Source: Kordia jejudonensis (GTDB lineage: Bacteria; Bacteroidota; Bacteroidia; Flavobacteriales; Flavobacteriaceae). From it: a stretch of 64,000 nt of DNA. Both the position numbers and the translations under genes were made by a program. Numbering within the stretch: position 1 is the first letter of the stretch; each line of letters opens with the position of its first letter. The notes under the pieces were generated by a model. The model was not told where the DNA came from, searched no databases, and saw nothing but the letters and a program-made list of their open reading frames with translations. The DNA is taken from the NCBI RefSeq assembly GCF_001005315.1, contig NZ_LBMG01000032.1:1-64000 (forward strand). Reading direction: 5' to 3'. Below, one piece after another: positions 1-64,000 of this stretch.

Positions 1-164
1 CGAATTACTTAACCTTTACAACTTCGAGTGATTTTCGAAGAAAATAGTATCGAGAAGTGCAGTTAGGTTAGAAGTGAGTATTGAGAAGTTAGAAATGAAC
101 ACAGTTTTAATCCTTTAATTCTTCAATCTTTCAATTCTTCAATTTTTCAATCAAGCAAAGCGAT
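1..164. repeat. Intergenic repeats at left edge
   Basis: No gene is seen here. Positions 22-58 carry a small hairpin repeat (core ATTTTC-gaa-GAAAAT) that recurs, inverted and with two extra bases, inside the purL coding region at 25350-25389. Positions 73-101 resemble the 'gtattgagaag' repeats at 2725-2909. Positions 120-164 are a 'ttcaatttttcaat' run ending in AAGCGAT, like the sequence ending at 28725; both run directly into the stop codon of a minus-strand gene. Confidence 0.6.
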
Positions 165-857
165 CTAAATATTCGAAAGTGCTTCGGAAAGTTCCACCTT
201 TTTATTTCTACTAAGTGGAATCAATTGTCCATCTATTTCAACATTTTTACTATTAAAACGATCGACTTTGTCTAAATTCACGATATAAGATTTGTGAATT
301 CGTAAAAATTTATTTTCTGGCAATTGCTTTTCAAAAGCTTTCATCGTAGAAAGTACTACAATATTGCTATCGTCAGTAACTAACTTTACGTAATCGCCTA
401 ATGCTTCAATCCACTTGATGCTATTCAAAATAACTTTACGCTTTTTCAAATTGCTTTTCACAAAAATATGATCGTCATCTTCAGCGCTTTTTGCTCCGTA
501 ATTAGATTTGTCTAATGCACGTGCAATGGCTTTGTCAAAACGTTCTTTCGTTAAAGGTTTGTGTAAGAAGTCGGTAACGTCATAATTAAATGCTTTAAAC
601 GCATATTCTGTTTTACCAGTTACCATAATTACCTGTGGCGGATTTTTTAACGATTCAAGTAAATCGAATCCATTTAGAACAGGCATTTCAATATCCAAAA
701 AGATTAAATCAACGTTATTAGTCTTCAACCCATTCTTTGCCTCTATAGCATTGCTATATTCAGCAATTAGGTTTAAAGATGGATGGTTCAGCGTCAACTT
801 CGCAACAGCCATTCGCTGTATGGAAGAATCATCAACGATAATACAGTTAAGCTTCAT
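165..857 (-). CDS. LytTR-family DNA-binding response regulator
   Basis: Two-component response regulator of the LytR/AlgR class, 230 residues, cytoplasmic. The receiver domain covers about residues 1-120, with the acidic pair D9/D10, the expected phospho-acceptor D55 (in FLDIEMP), T80 and the conserved K100 before a proline. The C-terminal LytTR DNA-binding domain covers about 130-228 (motifs ALGDYVKL, FLRIHKSYIVN). I start at the ATG at 857 because the family begins right at MKLNCIIVDD; the longer frame to 890 adds 11 unconserved residues. No histidine kinase lies beside it, which is common for Bacteroidota LytTR regulators whose LytS-type partner is encoded elsewhere. Its target genes cannot be told from this window. 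Confidence 0.93.
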   Translation of the reverse strand: MKLNCIIVDDSSIQRMAVAKLTLNHPSLNLIAEYSNAIEAKNGLKTNNVDLIFLDIEMPVLNGFDLLESLKNPPQVIMVTGKTEYAFKAFNYDVTDFLHKPLTKERFDKAIARALDKSNYGAKSAEDDDHIFVKSNLKKRKVILNSIKWIEALGDYVKLVTDDSNIVVLSTMKAFEKQLPENKFLRIHKSYIVNLDKVDRFNSKNVEIDGQLIPLSRNKKVELSEALSNI

Positions 858-984
858 ATTAAAAAGCGATTTTATCAAATTTGGGTACATGCAATGTTAT
901 AAAAAATAAATCAAAGTCGCAACAAAATCAGGGATTTATTACTAATTTTATTACATAATTTAGCGAAAAAAAGATAGTTTTTTA

Positions 985-1015
985 TTTGTAATCAAACAAT
1001 AAAACAGTACTTTTG
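985..1015 (+). promoter_or_regulatory. Bacteroidota-type promoter of rpsF operon
   Basis: A TTTG box at 985-988 and TACTTTTG at 1008-1015 are separated by 19 nt. This matches the Bacteroidota primary sigma consensus TTTG-N19-TAnnTTTG exactly. Transcription should start near 1022, about 20 nt before the rpsF ATG. Confidence 0.85.
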
Positions 1016-1044
1016 CGCTCAATTTTAATTAAAAAATAGTATTT

Positions 1045-1383
1045 ATGAATCATTATGAAACTGTTTTCATTTTAAATCCCGTTTTATCTGAAACTCAGAT
1101 AAAGGAAACAGTACAGAAATTTGAAGATTTCGTTGTTTCAAGAGGTGGAAAAATGATTTCAAAGGAAGATTGGGGACTAAAAAAGTTAGCCTACCCAATT
1201 CAGCACAAAAAAAGTGGTTTCTATCACTTATTCGAATTCCAAGCACCAGGAGAAGTAATTACTCCTTACGAGCTAGAATTTAGACGTGACGAGCGTATCA
1301 TGCGTTATTTAACTGTAAGGTTAGACAAACATGCAATCGCTTGGGCAGAGAAAAGAAGAAATAGAAAAACCGCTAAATCTTAA
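1045..1383 (+). CDS. rpsF: 30S ribosomal protein S6
   Basis: Ribosomal protein bS6 of the small subunit platform, where it binds 16S rRNA together with S18. The 112 residues match the family length. The N-terminal [10 protein letters not shown] strand and the [18 protein letters not shown] segment are characteristic. It is the first gene of an rpsF-rpsR-rplI operon with a 5-nt gap to rpsR, the standard bacterial order without the ssb that some phyla insert. A consensus Bacteroidota promoter lies just upstream. There is no Shine-Dalgarno motif; the leader is AT-rich, as usual in this phylum. Confidence 0.98.
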
Positions 1384-1388
1384 GAAAT

Positions 1389-1685
1389 ATGTCTTCAATA
1401 GAACAACAAGCAAAAGGAAAGAAAGAAGGAGAAATTAGATATTTAACTCCTTTAAATATAGAAACTACGAAGGCAAAGAAATATTGCCGTTTCAAGAAAT
1501 CTGGTATCAAATATATCGATTATAAAGATCCAGACTTCTTAATCAAATTCGTAAACGAGCAAGGTAAATTATTACCACGTCGTTTAACAGGAACTTCATT
1601 AAAATATCAACGAAAAGTGTCTGTAGCTGTAAAAAGAGCACGTCACTTAGCATTAATGCCATATGTTGGCGATATGTTAAAATAA
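1389..1685 (+). CDS. rpsR: 30S ribosomal protein S18
   Basis: Ribosomal protein bS18, partner of S6 on the 30S platform, 98 residues. The conserved core is visible: [18 protein letters not shown], then the [14 protein letters not shown] segment and the LALMPYV C-terminus. The N-terminal extension of about 25 residues (rich in E, K and Q) is longer than in E. coli and is usual in Bacteroidota. It lies between rpsF (5-nt gap) and rplI (14-nt gap) and is surely co-transcribed with them. Confidence 0.98.
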
Positions 1686-1699
1686 AATAGAGACAGATT

Positions 1700-2152
1700 A
1701 TGGAACTTATTTTAAGACAAGACGTTGAAAATTTAGGATTTAAAGATGACGTTGTAACAGTGAAAAACGGTTACGGAAGAAACTATTTAATTCCACAAGG
1801 ATTTGCAACATTAGCAACAAGTTCAGCTAAAAAAGTTTTAGCAGAAAACTTGAAACAAAAAGCATATAAAGAACAAAAATTAGTTGATGAGGCTAACGCA
1901 ACTGCAAAAGCATTGTTAGACTTAGAGATTAAAATTACTGCAAAAACAGGCGCTGGAACGAAACTTTTCGGATCAGTAAATAATATTAACTTAGCAGAAG
2001 CACTTGAAAAAGCAGGTCACTCAATTGAGAAGAAATTCATCAAAGTGATCGGTGGAAGTGTAAAAAGAACTGGTAAATACGAAGCAAAAGTAAGATTGCA
2101 CAGAAGTGTAGTTGTTGACTTACCATTCGAAGTTATTGCAGAAGCAAAATAA
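1700..2152 (+). CDS. rplI: 50S ribosomal protein L9
   Basis: Ribosomal protein bL9, an elongated two-domain protein at the base of the L1 stalk, 150 residues. The N-terminal signature (LGFKDDVVTVKNGYGRNYL, then IPQGFA) is at residues 12-37. A connecting helix rich in A and K follows, and the C-terminal domain carries the TGAGTKLFGSVN motif. It is the last gene of the rpsF-rpsR-rplI operon and is followed 19 nt later by a strong intrinsic terminator. Confidence 0.98.
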   Translation: MELILRQDVENLGFKDDVVTVKNGYGRNYLIPQGFATLATSSAKKVLAENLKQKAYKEQKLVDEANATAKALLDLEIKITAKTGAGTKLFGSVNNINLAEALEKAGHSIEKKFIKVIGGSVKRTGKYEAKVRLHRSVVVDLPFEVIAEAK

Positions 2153-2171
2153 TAACGCAACGCGTTTATAC

Positions 2172-2202
2172 AAAGCCACTCAATTTTGAGTGGCTTTTTT
2201 TA
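2172..2202 (+). terminator. Intrinsic terminator after rplI
   Basis: A perfect 12-bp stem (2172-2183 with 2186-2197, GCCACTCAA core) with a very short TT loop is followed by a run of T residues. It ends the ribosomal protein operon. Confidence 0.9.
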
Positions 2203-2224
2203 TGGTTAAAAATTTGAATAATTG

Positions 2225-2232
2225 TAAATTTG
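2225..2232 (+). promoter_or_regulatory. -7 box (TAAATTTG) of the DUF6495 gene
   Basis: TAAATTTG fits the Bacteroidota TAnnTTTG element. It places transcription start near 2239, which favours the ATG at 2252 over the in-frame TTG at 2243 as the start of the next gene. No clear TTTG -33 box is seen 19 nt upstream, where the rplI terminator lies. Confidence 0.5.
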
Positions 2233-2251
2233 CAACTCATTTTTGAAAAGC

Positions 2252-2722
2252 ATGAAATACACAAGACTTACAAAGGAACAATTAGAAGAATTACACCAAG
2301 AATTCATCAATTTTTTAGCAACACAATCCATTACTGCGGATGAATGGGCAAGCATAAAAGCGGAAAAACCTGAAGTTGCCGAACAAGAAATTGATGTGTT
2401 TAGTGATTTGGTTTGGGAAGGTGTATTAACACGCGCAACATATCTAGAAAATATCTCTCCACAACACATGTATTTATTCCACTTGCGTGAAGATGAAATG
2501 AAGCTAATTGCAGTAAAAATCCTCAATGAAAACATCAATATCACGACGAAAGAAGGTTTTGCTTGGCTGCGTGATAATTATTCTACAGGAGAAGTTGAAA
2601 TCTTAACAGCAAACAAAGCGTATTCAGAGGATAGAAATGCAGATAAATTTACATTAATACAACAAGGTTCAAATATTACAAAAGGACAGCTATTTCAGTG
2701 GTTTGAGGGAATGTTGGCTTAA
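2252..2722 (+). CDS. DUF6495 family protein
   Basis: A 156-residue soluble protein of unknown function. It resembles the DUF6495 family that flavobacteria carry; the opening MKYTRLTKEQLEELHQEFINFLA is what I recognise. It is acidic and helical, with no signal peptide, membrane segment or cysteine cluster. The ATG at 2252 is chosen over a TTG three codons earlier, because a TAAATTTG promoter element lies only 20 nt upstream. It follows the ribosomal protein operon but is separated from it by a terminator, so it is a single-gene transcript. Family assignment is from memory; no role can be stated. Confidence 0.85.
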   Translation: MKYTRLTKEQLEELHQEFINFLATQSITADEWASIKAEKPEVAEQEIDVFSDLVWEGVLTRATYLENISPQHMYLFHLREDEMKLIAVKILNENINITTKEGFAWLRDNYSTGEVEILTANKAYSEDRNADKFTLIQQGSNITKGQLFQWFEGMLA

Positions 2723-2724
2723 TG

Positions 2725-2909
2725 AATAGTAGTGAGAAATTAGTATTGAGTATTGAGAAGTTTCAAATGCACATCTTCACGAAAAACAAATGAACAGCAA
2801 AAGGAGTTTATAAGTTTCATGTTTTAAGAAATAGTAGTGAGAAATTAGTATTGAGAATTGAGAAGTTTCAAATGCACATCTTCACAAAAAATAAATGAAC
2901 AACAAAATA
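2725..2909. repeat. Two direct repeats, 105-bp period
   Basis: Two near-identical copies of about 80 bp start at 2725 and 2830 (AATAGTAGTGAGAAATTAG and onward, through TTTCAAATGCACATCTTCAC to the AAATGAACA region). They differ at a handful of positions. They lie between convergent genes and contain no ORF. The 'gtattgagaag' word also occurs at the left edge of the window. The rest of this 261-bp gap (2910-2983) is low-complexity 'ccaatacccaac' sequence. Confidence 0.8.
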
Positions 2910-2983
2910 AGTCTATCTGTTCATGTTACCTAAGCACCTATTTTACCAATACCCAACATCCAACACCCAATACCCAAACCTCC

Positions 2984-3961
2984 TTATGTTTTTAATATTC
3001 CCAAGTGTAATACTCTTCCACCAGTATGTGATACAGGATTCACATTTTTCCCTATAATAACCCCTTTTTCTGGCGCGAAGTATTCTTCTACAATATCTCC
3101 AAAAATATTTCGTATTGTGGCAATTTTATCGCCCTTTTCTACAAGTTCGGTCAGTTGAGAATGCACTGTAAGCAATCCGCCTTTAGCCGTATAAATCCAA
3201 TATGATTTTTTGCAAATAATAGGCGCTACAATATCTTCTTCTACTTCACAATCGAGCAAATTTAGGTATCCAAGCAGATTGTAAATGCCTGTAAGTCCAT
3301 CACGAATCAATCCTTTCTGAAATAGGTTTGGATTGCCAACTTCCATCGTAATTGCGGGAATTCCAAGCTCGTTAGCAGTTCCTCGGAGTGTTCCATCACT
3401 TGGTGGATTGTGTACAATGATTTGTGCATTTTGTAAAAGCGCCATTTTTTGTACTGTCACATCATTCATATCTGCCCGTACATAATACGAGTTTACACGA
3501 CCATTACTAGCCGTATGTAAATCCAACAAATAATCAAATTGATTGATGATTTTATTTACAACTCTCCAGGTATATACATGACTTACGTTACCAAATTCAG
3601 CTCCTGGCATGATGTGGTTTAAATCAACATCATCAATAAATCTACGTTGATTACGTATGTATGATGGCACATTTACCACAGGAATTCCAACAATAGTTCC
3701 TTTGAGTTCACGCGTGTCAAGTTCACTAAAAAGTTTTTGAATTACAGAAATTCCATTCAATTCATTTCCGTGTACAGCCGCTGTGATGCCAACCGTTTTT
3801 CCTTCTTTGGCACCTTTAGCAACAATGACAGGAATACTAATAGGAGTTCCTAGCCCATCTTCGACAATTTTAAGCCAGTATCGAGTGATGGTTTCTTTCT
3901 CAATAGTTTCAATATTAATTTCCTCAACATACAGAGGAGTAGGTATGCGATCATTTTTCAT
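2984..3961 (-). CDS. Succinylglutamate desuccinylase/aspartoacylase family zinc deacylase
   Basis: A zinc-dependent amidohydrolase of the AstE/AspA type (M14-like fold), 325 residues, cytoplasmic. Predicted zinc ligands are H64 and E67 in AAVHGNELNG and H149 in LLDLHTASNGR; DDVDLNHIMPG (about 111-120) and E207 in ITMEVGNP match the conserved arginine/loop region and the catalytic glutamate. The family removes acyl or aminoacyl groups from N-acyl amino acids. It is the last gene of a three-gene minus-strand operon and overlaps the upstream ATP-grasp gene by 11 bp, so it probably acts on the product or a by-product of those ligases. Which substrate it uses is not shown by sequence; it should not be called AstE or ASPA specifically. 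Confidence 0.88.
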   Translation of the reverse strand: MKNDRIPTPLYVEEINIETIEKETITRYWLKIVEDGLGTPISIPVIVAKGAKEGKTVGITAAVHGNELNGISVIQKLFSELDTRELKGTIVGIPVVNVPSYIRNQRRFIDDVDLNHIMPGAEFGNVSHVYTWRVVNKIINQFDYLLDLHTASNGRVNSYYVRADMNDVTVQKMALLQNAQIIVHNPPSDGTLRGTANELGIPAITMEVGNPNLFQKGLIRDGLTGIYNLLGYLNLLDCEVEEDIVAPIICKKSYWIYTAKGGLLTVHSQLTELVEKGDKIATIRNIFGDIVEEYFAPEKGVIIGKNVNPVSHTGGRVLHLGILKT

Positions 3962-4958
3962 TTGTTTTGTCTATAAAAAAAATCATTAATTCATTTACAG
4001 CCTCTTGAATGACTGTAATTCCTTTGTTTTTGTGAAGTTGATAGATTCCACCAACACTTGTTACATTTATTTCTGAGAGAATTCGTGTTCCTTCATCGTT
4101 GGTTAATGTATCAATTCCGTACATTCCAATTCCTAATTCTTTTAAAAATGGATTTACTTTTTGAACAATTTTTATTTCATCTTCTGTAATATCAGTATCA
4201 ACAGAAGTTCCACCGCTAGCAATATTACACAACCAAGAATTTTCAGCAGGTATGCGCAATGTAGCTCCGAATATTTTTCCATTAATCACTACAATTCTTT
4301 TGTCGCCTTCGTGTACTTTTTTCAAGTACTTTACTGCTAAATATTCAATCTCTTTTTGGTTCAATTCTTTTAAAAAAGCATATTTCGACACTTTTTTATG
4401 CTCAATCCAAACGTTTTCTTTGTCTATACGAATCAATCCTTTTCCTCCGTAAGAATTCGTTGGTTTCAACACAATTTCTTCATGTTTTTCAGTAAAATCA
4501 ATGATGTCGTCAACAGTTTTACAAAATTGCATCGGAGGACATAATGTTGGAAAATTTAGTAAGTATTCCTTTGTTCCTGCAATTTCAATCCCTGATGGTT
4601 TATTAATAATAACTTGATTTTTGAAAGTTTCTTCCAAGAAATCAAGCTGATCTTTTGATAAAGGCGGCGGCAATCGCAACCAAACAAAATCATACTCCGT
4701 ACTTTCTTTTTTGTTAAGTCCATCTTTAAAAAACATACCATTTTCCACGAATTGAAAAGTAGCATCAATCGGTTTTACCCATAAAGAACTACTGGACTTG
4801 TTCTTTAAAAATGCACCATTTTCAGAAATGCCTAAAGAAGCAACATCTACAGATGCGCACAGTTCATGTTGTACTAACATACTCGCCATAATATAAAGTG
4901 AGTTTTCTGCTGTATGTGCGCTATGATTTGTTATGATTAAAACGGTAAACTTTTTCAT
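3951..4958 (-). CDS. RimK/glutathione-synthetase-like ATP-grasp ligase
   Basis: ATP-grasp amide ligase of 335 residues. The nucleotide-binding signature EIVLKPTNSYGGKG is at about 161-174. The KYLKKVHEGDKRIVVINGKIFGATLRIPAENSW segment and the magnesium-binding ILSEINVTSVGG near the C-terminus follow the glutathione synthetase/RimK pattern. Such enzymes join a carboxylate (often glutamate or a dipeptide) to an amine through an acyl phosphate. The gene overlaps its upstream neighbour by a single base (TAATG) and its downstream deacylase by 11 bp, showing translational coupling. A true glutathione synthetase is less likely because the operon has no glutamate-cysteine ligase that I recognise; the first gene could nevertheless play that part. 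Confidence 0.82.
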   Translation of the reverse strand: MKKFTVLIITNHSAHTAENSLYIMASMLVQHELCASVDVASLGISENGAFLKNKSSSSLWVKPIDATFQFVENGMFFKDGLNKKESTEYDFVWLRLPPPLSKDQLDFLEETFKNQVIINKPSGIEIAGTKEYLLNFPTLCPPMQFCKTVDDIIDFTEKHEEIVLKPTNSYGGKGLIRIDKENVWIEHKKVSKYAFLKELNQKEIEYLAVKYLKKVHEGDKRIVVINGKIFGATLRIPAENSWLCNIASGGTSVDTDITEDEIKIVQKVNPFLKELGIGMYGIDTLTNDEGTRILSEINVTSVGGIYQLHKNKGITVIQEAVNELMIFFIDKTNEK

Positions 4959-6382
4959 TAATGAATTTTTATTTCATCTAATAAACTCTGATCATTGTTT
5001 AAACTTTTAAAAAGATTGTACTTAAAAACACCTTTGGTATTGATTAACATTTTCGCCATTTTGTCAATCGCAACCGTTGACAATACCGTTTGGATGTAAG
5101 CTTCTATCAAATCGTCTAATCCTAATCCTAGTTTGTTAAAGTCGCGTCTGTCCATCAACATTAATCGTTTTGCATCACTTCCCCAAGAACCATCTTTTTC
5201 TTTGTATGAAAGGTTTGTTCCTAACATTTCCCAACTATCTGAGCCATCGTGAATTTGATCTTTTAAAGGCGCTTTGGCTCTTCTTGCATATGCTACCAAA
5301 GGCAAAATTCCCTTTTTTGTAGCGCTTACCATCAAACGAACATCAGCAATATAGGTTTCATTCTTTTGGTTAGGAATCATGCCTACATGATACAATCTCC
5401 CAGAAGACGTAACGCTACTCCAATTAGAATTTCCGATCAAACTTTGAATGATAAATAGGTCATAATCAAAATCAATCGCCATAAAATTCTCTAATTCCTT
5501 TTCATTGATAATTGTATATACACCTTGTCCAGCGTTGCTATACGGAACTTTTATAACTGCTTGTCCGCCCAATTTATTTACCCATAACGGAATTTCTTCT
5601 TTTCTAACATCCCAAATGGTCTCAGGCGTATTTATTTTTAGTCCAAAAGGTTTTAATTCTGCATTGAATATATCATATGCTTTTGCTGCGACCATTTTAT
5701 TTCGTCCACCTGCCAAACACACTATTGTAGGATTCAAAACCTTTGTTTTTGTGTTCAATGGAAGTCTATTCCACGGTTTTTGTGTCAAATAACGAAAAGC
5801 AGCTCTGATCGGAATTGGTTTTTCTTCATCAGATTTTACATGCATCACTCCATCTTCAAAAAACACTTTTGGAGCTGTATCGCCATTATGAAAAGGAACA
5901 CAATACACAGGTTCGTTCATTACATCCGCAATAACTTTGGCGTATCCAAAAACTTCAATTTCATTTTTATCATATATTACTGCCAAGCTTCCTTTTACAT
6001 CTTTAATCGTTTTAATGTACGGTTTAAAAGTTCTTTCGATAAGCAAACGATAACTTCCTTGTTCATCATTATCGTCTAATAATGGCATCGATTTTTGTCC
6101 TGATGGACATGAATTGTTTTCAATAACCACCATTTGTCTTTTGCCTCCTGAAGAAGTTACATTTAACAAATCGGCACCGCCCCATAAAAAGTATTTAGCT
6201 TTATAATTGAGGATTTCACGTAATTTCTCTGCACTTACCGATGGATGCATGTGGCAGTATCGTGTAATGATTCGATCTCTGTCAAGATTAAAAAAGAAAT
6301 TAACCATTGGATGAATAGTTGCATTCAAAGCTTTAGGATACCAGTGATCAGTTGGCTCAAAATCATTTGGATGAAAAATCAT
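4958..6382 (-). CDS. ATP-grasp-like protein of unknown specificity
   Basis: A 474-residue cytoplasmic protein that heads the operon. I do not recognise a named family. The central stretch AVIKVPYSNAGQGVYTI (about 275-291), followed by FIIQSLI and a later block of polar residues (YIADVRLMVS), has the layout of an ATP-grasp nucleotide-binding site. The N-terminal part contains ENNSCPSGQKSMPLL and a GGADLLNVTSSGGKR loop that look strictly ordered, perhaps substrate-binding. It is fused by overlap to a second, RimK-like ATP-grasp gene and then a zinc deacylase. Two consecutive ligases suggest stepwise synthesis of a small amide or peptide. It could also be an alternative glutamate-cysteine-ligase-type enzyme. 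Confidence 0.72.
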   Translation of the reverse strand: MIFHPNDFEPTDHWYPKALNATIHPMVNFFFNLDRDRIITRYCHMHPSVSAEKLREILNYKAKYFLWGGADLLNVTSSGGKRQMVVIENNSCPSGQKSMPLLDDNDEQGSYRLLIERTFKPYIKTIKDVKGSLAVIYDKNEIEVFGYAKVIADVMNEPVYCVPFHNGDTAPKVFFEDGVMHVKSDEEKPIPIRAAFRYLTQKPWNRLPLNTKTKVLNPTIVCLAGGRNKMVAAKAYDIFNAELKPFGLKINTPETIWDVRKEEIPLWVNKLGGQAVIKVPYSNAGQGVYTIINEKELENFMAIDFDYDLFIIQSLIGNSNWSSVTSSGRLYHVGMIPNQKNETYIADVRLMVSATKKGILPLVAYARRAKAPLKDQIHDGSDSWEMLGTNLSYKEKDGSWGSDAKRLMLMDRRDFNKLGLGLDDLIEAYIQTVLSTVAIDKMAKMLINTKGVFKYNLFKSLNNDQSLLDEIKIH

Positions 6383-6466
6383 TTTTAAATTTTGTTTGTA
6401 ATATATTGTTTATAAAAAATTAATGTATGGCTAGGGAACAAAATATATTCCCTAGATTTTTTAGCA

Positions 6467-6772
6467 TTACTTTTCTTCTTTCAATTTTAAAGCTGTGATA
6501 ACATATGAAGTGTATTCTTCGTCTCCGTCGTCTTCTACCACTTCTTTATAGGTTACTTGAAATACTTTATTTTCGAACTTTTTTGACATCAAATCGTAAG
6601 TTTCTAAAACACTCTTTTCAACGTCTTGAAATTCAAGTGACTCGTCTTTTGTATCCGTGAAGTAGTAAATACCTTCTTCGTATCCGTCATACGTAGCTTC
6701 TATTGTTTTGTTTTGAGTGTTGGCAAATAAAAAGACAGCCAAGAAACAAGTAATTGTTGTGATTGTTTTCAT
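6467..6772 (-). CDS. Small secreted protein of unknown function
   Basis: A 101-residue protein with a clear Sec signal peptide (MKTITTITCFLAVFLFANTQ, cleavage probably near residue 19). The mature part is very acidic (runs such as EVVEDDGDEEYTS) and predicted to be beta-rich. It has no lipobox cysteine and no cysteines after the signal, so it is likely periplasmic or secreted. It lies 84 nt upstream of the ATP-grasp operon on the same strand, in position to be its first gene, but the spacing does not prove co-transcription. I do not recognise the family. Confidence 0.75.
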   Translation of the reverse strand: MKTITTITCFLAVFLFANTQNKTIEATYDGYEEGIYYFTDTKDESLEFQDVEKSVLETYDLMSKKFENKVFQVTYKEVVEDDGDEEYTSYVITALKLKEEK

Positions 6773-7281
6773 TGTAATAAATTTTTTAAAAATTAAATTA
6801 ATGGTGTTTCCGATTTTTGATATTTTGTAGCGCTCGGATGACGCAAACCAATCAATCTTTTAGAAGTATATTTTGCTGAATGTAATGCTGTTTTTAACGA
6901 TACAAATCGTTGTTAAAAATTGATAAACAGTTGTGAACTCTAAAAAATAATTGGGTTATTTTCTATGCTGAAAAAATTAAGCAATAAAACATCGGGCGAC
7001 AAGAATCGCGTCTATATACTTTAATAAGAAGTTTTTTGCGGAAGTTGGCTTTATATTTTGGTTACTTATCTGATAAGTTGTTAATGGATTTGACTTCCAA
7101 ATATCCATAAACCCAAAATTGTAAACACATTTCATAATGTATAGCAAATAGCCAATGTAAATGTATATAAAAATTTGATATGCAATATTTTTTTTTCACT
7201 TTTTTGAAAAAAAAATAAAAAAAGCTTTTTGAACTCTTTTTTTCACTATGTTTGTTTTGTAAATGAGTTCATAAATAGAAC
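6773..7281. other. AT-rich intergenic gap, no gene seen
   Basis: About 500 bp between divergently transcribed genes (small secreted protein to the left, speA to the right). All six frames are closed to anything convincing. It is rich in A and T runs and must contain promoters for both directions, but I cannot pick a consensus TTTG-N19-TAnnTTTG pair with confidence. The structured speA leader follows directly. Confidence 0.6.
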
Positions 7282-7310
7282 GCATTGCCTATATAAATGA
7301 ATGCTTTTTT
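7282..7310 (+). terminator. Terminator-like hairpin ahead of speA leader
   Basis: GCATT at 7282-7286 pairs with AATGC at 7300-7304 and is followed at once by six T. The stem is short (5 bp) and the loop long, so this is weak. It would be either the end of an unseen short upstream transcript or an early attenuator in the speA leader. Confidence 0.3.
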
Positions 7311-7311
7311 C

Positions 7312-7450
7312 AGATTCGGGCTCAGGAGAATAAAGAAGTCTACTCCAAAAGCTGTCTTACGTATCAGACGCCGAATTCTCAGGCTGACTTCTGAAACAGA
7401 ACATATTTTCAAGTGCTTATTACAACGCACTTTCATGCCGTTTACGGTAT
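7312..7450 (+). promoter_or_regulatory. Structured 5' leader of speA, possible riboswitch or RNA regulator
   Basis: A GC-richer island in an otherwise AT-rich gap, rich in self-complementary segments. GAGAAT (7326-7331) pairs with ATTCTC (7375-7380); AGAAGTC (7334-7340) pairs with GACTTCT (7386-7392), so the two helices interlock as a pseudoknot or exclude each other. GTCT/AGAC (7354-7357 with 7366-7369), AAGTGC/GCACTT (7411-7416 with 7427-7432) and an ATGCCG-ttta-CGGTAT hairpin (7435-7450) add further stems. GGAG (7325-7328) can alternatively pair with CTCC (7343-7346). It sits about 105 nt before the arginine decarboxylase start. The CTCAGGC word recalls glycine aptamers, but their core is absent, so no known class is assigned. 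Confidence 0.5.
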
Positions 7451-7555
7451 TTGCTTTCCGTATTTGAGAAAATCAAATCTTTATTGCTTTTTAATTACTA
7501 GTTCAACACCTAGTAATCCTTGATTATTTCTTTAATTCTTTACTCATTTTAACTA

Positions 7556-9025
7556 ATGAAAACAAAATACATTGATCTCATTGAGCAAACATTTGATTTT
7601 CCTCAAAAAGAATTCACGCTTGATGAAAAAAAACAATTACAATTTCACGGCATTGACCTTTCCAAGCTCATTGCTGAATATGGTGCGCCTTTAAAATTTA
7701 CGTACCTACCAAAAATATCGGAAAACATCAACAATGCAAAAACATGGTTTGCCAACGCGATGCAAAAACACAACTACGCTGGAAACTATAATTATTGTTA
7801 CTGTACCAAAAGTTCACACTTTAAACATGTACTGAACGAAGCATTAAAAAATAATATTCATATTGAAACGTCTTCAGCGTTTGATATTGATATTGTAGAA
7901 AACCTAAAAGCACAAGGCAAAATTACAGACGAAACATTTGTCATAAGCAATGGTTTTAAACGTGATCAATACATAAAAAATATCGGAAGACTCATCAATA
8001 ATGGACACAAAAACTGTATTCCTATCATTGATAATTATGAGGAAATCAGCTTGTTGAGCGAAGAAATCAACGGGAATTACAATATCGGAATTCGAATTGC
8101 TTCTGAAGAAGAACCAAAATTTGAATTTTATACATCGCGTTTAGGAATTGGCTACAAAAACATTGTACCTTTTTATAACCGAGAGATCAAAGATAACCCA
8201 AAAGTAACGCTCAAAATGTTGCACTTTTTCATCAATACAGGCATTCGCGATACAGCATATTACTGGAACGAATTGTTAAAATGTATGAAAGTGTACATCA
8301 ACCTAAAAAAAGTATGTCCTTCATTGAACAGTCTTAATATTGGTGGCGGTTTCCCGATCAAAAACTCATTAGCGTTTGATTATGATTACGAATATATGAT
8401 TGATGAAATCATTCAACAAATCAAACAAACCTGCGACGAAGCTGACGTGCCTGTTCCAAACATCTTTACAGAATTCGGAAGCTTTACCGTTGGCGAAAGT
8501 GGCGGCGCTATCTATGAAGTTTTATACCAAAAACAACAAAACGATCGTGAAAAGTGGAATATGATCAATTCATCTTTTATCACAACAATGCCAGATACGT
8601 GGGCAATCAATAAACGTTTTGTGATGTTACCAATTAATGGATGGCAAAAAGAATACGAACGCGTATTATTGGGCGGATTAACGTGTGATAGTGACGATTA
8701 TTACAACAGTGAACAACACATGAACGCTATTTATTTGCCAAAATATAACAAAGAAAAACCGTTATACATAGGCTTTTTCAATACTGGCGCATATCAAGAA
8801 ACCATTGGTGGTTTTGGCGGATTGCAACATTGCTTAATTCCACAACCGAAACACATCTTAATTGACCGTGATGAAAATGGAAAAATCGTAACAGGCTTGT
8901 TTTCACAACAACAAACATCCGAAAACTTGCTGTCGCTTTTAGGCTACGATTACCAAATCAACAATGAACTTTCGGATACACAACAAGAAAAAGGCATTCA
9001 AAAAACAACAATAGAAGTAATATAA
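7556..9025 (+). CDS. speA: Arginine decarboxylase
   Basis: PLP-dependent biosynthetic arginine decarboxylase with the alanine-racemase/group IV fold, 489 residues, shorter than the E. coli SpeA of about 660. The PLP lysine region is YCTKSSHFKHVL (about 77-88); the glycine-rich phosphate loop is SLNIGGGFPIKNS, and TCDSDD supplies the cysteine and aspartate of the distal active site. It converts arginine to agmatine, the substrate of the agmatinase encoded 47 nt downstream. Together with the deoxyhypusine-synthase-like gene this makes a polyamine operon. A structured leader lies upstream. The possibility that it decarboxylates another basic amino acid is small, given the agmatinase next to it. 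Confidence 0.93.
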   Translation: MKTKYIDLIEQTFDFPQKEFTLDEKKQLQFHGIDLSKLIAEYGAPLKFTYLPKISENINNAKTWFANAMQKHNYAGNYNYCYCTKSSHFKHVLNEALKNNIHIETSSAFDIDIVENLKAQGKITDETFVISNGFKRDQYIKNIGRLINNGHKNCIPIIDNYEEISLLSEEINGNYNIGIRIASEEEPKFEFYTSRLGIGYKNIVPFYNREIKDNPKVTLKMLHFFINTGIRDTAYYWNELLKCMKVYINLKKVCPSLNSLNIGGGFPIKNSLAFDYDYEYMIDEIIQQIKQTCDEADVPVPNIFTEFGSFTVGESGGAIYEVLYQKQQNDREKWNMINSSFITTMPDTWAINKRFVMLPINGWQKEYERVLLGGLTCDSDDYYNSEQHMNAIYLPKYNKEKPLYIGFFNTGAYQETIGGFGGLQHCLIPQPKHILIDRDENGKIVTGLFSQQQTSENLLSLLGYDYQINNELSDTQQEKGIQKTTIEVI

Positions 9026-9072
9026 CCAACATATATAGTAAACTAAAAGTAGTAGTAACAATTTTAAAAAAA

Positions 9073-10020
9073 ATGAAAACCACAAAAACATACGCAGGTA
9101 TTCCTGACGAGTACGCAAACTTCGAAACATCAAAAATCATGTTAATCCCAGTTTCCTATGATGGAACAAGTACTTGGGGAAAAGGTGCCGATAAAGGACC
9201 AGAAGCTTTTTTACACGCTTCTGAAAATATGGAATTGTACGATATTGAAACCGATAGTGAAGTGTACAAACAAGGAATTTACTTAGCGGATACCATCACA
9301 GAAGATACATCACCGGAAGCTATGGTAAACGCAGTTCATGAAGTAACAAAAACAAACATCAAACGCAATAAATTTGTAACCCTAATTGGTGGCGAACACT
9401 CTATTTCCATTGGCGCTATGAGAGCTTTTGACGAATGTTTTCACAATTTAACCGTATTGCAAATTGATGCACATGCCGATTTGCGTAAAGAATACGAAGG
9501 TTCTAAGTACAATCATGCTTGCGCGTTATACGAAGCGAATCAAAACACAAACTTAGTGCAAGTTGGAATTCGTAGTATGGATGCGATTGAGCGCACCGAA
9601 ATGAACGAAGACAATGTGTTTTTTGCACACGATATGGTCAATGATGATTATTGGATGGACAATGCCATTGAAGCAATGACTGACACGGTATATATTACTT
9701 TTGATTTGGATGGGTTTGATTCGTCTATCATGCCATCAACAGGAACACCAGAACCTGGCGGATTATTTTGGTACGAAACGTTAGAGTTTTTAAGACGTGT
9801 ATTTGAAGAAAAAAATGTAGTAGGATTTGACATTGTAGAACTTTGCCCAAATCCGAACAATAAGTCATCAGATTTCTTGGCTGCAAAATTATACTACAAA
9901 ATGTTGAGCTATAAATTTTTAGCGCAAGATGAAGATGAAGAAAATGAAAACTTATACAAAACAGCAAACGAAAATAAAATCAATCGTTTAAAATACAATG
10001 ATGACGAAGATGAAGACTAA
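9073..10020 (+). CDS. speB: Agmatinase (ureohydrolase family)
   Basis: Binuclear manganese ureohydrolase of 315 residues that splits agmatine into putrescine and urea. The metal-binding motifs are present: GGEHSIS (about 111-117), DAHADLR (about 136-142) and the later FDLDGFDSSIMPSTGTPEPGG (second DxD plus substrate loop). The C-terminus is very acidic (DEDEENEN and a final DDEDED). The agmatinase reading rather than arginase follows from the arginine decarboxylase just upstream. The reading frame ends 23 bp inside the next gene if that gene starts at its first ATG, so the pair is translationally coupled. Confidence 0.93.
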   Translation: MKTTKTYAGIPDEYANFETSKIMLIPVSYDGTSTWGKGADKGPEAFLHASENMELYDIETDSEVYKQGIYLADTITEDTSPEAMVNAVHEVTKTNIKRNKFVTLIGGEHSISIGAMRAFDECFHNLTVLQIDAHADLRKEYEGSKYNHACALYEANQNTNLVQVGIRSMDAIERTEMNEDNVFFAHDMVNDDYWMDNAIEAMTDTVYITFDLDGFDSSIMPSTGTPEPGGLFWYETLEFLRRVFEEKNVVGFDIVELCPNPNNKSSDFLAAKLYYKMLSYKFLAQDEDEENENLYKTANENKINRLKYNDDEDED

Positions 10021-10984
10021 CGGCGCCATTACACAATTCATAGAAAAATACTTCTTACACTTCAATGCAGCGTCTTTAGTAGATGCCGCAAAAGGATACG
10101 AAGCCAATCTTGAAAACGGTTCAAAAATGCTTGTATCGTTAGCAGGCGCTATGAGTACTGCTGAATTGGGGAAAATATTTGCAGAAATGATTCGTCAAGA
10201 CAAAGTACATATCATTTCCTGTACAGGTGCGAATTTGGAAGAAGATATCATGAACTTAGTCGCGCATTCTCACTACAAACGTGTGCCAAATTATCGCGAT
10301 TTAACGCCGCAAGACGAATGGGATTTGTTAGAAAAAGGCTTAAACCGTGTGACAGATACTTGCATTCCAGAAGAAGAAGCATTTCGAAGATTGCAAAGTC
10401 ATATCTATAAAATATGGAAAGATGCGGAAGCGAAAGGCGAACGCTATTTGCCACACGAATACATGTACAAAATGTTATTATCAGGTGTATTGGAAGAATA
10501 CTATGAAATTGATTTAAAAGATTCTTGGATGTACGCTGCGGCGGAAAAAAACTTACCAATTGTATGTCCTGGTTGGGAAGATAGCACAATGGGAAATATT
10601 TTTGCTAGTTACGTGATGAAAGGAGATTTGCAAGCAAGTACCATAAAATCAGGTATAGAATACATGACGTTTTTAGCAGATTGGTACACAGAAAATTCAG
10701 AAAATGGAATCGGATTTTTCCAAATTGGAGGAGGAATTGCAGGCGATTTTCCAATATGTGTGGTGCCAATGTTATATCAAGATATGGAACGAACTGACAC
10801 ACCATTTTGGAACTATTTCTGTCAAATAAGCGACTCAACTACCAGTTACGGATCGTATTCAGGAGCTGTACCAAACGAAAAAATAACCTGGGGAAAACTT
10901 GATATTGACACGCCAAAATTCATCATAGAAAGTGATGCTACCATCGTGGCACCGCTGATATTTGCTTACTTATTAAACATGTAA
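9998..10984 (+). CDS. Deoxyhypusine synthase-like protein (probable homospermidine synthase)
   Basis: NAD-dependent enzyme of the deoxyhypusine synthase family, 324-328 residues. The catalytic lysine lies in EKITWGKLDID near residue 300, matching the conserved WGK of eukaryotic DHS. The NAD-binding blocks LAGAMSTAELG, HIISCTGANLEEDIMNL and GGGIAGDFPI are clear. Bacteria do not hypusinate a protein with this enzyme; the family is thought to transfer an aminobutyl group to putrescine, giving homospermidine, which is the main triamine reported in many flavobacteria. Position after speA and speB supports that role. ATG codons at 9998, 10001 and 10010 are possible starts; homologues begin nearest to MKTNGAI at 10010. 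The substrate is inferred, not seen. Confidence 0.88.
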   Translation: MMTKMKTNGAITQFIEKYFLHFNAASLVDAAKGYEANLENGSKMLVSLAGAMSTAELGKIFAEMIRQDKVHIISCTGANLEEDIMNLVAHSHYKRVPNYRDLTPQDEWDLLEKGLNRVTDTCIPEEEAFRRLQSHIYKIWKDAEAKGERYLPHEYMYKMLLSGVLEEYYEIDLKDSWMYAAAEKNLPIVCPGWEDSTMGNIFASYVMKGDLQASTIKSGIEYMTFLADWYTENSENGIGFFQIGGGIAGDFPICVVPMLYQDMERTDTPFWNYFCQISDSTTSYGSYSGAVPNEKITWGKLDIDTPKFIIESDATIVAPLIFAYLLNM

Positions 10985-11001
10985 TTCAAAAAAAATAAAC
11001 T

Positions 11002-11310
11002 GTGAAACCACAAAGAGAAAATTTAAAACGCGTCATTGTTGACTTTAAAAAGCTGACACCTGAAATTTTAGGACTTTTAGTAGAAAAATATCCTTTTGGC
11101 TACGAAAAAGAACACATTATAAAGTTCAAAAATGCCAAAGGAGAATCTGTAGAAGCTGTTGAAGTCATAGCTGGCGACACAAAATATTTAGTAAAAGTAA
11201 GTGTCAAGCTCGAAATGACAATGGAGAATTATGATGAAGATGATTATGCAGATTATGACGACGACGATCCAGATGCAGTGCAAGCTCCTTCAATGGATGA
11301 TGATTATTAA
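11002..11310 (+). CDS. Conserved small acidic protein
   Basis: A 102-residue protein with GTG start, 17 nt after the deoxyhypusine-synthase-like gene. The first 75 residues form a compact domain (RVIVDFKKLTPEILGLLVEKYPFGY); the C-terminal 27 residues are almost all D, E and Y. Similar proteins occur widely in Bacteroidota and are sometimes labelled 'DNA primase', a name that nothing in this sequence supports. No catalytic motif, signal peptide or membrane segment is visible. It probably belongs to the polyamine operon transcript, given the short gaps on both sides. Confidence 0.8.
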   Translation: MKPQRENLKRVIVDFKKLTPEILGLLVEKYPFGYEKEHIIKFKNAKGESVEAVEVIAGDTKYLVKVSVKLEMTMENYDEDDYADYDDDDPDAVQAPSMDDDY

Positions 11311-11330
11311 TCGTAGTAACGTTTGCTAGA

Positions 11331-11783
11331 ATGAAAACGATTCAAAAAACACGTTTGCTGGCAGTAAAAGGAGAGCAACTTTTAGTCATTGAAAAAAAAG
11401 ATGCTATCAAAAGATTTACACTTGCTGGTGGCGTAAAAAAACGTAACGAATCACTTGAAGAAAGTCTTGTTAGAGAAACACAAGAAGAAATTGGGTTGTA
11501 TCTAAATGCTAAAACACTTGCGCATGTAATTTCGAAAGTAAAATTGAAACAAAACATTACAACTATAAAGCATCATTTCGTAACAACAATAAAAACCAAT
11601 GTATTCAAAGTAGTTGAAACAGAAAAATTTAAAGCTGTATATTGGTGTTATTGGGAAGACGCATTGCCATATTTAGATAAAGAAGACAAAAATGCAGTAA
11701 AAAAGTATTTCAAAAGTAAATTTAAAAAGAAAGTAAAATCAAAAAATTATGAAAGCAGCATTCCACCTCGCATTGCCATGTGA
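11331..11783 (+). CDS. Nudix hydrolase
   Basis: Pyrophosphohydrolase of the Nudix superfamily, 150 residues. The Nudix box is complete at about residues 34-56: G, then E six residues on, then RETQEEIGL, giving the GX5EX7REUXEEXGU pattern. Such enzymes cleave nucleoside diphosphates linked to another group; the substrate cannot be told. The C-terminal tail is strongly basic (KKYFKSKFKKKVKSK). Its 3' end overlaps the start of the VOC gene by 35 bp, which implies translational coupling. Confidence 0.9.
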   Translation: MKTIQKTRLLAVKGEQLLVIEKKDAIKRFTLAGGVKKRNESLEESLVRETQEEIGLYLNAKTLAHVISKVKLKQNITTIKHHFVTTIKTNVFKVVETEKFKAVYWCYWEDALPYLDKEDKNAVKKYFKSKFKKKVKSKNYESSIPPRIAM

Positions 11784-12165
11784 TGATATTCAAAAAGTAA
11801 AAGAGTTCTACGTAGATATTTTGGGCGCAATCCAAGGACGTGGAACCGACACATGGCTTGATATCAATTTGTATGGAAACCAATTAACGTTTACCAATGC
11901 AGGCTCTTTTAACTTTGATTTTAAAAACTATCGTTTAAGCGGGCAAGTATTACCATCATTTCACTTTGGTGTTATTGTCGACATGGAAACTTGGGGGAAA
12001 CTCTACACAAAATTGTTTTCCATGGACATCGAAGTAACTACCGAAGTAACCTTTTTGGAAAACAAAGCTGGAGAGCATATTTCCTTTTTTGTGACTGATC
12101 CTGATGGGTACAAAGTAGAATTTAAAAGTTTTAAAAACGAAAACGAAATATTCACGCATGCATAA
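11749..12165 (+). CDS. VOC (glyoxalase/dioxygenase fold) family protein
   Basis: A 138-residue protein of the vicinal-oxygen-chelate fold. The N-terminal MKAAFHLALPCDDIQKVKEFYVD strand-helix and the C-terminal FVTDPDGYKVEFKSF are typical of glyoxalase/bleomycin-resistance relatives. Candidate metal ligands are H6, H72 (in PSFHFGVIV) and E124. No specific reaction can be assigned; many members of this subfamily remain uncharacterised. It overlaps the Nudix gene by 35 bp and lies 48 nt before the GNAT-nitrilase fusion, in the same run of genes. Confidence 0.88.
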   Translation: MKAAFHLALPCDDIQKVKEFYVDILGAIQGRGTDTWLDINLYGNQLTFTNAGSFNFDFKNYRLSGQVLPSFHFGVIVDMETWGKLYTKLFSMDIEVTTEVTFLENKAGEHISFFVTDPDGYKVEFKSFKNENEIFTHA

Positions 12166-12213
12166 CTACAGATGGTAAGGTTGTGTCAAAAGCAATCTTA
12201 CCATTCTAAAAAC

Positions 12214-13746
12214 ATGAAACCAACAAACATAGAAAACATTGAGCTTACTTTTTTAAGTATTGATGATTATCAAGAACTAAAAGAAGCAATGATTCAAGCA
12301 TACAAAACGATGCCTGATTCATATTGGCAGGAGTCACAAATTGAAACCTTACTGACAAAATTTTCGGAAGGGCAAATTGTTATCAAAATTAACGGGCAAT
12401 TGGCTGGTTGTGCGTTGTCAATTATTGTTGATTACAATTCGTTTGAAGATTCACACACGTACAAAGACATTGTGCAAAAATCATTTGATGCACACACTAA
12501 CGAGGGCGATGTATTGTATGGAATTGATGTATTTATCAAACCTGAATTTCGTGGACTGCGTTTGGGAAGACGTTTGTATGATTATCGTAAAGAATTGTGC
12601 GAGAAAAGAAATTTAAAAGGAATCGCTTTTGGCGGACGAATTCCTAATTATCACAACTATGCGGATACTCTTAGCCCAAAAGAATACATCGAAAAAGTAA
12701 AGCGAAAGGAAATTAACGATTCTGTATTGAACTTTCAAATTTCAAATGATTTTCATCCGACAAAAGTTCTAAAAGGTTACTTAAAAGGAGATGAAGCTTC
12801 GAATGAATTTGCGGTATTGATGGAGTGGGACAATATTTATTATGAAAAACCTACTAAAAAGGCAACCACGAAGAAAAAGATTATTCGTTTAGGCTTAATT
12901 CAATGGCAAATGCGTCCGTACAAAGATTTGGAAGAATTATTGCAGCAAGCCGAATTTTTTATTGACGCTGTTGCGGGATATCGTTCAGATTTTGCTCTAT
13001 TTCCAGAATTTTTCAATGCACCTTTAATGGCGATCAACAATCACATGTCTACGCCTGATGCAATTCGTGAACTCGCGAAACATACCAAAGCCATCGTTGA
13101 TAAATTTTCAGAATTTTCTATATCCTACAACATCAATATCATTTCAGGAAGCATGCCCGAAATACGTGATGGTAAGCTGTATAATGTCGGTTATTTATGC
13201 AAGCGTGACGGAAGTATGGAACGGTATGAAAAACTGCACGTTACACCTGATGAAGCCAAAGTTTGGGGAATGCAAGGTGGAAACAAATTGCAAAGTTTTG
13301 ATACCGATTGTGGCAAAATAGGAATCTTAATTTGTTACGATTCAGAATTTCCTGAGCTTAGCCGATTACTTGCAGATGAAGGAATGGATATCTTGTTCGT
13401 TCCGTTTTTAACAGATACACAAAACGGATATTCGCGAGTGCGAAACTGTGCGCGTGCGCGTGCTATTGAAAACGAATGCTATGTAGCTATTGCAGGAAGT
13501 GTAGGCAACTTGCCAAAAGTGCAAAATATGGACATTCAATTTGCACAATCAATGGTATTTACACCGTGTGATTTCTCTTTTCCAACCAATGGAATTAAAG
13601 CAGAAGCCACGCCAAATACGGAAATGATTCTTATTGCAGATGTTGATATCGATTTGTTACGTGAGTTGAATCAGTTTGGTGCCGTAAAAAACTTAAGAGA
13701 TCGTAGAAAAGATTTGTTTGAGTTGAAAAAACTGAATGTGAAATAA
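12214..13746 (+). CDS. GNAT acetyltransferase-carbon-nitrogen hydrolase fusion
   Basis: A 510-residue two-domain protein. Residues about 1-210 are a GNAT acetyltransferase (acetyl-CoA loop PEFRGLRLGRRLYDYR). Residues about 225-505 are a nitrilase-superfamily domain with the full triad: glutamate in LFPEFFNAP, lysine in YEKLHVTPDE and cysteine in GILICYDSEFPE. The fusion is a known family of unknown substrate. The ATG at 12214 is used because the frame upstream (to 12172) is not conserved-looking. As the last gene of a cluster that starts with arginine decarboxylase and agmatinase, it may act on acylated or carbamoylated amines, but this is inference from position only. A strong terminator follows. 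Confidence 0.9.
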   Translation: MKPTNIENIELTFLSIDDYQELKEAMIQAYKTMPDSYWQESQIETLLTKFSEGQIVIKINGQLAGCALSIIVDYNSFEDSHTYKDIVQKSFDAHTNEGDVLYGIDVFIKPEFRGLRLGRRLYDYRKELCEKRNLKGIAFGGRIPNYHNYADTLSPKEYIEKVKRKEINDSVLNFQISNDFHPTKVLKGYLKGDEASNEFAVLMEWDNIYYEKPTKKATTKKKIIRLGLIQWQMRPYKDLEELLQQAEFFIDAVAGYRSDFALFPEFFNAPLMAINNHMSTPDAIRELAKHTKAIVDKFSEFSISYNINIISGSMPEIRDGKLYNVGYLCKRDGSMERYEKLHVTPDEAKVWGMQGGNKLQSFDTDCGKIGILICYDSEFPELSRLLADEGMDILFVPFLTDTQNGYSRVRNCARARAIENECYVAIAGSVGNLPKVQNMDIQFAQSMVFTPCDFSFPTNGIKAEATPNTEMILIADVDIDLLRELNQFGAVKNLRDRRKDLFELKKLNVK

Positions 13747-13828
13747 ATTTGAAAGTATTTGTTAGCTCTATTAATTCACGAACTTTTGTAGAAATATACT
13801 TTTAAATAGTACTTGTGCAGAAATATCA

Positions 13829-13858
13829 AAAAAGCCATCTCAACGAGATGGCTTTTTA
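13829..13858. terminator. Bidirectional terminator between convergent genes
   Basis: An 11-bp stem (13831-13841 with 13845-13855, AAAGCCATCTC and its complement) with an AAC loop, flanked by A on the left and T on the right. It can end both the polyamine-cluster transcript and the acyl-CoA dehydrogenase operon. Confidence 0.88.
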
Positions 13859-13923
13859 ACAAACAACTAAATTCTAAAACCTATCAAGTGTATTTAGAAT
13901 TACTTTTATATACTTTTTGAATA

Positions 13924-15735
13924 CTAGAAGCAGTATTCGTTTTCTGCTGACATTTTTTCTGCAATTTGGTTACGCAACGCAACTACATTTGGCATGTTTG
14001 CGTATTTTGTAAAACGCTTTAAGCCCATTAACATCATACGTTGCTCATCGCCTTCAGCAAAAGATACAATTCCTTCTTTTGCTTTGGTTGTAATTTTTTC
14101 TACGGCGTTGAATAAGTTCAAACGTGTCATTGCAATTTGAAGTTCTTGCGAATCTTCTCCGAAACGTTTTGCGTTCTTTTCCGTACGTAAAATTGAAGAT
14201 TCAATCATGTAAATTTCGATCAAAATATCAGAAGCTGCCATGAGTAATTGTTGGTGCTCTTCTAGTTTTGGTCCAAATTTTTGAACTGCCGATCCAGCAA
14301 CCATTAAGAATACTTTTTTCAGTTTCCCTAACAATTCTTTTTCTTCAGAGAATAATTCTGAGTAATCAGGAATGTCAAATGAAGGAATTCCCATCAATTC
14401 ATCCGCAACTTTCATTGCAGGTCCTAATAAGTCAACATGACCTTTCATCGCTTTTTTCACTAACATTCCAACGGCTAACATTCTGTTGATTTCGTTAGTT
14501 CCTTCATAAATACGAGAAATACGCGCATCTCTCCAAGCAGATTCCATTGGTGTATCTGCCGAGAATCCCATTCCACCGAAGATTTGAATTCCTTCATCTG
14601 TAACAAATTGTACGTCTTCAGATATTTTTACCTTTAAGATAGAACACTCAATTGCGTATTCTTCAACACCTTTTAATTCTGCTTCTTGGTGTGTATTTCC
14701 TTCTGATTCACGAATTGCAATTCTGTCTTCAATATTTTTTGCTGCTCTGTACGATCCAGATTCTCCAACGTAACAAGCAGTTGCCATTTCAGCTAATTTT
14801 GCTTTGATAGCTCCAAAGTTTGCAATTGGTGTTTTAAACTGAATACGCTCGTTGGCATATTTTGTTGCTTCTGTAATGACACGACGTTGTGCATCTAAAC
14901 ATGCCGCCGCCAATTTGATACGTCCAACGTTTAAAGCATTCATGGCAATTTTGAAACCGTTTCCTCTTTCAGAAAGCATATTTTCCACAGGAACTTTCGT
15001 TTCGTTAAAAAATACTTGACGTGTAGATGAAGAGTGAATACCTAATTTGTGTTCTTCTTCTCCAAGCGTCATTCCGTTTGGATTTTCTTTGTCGAATTCA
15101 ACAATAAATCCTGTAATGTTTTTATCGTCTTCAATACGAGCAAATACGATGAATACTTCTGCAAAACCTGCATTAGAAATCCACATTTTCTGACCAGAAA
15201 TTAAATAGTGTTTTCCATCGTCAGATAAAACAGCTTTTGTTTTTCCTGAGTTTGCATCTGATCCAGCTCCTGGTTCTGTAAGACAGTACGCGCCAAATTT
15301 TTCTCCAGCGGCTAAAGCAGGAACATATTTTTTCTTTTGTTCTTCTGTTCCGTATAGTGTAATTGGCATAGTACCAATTCCTGTATGTGCTCCGAAAGCT
15401 GTTGCAATAGAACCTGTAGCGCCAGAAATGTAATCACAAACTAACATGGTAGACACAAATCCCATTCCCATTCCGTCATAGGCTTCAGGAACTGCGATTC
15501 CTAAGAATCCTAGTTCTCCTGCTTTGCGCATAATTTCTTCCGTAAGTGCATAGTCTTTCTTCTCAAACTTTTCTTTGTTTGGCCATACTTCACGATCGAT
15601 AAATTCTTTTACCGATTCTTTCATCATGATTTGCTCCTCGGAAAAATCTTCAGGAGTAAATACGTCTTCACATTTTGTTTCTTTTACTAGGAATTGTCCT
15701 CCTCGTAAGATGTCTGTTTTTAATTCTGTGCTCAT
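13924..15735 (-). CDS. Acyl-CoA dehydrogenase
   Basis: FAD-dependent acyl-CoA dehydrogenase for the first step of beta-oxidation, 603 residues. Family signatures are YCLTEPGAGSDA (about 152-163), WISNAGFAEVFIVFAR and the C-terminal flavin-contacting QIFGGMGFSADTPMESAWRD followed by RISRIYEGTNEINR. The catalytic glutamate is expected in the latter block (YEGTNE). A C-terminal extension of about 170 residues past the core makes it the long, very-long-chain-like variety found in Bacteroidota. It is the last gene of the operon marR-fadB-thiolase-four-helix-bundle-this. A shared terminator follows. Confidence 0.95.
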   Translation of the reverse strand: MSTELKTDILRGGQFLVKETKCEDVFTPEDFSEEQIMMKESVKEFIDREVWPNKEKFEKKDYALTEEIMRKAGELGFLGIAVPEAYDGMGMGFVSTMLVCDYISGATGSIATAFGAHTGIGTMPITLYGTEEQKKKYVPALAAGEKFGAYCLTEPGAGSDANSGKTKAVLSDDGKHYLISGQKMWISNAGFAEVFIVFARIEDDKNITGFIVEFDKENPNGMTLGEEEHKLGIHSSSTRQVFFNETKVPVENMLSERGNGFKIAMNALNVGRIKLAAACLDAQRRVITEATKYANERIQFKTPIANFGAIKAKLAEMATACYVGESGSYRAAKNIEDRIAIRESEGNTHQEAELKGVEEYAIECSILKVKISEDVQFVTDEGIQIFGGMGFSADTPMESAWRDARISRIYEGTNEINRMLAVGMLVKKAMKGHVDLLGPAMKVADELMGIPSFDIPDYSELFSEEKELLGKLKKVFLMVAGSAVQKFGPKLEEHQQLLMAASDILIEIYMIESSILRTEKNAKRFGEDSQELQIAMTRLNLFNAVEKITTKAKEGIVSFAEGDEQRMMLMGLKRFTKYANMPNVVALRNQIAEKMSAENEYCF

Positions 15736-15779
15736 TTTTGTAGGATTATTATTTTAAATGTTGAATTATAAATTTTAAA

Positions 15780-16133
15780 TTATTTTAAATTCTGTTGTGC
15801 CGTTTTTACAATTTTTGTCAAAATGCTTATTAAGTGCTCAATTTCTTTTAAATGAATATCAACATTTGTATTTGTTAAATTGGATTTATTTAATAATTGT
15901 AACCAATATCTGGTTTCTCTTGCTTCTTTTGATGCTATTGACATTTTGTGTGTGAAATCTTTTTTAGAAAATCCAGCAGTTGCTTCTTGAACATTTGCTC
16001 CGATACTGGTACCACTTCTTAATATTTGTTTAGAAATGATAAATTCATTTTCTTTTTGTAAGATTTTATATAGTTCAATAATTTTTAATGCGAATTCAAA
16101 ACTCTTATCAACAATTACATTTTTTTTATTCAT
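15780..16133 (-). CDS. Four-helix-bundle protein (23S rRNA IVS type)
   Basis: A 117-residue all-helical protein of the family first found in intervening sequences of 23S rRNA genes and later as free-standing genes in many Bacteroidota. The motifs SKQILRSGTSIGANVQEATAG, SKKDFTHKMSIASKEARETRYWL and the C-terminal ILTKIVKTAQ are diagnostic. Its function is not known. It sits in the middle of the beta-oxidation operon between thiolase and acyl-CoA dehydrogenase, with AT-rich 'ttgaattataaattttaaa' repeats on both sides (15755-15785 and, inverted, 16143-16172). That placement suggests a later insertion rather than a part in fatty-acid metabolism. Confidence 0.92.
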   Translation of the reverse strand: MNKKNVIVDKSFEFALKIIELYKILQKENEFIISKQILRSGTSIGANVQEATAGFSKKDFTHKMSIASKEARETRYWLQLLNKSNLTNTNVDIHLKEIEHLISILTKIVKTAQQNLK

Positions 16134-16175
16134 GGCGATAATTCAGCATTTATAATTCAACATTTAACATTCGTG

Positions 16176-17366
16176 TTAAGCGAGAAACTCAAAAACTCCA
16201 GCAGCGCCTTGTCCAGTTCCTACGCACATGGTAACCATTCCGTATTTCCCTTTCATATCGCGCTTGCGCATTTCGTCAAATAGTTGCACCGATAGTTTTG
16301 CGCCTGTACAACCTAATGGATGTCCTAATGCAATGGCGCCACCATTTACGTTTACGATGTCTTGATTTAAATTTAATTCGCGCATTACAGCTAACGATTG
16401 CGAAGCAAAAGCTTCATTTAATTCGATAAGTTCAATATCGTTTTGTTGCAATCCTGCTTGCTTTAATACTTTTGGAATTGCCGCTACAGGTCCAATTCCC
16501 ATGATACGTGGTTCCACACCTGCCGCAGCATAGTTTACTAAGCGTGCAATTGGTTCAAGATTTAATTCTTTGACCATTTCTTCGCTCATAATTAATACAA
16601 ACGCAGCTCCATCACTCATTTGAGATGAGTTTCCAGCCGTGACACTTCCGCCTTGAGCGAAAACCGCACGCAACTTATTTAATACCGCAGTACTTGTTCC
16701 TTTACGTGGTCCTTCATCTTTGGTAACAGTATAGCTTTTTGTCGCTTTTTTACCATTTTCATCAATGTAGGTTTGATCTACCGTAATTGGCACAATTTGA
16801 TCTTGAAAACGATCTTCTGCTTGTGCTTTCAACGCTTTCATATGTGAATTGTATGCAAATTCATCTTGATCTTCACGAGATACGTTGAATTGGTTGGCAA
16901 CAGCTTCTGCCGTATTTCCCATTCCCCAATAGTAATCTTCGTGACCTGCATTTACGATATCGTAGTTTAATTCCGTTTTGAATCCTGTCATTGGAACAGA
17001 ACTCATGCTTTCGGCACCACCAGCAATGATACAATCTGCCATTCCTGCTTGAATTTTTGCGGCCGCCATTCCAATCGTTTCTAATCCTGATGAACAGAAA
17101 CGGTTTACGGTAACTCCTGGAACATCAACAATATCTAATCCCATTAAAGAGATGAGACGTGCCATATTTAATCCTTGCGAACCTTCTGGCATTGCGTTTC
17201 CAACAATAACGTCATCAATACGTTTTTTGTCAAAATCTGGCAGTTCATTCATCATGTATTGAATCGTTTCGGCTGCCAATTCATCCGTTCTTTTAAATCT
17301 GAACACACCTTTTGGAGCTTTTCCAACGGCAGTTCTGTATGCTTTTACTATATATGCTGTTTTCAT
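16176..17366 (-). CDS. fadA: Acetyl-CoA C-acyltransferase (3-ketoacyl-CoA thiolase)
   Basis: Thiolase of 396 residues that cleaves 3-ketoacyl-CoA in the last step of beta-oxidation. The nucleophilic cysteine is in VNRFCSSGLET (about residue 90); NEAFA, GGAIALGHPLGCTGA and the C-terminal MCVGTGQGAAGVFE carry the catalytic histidines and second cysteine. Homologues in this position work with the FadB-like protein encoded 78 nt upstream. A biosynthetic acetoacetyl-CoA thiolase is less likely because of the operon. The gap to the upstream gene consists of AT-rich repeat words seen elsewhere in the window. Confidence 0.95.
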   Translation of the reverse strand: MKTAYIVKAYRTAVGKAPKGVFRFKRTDELAAETIQYMMNELPDFDKKRIDDVIVGNAMPEGSQGLNMARLISLMGLDIVDVPGVTVNRFCSSGLETIGMAAAKIQAGMADCIIAGGAESMSSVPMTGFKTELNYDIVNAGHEDYYWGMGNTAEAVANQFNVSREDQDEFAYNSHMKALKAQAEDRFQDQIVPITVDQTYIDENGKKATKSYTVTKDEGPRKGTSTAVLNKLRAVFAQGGSVTAGNSSQMSDGAAFVLIMSEEMVKELNLEPIARLVNYAAAGVEPRIMGIGPVAAIPKVLKQAGLQQNDIELIELNEAFASQSLAVMRELNLNQDIVNVNGGAIALGHPLGCTGAKLSVQLFDEMRKRDMKGKYGMVTMCVGTGQGAAGVFEFLA

Positions 17367-17444
17367 TTTCTTTTGAATTTTGAATTTTGAATGCTAAATT
17401 TTAAATCAACTAATTTATAATTCAACATTTAAAATTTAACATTA

Positions 17445-19850
17445 TTAATTACGCAACGGTTTCCCAGTTTTCAACATATGCTGAATACGCTCCAACGTTT
17501 TACGTTCTGTACATAAACTTAAGAACGCTTCACGCTCTAGGTCTAATAAGTAATCTTCACTTACCAATGTTGGTTCTGATAAATCGCCACCAGCCATTAC
17601 ATAGGCAAGTTTGTTGGCAATTTTATGATCGTGTTCGCTAATGTAGTTACTTGCTTCCATAGCGTCCGTTCCTACTAAGAACATTCCTAAGGCTTGTTTT
17701 CCAAGTACTTTTACATCATTTCTTCGAATAGGTTGTGTATATCCAGATTCAGCCATGAGTTTCGCATGTGCTTTTGCTGTTGCGATTTGACGATCTTTGT
17801 TGACAACTACGATGTCTTTTCCTTTTTGTAAGATTCCCATATCAAAAGCTTCATACGCTGACGTAGCTACTTTTGCCATTCCGATTGTAAGGAAGTGTTC
17901 TTGTAATACGTTTAATTCGATATCTCCTTTTTTGAAGGTGTCCGCAGCACGTAATGCCATTTCTTTAGATCCTCCACCGCCAGGAATAACGCCGACGCCA
18001 AATTCAACTAAACCAATGTACGTTTCTGCAGCAGCGACAACTTTATCCGCATGCATAGAAAGCTCGCATCCACCACCAAGTGTCATTCCGTGAGGAGCCA
18101 CTACAACAGGAATAGAAGAGTAACGCGCACGCATCATGGTGTTTTGGAACATTTTGATCGCCATGTTCAATTCGTCATATTCTTGCTCAACAGCCATCAT
18201 GAAAATCATTCCGATATTTGCTCCAACAGAGAAGTTTGCTGCTTGATTTCCAATAACTAAACCTTGGAAGTCTTTTTCTGCTAAGTCAATTGCTTTATTG
18301 ATACCTGCTAAAACGCCACCACCAATCGTGTTCATTTTTGATTGGAATTCTAAGTTGATGATTCCGTCTCCTAAATCTTCAATAACCGCTTCACTGTTTT
18401 TCCAAACTTCATTCGATTTACGGATATTGTCTAAAATGATAAACGCATCTTGACCTGGTTTTTTCGTTTGTGCTTTCGCTGGAATGTCGTAATAATACGT
18501 CGCTCCATCTTTTACGGTGTAGAAACTTTTTTCGCCAGCAGCAATCATTTCCGTTACCCAAGTCGCAGGTGCTAAACCTTCCGCCTTCATGAGTTCAACT
18601 CCTTTTTCAATACCGACAGCATCCCAAATTTCGAAAGGACCATTTTCCCATCCGAAACCAGCTTTCATTGCGTCATCAATTCGGTACAATTCGTCAGAGA
18701 TTTCAGGAATTCTATTTTGAACGTATGCAAACATTGCTGCAAAGTTTTTACGGTAGAATTCGCCCGCTTTATCTTTTCCACCAACTAATACTTTGAAACG
18801 ATCAATTGGCTTGTCAATAGTTTTTGTTAATTCAAGTGTCGCAAACTTGGCTCTTTTCTTTTCACGATATTCTAACGTGTCTAAGTCTAACGAAAGAATT
18901 TCTTTTTTTCCTTCAGCAGTTACTGTTTTCTTGTAGAAACCTTGCCCAGTCTTACTTCCTAACCATTTGTTTTCCATCATTTTTTCGATGAAATCTGGCA
19001 GTTTGAAAAGATCGTGTGCTTCGTCATCTGGACAATTCTTGTAGATTCCGTTTGCAACATGCACTAAGGTGTCTAATCCAACAACATCAACTGTACGAAA
19101 CGTAGCTGATTTTGGACGACCAATTACTGGACCAGTTAATTTATCAACTTCTTCAATAGTTAATCCAAGTTCTTTTACTTGGTGGAATAGACTTTGAATT
19201 CCGAAGATTCCAATTCTGTTTCCAATAAAAGCTGGAGTATCTTTTGCTAAAACTGAAGTTTTTCCTAAGAATTTTTCTCCGTACATCATTAAGAAATCCG
19301 TAACTTCTTGTTTACAATCAGGTCCTGGAACAACTTCAAATAGTCGTAAATATCGTGGAGGATTGAAGAAGTGTGTTACAGCGAAATGTTTTTGGAAATC
19401 TTCGCTACGACCTTCATTCATAAATTGAATAGGAATACCAGAAGTGTTTGATGTGATTAACGTTCCTGGTTTTCTGTGTTTTTCAATTTGTTCAAATACT
19501 TTTTGTTTGATGTCTAATCGCTCTACAACAACCTCAATAATCCAATCGACATCTTTTATTTTATGAATATCATCCGTTAAATTCCCCGTAGAAATTCGAT
19601 TTGCAAATTTTTGAGAATAGATAGGAGATGGTTTCGATTTTAGTGACGCTTTCAGATTGTCGTTTACCAATCGGTTGCGTACTATTTTATCTTCAAGCGT
19701 TAAACCTTTCGCTTGTTCTTTTTCGTTAAGTTCAAAAGGCACTATATCTAATAGTAACACTTCGACTCCGATATTTGCAAAATGACAGGCAATTCCAGAA
19801 CCCATAATTCCAGAACCGATGACTGCTATTTTGTTAATTGGTCGTTTCAT
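17445..19850 (-). CDS. 3-hydroxyacyl-CoA dehydrogenase/enoyl-CoA hydratase, FadB-like
   Basis: Bifunctional beta-oxidation enzyme of 801 residues. The dehydrogenase comes first: the Rossmann motif VIGSGIMGSGIACHFAN is at residues 9-25, followed by HFFNPPRYLRLFEVVP and its C-terminal helical repeats (to about 430). The enoyl-CoA hydratase/isomerase domain is C-terminal, with the oxyanion-hole segment GGGCELSMHADK and GLVEFGVGVIPGGGGSKEM. E. coli FadB has these domains in the reverse order. I start at the ATG at 19850 (MKRPINKIAV), since the frame to 19880 adds a lysine-rich leader not expected in the family. It follows marR by 80 nt in the same direction. Confidence 0.93.
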   Translation of the reverse strand: MKRPINKIAVIGSGIMGSGIACHFANIGVEVLLLDIVPFELNEKEQAKGLTLEDKIVRNRLVNDNLKASLKSKPSPIYSQKFANRISTGNLTDDIHKIKDVDWIIEVVVERLDIKQKVFEQIEKHRKPGTLITSNTSGIPIQFMNEGRSEDFQKHFAVTHFFNPPRYLRLFEVVPGPDCKQEVTDFLMMYGEKFLGKTSVLAKDTPAFIGNRIGIFGIQSLFHQVKELGLTIEEVDKLTGPVIGRPKSATFRTVDVVGLDTLVHVANGIYKNCPDDEAHDLFKLPDFIEKMMENKWLGSKTGQGFYKKTVTAEGKKEILSLDLDTLEYREKKRAKFATLELTKTIDKPIDRFKVLVGGKDKAGEFYRKNFAAMFAYVQNRIPEISDELYRIDDAMKAGFGWENGPFEIWDAVGIEKGVELMKAEGLAPATWVTEMIAAGEKSFYTVKDGATYYYDIPAKAQTKKPGQDAFIILDNIRKSNEVWKNSEAVIEDLGDGIINLEFQSKMNTIGGGVLAGINKAIDLAEKDFQGLVIGNQAANFSVGANIGMIFMMAVEQEYDELNMAIKMFQNTMMRARYSSIPVVVAPHGMTLGGGCELSMHADKVVAAAETYIGLVEFGVGVIPGGGGSKEMALRAADTFKKGDIELNVLQEHFLTIGMAKVATSAYEAFDMGILQKGKDIVVVNKDRQIATAKAHAKLMAESGYTQPIRRNDVKVLGKQALGMFLVGTDAMEASNYISEHDHKIANKLAYVMAGGDLSEPTLVSEDYLLDLEREAFLSLCTERKTLERIQHMLKTGKPLRN

Positions 19851-19930
19851 CTTTTTTTCAATTTTTAATGTGTTAATCAAAATTTACTTTGTAATGAGTT
19901 AAGTAGATTTTAAATATTTTTTGGTTATTA

Positions 19931-20392
19931 TTATTTCTCAGCACTAACTTCCATTTCGGAGTTATATATTTTCTTATTACTTATGAGTTCTAGAATGACT
20001 TCCGAAACTTCATGAAAATTTCTCAATTTTTCTTCGTCAATATTCGCACGAATGGCGTCGTTGAAGCGTAAAACAGTCGTTTTTGAAACGTCGCGCATTT
20101 CTTTTCCGAATTCTGTTAAACAAATTAAGACACTTCGTCCGTCTTTGGGATTTTTTTTTCTGTAGATAAGTCCTTTTTCTTCCATACCTTTTAAGGTACG
20201 TGAGAGACTTGTAGCTTCCATGCCCATTTTGGGGCCGAGTGTAGTGGAAGGTGTTCCGTCTTCTTGATCAATACTAAGTAATGTAAACCCAGTAGCCATT
20301 GTGCTACCATACTTTCCAGCCTCTTCATTGTACATTTTGGAGATGGCTTGCCAAGTGGCTCTCATTACATGATCTATCGTTTTTTCTTTCAT
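19931..20392 (-). CDS. MarR-family transcriptional regulator
   Basis: A 153-residue winged-helix regulator of the MarR family. The recognition-helix region (LGPKMGMEATSLSRTLKGMEEKGLI) and the wing KNPKDGRSVLICLTEFG are at about 52-100. It is the first gene of the beta-oxidation operon, so it most likely represses that operon and itself, with an acyl-CoA or fatty acid as inducer (inference from context). A perfect 18-bp palindrome at 20425-20442, overlapping the promoter, is the obvious operator. Confidence 0.93.
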   Translation of the reverse strand: MKEKTIDHVMRATWQAISKMYNEEAGKYGSTMATGFTLLSIDQEDGTPSTTLGPKMGMEATSLSRTLKGMEEKGLIYRKKNPKDGRSVLICLTEFGKEMRDVSKTTVLRFNDAIRANIDEEKLRNFHEVSEVILELISNKKIYNSEMEVSAEK

Positions 20393-20408
20393 ATAGTTGT
20401 TTGTGCTT

Positions 20409-20416
20409 CAAATATA
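20409..20416 (-). promoter_or_regulatory. -7 box (TATATTTG) of the marR/beta-oxidation operon
   Basis: Read on the minus strand, TATATTTG matches the Bacteroidota TAnnTTTG element exactly and lies 16 nt upstream of the marR ATG. No good TTTG -33 box is present; the 18-bp palindrome occupies that spacer. Confidence 0.65.
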
Positions 20417-20424
20417 TGAAAAAA

Positions 20425-20442
20425 TACTATGCATGCATAGTA
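20425..20442. promoter_or_regulatory. 18-bp perfect palindrome, probable MarR operator
   Basis: TACTATGCATGCATAGTA reads identically on both strands. It lies just upstream of the marR -7 box, within the -33 to -7 region, where a bound MarR dimer would block RNA polymerase. The size and symmetry fit known MarR-family operators. Confidence 0.75.
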
Positions 20443-20555
20443 AAATAAAAAATAATTTTATGAATTTGCTAAAATATTAGCAAGATGAATAGGAGTATTG
20501 TAGAAAAATGGCTCTTTATCGAGGATTTTATATTTTTTTGATGTAGAAAGATACA

Positions 20556-20588
20556 AAAAAAACCGTTCAAAAAAATTGAACGGTTTTA
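20556..20588 (-). terminator. Intrinsic terminator after fadD
   Basis: A 12-bp stem (20559-20570 with 20576-20587, AACCGTTCAA core) followed on the minus strand by a T run. It separates fadD from the marR operon. Confidence 0.88.
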
Positions 20589-20592
20589 AGTT

Positions 20593-22368
20593 TTATGCTC
20601 TGTCATATATTTTTTCGCAGTAGTCTTTGTAAATTTCTTTGATGACTTTTCGTTTCATTTTCATGGTAGGAGTTAATTCGCCACCATCAATAGACCAAAC
20701 TTTTGGAATGAGCTCAAAACGTTTGATTTGTTCCCACTTACCAAAATTGCTATTGGCTTCATCAACTTCTTTTTGAATACGTTTGATGATTTCTTCAGAA
20801 GCACAAATTTCAGCTTCGGAAGCTCCAATGTTTTTACCTTTCTTTTCAATCCAATCTTTTATGAATTCAAAATTTGGTTGAATTAAAGCAGCAGGCATTT
20901 TTTCGCCTTCTCCAATCACCATAATTTGTTCTATGAATCGTGATTGCTTGAATCGATTTTCTATCAATGCAGGAATTACATATTTTCCACCAGAGGTTTT
21001 AAACATGTCTTTTTTACGGTCTGTGATTTTTAAGAAACCTTCTTCACAAACTTCTCCGATGTCTCCTGTGTGGAAATATCCATCAGACATTACACTTGCT
21101 GTTTTTTCAGCATCTTTGTAATAACCTTGCATTACGTTTGGTCCTTTTACAAGAATTTCTCCATCGCTAGCAATTTTAACTTCTACATTATCAATGACGC
21201 GTCCTACAGTTCCAACTCGGAATCCGCCACCACGTTGATCGTTTACAGACACTACAGGTGAAGTTTCCGTTAAACCATAACCTTCCATGATCGGAATTCC
21301 TGCCGCAGCAAATACACGCGTTAAACGTGCTTGTAATGGCGCACTTCCAGAAACCATCAATTCCAGATTTCCACCAAGTCCTTCTTGCCATTTGCTGAAG
21401 ATAAGTTTGCGTGCAATTTTAAGTTGGAATTCATACCACCAACCGTTTTGTCCGTAAGGCTCATATTTTAATCCAAGCTCAATTGCCCAGAAGAATAGTT
21501 TCTTTTTTATTCCTGTAAGATCAGCACCTTTTGCATAAATTTTATCATATACTTTTTCGTATAAACGTGGAACTGCCGTCATTACGTTTGGTTTCACTTC
21601 TTTTAGGTTGTCGCTAATTTTTTCAATCGATTCAGCAAAAACAATTTCAATTCCACAGTATTGGTATAGATATAATATCATACGTTCAAATACGTGACAA
21701 ACAGGTAAGAAACTCAATGCTTTTGCTTGTCCGTTGTGAAGTGGAACTCGTTTTTGACTATCCAACACATTGGAAACCAAATTATTGTGCGATAACATAA
21801 CACCTTTTGGTTTTCCTGTAGTTCCAGACGTATATATTAAGGTCGCTAAATCTGATGGTGTTACCGCATCTTTACGTGCTTGTAATTCATCATCATTGCT
21901 CGCGTCTTCTCCTAATTTTAGTACTTCAGACCAATTTGTTTCGCCTGTTACTTGATCAAAAGTATATACACCTTTCAGCTTCGTATTTCCTTTGATCGCA
22001 TTTAGCTTTTCCACAATTTCAACATCTGAAACAAAACAATATACCGATTCTGAATGATTTAAAATATATTCATAATCTTCTTTGGCAATTGTTGGATAAA
22101 TAGGAACATTTTGCGCACCAGTTTGTAAAATACCGATGTCCATAATATTCCATTCTGTTCTGTTTGTAGTAGATATTACTGCAATTTTGTCATTCGGCTG
22201 TACGCCTAAACGTAGTAAACCTCTACTGATGGCATTTGCTTGATCTATATATTCTTGTGTACTTGTAGAAATCCATTGTCCGTTTTTGTTGGACGTTAAA
22301 GATTTTGCTAAGGGATAGTTTGCTAACTGATAGTAAGGAAAATCAAATAGTCGCGTTACATTAGTCAT
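20593..22368 (-). CDS. fadD: Long-chain acyl-CoA synthetase (AMP-forming)
   Basis: ANL-superfamily ligase of 591 residues that activates fatty acids to acyl-CoA by way of acyl-AMP. The P-loop LIYTSGTTGKPKGVMLSH (about 187-204), GYGLTETSPV, the YFHTGDIG hinge-side motif and the C-terminal lysine region (GGELTPTMKMKRK) are all present. The domain layout is that of the eukaryote-like long-chain synthetases common in Bacteroidota. It feeds the beta-oxidation operon that follows on the same strand, but a terminator at 20556-20588 makes it a separate transcript. Symbol given by function; its exact chain-length range is unknown. Confidence 0.93.
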   Translation of the reverse strand: MTNVTRLFDFPYYQLANYPLAKSLTSNKNGQWISTSTQEYIDQANAISRGLLRLGVQPNDKIAVISTTNRTEWNIMDIGILQTGAQNVPIYPTIAKEDYEYILNHSESVYCFVSDVEIVEKLNAIKGNTKLKGVYTFDQVTGETNWSEVLKLGEDASNDDELQARKDAVTPSDLATLIYTSGTTGKPKGVMLSHNNLVSNVLDSQKRVPLHNGQAKALSFLPVCHVFERMILYLYQYCGIEIVFAESIEKISDNLKEVKPNVMTAVPRLYEKVYDKIYAKGADLTGIKKKLFFWAIELGLKYEPYGQNGWWYEFQLKIARKLIFSKWQEGLGGNLELMVSGSAPLQARLTRVFAAAGIPIMEGYGLTETSPVVSVNDQRGGGFRVGTVGRVIDNVEVKIASDGEILVKGPNVMQGYYKDAEKTASVMSDGYFHTGDIGEVCEEGFLKITDRKKDMFKTSGGKYVIPALIENRFKQSRFIEQIMVIGEGEKMPAALIQPNFEFIKDWIEKKGKNIGASEAEICASEEIIKRIQKEVDEANSNFGKWEQIKRFELIPKVWSIDGGELTPTMKMKRKVIKEIYKDYCEKIYDRA

Positions 22369-22680
22369 TCTCTGATTTGGTTTTTATGAAATTGCAAATT
22401 ATGAAATTTGTCAATCATTTTCAAAAGTAATGTTAAAAAAGCATACGATTTTATGACAATTTTATAATTGCAATAAAAATATACTTGCGAATTTGTTAAA
22501 TTTTAGTATAGTATCATTTTTCAGCTAATGTATTCAAGTACAAACACTTGTTTTTAAAAACAGCGTTTTTCACGTAAAAAAAATCGATTTCTTTTTGTGT
22601 TATTTGGTTATAGGTGTGTATGGATATTTTATCTATATATCATCTGAAAAGTAATATTAACCTTTTTAAACTTTTACATT
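22369..22680. other. Intergenic gap upstream of the RiPP-like peptide gene
   Basis: This 312-bp divergent gap holds the fadD promoter on the left (a TTTG and an ATAATTTG, 19 nt apart, on the minus strand near 22400-22430) and that of the peptide gene on the right, for which no clean consensus is seen. A small hairpin (CAAGT/ACTTG, 22535-22550) followed by five T is visible. No ORF. Confidence 0.5.
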
Positions 22681-22854
22681 ATGGGAATACAAATGCTTTA
22701 CGGAGTAGGTATTAGAGAAGCCATTGCTTCTAACGATTTAGAGAAAATGAAAGCTGTTGCTGCACAAGCAGAAGTAACATTGAAAGCTCAAGGAGATATA
22801 GGCGCTGCTTATGTAGAATTGAGAGATGCTATTCAAGCACTAGAAAGCAAATAG
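22681..22854 (+). CDS. DUF1843-like peptide, putative RiPP precursor
   Basis: A 57-residue peptide with no signal sequence. The opening LYGVGIREAIASNDLEKMKAV, the later AQGDIGAAYVELRDAI and the ending LESK match the DUF1843 pattern (YGVAI..AIASGDL..MK...GD...A...L). Peptides of this kind, with one or two GD(L/I) motifs, are encoded beside radical SAM/SPASM maturases, as here: the maturase starts 70 nt downstream. It would be the substrate, modified after translation. A hairpin terminator between the two genes would make the peptide mRNA more abundant than the maturase mRNA. Which residues are modified is unknown. The gene is missed by ORF callers with a 60-residue cutoff. Confidence 0.82.
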   Translation: MGIQMLYGVGIREAIASNDLEKMKAVAAQAEVTLKAQGDIGAAYVELRDAIQALESK

Positions 22855-22870
22855 TAAAACAAGTTTTTAA

Positions 22871-22905
22871 AAGTTTGAGAAGAAACCTCTTCTCAAACTT
22901 TTTTT
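22871..22905 (+). terminator. Hairpin terminator/attenuator between peptide and maturase genes
   Basis: A perfect 13-bp stem (22871-22883 with 22888-22900, AAGTTTGAGAAGA and complement) with an AACC loop, followed by seven T. It sits 16 nt after the peptide stop codon and 20 nt before the maturase start, so most transcripts should end here and a minority read into the maturase. Confidence 0.88.
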
Positions 22906-22924
22906 AATCTCTAAAAAGAAAATT

Positions 22925-24367
22925 ATGGAAGCATTGAGTTCAAAAAGATATCGTGTACGTGATGATTTTAAAACGGCACGTCCTGTATATGTAGTTTGGG
23001 AAATTACCCTAGCCTGTAATTTAAAATGTACACATTGCGGATCGAGAGCAGGAAAAGTGCGTCCTGGCGAATTGACAACGGAGCAATGTTTTGAAGTGGT
23101 TGATAGTTTGAAGAAACTCGGAACTCGGGAAATTTCCATTATTGGTGGTGAAGCATTTTTACGAAAAGATTGGTTAGATATTATTAGAAGAATTGACGGT
23201 CATGGTATGGAATGTTCCATGCAAACTGGCGCGTACAACCTTACCGAAAAGCGAATTACAGATGCAAAAGAAGCAGGCATTAAAAATATTGGCGTTTCTA
23301 TTGACGGTTTGCCTGATGTTCATAATGAAATTCGCGGACGAAAAGATTCTTTTGAACAAGCAATTACTTGTCTAGGATTGTTAAAAAAGCACAATATTGT
23401 TTCTAGTGTAAATACGACGATTACAAAGAAAAATAAAAATCAACTCAATGAATTGTTAGACATTTTAATTGCGAATGGTGTCAAAAATTGGCAAGTTCAG
23501 TTGGTCGTTGCGATGGGAAATGCGGTTGATCATTCTGATGAATTGATCATTCAACCGTATGAATTGATTGAATTTTATGATAATTTAATTCAAATTTACA
23601 GACGTGCATTGGCTAATAATGTTTTGGTACAAGCTGGAAACAATATAGGGTATTTTGGTCCGTATGAACATATTTGGCGACAAGGATCTGTTGGGTATTA
23701 TTCTGGTTGTGGCGCAGGACATACCGCTTTAGGAATTGAAGCCGACGGCGTAGTAAAAGGTTGTCCTTCCTTGCCAACCACAGATTATACTGGCGGAAAC
23801 ATTAAAAATATGAGTATTGAAGATATTTGGAATTATAGTGAAGAAATGTTCTTTTCTAGGTATCGAAATAAAAACGAAATGTGGGGCGGATGCAAAGGTT
23901 GTTATTATGAAACTTCCTGTTTGGCAGGTTGCAGTTGGACGAGTCATGTACTGTTTGGAAAACGCGGAAACAATCCGTTTTGTCATCATAGAGCATTAGA
24001 ATTGCACAAAAAAGGTCAAAAAGAACGCATTCGGAAAATAAAAGAAGCCGAAGGAACTTCGTTTGATTATGGTTTGTATGAAGTTGTGGTAGAAGATTTT
24101 AATGGAAATATTATTGAAGTACAAACGCCAACTTCTACACCAACAATTGTGAACGAATATACAACTCGAATTCCGAGGGATCCAGAACCGTTGAAATTAT
24201 GTCAATCGTGTAAAAATCATATTTATGAATCTTCTGAAGATTGTGATTTTTGCGGAGAAAATTTTGAAGCATCCACAGCGAAATACGAGAAAAATCTCGC
24301 GCATGCGAAACAAGTTTTAATACGTTTAGAAAATCTAATCAATTTAGACAAAGTGAATGATGAATGA
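22925..24367 (+). CDS. Radical SAM/SPASM peptide maturase
   Basis: Radical SAM enzyme of 480 residues. The [4Fe-4S]-binding CX3CX2C motif is CNLKCTHC at about residues 30-37. The SAM-binding GGEAF is at about 75-79. The SPASM region (about 275-350) has SGCGAGHTALGIEADGVVKGCPSL and then GGCKGCYYETSCLAGCSW, enough cysteines for two auxiliary clusters. A C-terminal extension ends in two CXXC pairs (CQSCKNHIYESSEDCDFC), a zinc-ribbon-like knuckle. Its partner is the DUF1843-like peptide just upstream; it probably matches the 'GDL peptide-associated maturase' group. The reaction (thioether, epimerisation or carbon-carbon link) cannot be deduced. No exporter or protease gene is adjacent. Confidence 0.92.
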   Translation: MEALSSKRYRVRDDFKTARPVYVVWEITLACNLKCTHCGSRAGKVRPGELTTEQCFEVVDSLKKLGTREISIIGGEAFLRKDWLDIIRRIDGHGMECSMQTGAYNLTEKRITDAKEAGIKNIGVSIDGLPDVHNEIRGRKDSFEQAITCLGLLKKHNIVSSVNTTITKKNKNQLNELLDILIANGVKNWQVQLVVAMGNAVDHSDELIIQPYELIEFYDNLIQIYRRALANNVLVQAGNNIGYFGPYEHIWRQGSVGYYSGCGAGHTALGIEADGVVKGCPSLPTTDYTGGNIKNMSIEDIWNYSEEMFFSRYRNKNEMWGGCKGCYYETSCLAGCSWTSHVLFGKRGNNPFCHHRALELHKKGQKERIRKIKEAEGTSFDYGLYEVVVEDFNGNIIEVQTPTSTPTIVNEYTTRIPRDPEPLKLCQSCKNHIYESSEDCDFCGENFEASTAKYEKNLAHAKQVLIRLENLINLDKVNDE

Positions 24368-24420
24368 TAGAAGCGCAACTCGATATAATTTCCCAATGAA
24401 TACTCACGTATTGTTATAAA

Positions 24421-24581
24421 AAAGAGATTGTCTGAAAGGCTAAATTTTCGTCAAGCCGAACTTGATTCGGTTTCTCATCATCATTGAAAATATGTGTAAT
24501 GAGATTTTGAATTCATGCTGAATCAAGTTCAGTGCATGGTTCAGAATGATGCTTTTTTTACACCTTTTAGACAGCCTCTTT
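24421..24581 (-). mobile_element. 161-bp MITE-like repeat, copy 1
   Basis: Bounded by 19-bp terminal inverted repeats with three mismatches (AAAGAGATTGTCTGAAAGG at the left; the right end at 24563-24581 reads AAAGAGGCTGTCTAAAAGG on the other strand). It holds a perfect 11-bp inner inverted repeat (GAACTTGATTC 24458-24468 and GAATCAAGTTC 24520-24530). It has no ORF. A closely related copy in the opposite orientation is at 42779-42916. The ends resemble those of some IS families, so an IS transposase elsewhere could move it. Confidence 0.8.
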
Positions 24582-24596
24582 TAACTATACATTAAA

Positions 24597-27500
24597 TTAT
24601 TTATTTTTTGCTTCAATCCACTTTCTAGCATTGACAAACGCTTCCAACCATGGAGAAACTTCATCTTTTCGTCCAGCTGGATAATTTGCCCAATTCCATT
24701 GGAAAGTAGAACGCTCAATGTGCGGCATCGTTACCAAATGTCTTCCTGTTGCATCACACAACATTGCAGTGTTAAAGTCCGAACCATTAGGATTTGATGG
24801 ATAACCTTCATATCCATATTTGGCAACTATATTATAGTCAGCTTCTTCTTGCGGAAGTTTAAATTTTCCTTCTCCATGAGAAATCCAAACTCCTAAAGTT
24901 GTTCCTGCCAACGTAGAAAGCATCACCGAATTGTTCTCTTGAACTTTTACAGACGTAAACGCGCTTTCGTGTTTTTGAGAATCGTTATAGGTCATTTTTC
25001 CATGTGTTTTATGATCAGGATTGATGACTTCTAATTCCATAAATAATTGGCAACCGTTACAGATTCCAACAGATAAAGTATCTTCTCTTTTGAAGAAATT
25101 TTTCAAGGCAGTATTAGCCTTTTCATTATATAAAAATGCGCCAGCCCAACCTTTTGCCGAACCTAATACATCTGAGTTTGAAAATCCTCCAACAGCGCCA
25201 ATAAATTGAATATCTTCCAACGTTTCACGACCAGAAATTAAATCAGTCATGTGTACATCTTTTACATCAAAACCAGCTAAATACATGGCATTTGCCATTT
25301 CGCGTTCAGAATTTGAACCTTTTTCACGAATGATGGCAGCTTTTGGTTTCTCGATACTATTTTTCTTCGAAAAATCACTCGAAATGACGCTGCTCAATTC
25401 GCCTGTAAAGTGACTTGGAAATGTATATGTTAATGGTTGATTTTTGTAGTTTTCGTATCTCGCTTCCGCTAGATTGTTCGCGGTTTGTTTTTGATCGAGT
25501 AGGAAAGAGGTTTTATACCACATGTCTCTCGTTTCTGAAACATCAAACGTAAACGAATCTTCATGGTTTTTGATGGTCACTTCTGCTTTGTCTGTCACGT
25601 TTCCAATATTGAAAAAATCAATTTGATTTGCTTGCAGCGTTTCTTCAACACTTGCATCTGCTTGAAAAACGATTCCTGCATTTTCAGCAAATAACACTTT
25701 GATAGTATCTTCTTCGCCTAAATCTGAAATGTTGAGGTCTGCGCCTACATTGACATCGGCAAAACACATTTCAAGCAATGTCGTAATCAATCCGCCTGAA
25801 GCGACATCGTGTCCTGCAACGATTTTATCTTCTTTAATTAAATTTTGAATCGTGTTGAAAACGGTTTTTACATATGCCGCATTTGTAACATTTGGCGCTT
25901 CGTTTCCAATCGTATTTAATACTTGATGAAATGAACTTCCACCTAATTTGAAATCGTCCTGCGAAATATTGATATAGTAGATATTTCCGCCGTTTGGTTG
26001 TAAAACAGGTTCCACAACTTTGCTAATTTCATTACAATTTGCTGCCGCAGAAATGACAACCGTTCCTGGAGAAATGACTTCATCGTCGCCATATTTTTGC
26101 TTCATTGACAACGAATCTTTCCCTGTAGGAACATTGATTCCTAAATTGATGGCAAACTCAGAAATTGCTTCTACAGCTTTGTACAAACGTGCATCTTCGC
26201 CTTCATTTTTGCATGGCCACATCCAGTTTGCTGAAAGGGAAACACTTTGTAAATTGTCTTTTAAAGGTGCCCAAATTATATTTGTCAATGCTTCTGTAAT
26301 TGAATTGCGACTTCCCGCCACAGGATCAATTAATCCAGAAATTGGCGAATGTCCAATAGACGTTGCAATTCCTTCTTTTCCGTTGTAATCTAGCGCCATG
26401 ACACCAACATTATTCAATGGTAATTGTAAAGCTCCCACACATTGTTGTTTGGCAACTTTTCCACCAACACAACGGTCTACTTTGTTTGTCAACCAATCTT
26501 TACAAGCAACGGCTTCTAACTGCAATACTTGGTTGAGATACACATGAATATTTTTGGTTTTATATCTTGAATTCTTGTAATTTCTTTCGATAGTTGCATC
26601 GGTCATGATGGTTTTTGGAGAACTTCCAAACATGTCGCTCAACGCTAAATCCATTGGTTTGTCGCCTTTCGTAGCCGATTCAAACGTAAAACGATCATCG
26701 CCTGTTACTTCTCCAACAGTATACATCGGCGAACGTTCACGCTCAGCAATTTTGTTTAGCGTTTCAAGGTGTTCTTCCGCAATCACTAATCCCATACGTT
26801 CTTGCGATTCGTTTCCGATGATTTCTTTAGCAGAAAGTGTAGGATCGCCCACAGGCAATTTGTCCAAATCAATTTTTCCACCAGTTTCTTCTACTAATTC
26901 TGATAGACAATTTAAATGTCCACCAGCGCCATGATCGTGAATAGAAACGATGTGATTTTCATCACTTTCCACCATACCACGAATGGCATTTGCTGCACGT
27001 TTTTGCATTTCAGGATTGGAACGTTGTACTGCATTTAGTTCAATTCCTGTTGAGAAAGCACCTGTATCTGCTGAGGAAACTGCTGCGCCGCCCATTCCAA
27101 TTCGGTAGTTTTCTCCACCAAGAATAACAATTTTATCGCCAGTTTTTGGTACATCTTTTATCGCTTGTGAGGCTTTACCGTATCCAATTCCACCAGCTTG
27201 CATAATGACTTTGTCATACCCAAGTTTTCTAGCTTTTGCTGTACTTGATGATGAATTTTCTTCGTGCTCAAAGGTTAAAACCGAACCGCAAATTAGTGGT
27301 TGTCCAAATTTGTTTCCAAAATCTGAAGCTCCATTTGAGGCTTTAATTAAGATGTCCATTGGTGTTTGGTATAGCCAATCTCTTGCTTCAAATTTATCTT
27401 CCCAATACCTGCCTTTTTCCAAACGTGAATACGCAGTCATATATACTGCTGTTCCCGCTAATGGAATTGATCCTTGTCCGCCAGCAAGTCTGTCTCTAAT

Positions 27501-28304
27501 TTCTCCACCAGAACCTGTTGCTGCGCCATTGAATGGTTCAACAGTTGTTGGGAAGTTGTGTGTTTCTGCTTTTAGCGAGATTACTGATTCAAATTCTTGT
27601 GTTTGGTAAAAGTCTGGTTTATCTGCTGTTTTTGGTGCAAATTGTTCCACTTTTGGCCCTTTTATAAACGCAACATTGTCTTTGTAAGCAGAAACAATAT
27701 CGTTCGGGTTTTGTTTTGAGGTTTCTTTGATGAGTTTGAAAAGTGATGTTGGTTTTTCTTCGCCATCAATTACAAATGTACCATTGAATATTTTGTGTCT
27801 ACAGTGTTCTGAGTTTACTTGCGAAAAACCGAATACTTCAGAATCGGTTAATTTTCTCCCTAATTTTTTAGCAAGATTGTCTAAGTATTCAATTTCTTCA
27901 GTGCTAAGTGCCAAACCTTCTTGCGTGTTGTATTCGGAAATATTGTCTATTTCTAGGATACGTTCTGGTACGACATCAATGGTAAACGTATCTTGGTGTA
28001 AACCGTTAAATTTCTGAGAAATCATTGGATCAAAATCTGAGAAATCTTCAGCGACAGCTTTAAATTCTTCAATTCTGACAATGCCTTCAATGCCCATATT
28101 TTGGGTAATTTCTACGGCATTTGTACTCCAAGGTGTTATCATTGCGGCTCTTGGTCCAACAAAAAAAGCATCCAGAGATGCTTGTTCTATTTTAGAAGTG
28201 TTGCCAAAAAGCCAGTTTAGTTTTGCAACGCTTTCTGTTGATAATTCTTTTACTGTTTGTACAGCAAATACTTTGCTGTGTGCGTTTCCAAAGAAATGAA
28301 TCAT
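24597..28304 (-). CDS. purL: Phosphoribosylformylglycinamidine synthase (single-chain)
   Basis: Fourth step of purine synthesis: FGAR + glutamine + ATP to FGAM. At 1235 residues it is the large single-chain form in which the synthetase and glutaminase are fused. The N-terminal domain, the two AIRS-like ATP-binding halves (GSGGEIRDRLAGGQGS; KDSLSMKQKY) and the C-terminal class I amidotransferase with the nucleophile in SVGICNGCQLFMEL are all present, ending in PHIERSTFQWNW. In the linker just before the glutaminase domain (residues SSVISSDFSKKNSIEK) the DNA matches a hairpin repeat that is intergenic elsewhere, so a repeat has probably been taken into the reading frame. It is a single-gene transcript. 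Confidence 0.97.
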   Translation of the reverse strand: MIHFFGNAHSKVFAVQTVKELSTESVAKLNWLFGNTSKIEQASLDAFFVGPRAAMITPWSTNAVEITQNMGIEGIVRIEEFKAVAEDFSDFDPMISQKFNGLHQDTFTIDVVPERILEIDNISEYNTQEGLALSTEEIEYLDNLAKKLGRKLTDSEVFGFSQVNSEHCRHKIFNGTFVIDGEEKPTSLFKLIKETSKQNPNDIVSAYKDNVAFIKGPKVEQFAPKTADKPDFYQTQEFESVISLKAETHNFPTTVEPFNGAATGSGGEIRDRLAGGQGSIPLAGTAVYMTAYSRLEKGRYWEDKFEARDWLYQTPMDILIKASNGASDFGNKFGQPLICGSVLTFEHEENSSSSTAKARKLGYDKVIMQAGGIGYGKASQAIKDVPKTGDKIVILGGENYRIGMGGAAVSSADTGAFSTGIELNAVQRSNPEMQKRAANAIRGMVESDENHIVSIHDHGAGGHLNCLSELVEETGGKIDLDKLPVGDPTLSAKEIIGNESQERMGLVIAEEHLETLNKIAERERSPMYTVGEVTGDDRFTFESATKGDKPMDLALSDMFGSSPKTIMTDATIERNYKNSRYKTKNIHVYLNQVLQLEAVACKDWLTNKVDRCVGGKVAKQQCVGALQLPLNNVGVMALDYNGKEGIATSIGHSPISGLIDPVAGSRNSITEALTNIIWAPLKDNLQSVSLSANWMWPCKNEGEDARLYKAVEAISEFAINLGINVPTGKDSLSMKQKYGDDEVISPGTVVISAAANCNEISKVVEPVLQPNGGNIYYINISQDDFKLGGSSFHQVLNTIGNEAPNVTNAAYVKTVFNTIQNLIKEDKIVAGHDVASGGLITTLLEMCFADVNVGADLNISDLGEEDTIKVLFAENAGIVFQADASVEETLQANQIDFFNIGNVTDKAEVTIKNHEDSFTFDVSETRDMWYKTSFLLDQKQTANNLAEARYENYKNQPLTYTFPSHFTGELSSVISSDFSKKNSIEKPKAAIIREKGSNSEREMANAMYLAGFDVKDVHMTDLISGRETLEDIQFIGAVGGFSNSDVLGSAKGWAGAFLYNEKANTALKNFFKREDTLSVGICNGCQLFMELEVINPDHKTHGKMTYNDSQKHESAFTSVKVQENNSVMLSTLAGTTLGVWISHGEGKFKLPQEEADYNIVAKYGYEGYPSNPNGSDFNTAMLCDATGRHLVTMPHIERSTFQWNWANYPAGRKDEVSPWLEAFVNARKWIEAKNK
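25350..25389. repeat. Small hairpin repeat inside purL
   Basis: The sequence CTCGATACTATTTTTCTTCG and the 14 bases after it match the inverted copy at 22-58 except for two extra bases. The palindromic centre TTTTTC-ttc-GAAAAA would form a hairpin. It codes for part of the linker before the PurL glutaminase domain and keeps the frame open. Confidence 0.7.
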
Positions 28305-28723
28305 TATGTAGTTTTTGTGTGTTGTTGTTTTGAAAAGGCAAATTTACACTATTTCCTTTTATTTTGAATGATAATTTTGTTGATAATTTGGGAGTTATTC
28401 ACTAGGTTTTGAACAGGTTTTTATCGCTTTGCTAAATTCAAGGATTCAAAAATTTAAAGATTCAAGTTTGTTGGTATCGCTTCACTCTAATATATGAAAC
28501 TACTTTGCTGTTAGACTTTTATTCTGTATAGTTTCAATCTTTCGACGTGTTTTGTGGAAAAGAGTATAAATCATAGAAAAAAGAGCATAGAGAATAGAAT
28601 ATTACGAGAAGAAATTTAAAATGAAATACTCAAAATTTAAATTAAAAATTTTTTTCCTTAAACCTTAACCGAATAACAGTTTTGAATCTTTAAATCTTCA
28701 ATTTTTCAATTGAGCGAAGCGAT
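28305..28723. repeat. Repeat-rich intergenic gap, no gene
   Basis: The two ends carry related sequence in opposite orientation: 'atcgctttgctaaattcaaggattcaaaa' at about 28416-28450, and 'gaatctttaaatcttcaatttttcaattgagcgaagcgat' at about 28684-28722. The second also matches 120-164 at the left edge. A middle GTATCGCTTCACT is another fragment. No ORF or RNA gene is seen. Confidence 0.6.
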
Positions 28724-29266
28724 TTATCCAGCTGCATCATAGGCTTCTTTGATCCAAGTTTTTACGGCTTCTGAAATATCTTCTGTATTTGTCAAACGAA
28801 TTCTGTGAGAACACATGGCGTTAAAACTTCTTGAAAGTTCTACTATTCCTTCGGCTTCCTTGCCTTTTATGTTTAATCCTACATCCAAGCGTGTTTTAGT
28901 AGAGGGTTGAATGATGGCGAATTGCTTTTTGCGACGAACACTTACATAGGCTTTTTTAGGCGCAAATTCGATATCATTTCCCAACGTTTCTATGTATGAT
29001 TTTAGTGAATCGTAAATGGGTTTTAAATCTTGCTTTTTTTCATATTGAACAGCAACTAAATCAACTGTTTCCGTAGCATCTTGTTTGGATAAATGTACAA
29101 TGGTGTTTGCAAAACCATGTGTAACTTCGTGCTCTTTTTTTAAGAAATTGACAGCTTCAGAATGTTTGGTAAATGCTTTCGTTTTTAAAATAGCAAGCCA
29201 TTCTTCAAGTGATTTTCCTGTTTTTTCGGGCATGTTGCCAATCATTGTTTCTAAAGCTTTGTCCAT
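28724..29266 (-). CDS. DUF4287/DUF5655 domain protein
   Basis: A 180-residue cytoplasmic protein with two domains of unknown function. The N-terminal part (about 1-70), with MPEKTGKSLEEWLAIL and the later LKKEHEVTHGFANTIV, matches DUF4287. The C-terminal part (about 75-178), with FAPKKAYVSVRRKKQFAIIQP and SRSFNAMCSHRIRL, matches DUF5655, a family suspected of nucleic-acid or nuclease-related roles because it is often fused to such domains. No catalytic residues can be named. The stop codon is immediately followed by a repeat. Stand-alone gene between purL and the divergent bestrophin gene. Confidence 0.85.
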   Translation of the reverse strand: MDKALETMIGNMPEKTGKSLEEWLAILKTKAFTKHSEAVNFLKKEHEVTHGFANTIVHLSKQDATETVDLVAVQYEKKQDLKPIYDSLKSYIETLGNDIEFAPKKAYVSVRRKKQFAIIQPSTKTRLDVGLNIKGKEAEGIVELSRSFNAMCSHRIRLTNTEDISEAVKTWIKEAYDAAG

Positions 29267-29375
29267 GATTCAAATTTTTCATAATTGAACTAGAAAGATA
29301 TACATTCTAATTAAAAGTAGAAAAAAATAGTTTGGTTGGTTTTTGTATCTTTCAAACAGAAACTAAAACCAATTT

Positions 29376-30479
29376 ATGTATACAAGACGGATATTTCCCA
29401 TCGCAGGTGTTTTAAAATGGACACGACGTCATATTTTCTTATTTCTTATTATTTCCATAATTCCTGTCATTTTGTTTGATGTTTTAGGAATGAAATGGTT
29501 TCGCGTGCCTTGGTTGCCTTTGAGTGTTTTGGGTACAGCAGTTGCGTTTATTGTGAGTTTTAAAAATAATGCTTCCTATGATCGTTTGTGGGAAGGTCGA
29601 AAAATTTGGGGCGGTATTGTAAATGCTTCTCGATCGTGGACCATTATGGTAAAGGATTATATAACCAACGATTTTGCTAGTGATGAGGTTTCATCGGACG
29701 AATTGAAAACACTTAAGACAGAATTGGTACACAGACACGTAGCTTGGTTGACGGCGTTGCGTTATCAACTGCGTAAGGATCGACCTTGGGAAATGCATAT
29801 TAAAAATAAACGTTCGAATAAAGAATTTCGATCGGATCGCTATAAAGTTTGTGAAGATGAAGAAGCCATTACGGATGTCATAAAACCATATATTTCACAG
29901 AAAGAACAGGATGAAATTTTTGCCAAAGGGAATCAAGCTTCACAACTCTTAGGAATTCAATCAAAACGATTAAAGGAGTTGAGAACGAAAGGTTTGATAG
30001 ACGATTTTCGCCATATGGAGATGACAAACATGTTGGTAGAGTTGTATACCTTACAGGGAAAAAGTGAACGCATTAAGAACTTTCCATATCCGAGACAGTT
30101 TGCTACATTAAATTATATTTTCGTTTGGGTTTTTATCATTTTATTGCCTTTTGGAATTATGGATGGTTTTGAAACTATTGGTGATCATATCATTACAGAT
30201 TTAGCTTCTCATACATCGCATTCATCTACAATACATCAAATTCAGGAGTTTATTGCGGTACATTTTGTATGGTTTTCAATTCCGTTTAGTACAATGTTGG
30301 CTTGGGTTTTTCATACGATGGAAGCGATTGGAGAAAATACAGAAAATCCATTTGAAGGTGGACCAAATGATGTGCCAATTACAGATTTGAGTAGAGGAAT
30401 TGAGATTGATATTAGACAATTAATTGATGATTCAGACATTCCAGCGCCTTATGAATGGAAAAATGATATTGTGATGTAG
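29376..30479 (+). CDS. Bestrophin family anion channel
   Basis: A 367-residue membrane protein of the bestrophin/UPF0187 family, pentameric chloride or bicarbonate-permeable channels in the inner membrane. The N-terminal helices (IFLFLIISIIPVILF at about 21-35 and a second at about 47-60) flank the conserved SFKNNASYDRLWEGRKIWG motif; two more helices (FVWVFIILLPFGI and AVHFVWFSIPFSTMLAWVFHTM) precede ENPFEGGPNDVPI near the C-terminus, the hallmark acidic/proline segment. It is monocistronic. The beta-carbonic anhydrase lies 588 nt downstream on the same strand; bicarbonate handling may be a shared theme, but that is a weak inference. Confidence 0.93.
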   Translation: MYTRRIFPIAGVLKWTRRHIFLFLIISIIPVILFDVLGMKWFRVPWLPLSVLGTAVAFIVSFKNNASYDRLWEGRKIWGGIVNASRSWTIMVKDYITNDFASDEVSSDELKTLKTELVHRHVAWLTALRYQLRKDRPWEMHIKNKRSNKEFRSDRYKVCEDEEAITDVIKPYISQKEQDEIFAKGNQASQLLGIQSKRLKELRTKGLIDDFRHMEMTNMLVELYTLQGKSERIKNFPYPRQFATLNYIFVWVFIILLPFGIMDGFETIGDHIITDLASHTSHSSTIHQIQEFIAVHFVWFSIPFSTMLAWVFHTMEAIGENTENPFEGGPNDVPITDLSRGIEIDIRQLIDDSDIPAPYEWKNDIVM

Positions 30480-31066
30480 GTTGGTTGTTATTTTAGTTTA
30501 TGAGTTGAGATGATACTTGGGGTTATTTTTTGGAGATTTGAGAATAGATAAAAGAGATTAGAAAATAGAAAAAAGACTCAAGATTCAAGACTCAAGATTC
30601 AAGATTCAAGACTTAAGATAAAAGATCATAGAGTAAAGAACAAAGACCTAAGACCCGAGACCTAAGACCCAAATTTGAAATTGTAAATGTTAAATGTTGA
30701 ATTTTAAATTTTAAGTGCTTGATTTTAAAAACTTAACAACTTACATAAGAATAAAGAACAAATTTTTAAATTATAAATATTGAATGCTGAATTTTAAATT
30801 GAAAAATAATATTTAAAGACCCAAAACCTAAGACCCAAAACCTAAGACCCAAATTTGAAATTGTAAATGTTAAATGTTGAATCATAAATTTTAAGTGCTT
30901 GATTTTAAATACTCAACAACTCAACAACTCAACAAAACTCAAAAACATTCCCACTCATTTTTACTACGCTTATACCGTATAAATACCCGTTTATGCCTTC
31001 TTTTTCTGTTAGGAGTATATAATTGGCTACCTTGATTTAAAAATAGGAACTAATTAATTATATGAT
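30480..31066. repeat. Repeat-rich intergenic gap with a 180-bp-period duplication
   Basis: The 70-bp stretch from 30659 to 30730 (CCTAAGACCCAAATTTGAAA and onward to GTGCTTGATTTTAAA) recurs at 30839-30910 with only a few differences, exactly 180 bp later. Between and before them are 'aagattcaagactcaagattcaag' runs. Similar AT-rich words flank genes at 15755, 16143, 17370 and 50221. No gene is seen in the 587 bp. Confidence 0.8.
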
Positions 31067-31759
31067 ATGAAGTTTAAAGAATGTAGTGATCATGAAAATT
31101 GTGACGGAAACTTTCCAGATAGAAGCGATTTTAAAGCCATTGAAAAACGGTTGAAGAAAGGAAATAAACGCTTCCGAAACAACGCTTCCAAGCATCCCAA
31201 CCAAAGTGAAAAACGAAGAAAATGTACTGCGGAAAAAGGACAAAAGCCATTTGCAATTGTTTTAAGTTGTGCAGATAGTCGCGTACCGCCAGAATTAATT
31301 TTTGATACCGGAATTGCTGATTTGTTTGTGGTACGCGTAGCAGGAAATATTGCCAACGTTTCTTCCATTGCAAGTATTGAGTTTGCTGTAGCGGCTCTTA
31401 AATGTAAATATATTCTGGTATTAGGACATGAAGGTTGCGGTGCCGTCAAAGCTGCCATGTCAAAAGATCCAGCTCCAAGTGATAATTTGAGTCAGTTGAT
31501 TGGTCATATTTTGCCAGCCGTACATGCTTGTAATTGTTCTTGCGAAGCTGAAAATAATGATTATTATACCGTTTCAGAAAAAGAAAAAAATTCTTTAGAA
31601 ATGGTCACTAAAGAAAATGTGCTTCATAGCGCTAAAGAACTTACTAGATGTTCAGAGATTATTAGGAACGCGGTTAATTCTGACACAGTAGAGATTCATA
31701 CTGCATATTATAATTTAAGTAGCGGAAAGGTAAATTTTGATATAGAATCTGGTTGCTAA
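31067..31759 (+). CDS. Beta-class carbonic anhydrase
   Basis: Zinc enzyme that interconverts CO2 and bicarbonate, 230 residues, no signal peptide. Zinc ligands and active site: C68, D70 and R72 in SCADSRVP, H121 and C124 in LGHEGCGAVKAA. Two oddities stand out: an extra cysteine-rich insertion (HACNCSCEAENNDY, about 150-163) and a lysine/arginine-rich N-terminal region. It is a single-gene transcript ended by a shared terminator. It may supply bicarbonate for carboxylases or act with the SbtA-type transporter encoded 9 kb away. Confidence 0.94.
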   Translation: MKFKECSDHENCDGNFPDRSDFKAIEKRLKKGNKRFRNNASKHPNQSEKRRKCTAEKGQKPFAIVLSCADSRVPPELIFDTGIADLFVVRVAGNIANVSSIASIEFAVAALKCKYILVLGHEGCGAVKAAMSKDPAPSDNLSQLIGHILPAVHACNCSCEAENNDYYTVSEKEKNSLEMVTKENVLHSAKELTRCSEIIRNAVNSDTVEIHTAYYNLSSGKVNFDIESGC

Positions 31760-31785
31760 TATTTTTAAAAGTTACCAAAAAAATA

Positions 31786-31821
31786 AAACCGCTCTAAATA
31801 TGTTTTAGCGCGGTTTTTATC
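31786..31821. terminator. Bidirectional terminator between carbonic anhydrase and fumC
   Basis: AAAACCGC pairs with GCGGTTTT, with an inner CTAAA/TTTAG stem and a TATG loop. A run on the left and T run on the right let it serve both convergent genes. Confidence 0.8.
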
Positions 31822-31841
31822 TATTTTTTAGATTGAAACGT

Positions 31842-33239
31842 TTATTTCATGGCTCCAACCATATCTTCAGGTTTTACCCATTCGTCATATTCTTCAGGAG
31901 TTACATAACCTAAATTAACAGCTTCTTCACGTAAGGTTGTTCCGTTTTGATGCGCCGTATTTGCAATTTCAGCCGCTTTGTAATATCCAATTTTGGTATT
32001 TAACGCCGTTACTAACATTAACGAATTATTTACTAATTCTGTAATTCTTGAATGATTTGGCTCAATGCCTGCCACACAGTTTACATCAAAACTTACACAC
32101 GCATCTCCAATCAATTGTGCAGATTGTAATACGTTAGCAATCATCATTGGTTTAAAAACGTTCAGTTCGTAATGTCCTTGCGTTCCACCAACAGTGACAG
32201 CAACATCGTTCCCCATAACTTGTGCGCACACCATCGTAATAGCTTCACACTGAGTCGGATTTACTTTTCCTGGCATGATAGAACTTCCAGGTTCGTTTGC
32301 AGGAATGATCAATTCTCCGATTCCTGAACGTGGTCCAGAAGCCATTAAACGAATGTCATTCGCTATTTTATTGATAGAAACTGCCAATTGTTTTAATGCA
32401 CCATGTGTTTCCACCATGGCATCATGTGCAGCTAAAGCTTCAAATTTGTTTTCAGCCGTAATAAAAGGCAATTCTGTAAAACGTGCGATAAATTCAGAAA
32501 CACGTTTTGCATATCCTTTTGGAGTGTTTAATCCTGTTCCAACAGCAGTTCCACCTAAAGCCAATTCGCTCAAATGTGGCAAGGTGTTTTCCAACGCTTT
32601 TAAGCCGTGATTTAACTGAGAAACATATCCTGAGAATTCTTGTCCTAATGTTAAAGGTGTTGCATCCATTAAGTGTGTTCTCCCAATTTTTACAACATCT
32701 TTGAATGCTTCTGATTTTTTCTTTAATGTATCACGTAATTGTTCTACGCCAGGAATTGTGTTTTCAACAATTTTCTTGTATGCTGAAATGTGCATTCCTG
32801 TTGGAAACGTATCGTTTGACGATTGTGATTTGTTTACATCATCATTTGGTTGGATGGTTTTTTCGCCTTCGCCAATTACTTTTCCCGCCAATTGATGTGC
32901 TCTGTTAGCAATTACTTCATTAACATTCATGTTAGATTGCGTTCCAGAACCTGTTTGCCAGATGACTAACGGAAACTGATCGTCATGTTTTCCAGCTAAG
33001 ATTTCATCACAAACTGTAGCAATTAAATCTCTTTTTTCAATTGGTAATACGCCCAATTCACAGTTTGTAAATGCTGCTGCTTTCTTTAAATAAGCAAACC
33101 CATACACAACTTCTAGCGGCATACTAGCTGGTGCACCAATTTTAAAATTATTTCTTGAACGTTCCGTTTGTGCTCCCCAAAGTTTGTCTGAAGGAACTTT
33201 AACTTCGCCCATTGTATCTTTCTCTATTCTATATTCCAT
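31842..33239 (-). CDS. fumC: Class II fumarate hydratase
   Basis: Iron-independent fumarase of the TCA cycle, 465 residues, homotetramer. The superfamily signature [15 protein letters not shown] (about 314-328), [11 protein letters not shown] and [19 protein letters not shown] are all present. The start is the ATG at 33239 ([13 protein letters not shown]); the frame to 33263 would begin inside the -7 promoter element. The protein ends with a C-terminal [11 protein letters not shown] typical of the family. Single gene. Confidence 0.97.
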
Positions 33240-33260
33240 GTGGATAGTTTTTAGCAGTTG

Positions 33261-33268
33261 CAAAATTA
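33261..33268 (-). promoter_or_regulatory. -7 box (TAATTTTG) of fumC
   Basis: On the minus strand TAATTTTG fits TAnnTTTG and lies 21 nt before the ATG at 33239, supporting that start rather than 33263. No clear -33 TTTG. Confidence 0.5.
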
Positions 33269-33483
33269 AATATTTTACATGTAGTAATGTAGTTTTTTTG
33301 ATTTTTTTATGATGAATTACTACAACTTTTTACTTCCTTCTGTTTTATAACTAATTCTGCTGATTGTTGATTTATATATCAGAAAAACAGGTTTTTAATT
33401 CGAAAACCACGTAGATATACTTGTAGAAGGTCACGACTCTTTTTAGTATCTTTTGCAAGCAATTAACCAATAAATTCAAAAAA

Positions 33484-34875
33484 ATGAAAACTAACTTTTT
33501 ATATGTACTTCTTTTGAGTGTGCTTTTTTTTGCATGTAAAGGAAAAACAGATTCCAAATCAAATTCAACTCCTGATCCGAAAGCAGAACCAGCAGTGACA
33601 GCGGTACCAGACGCAACAATGTTAACTAATAAGTTTTTGGTATTATCAGATGTGCATGTAGATAAAGATTTGGCAAATACAACTTTTGGAAATTCATACG
33701 TAAGCGTAACAAGTGAAAATTTGTGGAAAAAGGCCAAAGCTAAAATCGAAAATGTGGTACAAACAGAACAGCCAAAGTTTATGGTGTATTTGGGAGATTT
33801 GCCAGGATATGATGATAATGAAAGACGTGAAAATACACATGAAATGCTCGAAAATTTAAGGAATCTACAAATAGGAATCCCAATATTGTATTTACCAGGA
33901 AATAATGATTCCTTAGAAGGCGATTATCATTCGTTTACCAATTCAAATGGAAACAGTGTGTTGACAAAAGATGCTGATCCTGCAAATCCGTGGCCAATTA
34001 TTAATAAAGCTTCTACCGTAATTAGGGCAATTAATTTAGATTTTAATAAAGAATTTGGATATTATTCAGTGGATTTGGTCGACAAAGGAAAAAAGCTAAC
34101 AATTATAGCGTTGAACACAGTAATTTTCTCTAATAGCGGAAGTCATCCATATGTTGGCGACGATGGTAAAACCCAACAAGAGGCAACTAACACACAAATG
34201 GATTGGTTCAAAGGAAAACTTAAAAGTTTGGGCGCAACGGATCGTGTACTGATTATGATGCACATTCCGCCCGGAACTGATGGTTATAAAAACAAACATC
34301 ATCATAGTGAAACTACGTATGATAAAATGTGGCATCCATCTTTGCTGTATACAATGAAAAATGCATCTGGCACATCTGTAACGTATCAACTTCAAGATGC
34401 TTTTATTGAGTTAATCAGCAAACATAAGTCAAATATCATAGGAATGCTCAATGGACATACGCATTTGGACGGTTTGCGTCGTGTTGTAAATTCTACACCA
34501 AAACAAACTCCAGAATTTATAACGTACAGTATTACAACTCCAGGAATTGCTGTAAATCACGGAAACAATCCAGGATTTAAAATGTTTACGTATAATGCTT
34601 CTAATTTCGATTTGTTAGACTTTAAAACCTATTATGCACTTCCAACAAACAAAGCTATGGACGGAGATTTTCAATTTTCAGATACTAACTTTTATACATT
34701 CAGGCAAGCATACAATTCGTTTGGAGGCGTCACAACTATCAAATCTGTTTTAGAAAATTCGCCAAAAGATTCTGTTGTTAAAAATATGTACAAGACTATT
34801 GGTGTAAAAACAAATCAGAATGTTAATAACAACATGAATTTAGACACTGCCTACACTGTTTACAAGCAGAAATAA
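33484..34875 (+). CDS. Metallophosphoesterase lipoprotein (sphingomyelinase-like)
   Basis: A 463-residue secreted lipoprotein. The signal peptide ends in a lipobox (LFFACKG, lipid cysteine at about 18). The calcineurin-like phosphoesterase motifs follow in order: LSDVHVD (about 56-62), YLGDLPGYDD, GNNDSLEGD, MHIPPG and NGHTHLDGLRR, giving a two-metal site. The overall arrangement, including the YSITTPGIAVNHGNNPGFKMF block, is like acid-sphingomyelinase-like phosphodiesterases, so it may cleave phosphate diesters of lipids or nucleotides outside the inner membrane. The substrate is not shown. A mature N-terminal tail rich in K, S and P acts as a linker. Confidence 0.9.
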   Translation: MKTNFLYVLLLSVLFFACKGKTDSKSNSTPDPKAEPAVTAVPDATMLTNKFLVLSDVHVDKDLANTTFGNSYVSVTSENLWKKAKAKIENVVQTEQPKFMVYLGDLPGYDDNERRENTHEMLENLRNLQIGIPILYLPGNNDSLEGDYHSFTNSNGNSVLTKDADPANPWPIINKASTVIRAINLDFNKEFGYYSVDLVDKGKKLTIIALNTVIFSNSGSHPYVGDDGKTQQEATNTQMDWFKGKLKSLGATDRVLIMMHIPPGTDGYKNKHHHSETTYDKMWHPSLLYTMKNASGTSVTYQLQDAFIELISKHKSNIIGMLNGHTHLDGLRRVVNSTPKQTPEFITYSITTPGIAVNHGNNPGFKMFTYNASNFDLLDFKTYYALPTNKAMDGDFQFSDTNFYTFRQAYNSFGGVTTIKSVLENSPKDSVVKNMYKTIGVKTNQNVNNNMNLDTAYTVYKQK

Positions 34876-34925
34876 AATTGTTAATAATTCTCAAGGTTTC
34901 TATATGAATTTTGAATTTATTGCAA

Positions 34926-34933
34926 TATCTTTG
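34926..34933 (+). promoter_or_regulatory. -7 box (TATCTTTG) of the small membrane protein gene
   Basis: Exact TAnnTTTG match 27 nt upstream of the ATG at 34961. The TTTG upstream is spaced at 12, not 19, nt, so only the -7 element is claimed. Confidence 0.5.
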
Positions 34934-34960
34934 TGATGAATTCGATAAATTCCGGAAAAC

Positions 34961-35125
34961 ATGTTTGAATTTGATCAATATTTAGGCTTTTTAGCTTTCC
35001 TTACCATCTTAACCATTGGATTTTGGTTAATGATTCTTTTATTAACTTTCATCGTACCATATTGGGTAGGTGGAGCTTTAAAAGAGCGTTTTGACGAGTG
35101 GAGAGCATCAAAAAAAGAATCCTAA
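34961..35125 (+). CDS. Small single- or double-pass membrane protein
   Basis: A 54-residue ORF. The first 38 residues are strongly hydrophobic (LGFLAFLTILTIGFWLMILL and LTFIVPYWVGGAL), enough for one long or two short membrane helices; the last 14 are charged (KERFDEWRASKKES) and should face the cytoplasm. A TATCTTTG promoter element lies just upstream and a strong terminator just downstream, so the small ORF is very likely a real transcription unit. I do not know its function or family. Confidence 0.7.
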   Translation: MFEFDQYLGFLAFLTILTIGFWLMILLLTFIVPYWVGGALKERFDEWRASKKES

Positions 35126-35145
35126 ATACCAAAAGGACAAAAACA

Positions 35146-35177
35146 AAAAGGGAACTCAATATGAGTTCCCTTTTTTT
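35146..35177. terminator. Bidirectional terminator
   Basis: AAAAAGGGAACTCA pairs with TGAGTTCCCTTTTT around an ATA loop (35159-35161), with A and T runs on either side. It separates the small membrane protein gene from the convergent DJ-1-like gene. Confidence 0.9.
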
Positions 35178-35198
35178 AATTAAAACATATCGGGTTTA

Positions 35199-35993
35199 TT
35201 AGTCTAATGACTCTAATAATAGTTCAGCTACTTTTTCAGATGACGCAGGATTTTGTCCAGTAATTAACAAACCATCTTTTATTGCATACACATTCCAATC
35301 GTCAGTTTTTGAATATATTCCGCCATTTTCTTTCAACATATCTTCTACCAAAAATGGTACTACGTCAGTTAACTGTACCGCTTCTTCTTCAGAATTGGTA
35401 AAACCAGTTACTTTTTTCCCTTTTACAAAAGGTGTTCCATCGGTATTTTTTACATTTTTAAATACGCCTGGCGCATGACAAACAGCAGCAACAGGTTTGT
35501 TATTGTTGTAAAAACGTTCAATTAATTTGATAGAATCTGGATCTTCTGCCAAATCCCATAACGGTCCGTGTCCACCAGGATAAAAAACAGCATCGTAATC
35601 AGCTTCATTTACAGTTGATAACTTCAGTGAATTTGCCAATACTTGCTGCGTTTCCTCATCTTTATAAAAACGTTTGGTAGCTTCTGTCTGTGCACTTTCT
35701 TCCGTACTTTTTGGATCAATTGGTGGTTGTCCACCTTTAGGCGAAGCAATAGTTATAATTACATTGTTATCTTTCAATGCATAATATGGAGCGGCAAATT
35801 CTTCTACCCAAAACCCAGTTTTTTCTCCAGTTTTTCCCAATTCATCGTGACTCGTTAATACGAATAATACTTTTTTCATCTGTTTTTGATTTATAGTTGA
35901 TTCTTTTTCTATGGTTTTTTCAGAATTTTCACTTTTCATATTGCATGCCATTATCAAAATCATAACAGCTAGTACACTCATTATATATTTCAT
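35199..35993 (-). CDS. DJ-1/PfpI family lipoprotein
   Basis: Type 1 glutamine amidotransferase-like protein of the DJ-1/PfpI (Hsp31) superfamily, 264 residues. It starts with a lipoprotein signal (MILIMACNMK, lipid cysteine about 17), unusual for a family that is mostly cytoplasmic. The nucleophilic cysteine is in PVAAVCHAPGVF; the glutamate expected in the N-terminal part lies near FWVEEFAAPY, and YPGGHGPLWDL is the elbow-side loop. Members work as glyoxalase III, deglycase or holding chaperones; which one applies is not shown. The Crp-type regulator gene lies 58 nt upstream and may be co-transcribed. Confidence 0.9.
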   Translation of the reverse strand: MKYIMSVLAVMILIMACNMKSENSEKTIEKESTINQKQMKKVLFVLTSHDELGKTGEKTGFWVEEFAAPYYALKDNNVIITIASPKGGQPPIDPKSTEESAQTEATKRFYKDEETQQVLANSLKLSTVNEADYDAVFYPGGHGPLWDLAEDPDSIKLIERFYNNNKPVAAVCHAPGVFKNVKNTDGTPFVKGKKVTGFTNSEEEAVQLTDVVPFLVEDMLKENGGIYSKTDDWNVYAIKDGLLITGQNPASSEKVAELLLESLD

Positions 35994-36050
35994 AGGGGGA
36001 AATTTTATAACAAAATTACAAGATGGAATGTAGAAAAAAATTGATCTATG

Positions 36051-36644
36051 TTAAGAAACGTCTTGTGCGATTTCTTTTCGAATACGACTCAAACTTTCAG
36101 TCGTAATTCCTAAATATGAAGCAATGTGGTAATTTTTGACATACTGTTCAATATTTGGATACTCTTGTGCAAAATTCAAGTAACGCTCTTTGGCAGTTTG
36201 CGAAAGATTTGCGAGAATTCGTTTTTGAAAATTAACAAATGCGCGTTCTAACTTTTTACGAATGTAACTTTCCGTTGTTGGAATTTTGGCATAAATCGCT
36301 TCCATGTCGTCATGTGAAATTTTGTACAACACCGCATCTTGAATACACTCAATGTTTAAAATTGATTTCGATTGTGAAAAATAACCGATATAATCACTGA
36401 TCCACCAGTTTTTTATGGCAAATTGGATGGTGTGTTCTTTTCCCGATTTTGATATTAAGAAAGTGCGCAGACAACCTTCCGACACAAAATATTGATACTG
36501 TACAAATGTATCAGCTTGAAGAATTATAGTGCCTTTTTCAAAGGTTACACGTTTAAATTTTTGTGCAATAAAAGCCAACTCATCTGGTGTAAAAGAGAGT
36601 TTTTCTGAAAAAATTTCTTGAACGAAAGCTAGTGTATCTTGCAT
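36051..36644 (-). CDS. Crp/Fnr-type regulator
   Basis: A 197-residue transcription regulator: an N-terminal cyclic-nucleotide-binding-like beta barrel (FEKGTIILQADTFVQYQYFVSEGCLRTF), then a helix and a short C-terminal helix-turn-helix (YHIASYLGITTESLSRIRKEI, about 170-190). Residues for cAMP binding are not conserved, as in most Bacteroidota members. It lies directly upstream of the DJ-1-like gene on the same strand, and is a likely regulator of it. The effector is unknown. Confidence 0.9.
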   Translation of the reverse strand: MQDTLAFVQEIFSEKLSFTPDELAFIAQKFKRVTFEKGTIILQADTFVQYQYFVSEGCLRTFLISKSGKEHTIQFAIKNWWISDYIGYFSQSKSILNIECIQDAVLYKISHDDMEAIYAKIPTTESYIRKKLERAFVNFQKRILANLSQTAKERYLNFAQEYPNIEQYVKNYHIASYLGITTESLSRIRKEIAQDVS

Positions 36645-36858
36645 GAAACTTGTCGCGATTTTGGGAACAAAAATTTACTTAAAGGTAAGAAAAATATGCA
36701 TATGGATTCATTCGAAAGCCATTTTTAAACATATTCAAATTCATTTTAAATAAACAATCTTCCTGTACTTTAGAAGCCAACATAATTCGTAAAAAGATGC
36801 AACTTATACCAATTCCTATTGTCTTTTTCTTAATTTCGCAATCTCAAAAAAAGAACAC

Positions 36859-38496
36859 ATGATTACTGTTGATGCAATTGCTGTAGAATTTAGCGGAACT
36901 ACATTGTTTAAAGATGTAAATTTTGTCATTAATGAAAATGATAAAATAGCCTTAATGGGGAAAAATGGCGCTGGAAAATCGACCATGATGAAGATTATTG
37001 CTGGTGTACAGAAAGCAACACGTGGAAAAGTTGGCTGTCCTAAAGATACCGTAATTGCTTATTTGCCACAGCATTTATTAACAGAAGATGAATGTACTGT
37101 TTTTGAAGAAGCATCTAAGGCGTTTCAGCACGTTTTTGAAATGCGCGATCGCATGGAAGAACTGAACAAACAGCTCGAAACACGTACCGATTACGAAAGT
37201 GAAGCGTACATGAAAATCATTGAAGAAGTTTCAGAATTGGGCGAGCGTTATTACGCACTAGAAGATGTAAATTATGATGCAGAAGTTGAAAAAGCTTTAA
37301 AAGGACTTGGTTTTAAACAAGATGATTTTCAGCGAATGACAAGTGAATTTAGTGGTGGATGGCGTATGCGAATTGAATTGGCGAAAATTTTATTGCAAAA
37401 ACCTGATTTAATTTTGTTAGATGAGCCAACGAATCATATTGATATTGAATCGGTAATTTGGTTGGAAGATTTCTTGGTAAACAAAGCAAATGCGGTTATG
37501 GTAATTTCGCATGATAGAGCATTTATTGACAACATTACCAATCGTACTATTGAAGTGACAATGGGACGTATTTATGATTATAAAGCCAATTATTCTCACT
37601 ATTTAGAATTGCGAAAAGACAGAAGAGCGCATCAAATAAAAGCTTATCAAGAACAGCAAAAATTTATAGCAGACAATCAGGCGTTTATTGAACGTTTTAA
37701 AGGAACATTTTCTAAAACGAATCAAGTTGCGTCGCGTGTTCGCATGTTAGAAAAGTTAGAAATTATTGAAATTGATGAGGTGGACAATTCTGCGTTAAAA
37801 CTAAAATTTCCACCAGCGCCACGTTCTGGCGATTATCCTGTAATTGTAGAAGAATTATCCAAAAGCTACGACGATCATGTTGTATTTAAAAATGCTAGTT
37901 TTTCCATTGCAAGAGGCGAAAAAGTATCGTTTGTGGGACGAAATGGAGAAGGGAAATCGACCATGATCAAATCTATTTTGGGAGAAATTGAACATGAAGG
38001 AACTTGCACGTTGGGACACAATGTAAAAGTGGGATATTTTGCGCAAAATCAAGCTTCATTACTAGATCCAGATTTGACAATTTTTCAAACGGTTGATGAA
38101 GTTGCCAAAGGCGATATTCGTACACAAATAAAAAATATTCTCGGTCAATTTATGTTTAAAGGCGATGATATTGACAAAAAAGTCAGTGTACTTTCAGGTG
38201 GAGAAAAAACACGTTTGGCAATGGTAAAACTATTGTTAGAACCTGTGAATTTGCTGATTTTGGATGAACCGACAAACCATTTAGATTTACGTTCCAAAGA
38301 TGTATTGAAAGATGCTTTAAAAGCTTTTGATGGAACACTAATTTTAGTTTCTCACGATCGTGATTTCTTGCAAGGATTGTCGCAAAAAGTATTTGAATTC
38401 AAAGACAAACGTGTACTAGAACACTTTGAAACTATTGACGCTTTTTTAGAACGCAATCGTATAAAAAGTATCAAAGAAATTGATTTAAAGGCGTAA
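36859..38496 (+). CDS. ABC-F family ATPase
   Basis: A soluble ABC-F protein with two nucleotide-binding domains and no membrane part, 545 residues, acting on the ribosome. First domain: GKNGAGKSTMMKI (about 35-47), FSGGWRMRIELAK and LILLDEPTNHID; second domain: GRNGEGKSTMIKS, LSGGEKTRLAMVK and LLILDEPTNHLD. The interdomain linker (about 240-320) is a charged helix pair as in translation-factor ABC-F proteins. It could be a housekeeping translation factor or an antibiotic-protection protein; the sequence alone does not decide. A 21-codon ORF ends on its ATG (ATGA overlap, see findings). Confidence 0.93.
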   Translation: MITVDAIAVEFSGTTLFKDVNFVINENDKIALMGKNGAGKSTMMKIIAGVQKATRGKVGCPKDTVIAYLPQHLLTEDECTVFEEASKAFQHVFEMRDRMEELNKQLETRTDYESEAYMKIIEEVSELGERYYALEDVNYDAEVEKALKGLGFKQDDFQRMTSEFSGGWRMRIELAKILLQKPDLILLDEPTNHIDIESVIWLEDFLVNKANAVMVISHDRAFIDNITNRTIEVTMGRIYDYKANYSHYLELRKDRRAHQIKAYQEQQKFIADNQAFIERFKGTFSKTNQVASRVRMLEKLEIIEIDEVDNSALKLKFPPAPRSGDYPVIVEELSKSYDDHVVFKNASFSIARGEKVSFVGRNGEGKSTMIKSILGEIEHEGTCTLGHNVKVGYFAQNQASLLDPDLTIFQTVDEVAKGDIRTQIKNILGQFMFKGDDIDKKVSVLSGGEKTRLAMVKLLLEPVNLLILDEPTNHLDLRSKDVLKDALKAFDGTLILVSHDRDFLQGLSQKVFEFKDKRVLEHFETIDAFLERNRIKSIKEIDLKA

Positions 38497-38510
38497 TTTC
38501 TTAAACGTAA

Positions 38511-38961
38511 TTATTCCATATAAATCTTGCTGTCGCTATCAATATTGGTTTTCTTGTTGAATTGAAATTCGAAGAAATCGGCTTCTCCCATTTTAGCCGT
38601 AACGATTTCGTGTGTTCTTCCCATTTCTAAATCATTATTATCAAAAACTTTCAAAATATAAAGTATCGTTAAAATCCTGATCAAAAATTAGATACACATT
38701 TAGCAAATTGTCACGACCGCCGTGTATACTTCCGAGCGTTATTTTACCAAACGAAATACCTTTAGCTGTAATAGTTTCGTTAGCATTTATCGTAATCTGA
38801 AACGTTTCTTCAACACCTTCGGAAACACCTTTGCTGAACTCGCCAACAGATTCGCCCACAATTTTTCCGCCTTCTTTGATGGCATTTTTGGTGGTTTCTT
38901 TCACTTTTCCACAAGAAATAATGCAAAAACAGATAAGAATTAGTGTATAAATTGATTTCAT
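38511..38961 (-). pseudogene. Frameshifted lipoprotein gene
   Basis: The frame from the ATG at 38961 encodes a lipoprotein (LICFCIISCGKVKE, lipid cysteine about 17), then a stretch with ETTKNAIKEGGKIVGESVGEF, then a beta-rich domain, and stops at 38641 after YFESF. The +1 frame continues without a stop for 45 codons to 38511 with good coding character (NNDLEMGRTHEIVTAKMG and then EADFFEFQFNKK). Removing one base in the AAAAACTTTC run (38644-38653) joins them as ...YFEVFDNND.... Either a natural mutation or a sequencing error broke the gene. The family is not recognised. It lies downstream of the LysR gene. Confidence 0.75.
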
Positions 38962-39017
38962 TGTATAGTATTTTTTTTGAAAATTATCGTGTATAATTAT
39001 GTAGCTTTTGTGCTGTA

Positions 39018-39938
39018 TCAAGCATTTACCCAGTTAAAATATTTTTCTGTAATAGCATCTTTATCCATTTCTAAATGTTTCACAAAAGCTTGTGCCACAG
39101 GCGATAGTGATTTATTTTTCAACCACACAATATTCCATTGTGTATTAATAGGCAATCCTGGATAATCAATAATTTTTATATTTCCCGCATCTAATGCATT
39201 TTTAATTCCAATCATGGGCATAATAGAATAGCCCAAACCTGCAATAACTGCTTGTTTTAACGCTTCATTTGAAGTCAGCTCAATTTTCTTTGTAACCGAA
39301 ACATTCCGTCCGTCAATAAATGCTTCCATGGCGTTTCGAGTTGCAGAACCTTTTTCACGATAGAGTAGTGGTTCATCTTGAAAAATGGTAGAAACTTTAG
39401 TTTTTCTATTCGCTTCTCGCGAAGCACCACCAACGAGATACAAACTATTTTTTAGTAACGGAATGGCTTCTAGCGATAAATGATCGGGAAGTACGGAAAC
39501 CAAGGCAAAATCAATTTTATTCTGTTCCAAATCGCGCACTACATTTTGCTTGTTCGTTACATCAATTGAAAAATCGACGCCAGAATGTCCATTTACAAAA
39601 TCCGAAATGTAATACGGCATCACATATTTTCCAGTGGAAACAATCGAAATTTTCAATTTTCCCGCCAACTTTCCTTGATACACTTTTGTTTTATGATCAA
39701 TAGTGGCAACTTCATCCAGAATTTTTTGTGCTGTTAGCGCAATCTCTTGACCAAAATCGGTCACGTATAATTTGCGTCCAATGACTTCTGTAAGTGGCAA
39801 TGGAAACTGGTCTTGAAACTTCTTTAATTGTATGGAAACTGCTGGTTGTGTTAGGAATAGCACTTCGGCAGCTTTGGTAATACTTTCTTTTGTAACAATT
39901 TCTACAAAGACCTTTAATTGATGTAATGTATAGTTCAT
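39018..39938 (-). CDS. LysR-family regulator (CbbR/CmpR type)
   Basis: LysR-type transcription factor of 306 residues. The N-terminal winged helix-turn-helix (TKAAEVLFLTQPAVSIQLKKFQ, about 18-39) and the substrate-binding domain (about 90-300) are complete. It is divergent from the SbtA-type bicarbonate transporter gene group (84-bp gap), and similar LysR proteins (CmpR, CcmR, CbbR) control inorganic-carbon uptake in autotrophs. It most likely activates or represses the transporter. The cofactor is unknown. Its 3' end abuts the frameshifted lipoprotein gene. Confidence 0.93.
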   Translation of the reverse strand: MNYTLHQLKVFVEIVTKESITKAAEVLFLTQPAVSIQLKKFQDQFPLPLTEVIGRKLYVTDFGQEIALTAQKILDEVATIDHKTKVYQGKLAGKLKISIVSTGKYVMPYYISDFVNGHSGVDFSIDVTNKQNVVRDLEQNKIDFALVSVLPDHLSLEAIPLLKNSLYLVGGASREANRKTKVSTIFQDEPLLYREKGSATRNAMEAFIDGRNVSVTKKIELTSNEALKQAVIAGLGYSIMPMIGIKNALDAGNIKIIDYPGLPINTQWNIVWLKNKSLSPVAQAFVKHLEMDKDAITEKYFNWVNA

Positions 39939-39942
39939 AAAT

Positions 39943-40024
39943 ATCGCTTATGTTTTATATAATAAATATAAATAAAAATATATGATTTTTAAATATAATC
40001 TTTGCATTGTTAAAATTAAGCGAT
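39943..40024. promoter_or_regulatory. Divergent promoter region with inverted repeat ATCGCTTA/TAAGCGAT
   Basis: ATCGCTTA at 39943-39950 and TAAGCGAT at 40017-40024 form an 8-bp inverted repeat placed symmetrically next to the two start codons. The AT-rich middle holds the promoters of the LysR gene and of the 88-residue membrane protein gene. A LysR-type site is likely here, but the half-site is not proven. Confidence 0.4.
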
Positions 40025-40289
40025 GGAAAAGGTAATCACACTCAATAACAACAGGAGAACGAATATACGTTCAATCGACATTAAGAATAACACCGCCGTT
40101 TTTTTAGTACGAATTAATAAGGAATGGTTGACAAAATGGGCACGTCGTATTGGAATGATTGCAATTTTAGTAGGATACATTTCAATGACAATTATTAGTT
40201 ACAGCATAAGTCCTGTATATTTTTGGACATTCATAAAAGCTGGTACAGTATTAAGTTTATTATTCATTATTTCATTAAGCAAAAATTAA
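40023..40289 (+). CDS. Small membrane protein in the SbtA locus
   Basis: An 88-residue protein with two predicted membrane helices (RIGMIAILVGYISMTIISYS at about 42-61, and FWTFIKAGTVLSLLFIISL at about 68-86). The N-terminal 40 residues are polar and basic. It is the first gene to the right of the LysR regulator and is followed 11 nt later by a 96-residue soluble protein and then the transporter, so it belongs to the same operon. I do not recognise a family. A small accessory subunit of the transporter is possible. Confidence 0.75.
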   Translation: MEKVITLNNNRRTNIRSIDIKNNTAVFLVRINKEWLTKWARRIGMIAILVGYISMTIISYSISPVYFWTFIKAGTVLSLLFIISLSKN

Positions 40290-40300
40290 AAATCAATATT

Positions 40301-40591
40301 ATGACAACAACAGAAGTAACACACAAAGTACAGTTAGTAGACGGTAAATTCACAGCAATGGAAGCTTCAGATGTGATTAATGCATTATTAGATGAAAAGA
40401 TAAATTTTCATAAAATTCACAGATTATCTATGTGTGAAGGAGATGTTTTAAGCGATACTACTTTTGATGACAGTCGTCTTGCACAATTAATTAGAGAGAA
40501 AGAAAACTTTAGAGCAGTATACCAAGAAGCAAAACGTGCTGGAAAGCAATTGCGAATTAACGGTGTATTGAAAATTGAAATTATTGACTAA
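40301..40591 (+). CDS. Small soluble protein in the SbtA locus
   Basis: A 96-residue protein, starting at the ATG at 40301 (MTTTEV); the longer open frame back to 40223 overlaps the upstream gene and is not used. It has no membrane helix. The pattern VDGKFTAMEASDVINALLDEKINFHK looks like a small alpha/beta regulatory domain. In cyanobacteria SbtA is controlled by a PII-like protein, SbtB, of about this size encoded next to it, but I see no clear ferredoxin-fold/T-loop signature here. Role: accessory or regulator of the transporter by position, unproven. Confidence 0.8.
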   Translation: MTTTEVTHKVQLVDGKFTAMEASDVINALLDEKINFHKIHRLSMCEGDVLSDTTFDDSRLAQLIREKENFRAVYQEAKRAGKQLRINGVLKIEIID

Positions 40592-40619
40592 TAAGCGCAT
40601 TACAGCTTAAAAACTAAAG

Positions 40620-41582
40620 ATGGATTTACATCTACTCTTCGATAATTTAACAAATCCTGCTTTATTATTTTTTGGATTAGGAATTATTGCAGCTCAAGTC
40701 AAAAGTGACTTAGAAATTCCGAAAAATTCTTCAAAATTTATTTCATTATATCTCTTGCTCGCTATTGGATTTAAAGGTGGGCAAGAACTTGCGCATAGCG
40801 AGTACACCGCTGACATTGGTTGGTCAATAGTCTTCGGAATCGTGATGGCTACTGTAGTTCCACTATATACCTATTTTATTTTAAGACTTAAATTTTCTGT
40901 TGAAAACGCAGGCGCTATTGCGGCAGCTTATGGTTCGGTAAGTGCGGTAACGTTCGTGACAGCAGTAAGTTTTTTAGAAATGAAAAATATAGAATTTGGC
41001 GGACACATGGTCGCTGTGATGGCTTTAATGGAAGCACCTTCAATTATTATAGGTGTCTTATTGATGCGAATTTATTCTAACGGAAAAAAATCGTATAAAG
41101 AATTGGTCGGACTCGTAAAACACGCCGTGACAAATGGAAGTGTTTTATTAATTTTAGGAAGTTTGGTCATAGGTTTTATGGCTAGTGATGCACAAGCCGC
41201 AGGAATTAAACCGTTTACCACAGATATTTTTAAAGGATTTTTAGCAGTATTTTTGTTAGATATGGGAATTACTAGCGGAAAGAAAATTGGCGCTTTAATC
41301 AAAAAAGGTTGGTTTGCTTTGGCGTTCGCCATATTAATTCCATTGGCAAATGGAATAACAGTTGCGTACTCTTCCGTACATATTTTATCAAGTGATGGCG
41401 ATCGATTATTGTTAGCAATTTTAGCAGCAAGTGCTTCTTATATTGCCGTTCCTGCCGCTATGCGAATTGCAGCTCCGAAAGCCAATCCGAGTTTGTATTT
41501 GCCCATGGCATTAGCAATTACTTTCCCGCTAAATATTACCCTTGGAATGCCAATATATATGTGGTTTATTCAGTATACGTGA
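40620..41582 (+). CDS. sbtA: SbtA-type sodium-dependent bicarbonate transporter
   Basis: Inner-membrane transporter of 320 residues with about ten hydrophobic helices in an inverted-repeat arrangement. Recognised by the opening NLTNPALLFFGLGIIAAQV, the GAIAAAYGSVSAVTFVTA segment (about 98-115) and the matching C-terminal ASASYIAVPAAMRIAAPKANP, which carry the sodium- and bicarbonate-binding loops of SbtA. It brings bicarbonate in with sodium. With the LysR regulator and the carbonic anhydrase at 31067 this points to inorganic-carbon uptake in what is probably a heterotroph, where it would feed anaplerotic carboxylation. Name by family; activity not tested. Confidence 0.88.
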   Translation: MDLHLLFDNLTNPALLFFGLGIIAAQVKSDLEIPKNSSKFISLYLLLAIGFKGGQELAHSEYTADIGWSIVFGIVMATVVPLYTYFILRLKFSVENAGAIAAAYGSVSAVTFVTAVSFLEMKNIEFGGHMVAVMALMEAPSIIIGVLLMRIYSNGKKSYKELVGLVKHAVTNGSVLLILGSLVIGFMASDAQAAGIKPFTTDIFKGFLAVFLLDMGITSGKKIGALIKKGWFALAFAILIPLANGITVAYSSVHILSSDGDRLLLAILAASASYIAVPAAMRIAAPKANPSLYLPMALAITFPLNITLGMPIYMWFIQYT

Positions 41583-41673
41583 TATTTTTAAACATATAAA
41601 ATACCAAAGGCGTTGTTTTTATAGTGACGCCTTTTCTACTTATAATTGTTGGTTCGTAAGAAATATACGGTAA

Positions 41674-41949
41674 TTAGTTAGTGTCTTTTAAAATTTTACG
41701 TGTTGCAACACCCGAACTTGCAGTGTCAATACTTTCTAATGTTTCCACGCCTTGTGTTGTTGCAGCTTGTGCAGTTTCATTAGCGGAATTTTGTGCAGTA
41801 GTTGCATTGTGAGCCGCATTATTTAGCGCTTGCGAAGTAGCTTCCAAGAAGTTGTCGGTAGCTACTGCTGGCGCATCACCAAGAACTTTTGTGTTTGCTT
41901 GTGTAATGGAATCTGTAATTTGCGAGTTTACGCTTGTAGGTTCTGCCAT
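41674..41949 (-). CDS. RebB family R-body protein
   Basis: A 91-residue protein of the RebB/R-body family, known from the coiled ribbons of Caedibacter and widespread as orphan homologues. MAEPTSVNSQITDSITQANTKVLGDAPAVATDN and the later TSQALNNAAHNATTAQNSANE carry the family pattern (small polar and alanine-rich helix). R-bodies usually need several reb genes together (rebA, rebB, rebC, rebD); here only one is seen, and the next gene upstream is a dioxygenase. Whether it forms a ribbon is unknown. Confidence 0.85.
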   Translation of the reverse strand: MAEPTSVNSQITDSITQANTKVLGDAPAVATDNFLEATSQALNNAAHNATTAQNSANETAQAATTQGVETLESIDTASSGVATRKILKDTN

Positions 41950-42009
41950 AATAGGATAGATTTATAATAATTGATATGATTTTCTGCGCGTAGTTATATT
42001 TTTATCAAC

Positions 42010-42606
42010 TTAGACATCACTCTCTTTAATAATAGTACGAATCCAATCATTCGGAATCATATCAATAGTTAGATTTACACGTTCTTCTGTACCATTATTA
42101 ATCACTCTGTGCGGATCTGTTAAGCGTAAATACCAACATTCGCCAGGTAGCATTGGTACTTCAGAATCGTTCAAAAAAAATTGCACACCATCTTTGTTTA
42201 CAATAGGAACTGTCAACCGAATTACCGATTTATGCACTTCCAAACCAAGTGTAGGATCTGTATGTTGCTGTACCACAGAATTTGGCGCTAAACGCAACAA
42301 ACGTACTAATGTAACTTTGGTATTTGCTTTAAAGGTATCAATAACACTTTGTAAATAGGGTGAACTTTTTAAGTAATCTGTATCTAACCAATCGCACCAA
42401 GAACCATCTGCGTAATCGTCTGCTGGTGGCGGAAATGGTATAGACGTATCAACCGTATGTGCTGGCGCGCGTAATGGAATTACATTGTAATATTCGAAAT
42501 TTTGAAGTTTTAACGCTTCAAACTCAGCGAGCATTTTTTCAACATCAAATGTAAATGGTAATTTAATTCGATCTTTCGTTTTTGGAGTTGGAGAAGCGTG
42601 TGCCAT
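42010..42606 (-). CDS. Aspartyl/asparaginyl beta-hydroxylase-like dioxygenase
   Basis: A 198-residue 2-oxoglutarate/iron(II) dioxygenase of the aspartyl/asparaginyl beta-hydroxylase type (cupin fold). Iron ligands: H118 and D120 in VVQQHTDPTLG, and H168 in TDPHRVINNGTEERVNLTID, where the following arginine pair can bind 2-oxoglutarate. It lacks a signal peptide. It is followed by the RebB gene on the same strand (60-nt gap), so it may hydroxylate that protein or another peptide; this is only a suggestion from position. Confidence 0.85.
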   Translation of the reverse strand: MAHASPTPKTKDRIKLPFTFDVEKMLAEFEALKLQNFEYYNVIPLRAPAHTVDTSIPFPPPADDYADGSWCDWLDTDYLKSSPYLQSVIDTFKANTKVTLVRLLRLAPNSVVQQHTDPTLGLEVHKSVIRLTVPIVNKDGVQFFLNDSEVPMLPGECWYLRLTDPHRVINNGTEERVNLTIDMIPNDWIRTIIKESDV

Positions 42607-42733
42607 GGTGTATGATTTTTATGGTATGATTTCTAAAAAATCTAAAATACTAAAAAAGTATATAAGTGTTCACATTAAAATGAAAACCAATCTGAAAATA
42701 GCGAAATTCACGTAAGGTAAATCGTATAAAAAA

Positions 42734-42760
42734 AAGCTGTAACAATGAACGTTACAGCTT
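42734..42760 (-). terminator. Intrinsic terminator downstream of the TonB receptor gene
   Basis: A perfect 10-bp stem (AAGCTGTAAC and its complement) with an AATGAAC loop, preceded on the plus strand by A8, so it works on the minus strand. The MITE-like copy lies between it and the gene. Confidence 0.8.
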
Positions 42761-42778
42761 GTATATGTTTGAAGATGG

Positions 42779-42916
42779 TATAAAAAGGCATCATTTCGAA
42801 CCAAGTGTTGAACTTGATTCAGTATCAATTCAGAATCTCATCACACTGATTTTCAATGATTATGAGAAATCGAATCAAGTTCGGCTTGATGAAAATTTAG
42901 CCTTTCAGACAGTCTT
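42779..42916 (+). mobile_element. MITE-like repeat, copy 2 (truncated)
   Basis: Matches the complement of the element at 24421-24581 over about 138 bp: GGCATCATTTCGAACC at the left, GAACTTGATTC at 42810-42820, GAATCAAGTTC at 42872-42882, and CCTTTCAGACAGTCTT at the right. The outer left inverted repeat present in copy 1 is missing here. It lies between the terminator and the stop codon of the TonB receptor gene. No ORF. Confidence 0.8.
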
Positions 42917-42948
42917 AATTTATATTTAAGACATAGTAAAAAGAGTTG

Positions 42949-45375
42949 TTATGGTCTCGCACTAAAACCTCCGTCATCGCCATCGTCGTCGCCTCTTCCA
43001 TTACCAGTATTTTTCTTTTTCTGGTTAAAACGATACGTAAATGCTAAGTTAAACGTACGAACGCGCCACTGAAATTCTCCTTCACTCGTAAATGTATCTG
43101 TAAACGATTCCGAACGTCTTACACGCGAATTGAATACATCACTTACGTTGAAGGCAATGGAAGCTTTGTCTTTAAATAAATCTTTACTAAATGCTAAATT
43201 TGCTGAGAAAAGTCCTTTTCTAATATTTTGTGCATCTTCATTAGGACCGCGATAAAATAAACGTGTTTGCCAATCAATATTTCCAGGCAATGTTACTTTG
43301 TTATTGATACGTACAAACCAACTTAGGTTGTCTGCATCAAAATTAACACCGTTGAATTCTCCACGATTGAACGACTGAAACAAGTTAAAGTTTCCGTTTA
43401 CACGCCACTTACGTGATGGATTGTATGTTAATGTAAATTCAAATCCATAACGATCATTTCTAGCTAAGTTAATTGGTGTTCTACGAATAATTGGTACTTC
43501 TTCGCCATTCAAAATAACAGTTTGTCCTGTGTCTTCATTGATAAAATTAAATACATCTGTAGAACGTTGAAAGTAGATAGATGTATTCAACGTAAGTTTT
43601 CCAAAACGATTTAAATAACCTAAGTCAATAGCATTTGAAAAACTTGGGTCAATGTCAGGATTTCCTTGAAAAATATTGGTAATACTTGATCGTGAAGGAA
43701 ACGGATTGATAAAGCGCGAACGTGGTCTACGGATTCTTCTGTTGTATCCTAAAGTAATACTTTGATCTTCCGAAATTTCATAACCCAAATTGATGGTAGG
43801 GAAGAAGCTTAGGTAGTTTTTTCGATCTGTGTCACCACTTGTTAATTGGTTGACAGCAATACGAGAATCTTCCATACGTAATCCTAATAAATAAGAGAAT
43901 TTGTCACTTACTTTGTTTCCGTATTGTGTGTAAAATGCATTTACATATTCACGATAATTTAAAACATTACTCAAATCGGTATCTGCTACAAACTCATCGT
44001 TTTCTAGAAATGCTACTAAATAATCAGTCGTTAAATCGAGAAAATTTCCTCGGTACCCAAACTCAAATTGTGCCGTTTCACTTAATGGAACGACATAATC
44101 GGTTTGTAATAAAATACGATTTTGATCTTCAATTGTAGTTACTTGTTCCGCTAAATCTCCATTGACCAAAATAAACGAGTTTTCTCCTTCTGTTGTGGTT
44201 TCATACTGAAAATCAGCTGTTAATTTATGCCCGCTTTTGTCAAAATTCTTATCAAAATTTACGGCATATTGTAACGTTTTATCACTTTCGGTCTCAGGAT
44301 CAAAACGCGAACTGACATTTGTAACATTAAAATCGGAATCAAACTGTGTTAATATATTTGTAGTTTCTTGCTCGTTATCACTATCTCTAAATACCAAAGA
44401 CGCAGTTATGGATGTTTTGTCGTTAATATACCATTCGACACCAAAATTTGAGTTGAATCCTTTACGAATACGCTCAAAATCACGATCTTCATTTAAAAAG
44501 GTATTTGGTTCGTCGCCATTAAAATATTCGGTAAATGTGTTTGAATTCCCTGGAATGGTACGATAATTATAGCCAGAAGTCGTAAAAAAGTTAAAATCGC
44601 CCGTACGATAATTTATATTTCCTGAAACTCCATAACCTTCTGGGTGCGAAACATTTGTAGTAATAGCGCCATTGATACCTTGTAGTTTGCTACGGCGTAA
44701 AATAATGTTTAAAATTCCGGCACTTCCTTCGGCATCATAACGTGCAGATGGCGATGTGATAATTTCTACTTTTTCAATTGCTTCCGCTGGTAACTGTCGC
44801 AATGCATCTGTAGAATTCAATCCGACCAAGCCCGAAGGTTTGCCATTGATCAAAATACGTACATCTTCATTTCCTCGAAGCGATACATTTCCTTCTACAT
44901 CAACAGAAACGGAAGGTACGTTGTCTAGAACATCACTAACTGTTCCTCCACGAACCGTTATATCTTTCCCAACATTGTATATTTTTTTGTCTAGTTTGAG
45001 TTGCACTGTTGTTTTTTCGGCAATCACTTCAACCGCTGCCAAACTTTCTAAATCTTCCAAAAGGAAAAAACTTCCTAAATTGGTATCCGTTAAGAGTGGC
45101 TTATTTTTAATTTCTTGGGTTTTAAACGAAATAAATTCAACTTGAATGTCATACGTATCCGCGTCAACAACAATGCTAAATTCTCCTTTTGGATTCGTTA
45201 TTCCGCCCGTTACGGGTCTTTTTTTAGCAACATCTTGAAAAATAATCGTTGCATATTCAAGTGGCTGATTCGTGGTTTTATCAAACACTTTTCCTGTAAT
45301 AGTGACTTTCTTTTTTTGTGCAAATACAGTAGAAATGGTTCCTAGAAAGCATAGGAAAAATAATAGTTTTTTCAT
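42949..45375 (-). CDS. TonB-dependent receptor/outer membrane beta-barrel protein
   Basis: An 808-residue outer-membrane protein. A signal peptide (MKKLLFFLCFLGTISTVFAQ) is followed by a carboxypeptidase-regulatory-like domain (about 25-110, ITGKVFDKTTNQPLEYATII), a TonB plug (about 125-225, GGTVSDVLDNVPSVSVDVEGNVSLRG) and a beta-barrel ending in FNLAFTYRF. The C-terminus after the last strand is a glycine- and aspartate-rich tail (GDDDGDDGG), probably surface-exposed or periplasmic. No SusD partner is adjacent, so substrate import by a SusCD pair is unlikely; the exact ligand is unknown. It is monocistronic. Confidence 0.93.
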   Translation of the reverse strand: MKKLLFFLCFLGTISTVFAQKKKVTITGKVFDKTTNQPLEYATIIFQDVAKKRPVTGGITNPKGEFSIVVDADTYDIQVEFISFKTQEIKNKPLLTDTNLGSFFLLEDLESLAAVEVIAEKTTVQLKLDKKIYNVGKDITVRGGTVSDVLDNVPSVSVDVEGNVSLRGNEDVRILINGKPSGLVGLNSTDALRQLPAEAIEKVEIITSPSARYDAEGSAGILNIILRRSKLQGINGAITTNVSHPEGYGVSGNINYRTGDFNFFTTSGYNYRTIPGNSNTFTEYFNGDEPNTFLNEDRDFERIRKGFNSNFGVEWYINDKTSITASLVFRDSDNEQETTNILTQFDSDFNVTNVSSRFDPETESDKTLQYAVNFDKNFDKSGHKLTADFQYETTTEGENSFILVNGDLAEQVTTIEDQNRILLQTDYVVPLSETAQFEFGYRGNFLDLTTDYLVAFLENDEFVADTDLSNVLNYREYVNAFYTQYGNKVSDKFSYLLGLRMEDSRIAVNQLTSGDTDRKNYLSFFPTINLGYEISEDQSITLGYNRRIRRPRSRFINPFPSRSSITNIFQGNPDIDPSFSNAIDLGYLNRFGKLTLNTSIYFQRSTDVFNFINEDTGQTVILNGEEVPIIRRTPINLARNDRYGFEFTLTYNPSRKWRVNGNFNLFQSFNRGEFNGVNFDADNLSWFVRINNKVTLPGNIDWQTRLFYRGPNEDAQNIRKGLFSANLAFSKDLFKDKASIAFNVSDVFNSRVRRSESFTDTFTSEGEFQWRVRTFNLAFTYRFNQKKKNTGNGRGDDDGDDGGFSARP

Positions 45376-45471
45376 TTTGTGAGTAGTTTCTTTTTTATAC
45401 AGTTTTTTAGTTTGATGTAGGACTGCAAAGAAAATACATGGTTTAACGGCTTTTGGTTAAAGTTCTGTTAA

Positions 45472-45503
45472 AAGAAAAACCCAGCAAATTTTCGCTGGGT
45501 TTC
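45472..45503 (-). terminator. Intrinsic terminator after the ArsC-like gene
   Basis: AAACCCAGC pairs with GCTGGGTTT (45494-45502) around an AAATTTTC loop; the T run is on the minus strand. It overlaps the last bases before the ArsC-like stop at 45507. Confidence 0.85.
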
Positions 45504-45506
45504 GTA

Positions 45507-45848
45507 TTATAGAATTGTTTTAATATTTTCTGGTGGACGGCCAATAACTGCTTTGTTATTATTAACAACAATTGGGCGTTCCATTAGTTTAGGATTTGAA
45601 AGCATAAGTTTCATAATGTGTTCTTTAGAAATGCGTTTGTCTTTATAGTTTTCTTTCCAGAACGTTTCATTTTTTCGAACTAAATCAATAGGTTCAATGC
45701 CCAAGAGTTCAATAATTCGTGTCAATTCCGCTAACGAAAGTCTATTCTCTAAATATTTGACAATGATGAATTCCTTGCCTGATTCTTTTAAGATTTCGAG
45801 TCCTTCTCTAGATTTTCGACATCTTGGATTGTGGTATATTTTAATCAT
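45507..45848 (-). CDS. ArsC/Spx-type reductase family protein
   Basis: A 113-residue thioredoxin-fold protein of the ArsC/Spx/YffB family. The single active cysteine is in IYHNPRCRKSREGLE (about residue 9), without the second cysteine of a CXXC site. It has KLMLSNPKLMERPIVV, the family's C-terminal signature with the arginine of the arsenate site. Annotated as arsenate reductase in many genomes; the true substrate is uncertain. The start is the ATG at 45848, since the family begins MIKIYHNPRC; it overlaps the zinc-ribbon gene upstream by 8 bp. Confidence 0.9.
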   Translation of the reverse strand: MIKIYHNPRCRKSREGLEILKESGKEFIIVKYLENRLSLAELTRIIELLGIEPIDLVRKNETFWKENYKDKRISKEHIMKLMLSNPKLMERPIVVNNNKAVIGRPPENIKTIL

Positions 45849-46470
45849 TTTGTTTGTAGATTTCAACTAATTCTTCAATTTGGTGTAAAGAATCAATTTC
45901 TGATTGTGTAAAATAGTACGTATCGTCATAAGAATAAAAGTCAGAAATCGTAGCTTTTTCTTTTTTATATTTAGATTCGCTAGGCTTTCTTCCTTCATAA
46001 GTATAACTGCTATAATTTAAGTAAATGGTATCGTTTGATTTTTTATTTACTTCTGCAAACGTATATTCTTTCGAAGAAACTTTAAATACAACAACATCTT
46101 TAGCTTCTAAATTTTTCACGTTTGCAGCGAGTTCTTCATCATGTTTGCCTGAAGCGTAAAATGCGTATACAACGAGCAATGCAATGATAGCTAAACCTGA
46201 AAATAAATAGATAGGTGTCTTAAAATGGTGTTTCTCCATATCTATTTTATCTTTCAGTTGCTGTGGCATTTCTTTCTTTTCAAGTACTTGATCACAATGT
46301 AGGCAAACTGACAAAAACTTTTTTGACATTGGGAAAATAGGAATCCAAAATACTTGTGCATAATTAGAAGTTACATTTACACACATTTCAGTAGACTCGC
46401 AATTTGGGCACTTTGCACCTTGAATTTTCCGAGTTCCTATGTCTTTGGAACCAGTTCCGTATACAATCAT
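45841..46470 (-). CDS. Zinc-ribbon membrane protein of unknown function
   Basis: A 209-residue protein. The N-terminal part has two CXXC-type pairs (CPNCESTEMC at about 20-29 and SVCLHCDQV at about 54-62), a zinc-ribbon fold. A single membrane helix (YLFSGLAIIALLVVYAFYAS, about 88-107) follows. The C-terminal domain (about 108-209) is polar and rich in Y, S and E. The arrangement is an N-terminal cytoplasmic zinc ribbon with a C-terminal extracytoplasmic domain. The gene overlaps the ArsC-like gene by 8 bp, so translation is coupled. I do not recognise the family. Confidence 0.82.
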   Translation of the reverse strand: MIVYGTGSKDIGTRKIQGAKCPNCESTEMCVNVTSNYAQVFWIPIFPMSKKFLSVCLHCDQVLEKKEMPQQLKDKIDMEKHHFKTPIYLFSGLAIIALLVVYAFYASGKHDEELAANVKNLEAKDVVVFKVSSKEYTFAEVNKKSNDTIYLNYSSYTYEGRKPSESKYKKEKATISDFYSYDDTYYFTQSEIDSLHQIEELVEIYKQND

Positions 46471-46534
46471 TCTTTAAGTTATTAGGGTTATGTTTGCTAC
46501 AATGATAGGCAAATTTTGAAAGATAGAAATGATA

Positions 46535-47642
46535 TTATAACGTATCTTCTTCCTTTTTTTGTCCAACAGACATTAAATACGCTTTCAAAAATTCATCAAT
46601 TTGACCGTTCATCACTGCATCTACGTTTCCTGTTTCATGCGAAGTACGAACATCTTTGACCAATTTGTACGGATGCATTACATAGTTTCGAATTTGCGAT
46701 CCCCATTCAATTTTCATCTTTCCAGCTTCAATATCATCACGCGCTTCCAGTTGTTTTTTTAGCTCAATTTCATACAACTGTGATTTCAGCATTTGTAATG
46801 CACGTGCACGGTTGTCGTGTTGCGAACGTGTTTCAGAACATGAAATTTGAATTCCAGAAGGTTTGTGTGTCAATTGAACTTTGGTTTCAACCTTGTTTAC
46901 ATTTTGTCCACCAGCGCCACTTGAGCGTGCCGTTGTAATTTCTAAATCAGCAGGATTAATATCAATTTCAATAGTATCATCAACCAAAGGATATACATAT
47001 ACAGAAGCAAACGAAGTATGACGTTTTGCATTGCTGTCAAATGGAGAAATACGGACCAAACGGTGCACACCATTTTCTCCTTTGAGCCAACCAAAAGCAT
47101 AATCGCCTTCAATTTCCAACGTTACCGTTTTTATACCAGCAACATCGCCTTCTTGATAGTTGAGTTCTTTTATTTTGTATCCTTGCTTTTCGGCAAACAT
47201 CAAATACATACGCATCAGCATACTTGCCCAATCGCAACTTTCGGTTCCACCAGCACCTGCAGTAATTTGCAACACGGCACTCATGCTATCGCCTTCATCG
47301 GACAGCATGTTGCGGAATTCTAAATCTTCAATTTTAATTTTTGCGGTTTCAAAATGTGATTCTACTTCTTCGATAGTTGTATCGCCTTCTTTGTAGAATT
47401 CATACAATACTTCCAAATCGCCAAGCAAATCGGCAATTGTATTGTAATCTGAAACCCATTTTTTTTCTCCACGAAGTTTTTTCATGAGGATTTCGGCTTC
47501 TTTTGGATTGTCCCAAAAATCTGGCGCATAGGTTTTTTCTTCCTCGTTTGAAATTTCTATAAGTTTGGCATCAATGTCAAAGATACCTCCTTAACGCACC
47601 AAGGCGATTGATAAGATCTTTAATTTGATCTGATGTTATCAT
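46535..47642 (-). CDS. prfB: Peptide chain release factor 2 with programmed +1 frameshift
   Basis: Releases polypeptides at UGA and UAA. Start ATG at 47642 opens a 21-codon frame ending in CTT-TGA-C; the ribosome must shift +1 at the TGA (47579-47577) and continues to 46535, giving 368 residues. An internal Shine-Dalgarno AGGAGG lies at 47591-47586, just upstream of the shift site, as in E. coli. The SPF tripeptide that reads the stop codon ([12 protein letters not shown]) and the catalytic GGQ ([14 protein letters not shown]) are both present. Annotation from 47485 alone would lose the first 52 residues. A Bacteroidota ribosome that rarely uses SD sequences still uses one here. Confidence 0.96.
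47577..47591 (-). promoter_or_regulatory. prfB programmed frameshift site
   Basis: On the minus strand: AGGAGG-TAT-CTT-TGA-C. The in-frame UGA senses RF2 shortage and the SD-like AGGAGG helps the +1 slip on CUU. Autoregulation of RF2 is well known. Confidence 0.95.
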
Positions 47643-47663
47643 GTTTTATCTTTTTAATTCATA

Positions 47664-47671
47664 CAAAAATA
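47664..47671 (-). promoter_or_regulatory. -7 box (TATTTTTG) of prfB
   Basis: TATTTTTG on the minus strand fits TAnnTTTG and lies 21 nt upstream of the ATG at 47642. No -33 TTTG is seen. Confidence 0.5.
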
Positions 47672-47781
47672 AGATGTTTTATGTATATTCATAGCGTAAA
47701 ACAGAAAAACCAGAAGAATCAAAAATATCGCTCCTTTTTACATGATTTTTTAAGGTTAAAAATGACTAAAATATTACTCCG

Positions 47782-50205
47782 ATGAAAAAATCTATGGTAC
47801 TGGTTTTCATTTTCTTATATGCGACATGTAGTTTTTCGCAAGAGAAAAAGAAACAATATCCACGTGAATACTACAAAGGCTTTTTTAATTTTTCGTATGA
47901 AGAGAAACGCGATAAGATTTTTTTAGATGTAAAGCGTCTTAATGAAGATTTTTTATACGTTTATTCACTTGCAAGTGGCGTTGGCTCTAATGATATTGGC
48001 CTAGATAGAGGTCAAATTGGCGATGGCGTTGTAGTACAATTTCAAAAAATAGGGAACAAACTCATGTTGGTGCAACCCAATTTACGATACAGAGCAAATA
48101 CAACGAATGATTTGGAACGGAAAAGTGTAGAACAAGCTTTTGCTACATCTATTTTATTCGGTTTTCCGATTGTTTCTGAAAAAGAAGGTGTCTTTACCAT
48201 CGATGTAACCGCTTTTTTAATGCAAGATGCACACGGAGTCATTCAAAGATTAGCAAACGGTAAACAAGGTGTGTACAAATTAGATGCTTCTAAAAGTGCA
48301 ATTTCACTGCCTAGAACAAAAGCATTTCCAAAAAATGTAGAGTTTGAAGCAGTATTGACTTTCAAAGGAAAACCTACAGGAAATTATATTAAAAGTGTTA
48401 CGCCAAACGCTGGTTTGGTTACGGTTATTCAGCATCATTCTTTTGTAGAATTACCAGATAATAATTACAAACCAAGAGTTTTTGATCCGCGAAGTGGCGC
48501 TATTAATATTTCGTATTACGATTATGCAACGCCTATTCAAGAACCTATGCAAAAACGTTTTATTACCAGACATCGTTTGGAAAAGAAAAATCCAGCTGCG
48601 GCAAGTAGTGAAGCGAAAGAACCAATAGTATATTATCTTGATCCTGGAACACCAGAACCTGTGCGTTCGGCATTATTAGATGGCGCACGTTGGTGGAATG
48701 AAGCCTATGAAAGTATTGGCTATACAAATGCTTTTCAAGTAAAAATGTTGCCAAAAGATGCTGATCCGATGGATTTGCGATACAATGTAATTCAATGGGT
48801 ACATCGTTCTACGCGCGGTTGGAGTTATGGCGCAAGTGTGGTAGATCCGCGAACGGGAGAAATCATTAAAGGACATGTAAGTTTAGGAAGTTTGCGCATT
48901 CGACAAGATTTTCTCATTGCGCAAGCATTATTGAATAAGCCTTTTGCAACCAATGATGACAATTATCAACCAATGTTACAAATGGCATTGGCTCGTATTC
49001 GTCAATTATCAGCGCATGAAGTTGGTCACACGATCGGTTTTGCACACAATTTTGCAGCAAGTACTAATAATAGGAGTTCTGTAATGGATTATCCGCATCC
49101 AACAGTGAAAATCACAAACGGAAAAGTAGATTTGTCAAATGCGTACGCAACCGGAATTGGTTCATGGGATAAAGTTACAGTGGCATATTCTTATGCTGAG
49201 TTCAATTCAGCGCAAGCGGAAAAAGAAGGATTAAAAAAGATATTAGACGACGCATACAACGCAGGACACCGTTTTATTTCAGATTCGGATGCACGACCAG
49301 CTGGTGGCGCGCATGCAAAAGCACACTTGTGGGATAACGGAAAAAGTGCTTCGGAAGAATTGAAAAATGTGCTTGAAGTACGTGAATTGGCAATGCGGAA
49401 TTTCTCTAAAGATAACATTCGTAGTAATGAACCGTATACTGTGTTAGAAGATGTTTTTGTGCCGTTATATTTCTTCCATCGATATCAAACGGAAGCCACT
49501 TCCAAACTCATTGGCGGATTAAATTATAATTATGCTACAAAAGGTGATGGACAGTTGATTACTGAAGTTGTGTCTCCAAAAATACAGCGTAAAGCTTTGG
49601 ATGCAATGTTACAAACCTTAGATGCGAAAACACTGGAAATTCCTAAAAATATACTCGATTTGTTTCCGCCTAGAGCGTATTCTTATCGTCGATCAAGAGA
49701 ATCATTTAAAGGAAATACAGGTGTCGCTTTTGATGCGGTAAGTCCTGCTGCAACGGCTAGTGATATGACATTATCGTTTTTGTTTCATCCAGAACGTGTA
49801 GCGCGATTGATTCAACAAAAAAGTTTAGATACAGAACAATTAGGATTTATGGAAATGATCAATGAAGTATTGAAAAACACAGTATATAAAACCTATAAAG
49901 ATGCGCATGAATATGAAATTGGACACGCCATCAATATAAATGTATTAAAGCGTTTGATGAATTTGGCGCAACATGCCAAAGCGTCTCCAGCTGTGAAAGC
50001 GCAAAGTAACTATATGTTGCGTGAAATTTTAAAAACAATCCAATCAAAAAGATATACTGATGCTGAAAAGCCATACCAATTATTTTATGTAGACATGATA
50101 GAACAGTTTAAAAAATATCCAGAGAAATTTAAAATTAAAGCGTCTCCAAAAATTCCTGATGGTTCGCCAATTGGAAGTGATGCGTGTCATTATATGAATT
50201 ACTGA
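47782..50205 (+). CDS. Zinc-dependent metalloprotease (DUF5117/DUF4953 type)
   Basis: A secreted metallopeptidase of 807 residues, with a signal peptide (MKKSMVLVFIFLYATCSFSQ). The zinc site is HEVGHTIGFAHNF at about residues 412-424 (HEXXHXXGXXH, gluzincin/metzincin-like), preceded by the family's N-terminal DUF5117-like domain (about 60-260) and followed by a DUF4953-like C-terminal region. The YDYATPIQEPMQKRFITRHRLEKK block and the conserved 'SVMDYPHP' after the zinc motif (Met-turn-like) fit the family. Large secreted peptidases of this group are common in marine flavobacteria, where they degrade proteins outside the cell. Single gene. Confidence 0.93.
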   Translation: MKKSMVLVFIFLYATCSFSQEKKKQYPREYYKGFFNFSYEEKRDKIFLDVKRLNEDFLYVYSLASGVGSNDIGLDRGQIGDGVVVQFQKIGNKLMLVQPNLRYRANTTNDLERKSVEQAFATSILFGFPIVSEKEGVFTIDVTAFLMQDAHGVIQRLANGKQGVYKLDASKSAISLPRTKAFPKNVEFEAVLTFKGKPTGNYIKSVTPNAGLVTVIQHHSFVELPDNNYKPRVFDPRSGAINISYYDYATPIQEPMQKRFITRHRLEKKNPAAASSEAKEPIVYYLDPGTPEPVRSALLDGARWWNEAYESIGYTNAFQVKMLPKDADPMDLRYNVIQWVHRSTRGWSYGASVVDPRTGEIIKGHVSLGSLRIRQDFLIAQALLNKPFATNDDNYQPMLQMALARIRQLSAHEVGHTIGFAHNFAASTNNRSSVMDYPHPTVKITNGKVDLSNAYATGIGSWDKVTVAYSYAEFNSAQAEKEGLKKILDDAYNAGHRFISDSDARPAGGAHAKAHLWDNGKSASEELKNVLEVRELAMRNFSKDNIRSNEPYTVLEDVFVPLYFFHRYQTEATSKLIGGLNYNYATKGDGQLITEVVSPKIQRKALDAMLQTLDAKTLEIPKNILDLFPPRAYSYRRSRESFKGNTGVAFDAVSPAATASDMTLSFLFHPERVARLIQQKSLDTEQLGFMEMINEVLKNTVYKTYKDAHEYEIGHAININVLKRLMNLAQHAKASPAVKAQSNYMLREILKTIQSKRYTDAEKPYQLFYVDMIEQFKKYPEKFKIKASPKIPDGSPIGSDACHYMNY

Positions 50206-50264
50206 AAAGTGAAAAGAAATTATAAATCTTAAATGTGAAATTTTAAATAAAAAAGTATTTCTTT

Positions 50265-50306
50265 CGAATAACGAATAACGAATAACGAATAACGAATAAC
50301 GAATAA
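50265..50306. repeat. 7-bp microsatellite (CGAATAA x6)
   Basis: Six perfect CGAATAA units lie in the 200-bp gap upstream of the threonine aldolase gene. The flanks are AT-rich 'caaagaacaaagacccaag' low-complexity sequence of the same type as at 30600. Slippage could change the copy number. Confidence 0.85.
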
Positions 50307-50408
50307 CAACTCAACAACTTTACATAGAACAAAGAACAAAGAACAAAGACCCAAGATCCAAGACCCAATTTCAATACTAAAACCTCAATACTCAATACTA
50401 TACAAAGA

Positions 50409-51431
50409 ATGCGAATTAATTTAATTAGCGATACGGTTACCAAACCGACTCCACAAATGCTCAAAGCGATGTTTGATGCGAAAGTTGGAGATGACGTTTT
50501 CAAGAAAGATGCATCGATCAATCATTTAGAGCAAAAAGTTGCGGAACTATTTGGCAAAGAAGCGGCGTTATTTTTCCCGAGTGGCACAATGGCAAATCAA
50601 ACAGCCATTAAAATACATACAAATCCTGGCGATCAGGTTATTTGCGATAAAGATGCACACATTTACAACTATGAAGGTGGCGGTGTGAGTTTTAATAGCG
50701 GCGCATCGTGCAAATTAATTGATGGACATCGTGGAATGTTTACGGCAGCACAAGCCAAAGCTGCTATAAATCCACCAGATTTTTATCACAGTCCACTGAC
50801 TTCTTTAATTGCGTTGGAAAATACGGCAAATCGTGGTGGTGGCTCCTGTTGGGATTTTAGTGAAATTGAAAAAATACACGCTGTTGCACGCGAACATAAG
50901 TTAGGTTTCCATTTAGATGGTGCACGTTTGTGGAATGCGTTGATAGAAAAAGGCGAAACTCCAGAACAATATGGGAAACTATTTGATACCATTTCTGTAT
51001 GTTTATCTAAAGGATTGGGTTGTCCTGTAGGTTCTATATTGGTTGCAGATGAAGAAACGATTCACAAGGCATTGCGAATTCGAAAAATATTAGGTGGCGG
51101 AATGCGTCAGGCAGGTTATTTAGCTGCTGCTGGAACCTACGCACTCGACAATCATGTAGAACGTTTGGCGGAAGATCACGCGAAAGCGAAAGAAATAGGG
51201 AAGACGTTGGAAAGTTTGGCAATCATCAAAAAAGTAGAACCGATTGATACCAATATCATTATTTTCTATTTGCAAGATGATATTGATGAACAAGCCTTTT
51301 TAGACAAGCTAGAAAAGTTAGGAATTGATTTAATTGGAATGGGAAGTGGAAAGCTTCGTATTGTTACACACTTAGACTACACCGCTGAAATGCATCAGAA
51401 GTTTTTGAAAACTATTCAAAGCATTATATAA
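50409..51431 (+). CDS. Low-specificity L-threonine aldolase
   Basis: PLP-dependent aldolase of fold type I, 340 residues, that splits threonine or allo-threonine to glycine and acetaldehyde. Key blocks: SDTVTKPTPQML at the N-terminus, FPSGTMANQTAI, HLDGARLWNAL, and the PLP lysine in SVCLSKGLGCPVGSIL (about 198). Cytoplasmic. The gene stands alone between a repeat-rich gap and its terminator. The exact stereochemistry is not visible. Confidence 0.93.
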   Translation: MRINLISDTVTKPTPQMLKAMFDAKVGDDVFKKDASINHLEQKVAELFGKEAALFFPSGTMANQTAIKIHTNPGDQVICDKDAHIYNYEGGGVSFNSGASCKLIDGHRGMFTAAQAKAAINPPDFYHSPLTSLIALENTANRGGGSCWDFSEIEKIHAVAREHKLGFHLDGARLWNALIEKGETPEQYGKLFDTISVCLSKGLGCPVGSILVADEETIHKALRIRKILGGGMRQAGYLAAAGTYALDNHVERLAEDHAKAKEIGKTLESLAIIKKVEPIDTNIIIFYLQDDIDEQAFLDKLEKLGIDLIGMGSGKLRIVTHLDYTAEMHQKFLKTIQSII

Positions 51432-51439
51432 GAAAGCAA

Positions 51440-51468
51440 AAAAGCAACTCAATGAGTTGCTTTTTGTT
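51440..51468 (+). terminator. Intrinsic terminator after threonine aldolase
   Basis: AAAAGCAACTC pairs with GAGTTGCTTTT around an AAT loop, followed by T-rich sequence. A second user on the opposite strand is the DUF1508 gene. Confidence 0.85.
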
Positions 51469-51487
51469 TTATGTTTAGGATGAGTTT

Positions 51488-51817
51488 CTACTCTGTTAAA
51501 TCTTTCACTTCTGCGCTTCCAGCATTTTTCTTAACAGATTCAATTCCATTTTCCATTCCTGCTTCACTAGCGTACATTTGACTACTACCAATAATTTGTC
51601 CGTTTCCTGCTTTTAAATTAAAATGAAACTTTCCATTCTTAGCGGTTTTACGTTCAAATTTACTATCATCTGTTGAGTTCTTTTTACAAGATTCCACACC
51701 GTTTTTAGCACCACTTTTATCAGCGTATCCTTGACTAGACATGATGATTTGCCCGTTTTTAGCTTTTAAATTGAAGTAAAACTTTTCATTGTTTTCACTT
51801 TGATATAATTCAAACAT
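51488..51817 (-). CDS. YegP/DUF1508 protein, two tandem repeats
   Basis: A 109-residue cytoplasmic protein made of two DUF1508 (YegP-type) repeats. Each copy has the pattern FYFNLKAKNGQIIMSSQGYADKSGAKNGVESCKKN; the second starts at about residue 57 (FHFNLKAGNGQIIGSSQMYAS). The start is the ATG at 51817 (MFELYQSEN); the frame to 51904 is not conserved-looking. No function has been established for the family, though its small beta-rich fold occurs in pairs as here. Single gene. Confidence 0.92.
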   Translation of the reverse strand: MFELYQSENNEKFYFNLKAKNGQIIMSSQGYADKSGAKNGVESCKKNSTDDSKFERKTAKNGKFHFNLKAGNGQIIGSSQMYASEAGMENGIESVKKNAGSAEVKDLTE

Positions 51818-52063
51818 AGTTATTAGAGATTTAGTTATATGTAGTAAATATATCAAAAAATTATGGTAAAAGAAATCCCTTAAACAGCAATTTATGAGTT
51901 TCATCAGGGTTTTTCCCCTAATAATGCGTTTTAACGAAAATCAATGCAGTTAAACTAAATATCATATGAGTCAACAATCGCAATTAGCGGTAACTCTTTT
52001 AATATAGATATTTTCGTACCTTTAAACTTCAATAATAACAATTAATAATTAATCATTAGAAAC

Positions 52064-53746
52064 ATGAGAAAAAAACTATTATTTGGACTAGCCTTTGCCA
52101 TTAGTTCTTTTGCTTTTGGACAAGACTTGCCAACAAATCCTGAACCAGGAAAATGTTATGTTCGTTGTGTTACTCCAGACGTGTATGAAAATCAAGATGT
52201 ACAAGTTATGGTTTCGCCAGCTTACAAAAAGTTAAAGTCTGTGCCAGCACAGTATCGAACTGAGAACGAAACGGTTACTTCTAAAGTTGCTGGTCAAAAA
52301 TTAGCAGTTGTTCCTGCTGAGTACGGAACAGAATCATTTGAAGTAGTTACAAAAGAAGCTTCTCAACGTTTAGTGAAAGTCCCATCACAAACGAGTAGAG
52401 ATTCGGAAACTGTTGTGGTAAGTGAAGCAAGTTATAGATTGAAAGTTGTACCAGCTGTGTACGAAACAAGAACTTTTGAAGTGGTAACAAGACCTGCATA
52501 CCAGAAAGTAGAAATTGTTCCTGCTGTATATGAAACAAGAGATGTTGTCATTACAACAAAAGAAGCTTCACAACGTTTGGAAATTGTTCCAGCAGAGTGG
52601 GGAACTGAAACCGTAACATACAAGAAAAGAGAATACGGATCTTCTATATCAATCGTTCCAGCATCATTTACTAGCGATTTTGAAACTGTTGAGGTAAAGC
52701 CAGCTGCTGCACAATGGCAAATGAGCGAAATTCCACCAGCAGATTGTAATTCATCAAATCCTGATGATTGTAGATACTGGTGTTACAAAGCTATTCCAGC
52801 ACAGAATGTAACAATTCCTGTAAAGCGTTTGGCAGCTGATGCATCTTCAGTAGCAACACCTGATTGTGATCCTAACAATAATGGAGGAAAGCCATGTGGA
52901 GAAGCAACTTACACAAGAACAATTATGGTAACGCCTGCATCAACTAGAGTTATTCCTATTCCTGCAACATCGAAAACGATCAAGAAAACAGTTATGGTAA
53001 CGCCTCCAACAACAAGAATTATTGATGTTCCTGAGGTTAGAAAGACTATGAAAAGAAAAGTAATGGTAACGCCTCCAACTACAGAGCGTATTGAAATTCC
53101 TGCGATTACTGAAACTGTTAGGAAAACAATCATCACTAACGAATCAACACGTGTGGAAGATATTCCATCTGTAAGTAAAACGTTTAAGAAAACAGTAATG
53201 ACAACGCCTCCAACAACAAGAACTATTGATATTGCTAGTAAAGAAGCAACAATCAAGAAAACGAAGTTAGTTGAAGATGCAAAAGTTGTCACAACTGAAG
53301 TGCCAGCGGTATTCAAAACAGTAACGAAAGAAGTATTGACTAAAAAAGGTGGTTTAACTACTTGGAAAGAAGTTGATTGTAAATTATTAGTTTATAATGA
53401 CTTAAACATCAACTGGAACTTAGGAAGTGCAACATTAACTGCTGCTGCAAAGCGTGAAATTGATACGAAGTTATTACCTGTATTACAATCAGGTGTTTCT
53501 GTAGAAATTGCTTCTCACACAGATTCTAGAGGAACAGCTTCAAGTAACGAAGCATTATCTCAACGAAGAGCACAAGCAGTTACAAACTACTTAATTTCTA
53601 AAGGAATTAATGCTAGTAAAATTGTTTCTAATGGATACGGAGAAAGAAGATTATTAAACAGATGTAAAGATGGTGTTTCTTGTACAGAAAGAGAGCACTT
53701 GGCAAACAGAAGAACTCAATTTAGAGTATTAGATCAGAAGAACTAA
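52064..53746 (+). CDS. OmpA-family protein with long internal repeats
   Basis: A 560-residue outer-membrane-associated protein. A signal peptide (MRKKLLFGLAFAISSFAFGQ) is followed by two arrays of repeats: first about eight copies of VPAxYxTExxxVxTKxAxxx (about 50-225), then a cysteine-containing middle part (about 230-285), then about six copies of a KKxVMVTPPTTRxIDIPxxxK unit (about 285-420). A C-terminal OmpA domain (about 445-558, VEIASHTDSRGTASSNEALSQRRA) binds peptidoglycan. The repeats probably form a long extended or beta-rich stalk. A similar family occurs in flavobacteria without a known role. Confidence 0.9.
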   Translation: MRKKLLFGLAFAISSFAFGQDLPTNPEPGKCYVRCVTPDVYENQDVQVMVSPAYKKLKSVPAQYRTENETVTSKVAGQKLAVVPAEYGTESFEVVTKEASQRLVKVPSQTSRDSETVVVSEASYRLKVVPAVYETRTFEVVTRPAYQKVEIVPAVYETRDVVITTKEASQRLEIVPAEWGTETVTYKKREYGSSISIVPASFTSDFETVEVKPAAAQWQMSEIPPADCNSSNPDDCRYWCYKAIPAQNVTIPVKRLAADASSVATPDCDPNNNGGKPCGEATYTRTIMVTPASTRVIPIPATSKTIKKTVMVTPPTTRIIDVPEVRKTMKRKVMVTPPTTERIEIPAITETVRKTIITNESTRVEDIPSVSKTFKKTVMTTPPTTRTIDIASKEATIKKTKLVEDAKVVTTEVPAVFKTVTKEVLTKKGGLTTWKEVDCKLLVYNDLNINWNLGSATLTAAAKREIDTKLLPVLQSGVSVEIASHTDSRGTASSNEALSQRRAQAVTNYLISKGINASKIVSNGYGERRLLNRCKDGVSCTEREHLANRRTQFRVLDQKN

Positions 53747-53766
53747 GATTCTACATCTATTATATA

Positions 53767-53801
53767 TAAAAAGGGAAGTCACTAATTGGCTTCCCTTTTT
53801 T
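53767..53801. terminator. Terminator after the OmpA-type gene
   Basis: AAAAAGGGAAG pairs with CTTCCCTTTTT around an inner loop with a partial GTC/GGC match, with A and T runs on either side. It may also serve the convergent ybaB gene. Confidence 0.85.
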
Positions 53802-53822
53802 AGTTATGCAAGTTTTTTAAGT

Positions 53823-54146
53823 TTACGAAAACATATCCATGCCAGGTATATTTGGCATGCCATCTTTTGCAACGGCAGCAACTTCCGTTTCATGAACTTC
53901 TCCAGCACGTTTGATAGCTTTATTTAATGTTAAAATTAAATAATCTTCAAGTTGCTCTTTATCCTGTAGCAATTCGTCAGCAATTGTAATCGATTTTAAC
54001 TCTCTATTTGCTGTAATTGTGACATTCAAAAGGTTGTCTGAACTTTTTTCGTCAATCAATACTGTATGCAGTCGTTGCTTTGTTTCTTCAACTTTTTTCT
54101 GGGTTTCTTTAAGTTTTCCCATCATTCCCATTAAATCTCCAAACAT
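53823..54146 (-). CDS. YbaB/EbfC family nucleoid-associated protein
   Basis: A small DNA-binding protein of 107 residues that forms dimers on the nucleoid. It starts [26 protein letters not shown] and ends with [13 protein letters not shown], both family features. No dnaX or recR gene is next to it, unlike the usual bacterial order. A TAATTTTG -7 element is at 54182-54175 on the minus strand. Single gene. Confidence 0.93.
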
Positions 54147-54174
54147 TTATAAATAATTAAAAGGTTAATTTTTA

Positions 54175-54182
54175 CAAAATTA
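54175..54182 (-). promoter_or_regulatory. -7 box (TAATTTTG) of ybaB
   Basis: TAATTTTG on the minus strand matches TAnnTTTG, 29 nt before the start codon. No perfect -33 TTTG. Confidence 0.5.
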
Positions 54183-54213
54183 TTAAATTGTAAGCTTTTA
54201 ACACACTTTTCTA

Positions 54214-56346
54214 ATGAAAAAAAATGTAACTCTACTGTTAATCAGTATGATACTTATAAATTCCTGTAAACAGAACACACAAGAAATGAAAAACACCTTA
54301 TCAGTACCTACAGTCGCCAAAAAACCTACAAAGTTAGAAAAACACGGAGACGTTAGAATTGACGACTATTATTGGTTAAAGGATAGAGAAAATCCAGAAG
54401 TAATAGCATACCTAGAAGCTGAAAATGCATATAATGATGAAATGACAGCGCATACGAAGGATTTTCAAAAAGATTTATTTGAAGAATTAAAAGGAAGAAT
54501 TAAAGAAGATGACGCTTCTGTGCCTTACAAATTGAACGGATACTGGTACATTCGCAAATATGAAGAAGGAAAAGATTATCCAATTTACACACGAAAAAAA
54601 GAAAGCTTAGAAGCTCCAGAAGAAATTCTATTTGATGTCAACGAAATGGCTGAAGGACATTCGTACTATAAGCTTACTGGAATAAGTGTAAGTCCCGATA
54701 ATAGACTTGCTGCTTTTGGAGTAGATACGGTCAGTAGACGACAATACATTATTCACATTAAAAATCTTGAAACAGGAGAAATTTATGATGAAAAAATAGA
54801 AAATACCACGGGAAGTTCTACATGGGCTGCAGATAATAAAACATTATTTTATGCCAATAAAGATGAACAAACGTTGCGTTCTGAAAAAATATACAAACAT
54901 AAACTTGGCGATGATGTTGCTAATGACGAAGTCGTATTTCATGAAGAAGATGAAACCTACATAACGTTCATTTACAAGTCAAAATCAAAAAAATATCTTG
55001 TTATTGGATCGTATAGTACGATATCTACAGAATACAGAATTTTAGAAGCGAACAATCCTGATGGAGAATTTAAAGTATTTCAAGAACGTATTCGCGGTTT
55101 AGAATACAATATTGCACATTACAAAGATCATTTTTATGTACTAAGTAATAAAGATGCTTCTATCAACTTTAAACTGTCTAAAACGCCTGAAACCAAAACA
55201 GGAATGGGCAACTGGGAAGATATCATTGCACATCGTCCAAAAGTATTGCTTGAAGATATAGAAATATTTAAAGACTTTTTAGTAGTTAGCGAGCGTGACA
55301 ATGGTTTAAACAAAATTCGTATCATCCGATGGGACGAAACCGAAGATTATTACTTACCGTTCGATAATGAAACGTACACGGCAAGTACCACTACGAATGT
55401 TGATTTTGATACGGAAATCTTGCGTTACGGATACAATTCGTTGACAACACCAACTTCTATAATTGATTTCAACATGGTAACAAAAACCAAAGAGGTCAAA
55501 AAAGAACAAGAAGTACTCGGCGGAAAATTTGATAAAAACAATTACATTTCCGAGCGTTTGTGGGCAACTGCTGATGACGGAACAAAAATACCAATGTCTG
55601 TTATATACCGCAAAGGAATCAAAAAAGACGGAAGCAATCCTACATTGCAATATGCGTATGGTTCGTACGGTTCTACTATAGATCCTTATTTTTCTTCGGC
55701 AAGATTGAGTTTGCTTGATAGAGGATTTATCTTTGTTATTGCACACGTTCGTGGTGGCGAATACTTAGGTAGAAACTGGTATGACAATGGGAAACTAATG
55801 GACAAAAAAAATACATTTACAGACTTTATTGACTGTTCAAAATACTTAATAGAACAAAAATACACATCAGCAGAACATTTATATGCTTCTGGAGGAAGTG
55901 CTGGAGGATTATTAATGGGCGCTATCGTTAACATGAATCCTGAACTATACAACGGAGTCATTGCATCTGTTCCTTTTGTAGATGTTGTCACTACAATGTT
56001 AGATGACAGTATCCCACTTACTACGGGAGAATATGATGAATGGGGAAATCCAAACAACAAGGAATATTACGATTACATGAAATCATATTCGCCGTATGAC
56101 AATGTAGAAGCAAAAGCCTATCCAAACATGTTAGTGACAACAGGTTTACACGATTCGCAAGTACAATATTGGGAACCTGCAAAATGGGTAGCAAAGCTCA
56201 GAGAATACAAGACAGATGATAATATTTTACTCTTGCATACCAATATGGATGCTGGTCACGGAGGAGCTTCTGGACGCTTTGAAGCATTAAAGGAAGTTGC
56301 CGAAGAATACGCATTTTTACTGGACTTAGAGAATATAACGGAGTAA
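54214..56346 (+). CDS. S9A prolyl oligopeptidase-family lipoprotein
   Basis: A 710-residue serine peptidase of the S9A family, near oligopeptidase B (PtrB). The signal peptide has a lipobox (ILINSCKQN), so the enzyme is tethered outside the inner membrane. The N-terminal seven-bladed propeller covers about 70-430; the catalytic alpha/beta-hydrolase domain has the nucleophile in YASGGSAGGLLMGA (about 556), the aspartate near TTGLHDSQV and the histidine in DAGHGGASGR. It cleaves short peptides after basic or proline residues; exact preference is unknown. Single gene. Confidence 0.93.
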   Translation: MKKNVTLLLISMILINSCKQNTQEMKNTLSVPTVAKKPTKLEKHGDVRIDDYYWLKDRENPEVIAYLEAENAYNDEMTAHTKDFQKDLFEELKGRIKEDDASVPYKLNGYWYIRKYEEGKDYPIYTRKKESLEAPEEILFDVNEMAEGHSYYKLTGISVSPDNRLAAFGVDTVSRRQYIIHIKNLETGEIYDEKIENTTGSSTWAADNKTLFYANKDEQTLRSEKIYKHKLGDDVANDEVVFHEEDETYITFIYKSKSKKYLVIGSYSTISTEYRILEANNPDGEFKVFQERIRGLEYNIAHYKDHFYVLSNKDASINFKLSKTPETKTGMGNWEDIIAHRPKVLLEDIEIFKDFLVVSERDNGLNKIRIIRWDETEDYYLPFDNETYTASTTTNVDFDTEILRYGYNSLTTPTSIIDFNMVTKTKEVKKEQEVLGGKFDKNNYISERLWATADDGTKIPMSVIYRKGIKKDGSNPTLQYAYGSYGSTIDPYFSSARLSLLDRGFIFVIAHVRGGEYLGRNWYDNGKLMDKKNTFTDFIDCSKYLIEQKYTSAEHLYASGGSAGGLLMGAIVNMNPELYNGVIASVPFVDVVTTMLDDSIPLTTGEYDEWGNPNNKEYYDYMKSYSPYDNVEAKAYPNMLVTTGLHDSQVQYWEPAKWVAKLREYKTDDNILLLHTNMDAGHGGASGRFEALKEVAEEYAFLLDLENITE

Positions 56347-56429
56347 TTCAAAAATTTAACTTAAATTTGCAAGGTTTTGCATTTTTGTAAAACACTAAAA
56401 TAAAACCCTATTACAATCGAATAGTTTTT

Positions 56430-57470
56430 ATGGAACAACAAATTAATGCTTTTGATAACGTACTCGAACTCATTGGAAATACGCCTTTAATAAAGTTAAA
56501 ACACATCACTAAAAACATTAAAGGAAATTTCTATGCTAAAGTAGAGGCATTCAATCCAGGACACTCAACAAAAGATAGAATTGCTTTATACATTATCGAG
56601 GAAGCTGAAAGGCAAGGAATCTTAAAGCCAGGCGATACCATTATTGAAACCACTTCAGGAAACACAGGATTTAGTATTGCAATGGTAAGTATCATTAAAG
56701 GATATGAATGTATCTTGGCAGTAAGTTCTAAATCTTCAAAAGATAAAATTGACATGTTACGTTCCATGGGAGCCAAAGTATATGTGTGTCCAGCACATGT
56801 TAGCGCGGATGATCCACGTTCGTACTATCAAGTAGCAAAACGTATTCACGAAGAAACAAAAGGTTCTGTATACATCAATCAGTATTTTAATGAGTTAAAT
56901 ATAGATGCTCATTACAACAGTACAGGTCCAGAAATTTGGAAACAAACAAATGGACAAATCACACACTTTGTAGCTTGTAGTGGAACTGGTGGTACGATCT
57001 CGGGAACGGCAAAATACCTAAAAGAACAAAATCCAGCGATTAGAGTTCTTGGTGTTGATGCATATGGTTCTGTATTAAAAAAATACCATGAAACACGTGA
57101 GTTTGATGCCAATGAAATTTATCCATACCGAATAGAAGGTTTGGGGAAAAACTTAATTCCGACTGCGACAGATTTTGATGTAATAGACAAATTTGTCAAA
57201 GTAAAAGATGAAGAAAGTGCGCACAAAGCACGTGAAATCTCAAAAACAGAAGGTTTATTTGTTGGATACACTAGTGGAGCAGCAATGCAAGCCATTGAAC
57301 AATTGGCAGAAGAAGGAGAATTTGATGAAAACAGTAATGTCATCGTTATCTTTCCAGATCATGGTTCACGCTATATGAGTAAAGTATATAGTGACGAATG
57401 GATGAGCGCACAAGGATTTTTTGACAGTAAAAATATTGAAGAAGCACAAAAAATAGAATATATCAAATAA
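56430..57470 (+). CDS. Cysteine-synthase-like enzyme, probable cysteate synthase
   Basis: PLP-dependent beta-replacing enzyme (fold type II), 346 residues. The PLP lysine is in [11 protein letters not shown] (about residue 47), [11 protein letters not shown] and [13 protein letters not shown] bind substrate and PLP phosphate. It is a little longer than CysK/CysM and has a C-terminal tail ([11 protein letters not shown]). It lies 235 nt before an AONS-type acyltransferase gene. In the capnine/sulfonolipid pathway of Bacteroidota a cysteine-synthase homologue makes L-cysteate from O-phosphoserine and sulfite, and an AONS homologue then joins cysteate to a fatty acyl group. That role fits this pair better than cysteine synthesis, but the sequence alone cannot exclude an ordinary cysteine synthase. 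Confidence 0.85.
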
Positions 57471-57494
57471 AAAGTATTCTATACATAACATATT

Positions 57495-57527
57495 AAAAAG
57501 CAACATATTACCAATATGTTGCTTTTT
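57495..57527 (+). terminator. Intrinsic terminator between the two genes of the pair
   Basis: A perfect 15-bp stem (AAAAAGCAACATATT with its complement) around an ACC loop. The T-rich right arm ends at 57527. The acyltransferase gene therefore has its own promoter. Confidence 0.9.
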
Positions 57528-57621
57528 AGTTTCATCTACTTACGTATTTTTAATTTAAATCATAAAATCTTAACAACTCAACATAAAAGTGTAATAATTA
57601 TGATAGCCAATTAAAAATAAT

Positions 57622-57629
57622 TATTTTTG
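57622..57629 (+). promoter_or_regulatory. -7 box (TATTTTTG) of the acyltransferase gene
   Basis: Exact TAnnTTTG match 75 nt upstream of the ATG at 57705. No TTTG is seen 19 nt upstream. Confidence 0.5.
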
Positions 57630-57704
57630 CCGTTGAAGTTTTGAGAAAACTTCTTAAATTACTCCGATAACCCGAATTGATACATAAAGAAAAACAAAGA
57701 TAGA

Positions 57705-58964
57705 ATGAAGGATTTATTTGCTAAAATATACAGAGATAAAGGACCACTAGGAAAATGGGCTTCACAAGCAGAAGGATACTTTGTATTCCCAAAATTAGAA
57801 GGAGAAATTTCAAATCGAATGAAGTTTCAAGGGAAAGATGTAATTACTTGGAGTATCAATGACTATTTAGGTTTAGCAAACAACCCAGAAGTTCGTAAAG
57901 TGGATGCGGAAGCAGCTGCAGCATACGGTTCAGCATATCCAATGGGAGCGCGTATGATGTCTGGTCACACAGATTTACACGAACAATTGCAAAATGAATT
58001 GGCAGAGTTTGTTGGAAAAGAAGCAACATACTTGCTAAACTTCGGTTACCAAGGAATGGTATCTACTGTTGATGCATTAGTTTCTAAAGATGATATCATT
58101 GTATACGATGTAGATTCGCATGCATGTATTATTGATGGTGTTCGTTTGCATATGGGGAAACGTTTTACGTTCAAACATAACGACATTGAAAGTTTAGAGA
58201 AAAACTTAGAAAGAGCTACAAAAATGGCAGAACAAACAGGCGGAGGAATCTTAGTGATTTCTGAAGGTGTGTTTGGAATGCGTGGAGAACAAGGAAAACT
58301 AAAAGAAATTGTAGCACTAAAGAAAAAATATAACTTCCGCTTATTTGTAGATGATGCACATGGTTTTGGAACGCTTGGCGCGACAGGTGCCGGAGCAGGA
58401 CAAGAACAAGGTGTACAAGATGAAATTGACGTATACTTTGCAACCTTTGCAAAATCAATGGCAAGTACAGGCGCATTTATTGCAGCAGATAAAGAAATTA
58501 TTGATTACCTGAAATACAATTTGCGTTCACAGATGTTTGCAAAATCATTGCAAATGCAATTGGTTGTTGGTGCATTGAAACGTTTGGACATGCTGCGCAC
58601 CATGCCAGAATTAAAGCAAAATCTTTGGAAAATTGTAGATGCATTGCAAAGTGGATTAAAAGATCGCGGATTTGACATTGGAACAACCCAAAGTTGTGTA
58701 ACACCAGTTTACTTAAAGGGAAGCATTCCAGAAGCAATGGCATTGGTAAAAGACTTGCGTGAAAATCATGGAATCTTTTGTTCAATTGTGGTTTATCCAG
58801 TCATTCCAAAAGGATTAATCTTATTACGAATGATTCCAACAGCATCACACACACTACAAGATGTTGAAGAAACCTTAGTAGCTTTCTCAGCTATCCGTAA
58901 ACGTTTAGAAGACGGAACGTACAAACGAGTTTCTGCGAAGTTGATAGAGATGATGGGAGAGTAA
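57705..58964 (+). CDS. AONS/KBL-type PLP acyltransferase, probable cysteate acyltransferase
   Basis: Alpha-oxoamine synthase family enzyme, 419 residues, fold type I. It condenses an amino acid with an acyl-CoA or acyl-ACP and releases CO2. Motifs: INDYLGLANNPEV, GSAYPMGARMMSGHT, VDDAHGFGTLGATGAG and the PLP lysine in FATFAKSMASTGAF (about 250). Serine palmitoyltransferase, KBL and BioF belong to the same family. There are no biotin or sphingolipid genes nearby, whereas a probable cysteate synthase lies just upstream, so cysteate is the best guess for the amino acid (sulfonolipid precursor 3-ketocapnine). An ordinary serine palmitoyltransferase remains possible. Confidence 0.85.
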   Translation: MKDLFAKIYRDKGPLGKWASQAEGYFVFPKLEGEISNRMKFQGKDVITWSINDYLGLANNPEVRKVDAEAAAAYGSAYPMGARMMSGHTDLHEQLQNELAEFVGKEATYLLNFGYQGMVSTVDALVSKDDIIVYDVDSHACIIDGVRLHMGKRFTFKHNDIESLEKNLERATKMAEQTGGGILVISEGVFGMRGEQGKLKEIVALKKKYNFRLFVDDAHGFGTLGATGAGAGQEQGVQDEIDVYFATFAKSMASTGAFIAADKEIIDYLKYNLRSQMFAKSLQMQLVVGALKRLDMLRTMPELKQNLWKIVDALQSGLKDRGFDIGTTQSCVTPVYLKGSIPEAMALVKDLRENHGIFCSIVVYPVIPKGLILLRMIPTASHTLQDVEETLVAFSAIRKRLEDGTYKRVSAKLIEMMGE

Positions 58965-58990
58965 CGTTCTCAGAAAAATATAAAGTAGGG

Positions 58991-59022
58991 AAAACCGTAA
59001 CAGTGATTGTTACGGTTTTTTT
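58991..59022 (+). terminator. Intrinsic terminator; overlaps the ZorB-like gene's stop codon
   Basis: A 12-bp stem (58991-59002 with 59007/59008-59018, ACCGTAACA core) and a T8 run on the plus strand end the acyltransferase transcript. The stop and last two codons of the convergent minus-strand MotB-like gene lie inside the stem, so the operon to the right reaches exactly to this terminator. Confidence 0.88.
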
Positions 59023-59771
59023 TGTTTAGTAGCAGCATATTCAATTTTAGGAATAATTTGAATCGAAAAGCGTTTATTGTTTTCTTCATTTTCATCTCTA
59101 CAAAGACCATTAAAACCGCTTCCGCAGATGAGTATTTCTGCATTATATACTCTTAGATCGATATTATTGGAATTCCAAAGATTATATACAGCTAAAGCTC
59201 TGTCATAACTTTTCCTATATCCATAGCGATCATCTTTGTTACGTTTTTGATCCCAAGTATTAGCCATATTTCCTTCAATGATGACTAAGTATGAAAAGTT
59301 TTCATTTAAAGTGTTTAAGTCTCTTAAAAAACCTTTTAATTTTCTACCAACTTCTAAGGTTGCACTTCGATATTGATATTTGATTTTATCTTCATTTGGT
59401 TCAAAGATTTCAATACTACTTAGTTTTTTAGATACGTATTTTTTGCATTTTTTTAAGTATTTGAAATCCTCATCTTCTTGTAAAGGTTTAAATTGTTGCT
59501 CTAGTTTTAATACTTGATTTAGTTTTTCTAACTCAACACGTAGTTTTTCTTTTTCATTTTCTAGAGTATCAGCTAAAGCGATGTATTCTTCATTTTTTTG
59601 CTCTAATTCTTTAGAAATTTCAAAATAGTTTTCATTTTTTGCTTCTAATTCTTTTTGTTCTTTTCTTAGCATTACATATGTAACCACATACAAAACCAAT
59701 ACGACAAAGAATAGGCTTGTCATTAAATCTGCGAAACTTACCCAAAAGAGGTTTTTATTGGATTTCTTCAT
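59010..59771 (-). CDS. MotB/ZorB-like OmpA-domain protein
   Basis: A 253-residue inner-membrane protein. The N-terminal helix (WVSFADLMTSLFFVVLVLYVV, about 10-30) carries the conserved aspartate (D15) of MotB/ZorB proton channels. A long coiled coil (about 35-95, many E and K) and a C-terminal OmpA-like domain (about 125-250, VIIEGNMANTWDQKR, YRKSYDRALAVYNLW and CRDENEENNKRFSIQI) follow. The OmpA part would bind peptidoglycan as the stator anchor. It is the last gene of a tightly packed operon and overlaps the upstream gene by 17 bp. Flagellar motility is unlikely: no flagellar genes are near and the partner MotA has a very long cytoplasmic tail, as in Zorya. Confidence 0.85.
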   Translation of the reverse strand: MKKSNKNLFWVSFADLMTSLFFVVLVLYVVTYVMLRKEQKELEAKNENYFEISKELEQKNEEYIALADTLENEKEKLRVELEKLNQVLKLEQQFKPLQEDEDFKYLKKCKKYVSKKLSSIEIFEPNEDKIKYQYRSATLEVGRKLKGFLRDLNTLNENFSYLVIIEGNMANTWDQKRNKDDRYGYRKSYDRALAVYNLWNSNNIDLRVYNAEILICGSGFNGLCRDENEENNKRFSIQIIPKIEYAATKQKKP

Positions 59772-61452
59772 TTTTGAGTTTATGTATATTAAAAATTATA
59801 AAATATAATATTGGTGTTAATACCAGTGTAGTAATAATGTACAACCAAAAATGATCAAACTGACAAAACTTTAATATAATACTAGAAAAATTTGTAAGGT
59901 ATTTGTATATGATGTAAACCGTAGTAAGACCAACCAAAAGAGCAATTATTATAGTTATATTACGAGTTATCTTACTCCATTCTTTATAGAAATAATATAT
60001 TAAATTACAATATATTATCAAACCTGAAATAAAAAGAAAAAGGCTGAAAGAAATTATAATTTCACAGTTAATTTCAGAAATTACCTTCACTATGGTCACA
60101 GGTATTTTATTTATAGTAGTTGAACCTAATTTAAAAATATCTATATAAAAATCGGGATTAATTTCATCCTTTGATAAAGTCATAAAAATCTCATCATCAT
60201 TTATGAAGTAAAAATTTTTTATAAATGATTTTTCCAAATTACCACTCTTAGAGTTTTTATAAGAAATATTTTCTGAAATTATTTTTGAATCTGATCCAAT
60301 GAGAATTTTTTCGTTTGGATAATGGTTGTTGAATCGCTTCAAACCTAGACAGCTTATATATTTACCATCATTAATTTCGTAAAGTTTTAAGCAAAAATCT
60401 TTTATGATACGCTGATTAGCAATGTTTTTTAAAATATGATTACTGATGACTAAGCCATTACCATAGTCTGAATGATTGTAAAACTTATATCCATTAATTT
60501 GAAAAAAATCATAATCTAACTGATTCTTTAATAATTCAATGTGATCATTACTTTTGTTTTCTTTGAATCGATCTACAGGAAATCTTATTAGTATCAATTG
60601 ATTAATTTTCTCTATTCCAATCAAACTATTTTCAATATCTTCAAAATCGTTATCAGTTTTTTCATTGTACTCATGGTTGAAATCACTTATAATTATTAAT
60701 GTTTTTTGCGTGTTATCTCTTTCAATCAAACGATTTTCTGATATTTTCCTGTAGATATTAAAAAAGTTAGAATTGATATCTAATTTACCATTTATAAAAT
60801 CTTCATTTCGTTTCCTCAAAATTTCTATACATGATATAAACTTTTCATTATTCATGTCTAGATTATCAATATTTTTATGAATTTGAGCCCAAGAGTCATC
60901 TCCCATGTATATCATAATGTCAACATCAAGATTATCACTTTGTTGATTTAAGTATTTTAATAATATATATAATGAAATGAAATCTTCTGCTGCCAAATTT
61001 AAATAGTCAAGATCTTTATCATGTTTTTTTTCTTCATTGATAATTTTGATTAGTTCTTTATTCGTTTCTTTCTGTTTAATCAAATTCGTTTTTAATAGGC
61101 TAGTTTTGTCTAATAGAATTATTATACTTCTGTCGATGCTGTCGTTATGTTTCATAATATTTGTCAGATCGATTTCATTCTTTGGTAATACATTATTGTT
61201 AATCTCATAATGTTCTGCTACAGTTTTTAAGAAAAGAGACGGTTCAGAAAAATATTCATAGTCTAAGTTATTAGTTAGTGTTCCGCTGAACAATAATGGT
61301 AACATAACTCTTAGAATACTAGCGAGTAGAAAAGTAGCACAGACTTTACCTAGTTTATCTTTAATAAAAGGTCTTATAAATTCTTTTTCAAAAATCAAAA
61401 GATAAATTAATAATACTGTAAAGGATAATATGAGAACTATAAACTTAGACAT
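59755..61452 (-). CDS. Multi-pass membrane protein with vWA-like domain
   Basis: A 565-residue protein between the motor genes. Two N-terminal helices (FIVLILSFTVLLIYLLIF and FLLASILRVMLPLLFSG) are followed by a large soluble region (about 60-440) with a von-Willebrand-A-like pattern: SIIILLDKTSLLKT as a degenerate metal-site strand, DIMIYMGDDSWAQ, and KTLIIISDFNHEY as the fourth strand. Three more helices lie at the C-terminus (SLFLFISGLIIYCNLI, ITIIIALLVGLTTVYII and WLYIITTLVLTPILYFII). The start is the ATG at 61452, overlapping the channel gene by 8 bp; the frame to 61494 lies inside that gene. I do not know a named family with this arrangement. It replaces the ZorC or ZorD seen in type I/II Zorya. 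Confidence 0.7.
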   Translation of the reverse strand: MSKFIVLILSFTVLLIYLLIFEKEFIRPFIKDKLGKVCATFLLASILRVMLPLLFSGTLTNNLDYEYFSEPSLFLKTVAEHYEINNNVLPKNEIDLTNIMKHNDSIDRSIIILLDKTSLLKTNLIKQKETNKELIKIINEEKKHDKDLDYLNLAAEDFISLYILLKYLNQQSDNLDVDIMIYMGDDSWAQIHKNIDNLDMNNEKFISCIEILRKRNEDFINGKLDINSNFFNIYRKISENRLIERDNTQKTLIIISDFNHEYNEKTDNDFEDIENSLIGIEKINQLILIRFPVDRFKENKSNDHIELLKNQLDYDFFQINGYKFYNHSDYGNGLVISNHILKNIANQRIIKDFCLKLYEINDGKYISCLGLKRFNNHYPNEKILIGSDSKIISENISYKNSKSGNLEKSFIKNFYFINDDEIFMTLSKDEINPDFYIDIFKLGSTTINKIPVTIVKVISEINCEIIISFSLFLFISGLIIYCNLIYYFYKEWSKITRNITIIIALLVGLTTVYIIYKYLTNFSSIILKFCQFDHFWLYIITTLVLTPILYFIIFNIHKLKNEEIQ

Positions 61453-62926
61453 TATTCTTTTTTGTAATCCACTTCCATGATCGTTTCCAAACACTTTGTT
61501 TAGCTAAACGATTGGTAGTTTTTATTTCTCCTAAAATAGCTTCCAAAACTTTCTCATTTCGTTCAAGTTTAGAAGACACTTCTTTTTTTAACTCATCAGA
61601 TTTTTGAGTTAAATCATTTAACAATGACAGGTTAGCCAATTGACTTCTGTTATCTTCAAATGTTTTCACCATCAAATCTTCTTCACGAATCGTCACTTCT
61701 TTGATGGCTTTAATTTTTATTGCTGTATGCTCACGAAGTTCATCCAAAGACTTTATCATAATGTCATCTACATTTTTAACTGTATCTGTAATTAATACAC
61801 CTCTTTCATGTAAAACTTCAAAATGACTTTTTAAGAATTCTAATAAGCCATTATTCAGTGCTACACGTTCATCTAATTTTTCGGCAATTCCTTTGAAATT
61901 GTCTGTTTTCTCTAGTAATGCCATGAAATAGCCTGAAAGTTTTGTTGTACCAACCACAGAAGAATTAAGGATTTGAATGTATTCGTTGAACTTAGATAAA
62001 TCTTTAGTGGTTTCTGTTAGCTTATTCAGAATGGTTATATTGGCTTTGGCAAAAGAAGTAATGTCAATATTTTCGAGGTTTTGTAAAATTTGACCTTGCA
62101 TTTCAATCGCATCATAATTCTTATGAAGTAGCCCTGAGAGTCTATCAATGTTTATAGTGAAATCTTCATTAAATTTCATCAAATTTGAGTTAAAAGCATA
62201 AAACCCTGAGGATTCGCTCAAACTTAAAACAGGAAGTAATTCTGTTTGTACAAACGTGTAAAAATCATTCTTTCCATCTTCTACAACTCTACTCGCACTT
62301 TTATATCTAAAATTAGAGTTTAGTACAGTCCAAAACAGGCCATAGACACTAGCAAACATTGCAATAGAAACGCCAACTAAGAAACCTTGTATTTCAAAAT
62401 CGTTTCCGTTATTAGAAGCTATAATAAAGTTAATGAGTCCAAAAATAATCCCTAATATGGTTCCCATTAAACCTAAATAAAGAGGCGTTGTAATTGTTTG
62501 ATTGATTTCCTCTTCTTCCATGTCAATGTTACGCTCTGTAATGTCTTTAATTAGGTTGAAGTCTGTTGTAGCACCTTTATTTTTTAAAAGGTATACATTA
62601 ATTGCAATGAGGATTTTATTGAAAATTGGAGATATTTTGTTTTTTACTTCAATTAAACTGATGATGTTTTCTTTGAAATATTCATCAGTTGAATCTTCTA
62701 CATAAGAATTGAGTTCGCCCAAAATTGTCGAAGGAGAATTTTTTTGTAAATACTCAGCAGATATATTAAACTTTTTTATTTGAAAAAATCCTTGCTTTGG
62801 TACAATCGCTTTTAACTGTTTTATTTTTTTAGTAGCTTTTAACGCACGAATTGTTTGCATTATGATAATAGCAATAATCATAATGATTTCAAAAAAAGTA
62901 AAAATGTTCATGTAATGATTACTCAT
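61445..62926 (-). CDS. MotA/ZorA-like proton channel with long cytoplasmic tail
   Basis: A 493-residue membrane protein. One helix at the N-terminus (FFEIIMIIAIIIMQTI, about 10-26) and two in the middle (LYLGLMGTILGIIFGLINFII and FLVGVSIAMFASVYGLFWTVL, about 147-203) give the MotA/TolQ/ExbB core, with the glycine-rich GLMGTILGI that faces the channel. A coiled-coil tail of about 270 residues follows (many L, E and K; repeated 'IL..L..' heptads), as in ZorA, where the tail transmits motor motion into the cytoplasm. It overlaps the coiled-coil gene upstream by 8 bp and the vWA-like gene downstream by 8 bp. The partner is the ZorB-like protein two genes later. Confidence 0.85.
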   Translation of the reverse strand: MSNHYMNIFTFFEIIMIIAIIIMQTIRALKATKKIKQLKAIVPKQGFFQIKKFNISAEYLQKNSPSTILGELNSYVEDSTDEYFKENIISLIEVKNKISPIFNKILIAINVYLLKNKGATTDFNLIKDITERNIDMEEEEINQTITTPLYLGLMGTILGIIFGLINFIIASNNGNDFEIQGFLVGVSIAMFASVYGLFWTVLNSNFRYKSASRVVEDGKNDFYTFVQTELLPVLSLSESSGFYAFNSNLMKFNEDFTINIDRLSGLLHKNYDAIEMQGQILQNLENIDITSFAKANITILNKLTETTKDLSKFNEYIQILNSSVVGTTKLSGYFMALLEKTDNFKGIAEKLDERVALNNGLLEFLKSHFEVLHERGVLITDTVKNVDDIMIKSLDELREHTAIKIKAIKEVTIREEDLMVKTFEDNRSQLANLSLLNDLTQKSDELKKEVSSKLERNEKVLEAILGEIKTTNRLAKQSVWKRSWKWITKKNNV

Positions 62927-63620
62927 AGCTAATTTCTGCCTTTTTAGTTATTTTCCATTTGTCACCATACTTGACAGCTTCTCCTTGTACAGATGTAATA
63001 ATCTTTTTGGCACGCTGATCCAATTCATCAACAGATTCACAAGCAGGTTCAATGAATTTTTCTGGAGAATCAGTAGCCATCAGGACATTATCTTCGAAAT
63101 TTAAAAATTCAAAAAAGGCATTAGTTTCATCTTCAATAATAAATTTGTAATACTTACCTTTTCTATCCGTTTTTGACATAGAATCCTCCTTAAAAAAACC
63201 GTCAATATCTGGTTTTGAAGCATACACTATTTTCTTTAAAGTATTAGTGTCCTCAATTGATTTTTGTTTATTGGAAATAGCTTTATGAACATTTTTTTTG
63301 GGTTCATGACTATTTTTTACTAATTTACTATCACTAGATACTTTCTCTAGTTCGTCTCCTAAAGTTGCTAAATCACCAGTAATAATTTTTATTGTTTCTT
63401 CAAATTGACTAAACTTCTTGGCATTTTCATTTGATACTGACGAAAGTTTATTTTTAAGTTCTTCAATTTCTTTTTTTAATTCATCATGATTTAAATTTCC
63501 CATAATATTCTTGTCAGTATTAGATGAAAATGATAACTCACCATCTGAATGCTCAATTTTTTTTTCGAGCTTATCAAGCTGATCCCTAATGGTATTAAGT
63601 ACTGATAACATTTCTTGCAT
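62919..63620 (-). CDS. Coiled-coil protein of the motor operon, unknown function
   Basis: A 233-residue soluble protein. Residues about 1-95 form a long coiled coil (LNTIRDQLDKLEKKIEH; LKKEIEELKNKLSSVSNENAKKF). The middle (about 95-140) is basic and disordered. The C-terminal domain (about 145-230, YYKFIIEDETNAFFEFLNF and ACESVDELDQRAKKIIT) looks like a small alpha/beta fold. I recognise no family and no GrpE, nuclease or ATPase motif. It is the second visible gene of the operon and overlaps the channel gene by 8 bp, so it is probably a cytoplasmic partner of the ZorA-like tail. Confidence 0.7.
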   Translation of the reverse strand: MQEMLSVLNTIRDQLDKLEKKIEHSDGELSFSSNTDKNIMGNLNHDELKKEIEELKNKLSSVSNENAKKFSQFEETIKIITGDLATLGDELEKVSSDSKLVKNSHEPKKNVHKAISNKQKSIEDTNTLKKIVYASKPDIDGFFKEDSMSKTDRKGKYYKFIIEDETNAFFEFLNFEDNVLMATDSPEKFIEPACESVDELDQRAKKIITSVQGEAVKYGDKWKITKKAEISYE

Positions 63621-63626
63621 ACCTAA

Positions 63627-64000
63627 TTAATTTTTAGAGTTAGCAATAATTTTATACGCCAAATTGTTTAATGAACCTACCAACGGATAAAAGAATAATG
63701 TTTCTTCTATTTTAATTCCTGTATCCCCATATAAAGAAGCTTTTTTTCTCTTGATTCCTTCATTCAAATATTTTCGAATATCTCTAGTCAAAGTATCTTT
63801 ATACATGTCAAAATGTCTTGGGTTGATACCAAAATAATTTTTGAAGTTTATTTTTTCATGCAATGAAAACAATAGTTCAATGAATTTTTCATGCTCTTGT
63901 TCGATACTTTGTACTAAAGTTTCTTCATTACCTAAAGTATTATAGGTTATGTTACTTTCAGAAGAAATAGAGTCATTCAAATCACCAATAAGTACACTTT
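63627..64000 (-). CDS. Unknown protein, 5' end outside the window
   Basis: The minus-strand frame is open from the window edge to the stop at 63627; no convincing start codon is seen in it, only a TTG at 63980, so the gene is taken to begin beyond 64000. The visible C-terminal part, more than 120 residues, is polar and charged, with YFGINPRHFDMYKDTLTRD and YLNEGIKRKKASLYGDTGIK and a final NLAYKIIANSKN. No motif is recognised. It is 6 nt from the coiled-coil gene and belongs to the same operon, whose first genes must be looked for past the right edge. Confidence 0.65.
   Translation of the reverse strand, partial: SVLIGDLNDSISSESNITYNTLGNEETLVQSIEQEHEKFIELLFSLHEKINFKNYFGINPRHFDMYKDTLTRDIRKYLNEGIKRKKASLYGDTGIKIEETLFFYPLVGSLNNLAYKIIANSKN

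What the first reader, a model, noticed from the sequence alone, without database searches (positions are those of the whole stretch)
59010..64000. Zorya-like motor operon with a vWA-like membrane protein and two unrecognised partners
Seen in sequence: at least five tightly packed minus-strand genes (8-bp, 8-bp and 17-bp overlaps): partial unknown, coiled-coil protein, MotA/TolQ-like channel with a tail of about 270 residues, multi-pass protein with vWA-like strands, and a MotB/OmpA protein with the channel aspartate. The region is more AT-rich than its neighbours. Known: the ZorA/ZorB pair of Zorya anti-phage systems has exactly this channel-plus-long-tail and OmpA anchor. Inference: a conflict/defence operon whose motor signals to or is controlled by the vWA-like and coiled-coil proteins. 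No ZorC, ZorD or ZorE is seen in the visible part.
Basis: partly seen in the sequence, partly recalled or inferred. Interest (0 to 1): 0.85.

Follow-up and report, generated by a model that had tools for sequence, protein, structure and literature searches.

The report
Zorya-type motor with actin and tubulin
A set of eight neighbouring bacterial genes appears to build a machine across the cell envelope that joins a virus-defence-type rotary motor to relatives of actin and tubulin, and similar gene sets recur in related bacteria, although what they do is untested.

Summary
The motor operon is real, but the window cuts it. The motor pair is nearest to solved Zorya motors, but PADLOC finds no ZorC-G in the eight proteins, so it is not filed as Zorya.

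The core is syntenic: 68 of 75 loci with enough upstream sequence hold all three genes upstream of ACT. The motor is optional: both subunits in 45 of 65 loci. Secreted nucleases or proteases often follow it.

In the window's genus the cassette fills one chromosomal site in 2 of 11 genomes, and these two are not sisters. Yet TUB is in 81 of 81 and 36 of 36 genomes of two other genera, which weakens a purely defensive reading.

Verdict: an envelope-spanning motor machine that nine literature searches did not find described. An envelope-guard role is plausible (about 0.45) but untested.

The parts
59010..59771 (-). ZORB: ZorB/MotB-like subunit, one TM helix with the channel Asp, OmpA-like peptidoglycan-binding half (253 aa)
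   Evidence: PADLOC ZorB1 1.5e-11; D15 invariant in 33 rows; profile best hit 8VVN ZorB 1.2e-15
59755..61452 (-). TM protein with vWA-like motifs (565 aa from ATG; 579 aa from GTG at 61494); lineage-limited part
   Evidence: ORF; five hydrophobic helices; same place in L037 and L039; no Pfam, PADLOC or NCBIfam match; negative profile comparison with the VWA family
61445..62926 (-). ZORA: MotA/ExbB-type channel subunit with long cytoplasmic tail (493 aa)
   Evidence: Pfam MotA_ExbB 23.0 bits, cutoff 22.9; profile best hit 8VVN ZorA 1.8e-5; no PADLOC ZorA match
62919..63620 (-). Coiled-coil protein (233 aa), member of a family seen in 73 of 83 non-redundant loci, mostly next to ACT; relatives are usually longer
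   Evidence: only weak coiled-coil matches in Pfam, PADLOC and NCBIfam
63627..64000 (-). ACT, C-terminal part only: actin/Hsp70-superfamily protein of 1154 aa that runs on to 67091 on the contig. Beyond the window, in the same numbering and strand: TUB 67094-68608, TM 68628-69041, VWA 69047-70552
   Evidence: ACT domain about 578-1019 of the L037 relative matches MamK/MreB, Hsp70 tied; TUB by Pfam Tubulin/Tubulin_2; VWA by model

Best explanation
The operon encodes one envelope-spanning machine. Supported by sequence: a lipoprotein with a vWA-type domain, a 3-helix membrane protein, a tubulin-like protein, an actin/Hsp70-superfamily protein with a large N-terminal domain, a coiled-coil protein, and a ZorAB-type ion-driven motor with a peptidoglycan-binding-type anchor. 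Inferred: the products act as one complex; the vWA lipoprotein senses a ligand or disturbance in the envelope; the membrane protein passes this to TUB and ACT, which switch or assemble on nucleotide; that assembly is coupled to the long cytoplasmic ZorA tail and so gates, or is driven by, motor rotation. Secreted nucleases and proteases encoded downstream in many loci (none in the window's own) would act outside the inner membrane as output. My best guess at purpose is envelope guard and conflict with phages or other invaders, with the same machine kept as a stable cell component in some lineages.
For: Motor subunits nearest to solved Zorya motors. Core synteny: 68 of 75 loci with VWA, TM and TUB upstream of ACT; both motor genes in 45 of 65; in an even draw of the class, 9 of 14 untruncated loci other than the own have ZORA and ZORB. 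Nucleotide-binding motifs kept: TUB FGGTG[AS][AS]G 80 of 80; ACT phosphate motifs 77 of 80 each. Exchange at one chromosomal site: 2 of 11 congeners carry it there, and a set of four that holds the window's cassette and one of another genus (L038) excludes the congener's (SH-aLRT 99). Secreted nuclease or protease genes within three genes after ZORB in 22 of 45 motor loci. A motor pair nested in this clade lies between a DarT gene and an ADP-ribosylglycohydrolase gene beside DpdF-like and reverse-transcriptase genes.
Against: TUB is present in 81 of 81 and 36 of 36 genomes of two genera, unlike typical defence genes. Recurrent neighbours are shared among Hymenobacter and among Spirosoma loci, which suggests vertical inheritance there. 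Few canonical defence genes among 148 flank proteins (25 of 42 matched families shown). No cytosolic nuclease or helicase was recognised in the operon. 16 of 65 loci have neither motor gene. Nothing here shows that the proteins bind one another.
Confidence: 0.45

Rival explanations
1. Housekeeping or lifestyle machine: the same envelope-spanning complex does a physiological job (envelope maintenance, surface-protein handling, export or cell organisation). It is core in some lineages and passed around as an accessory trait in others, with no specific defence role.
For: 81 of 81 and 36 of 36 genomes in two genera; 90 of 291 in their order, about ten of these weak matches; shared neighbours within Hymenobacter and within Spirosoma loci; few defence neighbours; orphan motor pairs in ordinary surroundings.
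Against: 3 of 11 in the window's genus, with cassette exchange at one site; secreted nucleases after the motor; nearest motors are Zorya; a same-clade motor sits with DarT in a defence-type neighbourhood.
Confidence: 0.35
2. Membrane-remodelling or vesicle machinery of the kind proposed for FtsZl1 loci, with the motor as an add-on.
For: Shared ingredients: a tubulin-superfamily protein, a vWA protein and an OmpA-domain protein.
Against: TUB is about 500 aa, unlike the 1051-aa FtsZl1 type protein with coiled coil and helical C-terminal domain; no GTPase or kinase among the neighbour families listed with 5 or more loci, beyond response regulators. The paper's main text does not contain 'MotA' or 'Hsp70'.
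Confidence: 0.08
3. Two independent modules merely kept together: a ZorAB pair and a separate VWA-TM-TUB-ACT system that share mobility but not mechanism.
For: Motorless core loci (16 of 65), a cyanobacterial plasmid with core but no ZORA or ZORB match, and orphan motor pairs show that each can occur alone; at least 7 changes of the motor label on the core tree.
Against: The motor genes follow the core on the same strand in 45 of 65 loci over many families, in the window with overlaps or gaps of at most 19 bp.
Confidence: 0.12

Closest known systems
Zorya anti-phage systems (PMC11890865, passages seen)
   Same: ZorA-type channel with long cytoplasmic tail and ZorB-type anchor with channel Asp and OmpA-like domain; best profile matches among solved chains.
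   Different: No ZorC-G found by PADLOC; adds VWA, TM, TUB, ACT and a coiled-coil protein; the motor is optional. A genuine Zorya I of the same class (L199) lies on a very long branch.
FtsZl1 loci of Makarova and Koonin 2010 (PMC2875224, parts 1-2 of 5 and passages)
   Same: Tubulin-superfamily protein in operons with vWA proteins and, in several genomes, OmpA-domain proteins.
   Different: FtsZl1 type protein is 1051 aa with coiled coil, and the loci often hold a GTPase and kinases; here TUB is about 500 aa, and an actin/Hsp70-type protein and a ZorAB motor are present.
DO-GTPase/GAP1-N2 conflict systems of Kaur et al. 2020 (PMC7159879, outline and passages)
   Same: Gene neighbourhoods with tubulin-domain proteins plus vWA proteins, or with HSP70.
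   Different: Those are built on DO-GTPase and GAP1, which had no Pfam match in the eight proteins here; MotB gave no hit in the paper's text.
MotAB, TolQR and ExbBD motors
   Same: Same superfamily of ion-driven inner-membrane motors: MotB 9.2e-6, TolQ 0.028, NCBIfam exbB2 8e-4 below cutoff.
   Different: Weaker than ZorAB in profile matches; no flagellar or Tol genes recognised nearby (part of the flanks searched).

Membership tests
Zorya (types I-III) | ZorA: MotA/ExbB channel with long cytoplasmic tail | tested here: met
   Pfam at cutoff, best profile hit 8VVN ZorA 1.8e-5; but no PADLOC ZorA match
Zorya (types I-III) | ZorB: single TM helix with channel Asp and peptidoglycan-binding OmpA-like domain | tested here: met
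   binding itself not tested
Zorya (types I-III) | Effector genes ZorC/ZorD, ZorE or ZorF/ZorG beside ZorAB | tested here: not met
   No PADLOC ZorC-G match in the eight proteins; the same library does detect ZorC and ZorD in L199
Zorya (types I-III) | Anti-phage activity | not testable with these tools
   needs phage challenge
FtsZl1 | Tubulin-superfamily nucleotide-binding domain | tested here: met
   Pfam Tubulin 15 of 15, Tubulin_2 14 of 15 members at E up to 0.1, best 2.9e-8 and 4.1e-10; the window's own TUB is below both cutoffs; fold not predicted
FtsZl1 | Extended coiled coil and helical C-terminal domain (about 1050 aa) | tested here: not met
   15 aligned TUB proteins are 469-505 aa against 1051 aa
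FtsZl1 | Operon with P-loop GTPase and/or protein kinase (frequent, not universal) | tested here: not met
   No such Pfam match in the eight proteins; none among the listed recurrent neighbour families
DO-GTPase/GAP1 systems | DO-GTPase and GAP1 proteins | tested here: not met
   No matching Pfam family in the eight proteins at E up to 1 (for the 233-aa protein 25 of 31 weak matches were shown)
vWA domain (VWA lipoprotein) | vWA fold with MIDAS DxSxS | tested here: inconclusive
Actin/Hsp70 superfamily (ACT) | Actin-fold ATPase domain with phosphate-binding motifs | tested here: met

The most novel reading that the evidence does not exclude
A categorically new class of cell machine: a peptidoglycan-anchored rotary motor coupled through its cytoplasmic tail to both a bacterial actin relative and a bacterial tubulin relative, with an envelope vWA sensor and exchangeable secreted nuclease/protease outputs; the same actin-tubulin-vWA core runs without the motor in other loci, including a cyanobacterial plasmid.
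Probability: 0.4. Interest if true: 0.93.

Novelty: new variant of a known kind. Interest (0 to 1): 0.8.

Why it matters
I know of no described bacterial system that encodes an ion-driven rotary motor, an actin-family protein and a tubulin-family protein as one unit (recalled; the searches found none in the held library). If the parts act together, it would offer a way to learn how a ZorAB-type motor passes force or signal to the cytosol. It would also make testable whether motors of this kind began as defence devices or as envelope machinery. Its presence in every sampled genome of two genera makes it open to ordinary genetics.

Tried and rejected
The window's ZORA alone found no relatives in genome contigs; the TUB alignment did. 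The 579-aa protein as search key gave only the own locus and one weak partial hit among 149 genomes. Its vWA assignment by profile comparison failed. For the VWA lipoprotein, the PDB profile search found nothing and Pfam gave one vWA-type match at 0.068 among 44 members. The models are of the L037 relative, not of the window's own proteins (61.6% identical over TUB plus ACT). The ACT N-terminal half was not folded alone, so no claim of a new fold is made. Chance ORFs are rejected because of conservation across loci. MAG loci labelled Williamsia, Sulfuricurvum and Acetatifactor (L048, L051, L104) may be binning errors and are not used as evidence of wide range; two Leptospiraceae MAGs (L046, L100) agree with each other (88%). 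The 80 kept loci are the best-scoring ones, so counts on them are biased to near relatives. The upstream/downstream contrast of accessory genes is partly circular, because three of the four families were seeded from recurrent neighbours; the Pfam scan is independent. Motif and lipobox counts are crude pattern matches. The hotspot genes of G010 matched PADLOC ZorA/ZorB models weakly but not this system's ZORA/ZORB profiles, so they are not counted as this system. The motor tree and core tree are quick-method trees with SH-aLRT support only, and warns of long branches.
Full report
OBSERVATION. The window is bases 1-64000 of a 78.2-kb contig. Read on, the operon has eight minus-strand genes with spacings of -17 to +19 bp. 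In transcription order: VWA 501 aa, TM 137, TUB 504, ACT 1154, coiled coil 233, ZORA 493, TM/vWA-like 565, ZORB 253. A DUF4440/DUF3471 gene and a DUF4856 gene lie upstream. A conserved opposite-strand gene, which I take for an aminotransferase-type enzyme (recalled, no family search), lies downstream.

CONSERVATION. An even draw of 395 genomes of the class gave 16 with ACT, own included. Of the other 15 loci, 9 of the 14 untruncated ones carry ZORA and ZORB. Of 83 non-redundant loci with a long ACT, 68 of the 75 with enough upstream sequence hold VWA, TM and TUB; of the 65 with enough downstream sequence, 45 hold both motor genes, 4 ZORA only and 16 neither. On the core tree the motor label needs at least 7 changes. 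Of 72,556 plasmid records 5 match ACT: a 1.77-Mb Prevotella replicon and four cyanobacterial records with partial matches. The one cyanobacterial stretch that I opened has VWA (3.9e-9), TUB (9.8e-48) and ACT (1.4e-38) relatives, a membrane protein in the TM place without profile match, and no ZORA or ZORB match. In viral contigs, 3 of 115 pattern matches encode relatives.

ACCESSORY ENZYMES. Genes after ZORB are often enzymes with hydrophobic N-termini. Of 148 flank proteins from 61 loci, Pfam finds 16 retropepsin-like, 13 SNase and 8 trypsin-like. By family, 22 of 45 motor loci have a retropepsin-like, SNase, endonuclease/exonuclease/phosphatase-fold or trypsin-like gene on the same strand within three genes after ZORB: 14 retropepsin-like, 13 with a nuclease, 7 trypsin-like. 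Downstream against upstream: 40 of 62 and 2 of 86 (partly circular). The window operon has none. PADLOC on the same 148 proteins mostly re-finds these enzymes, with few canonical defence genes in the 25 of 42 families shown.

MOBILITY AND STABILITY. The window's genus is inferred to be Kordia: a same-genus genome, G008, coincides in position and contig length with L039, an uncultured Kordia contig. Of 11 genomes of the genus, 3 hold TUB, own included. Both flank genes are in all 11. By my subtraction of the coordinates, the gap between them is 12.9 kb in two (operon present) and 0.27-2.55 kb in nine. Between the two occupied sites, operon proteins are 28-57% identical, while the flank proteins compared are 98% and 97% on one side and 83%, 64% and 88% on the other. 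The core tree places the window's cassette with L037 (98), inside a four-row set (99) that includes the other genus Subsaximicrobium and excludes the congener. So cassettes have probably been exchanged at one site. A third genome carries a motorless version elsewhere. Against this mobile picture, TUB matches in 81 of 81 genomes of one genus and 36 of 36 of another, inferred from named loci on the tree to be Hymenobacter and Spirosoma; in a few Hymenobacter genomes the match is split. It is in 90 of 291 genomes of their order, about ten of them weak matches, and in 13 of 395 of a phylum draw, three of them weak. Loci of each of these two genera share neighbours.

RELATED MOTORS. A search with the ZORB profile matched 20 of 390 class genomes. 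Among the stretches opened, motor pairs without the core occur in eight loci of six genomes (one of them, L202, on a 3-kb contig), and one locus reads DarT-ZORA-ZORB-ZORB-ADP-ribosylglycohydrolase beside DpdF-like and reverse-transcriptase genes. They nest within this motor clade, while a genuine Zorya I of the class (L199, ZorC and ZorD by PADLOC) lies on a very long branch (quick method).

MECHANISM AND VERDICT. Shown: composition, synteny, optional motor, retained motifs, site occupancy, presence in all sampled genomes of two genera. Inferred: that the products form one complex, that the lipoprotein senses, that ACT and TUB act on the ZorA tail, that accessory enzymes act outside the inner membrane. 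I give 0.45 to an envelope-guard/conflict machine, 0.35 to a housekeeping machine, 0.12 to two independent modules and 0.08 to membrane remodelling. It is not filed as Zorya, as an FtsZl1 locus, or as a DO-GTPase system, because a tested defining feature of each was not met.

LITERATURE. Seen: PMC2875224 (parts 1-2 of 5 and passages), PMC7159879 (outline and passages), PMC11890865 (passages), PMC12505986 (passages); other papers only as search listings. Nine searches of the held open-access library showed no description of this combination; subscription papers and most preprints are outside it.

Noticed in passing
   Followed up: partly
   Followed up: partly
   Followed up: yes
L151 2452-4407 (G010, same chromosomal site as the operon): A congener carries at this site another two-gene module: a membrane coiled-coil protein and a protein with one N-terminal helix and an OmpA-like look, weak PADLOC ZorA/ZorB matches.
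   Followed up: partly
L118 3983-14509 (Picosynechococcus plasmid): Cyanobacterial relatives of VWA, TUB and ACT followed by proteins with a repeated C-terminal domain (by eye), no ZORA or ZORB match.
   Followed up: partly
L160 and L161 (IMG/VR contigs): Contigs in a viral collection carry VWA-TM-TUB-ACT-ZORA-ZORB in a row; whether they are truly viral was not checked.
   Followed up: no
L024, L025 and five other loci, four of them named Spirosoma: Motorless loci followed by a protein family of about 470 aa; the L024 member has a WG repeat and is preceded by a clan-AA aspartic protease lipoprotein.
   Followed up: partly
G000:C138:80974-81372: Another MotB/OmpA-like protein in the window's genome scores better against a PADLOC ZorB model than the operon's ZORB (1.3e-12 against 9.3e-7), so such models are not specific.
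   Followed up: no
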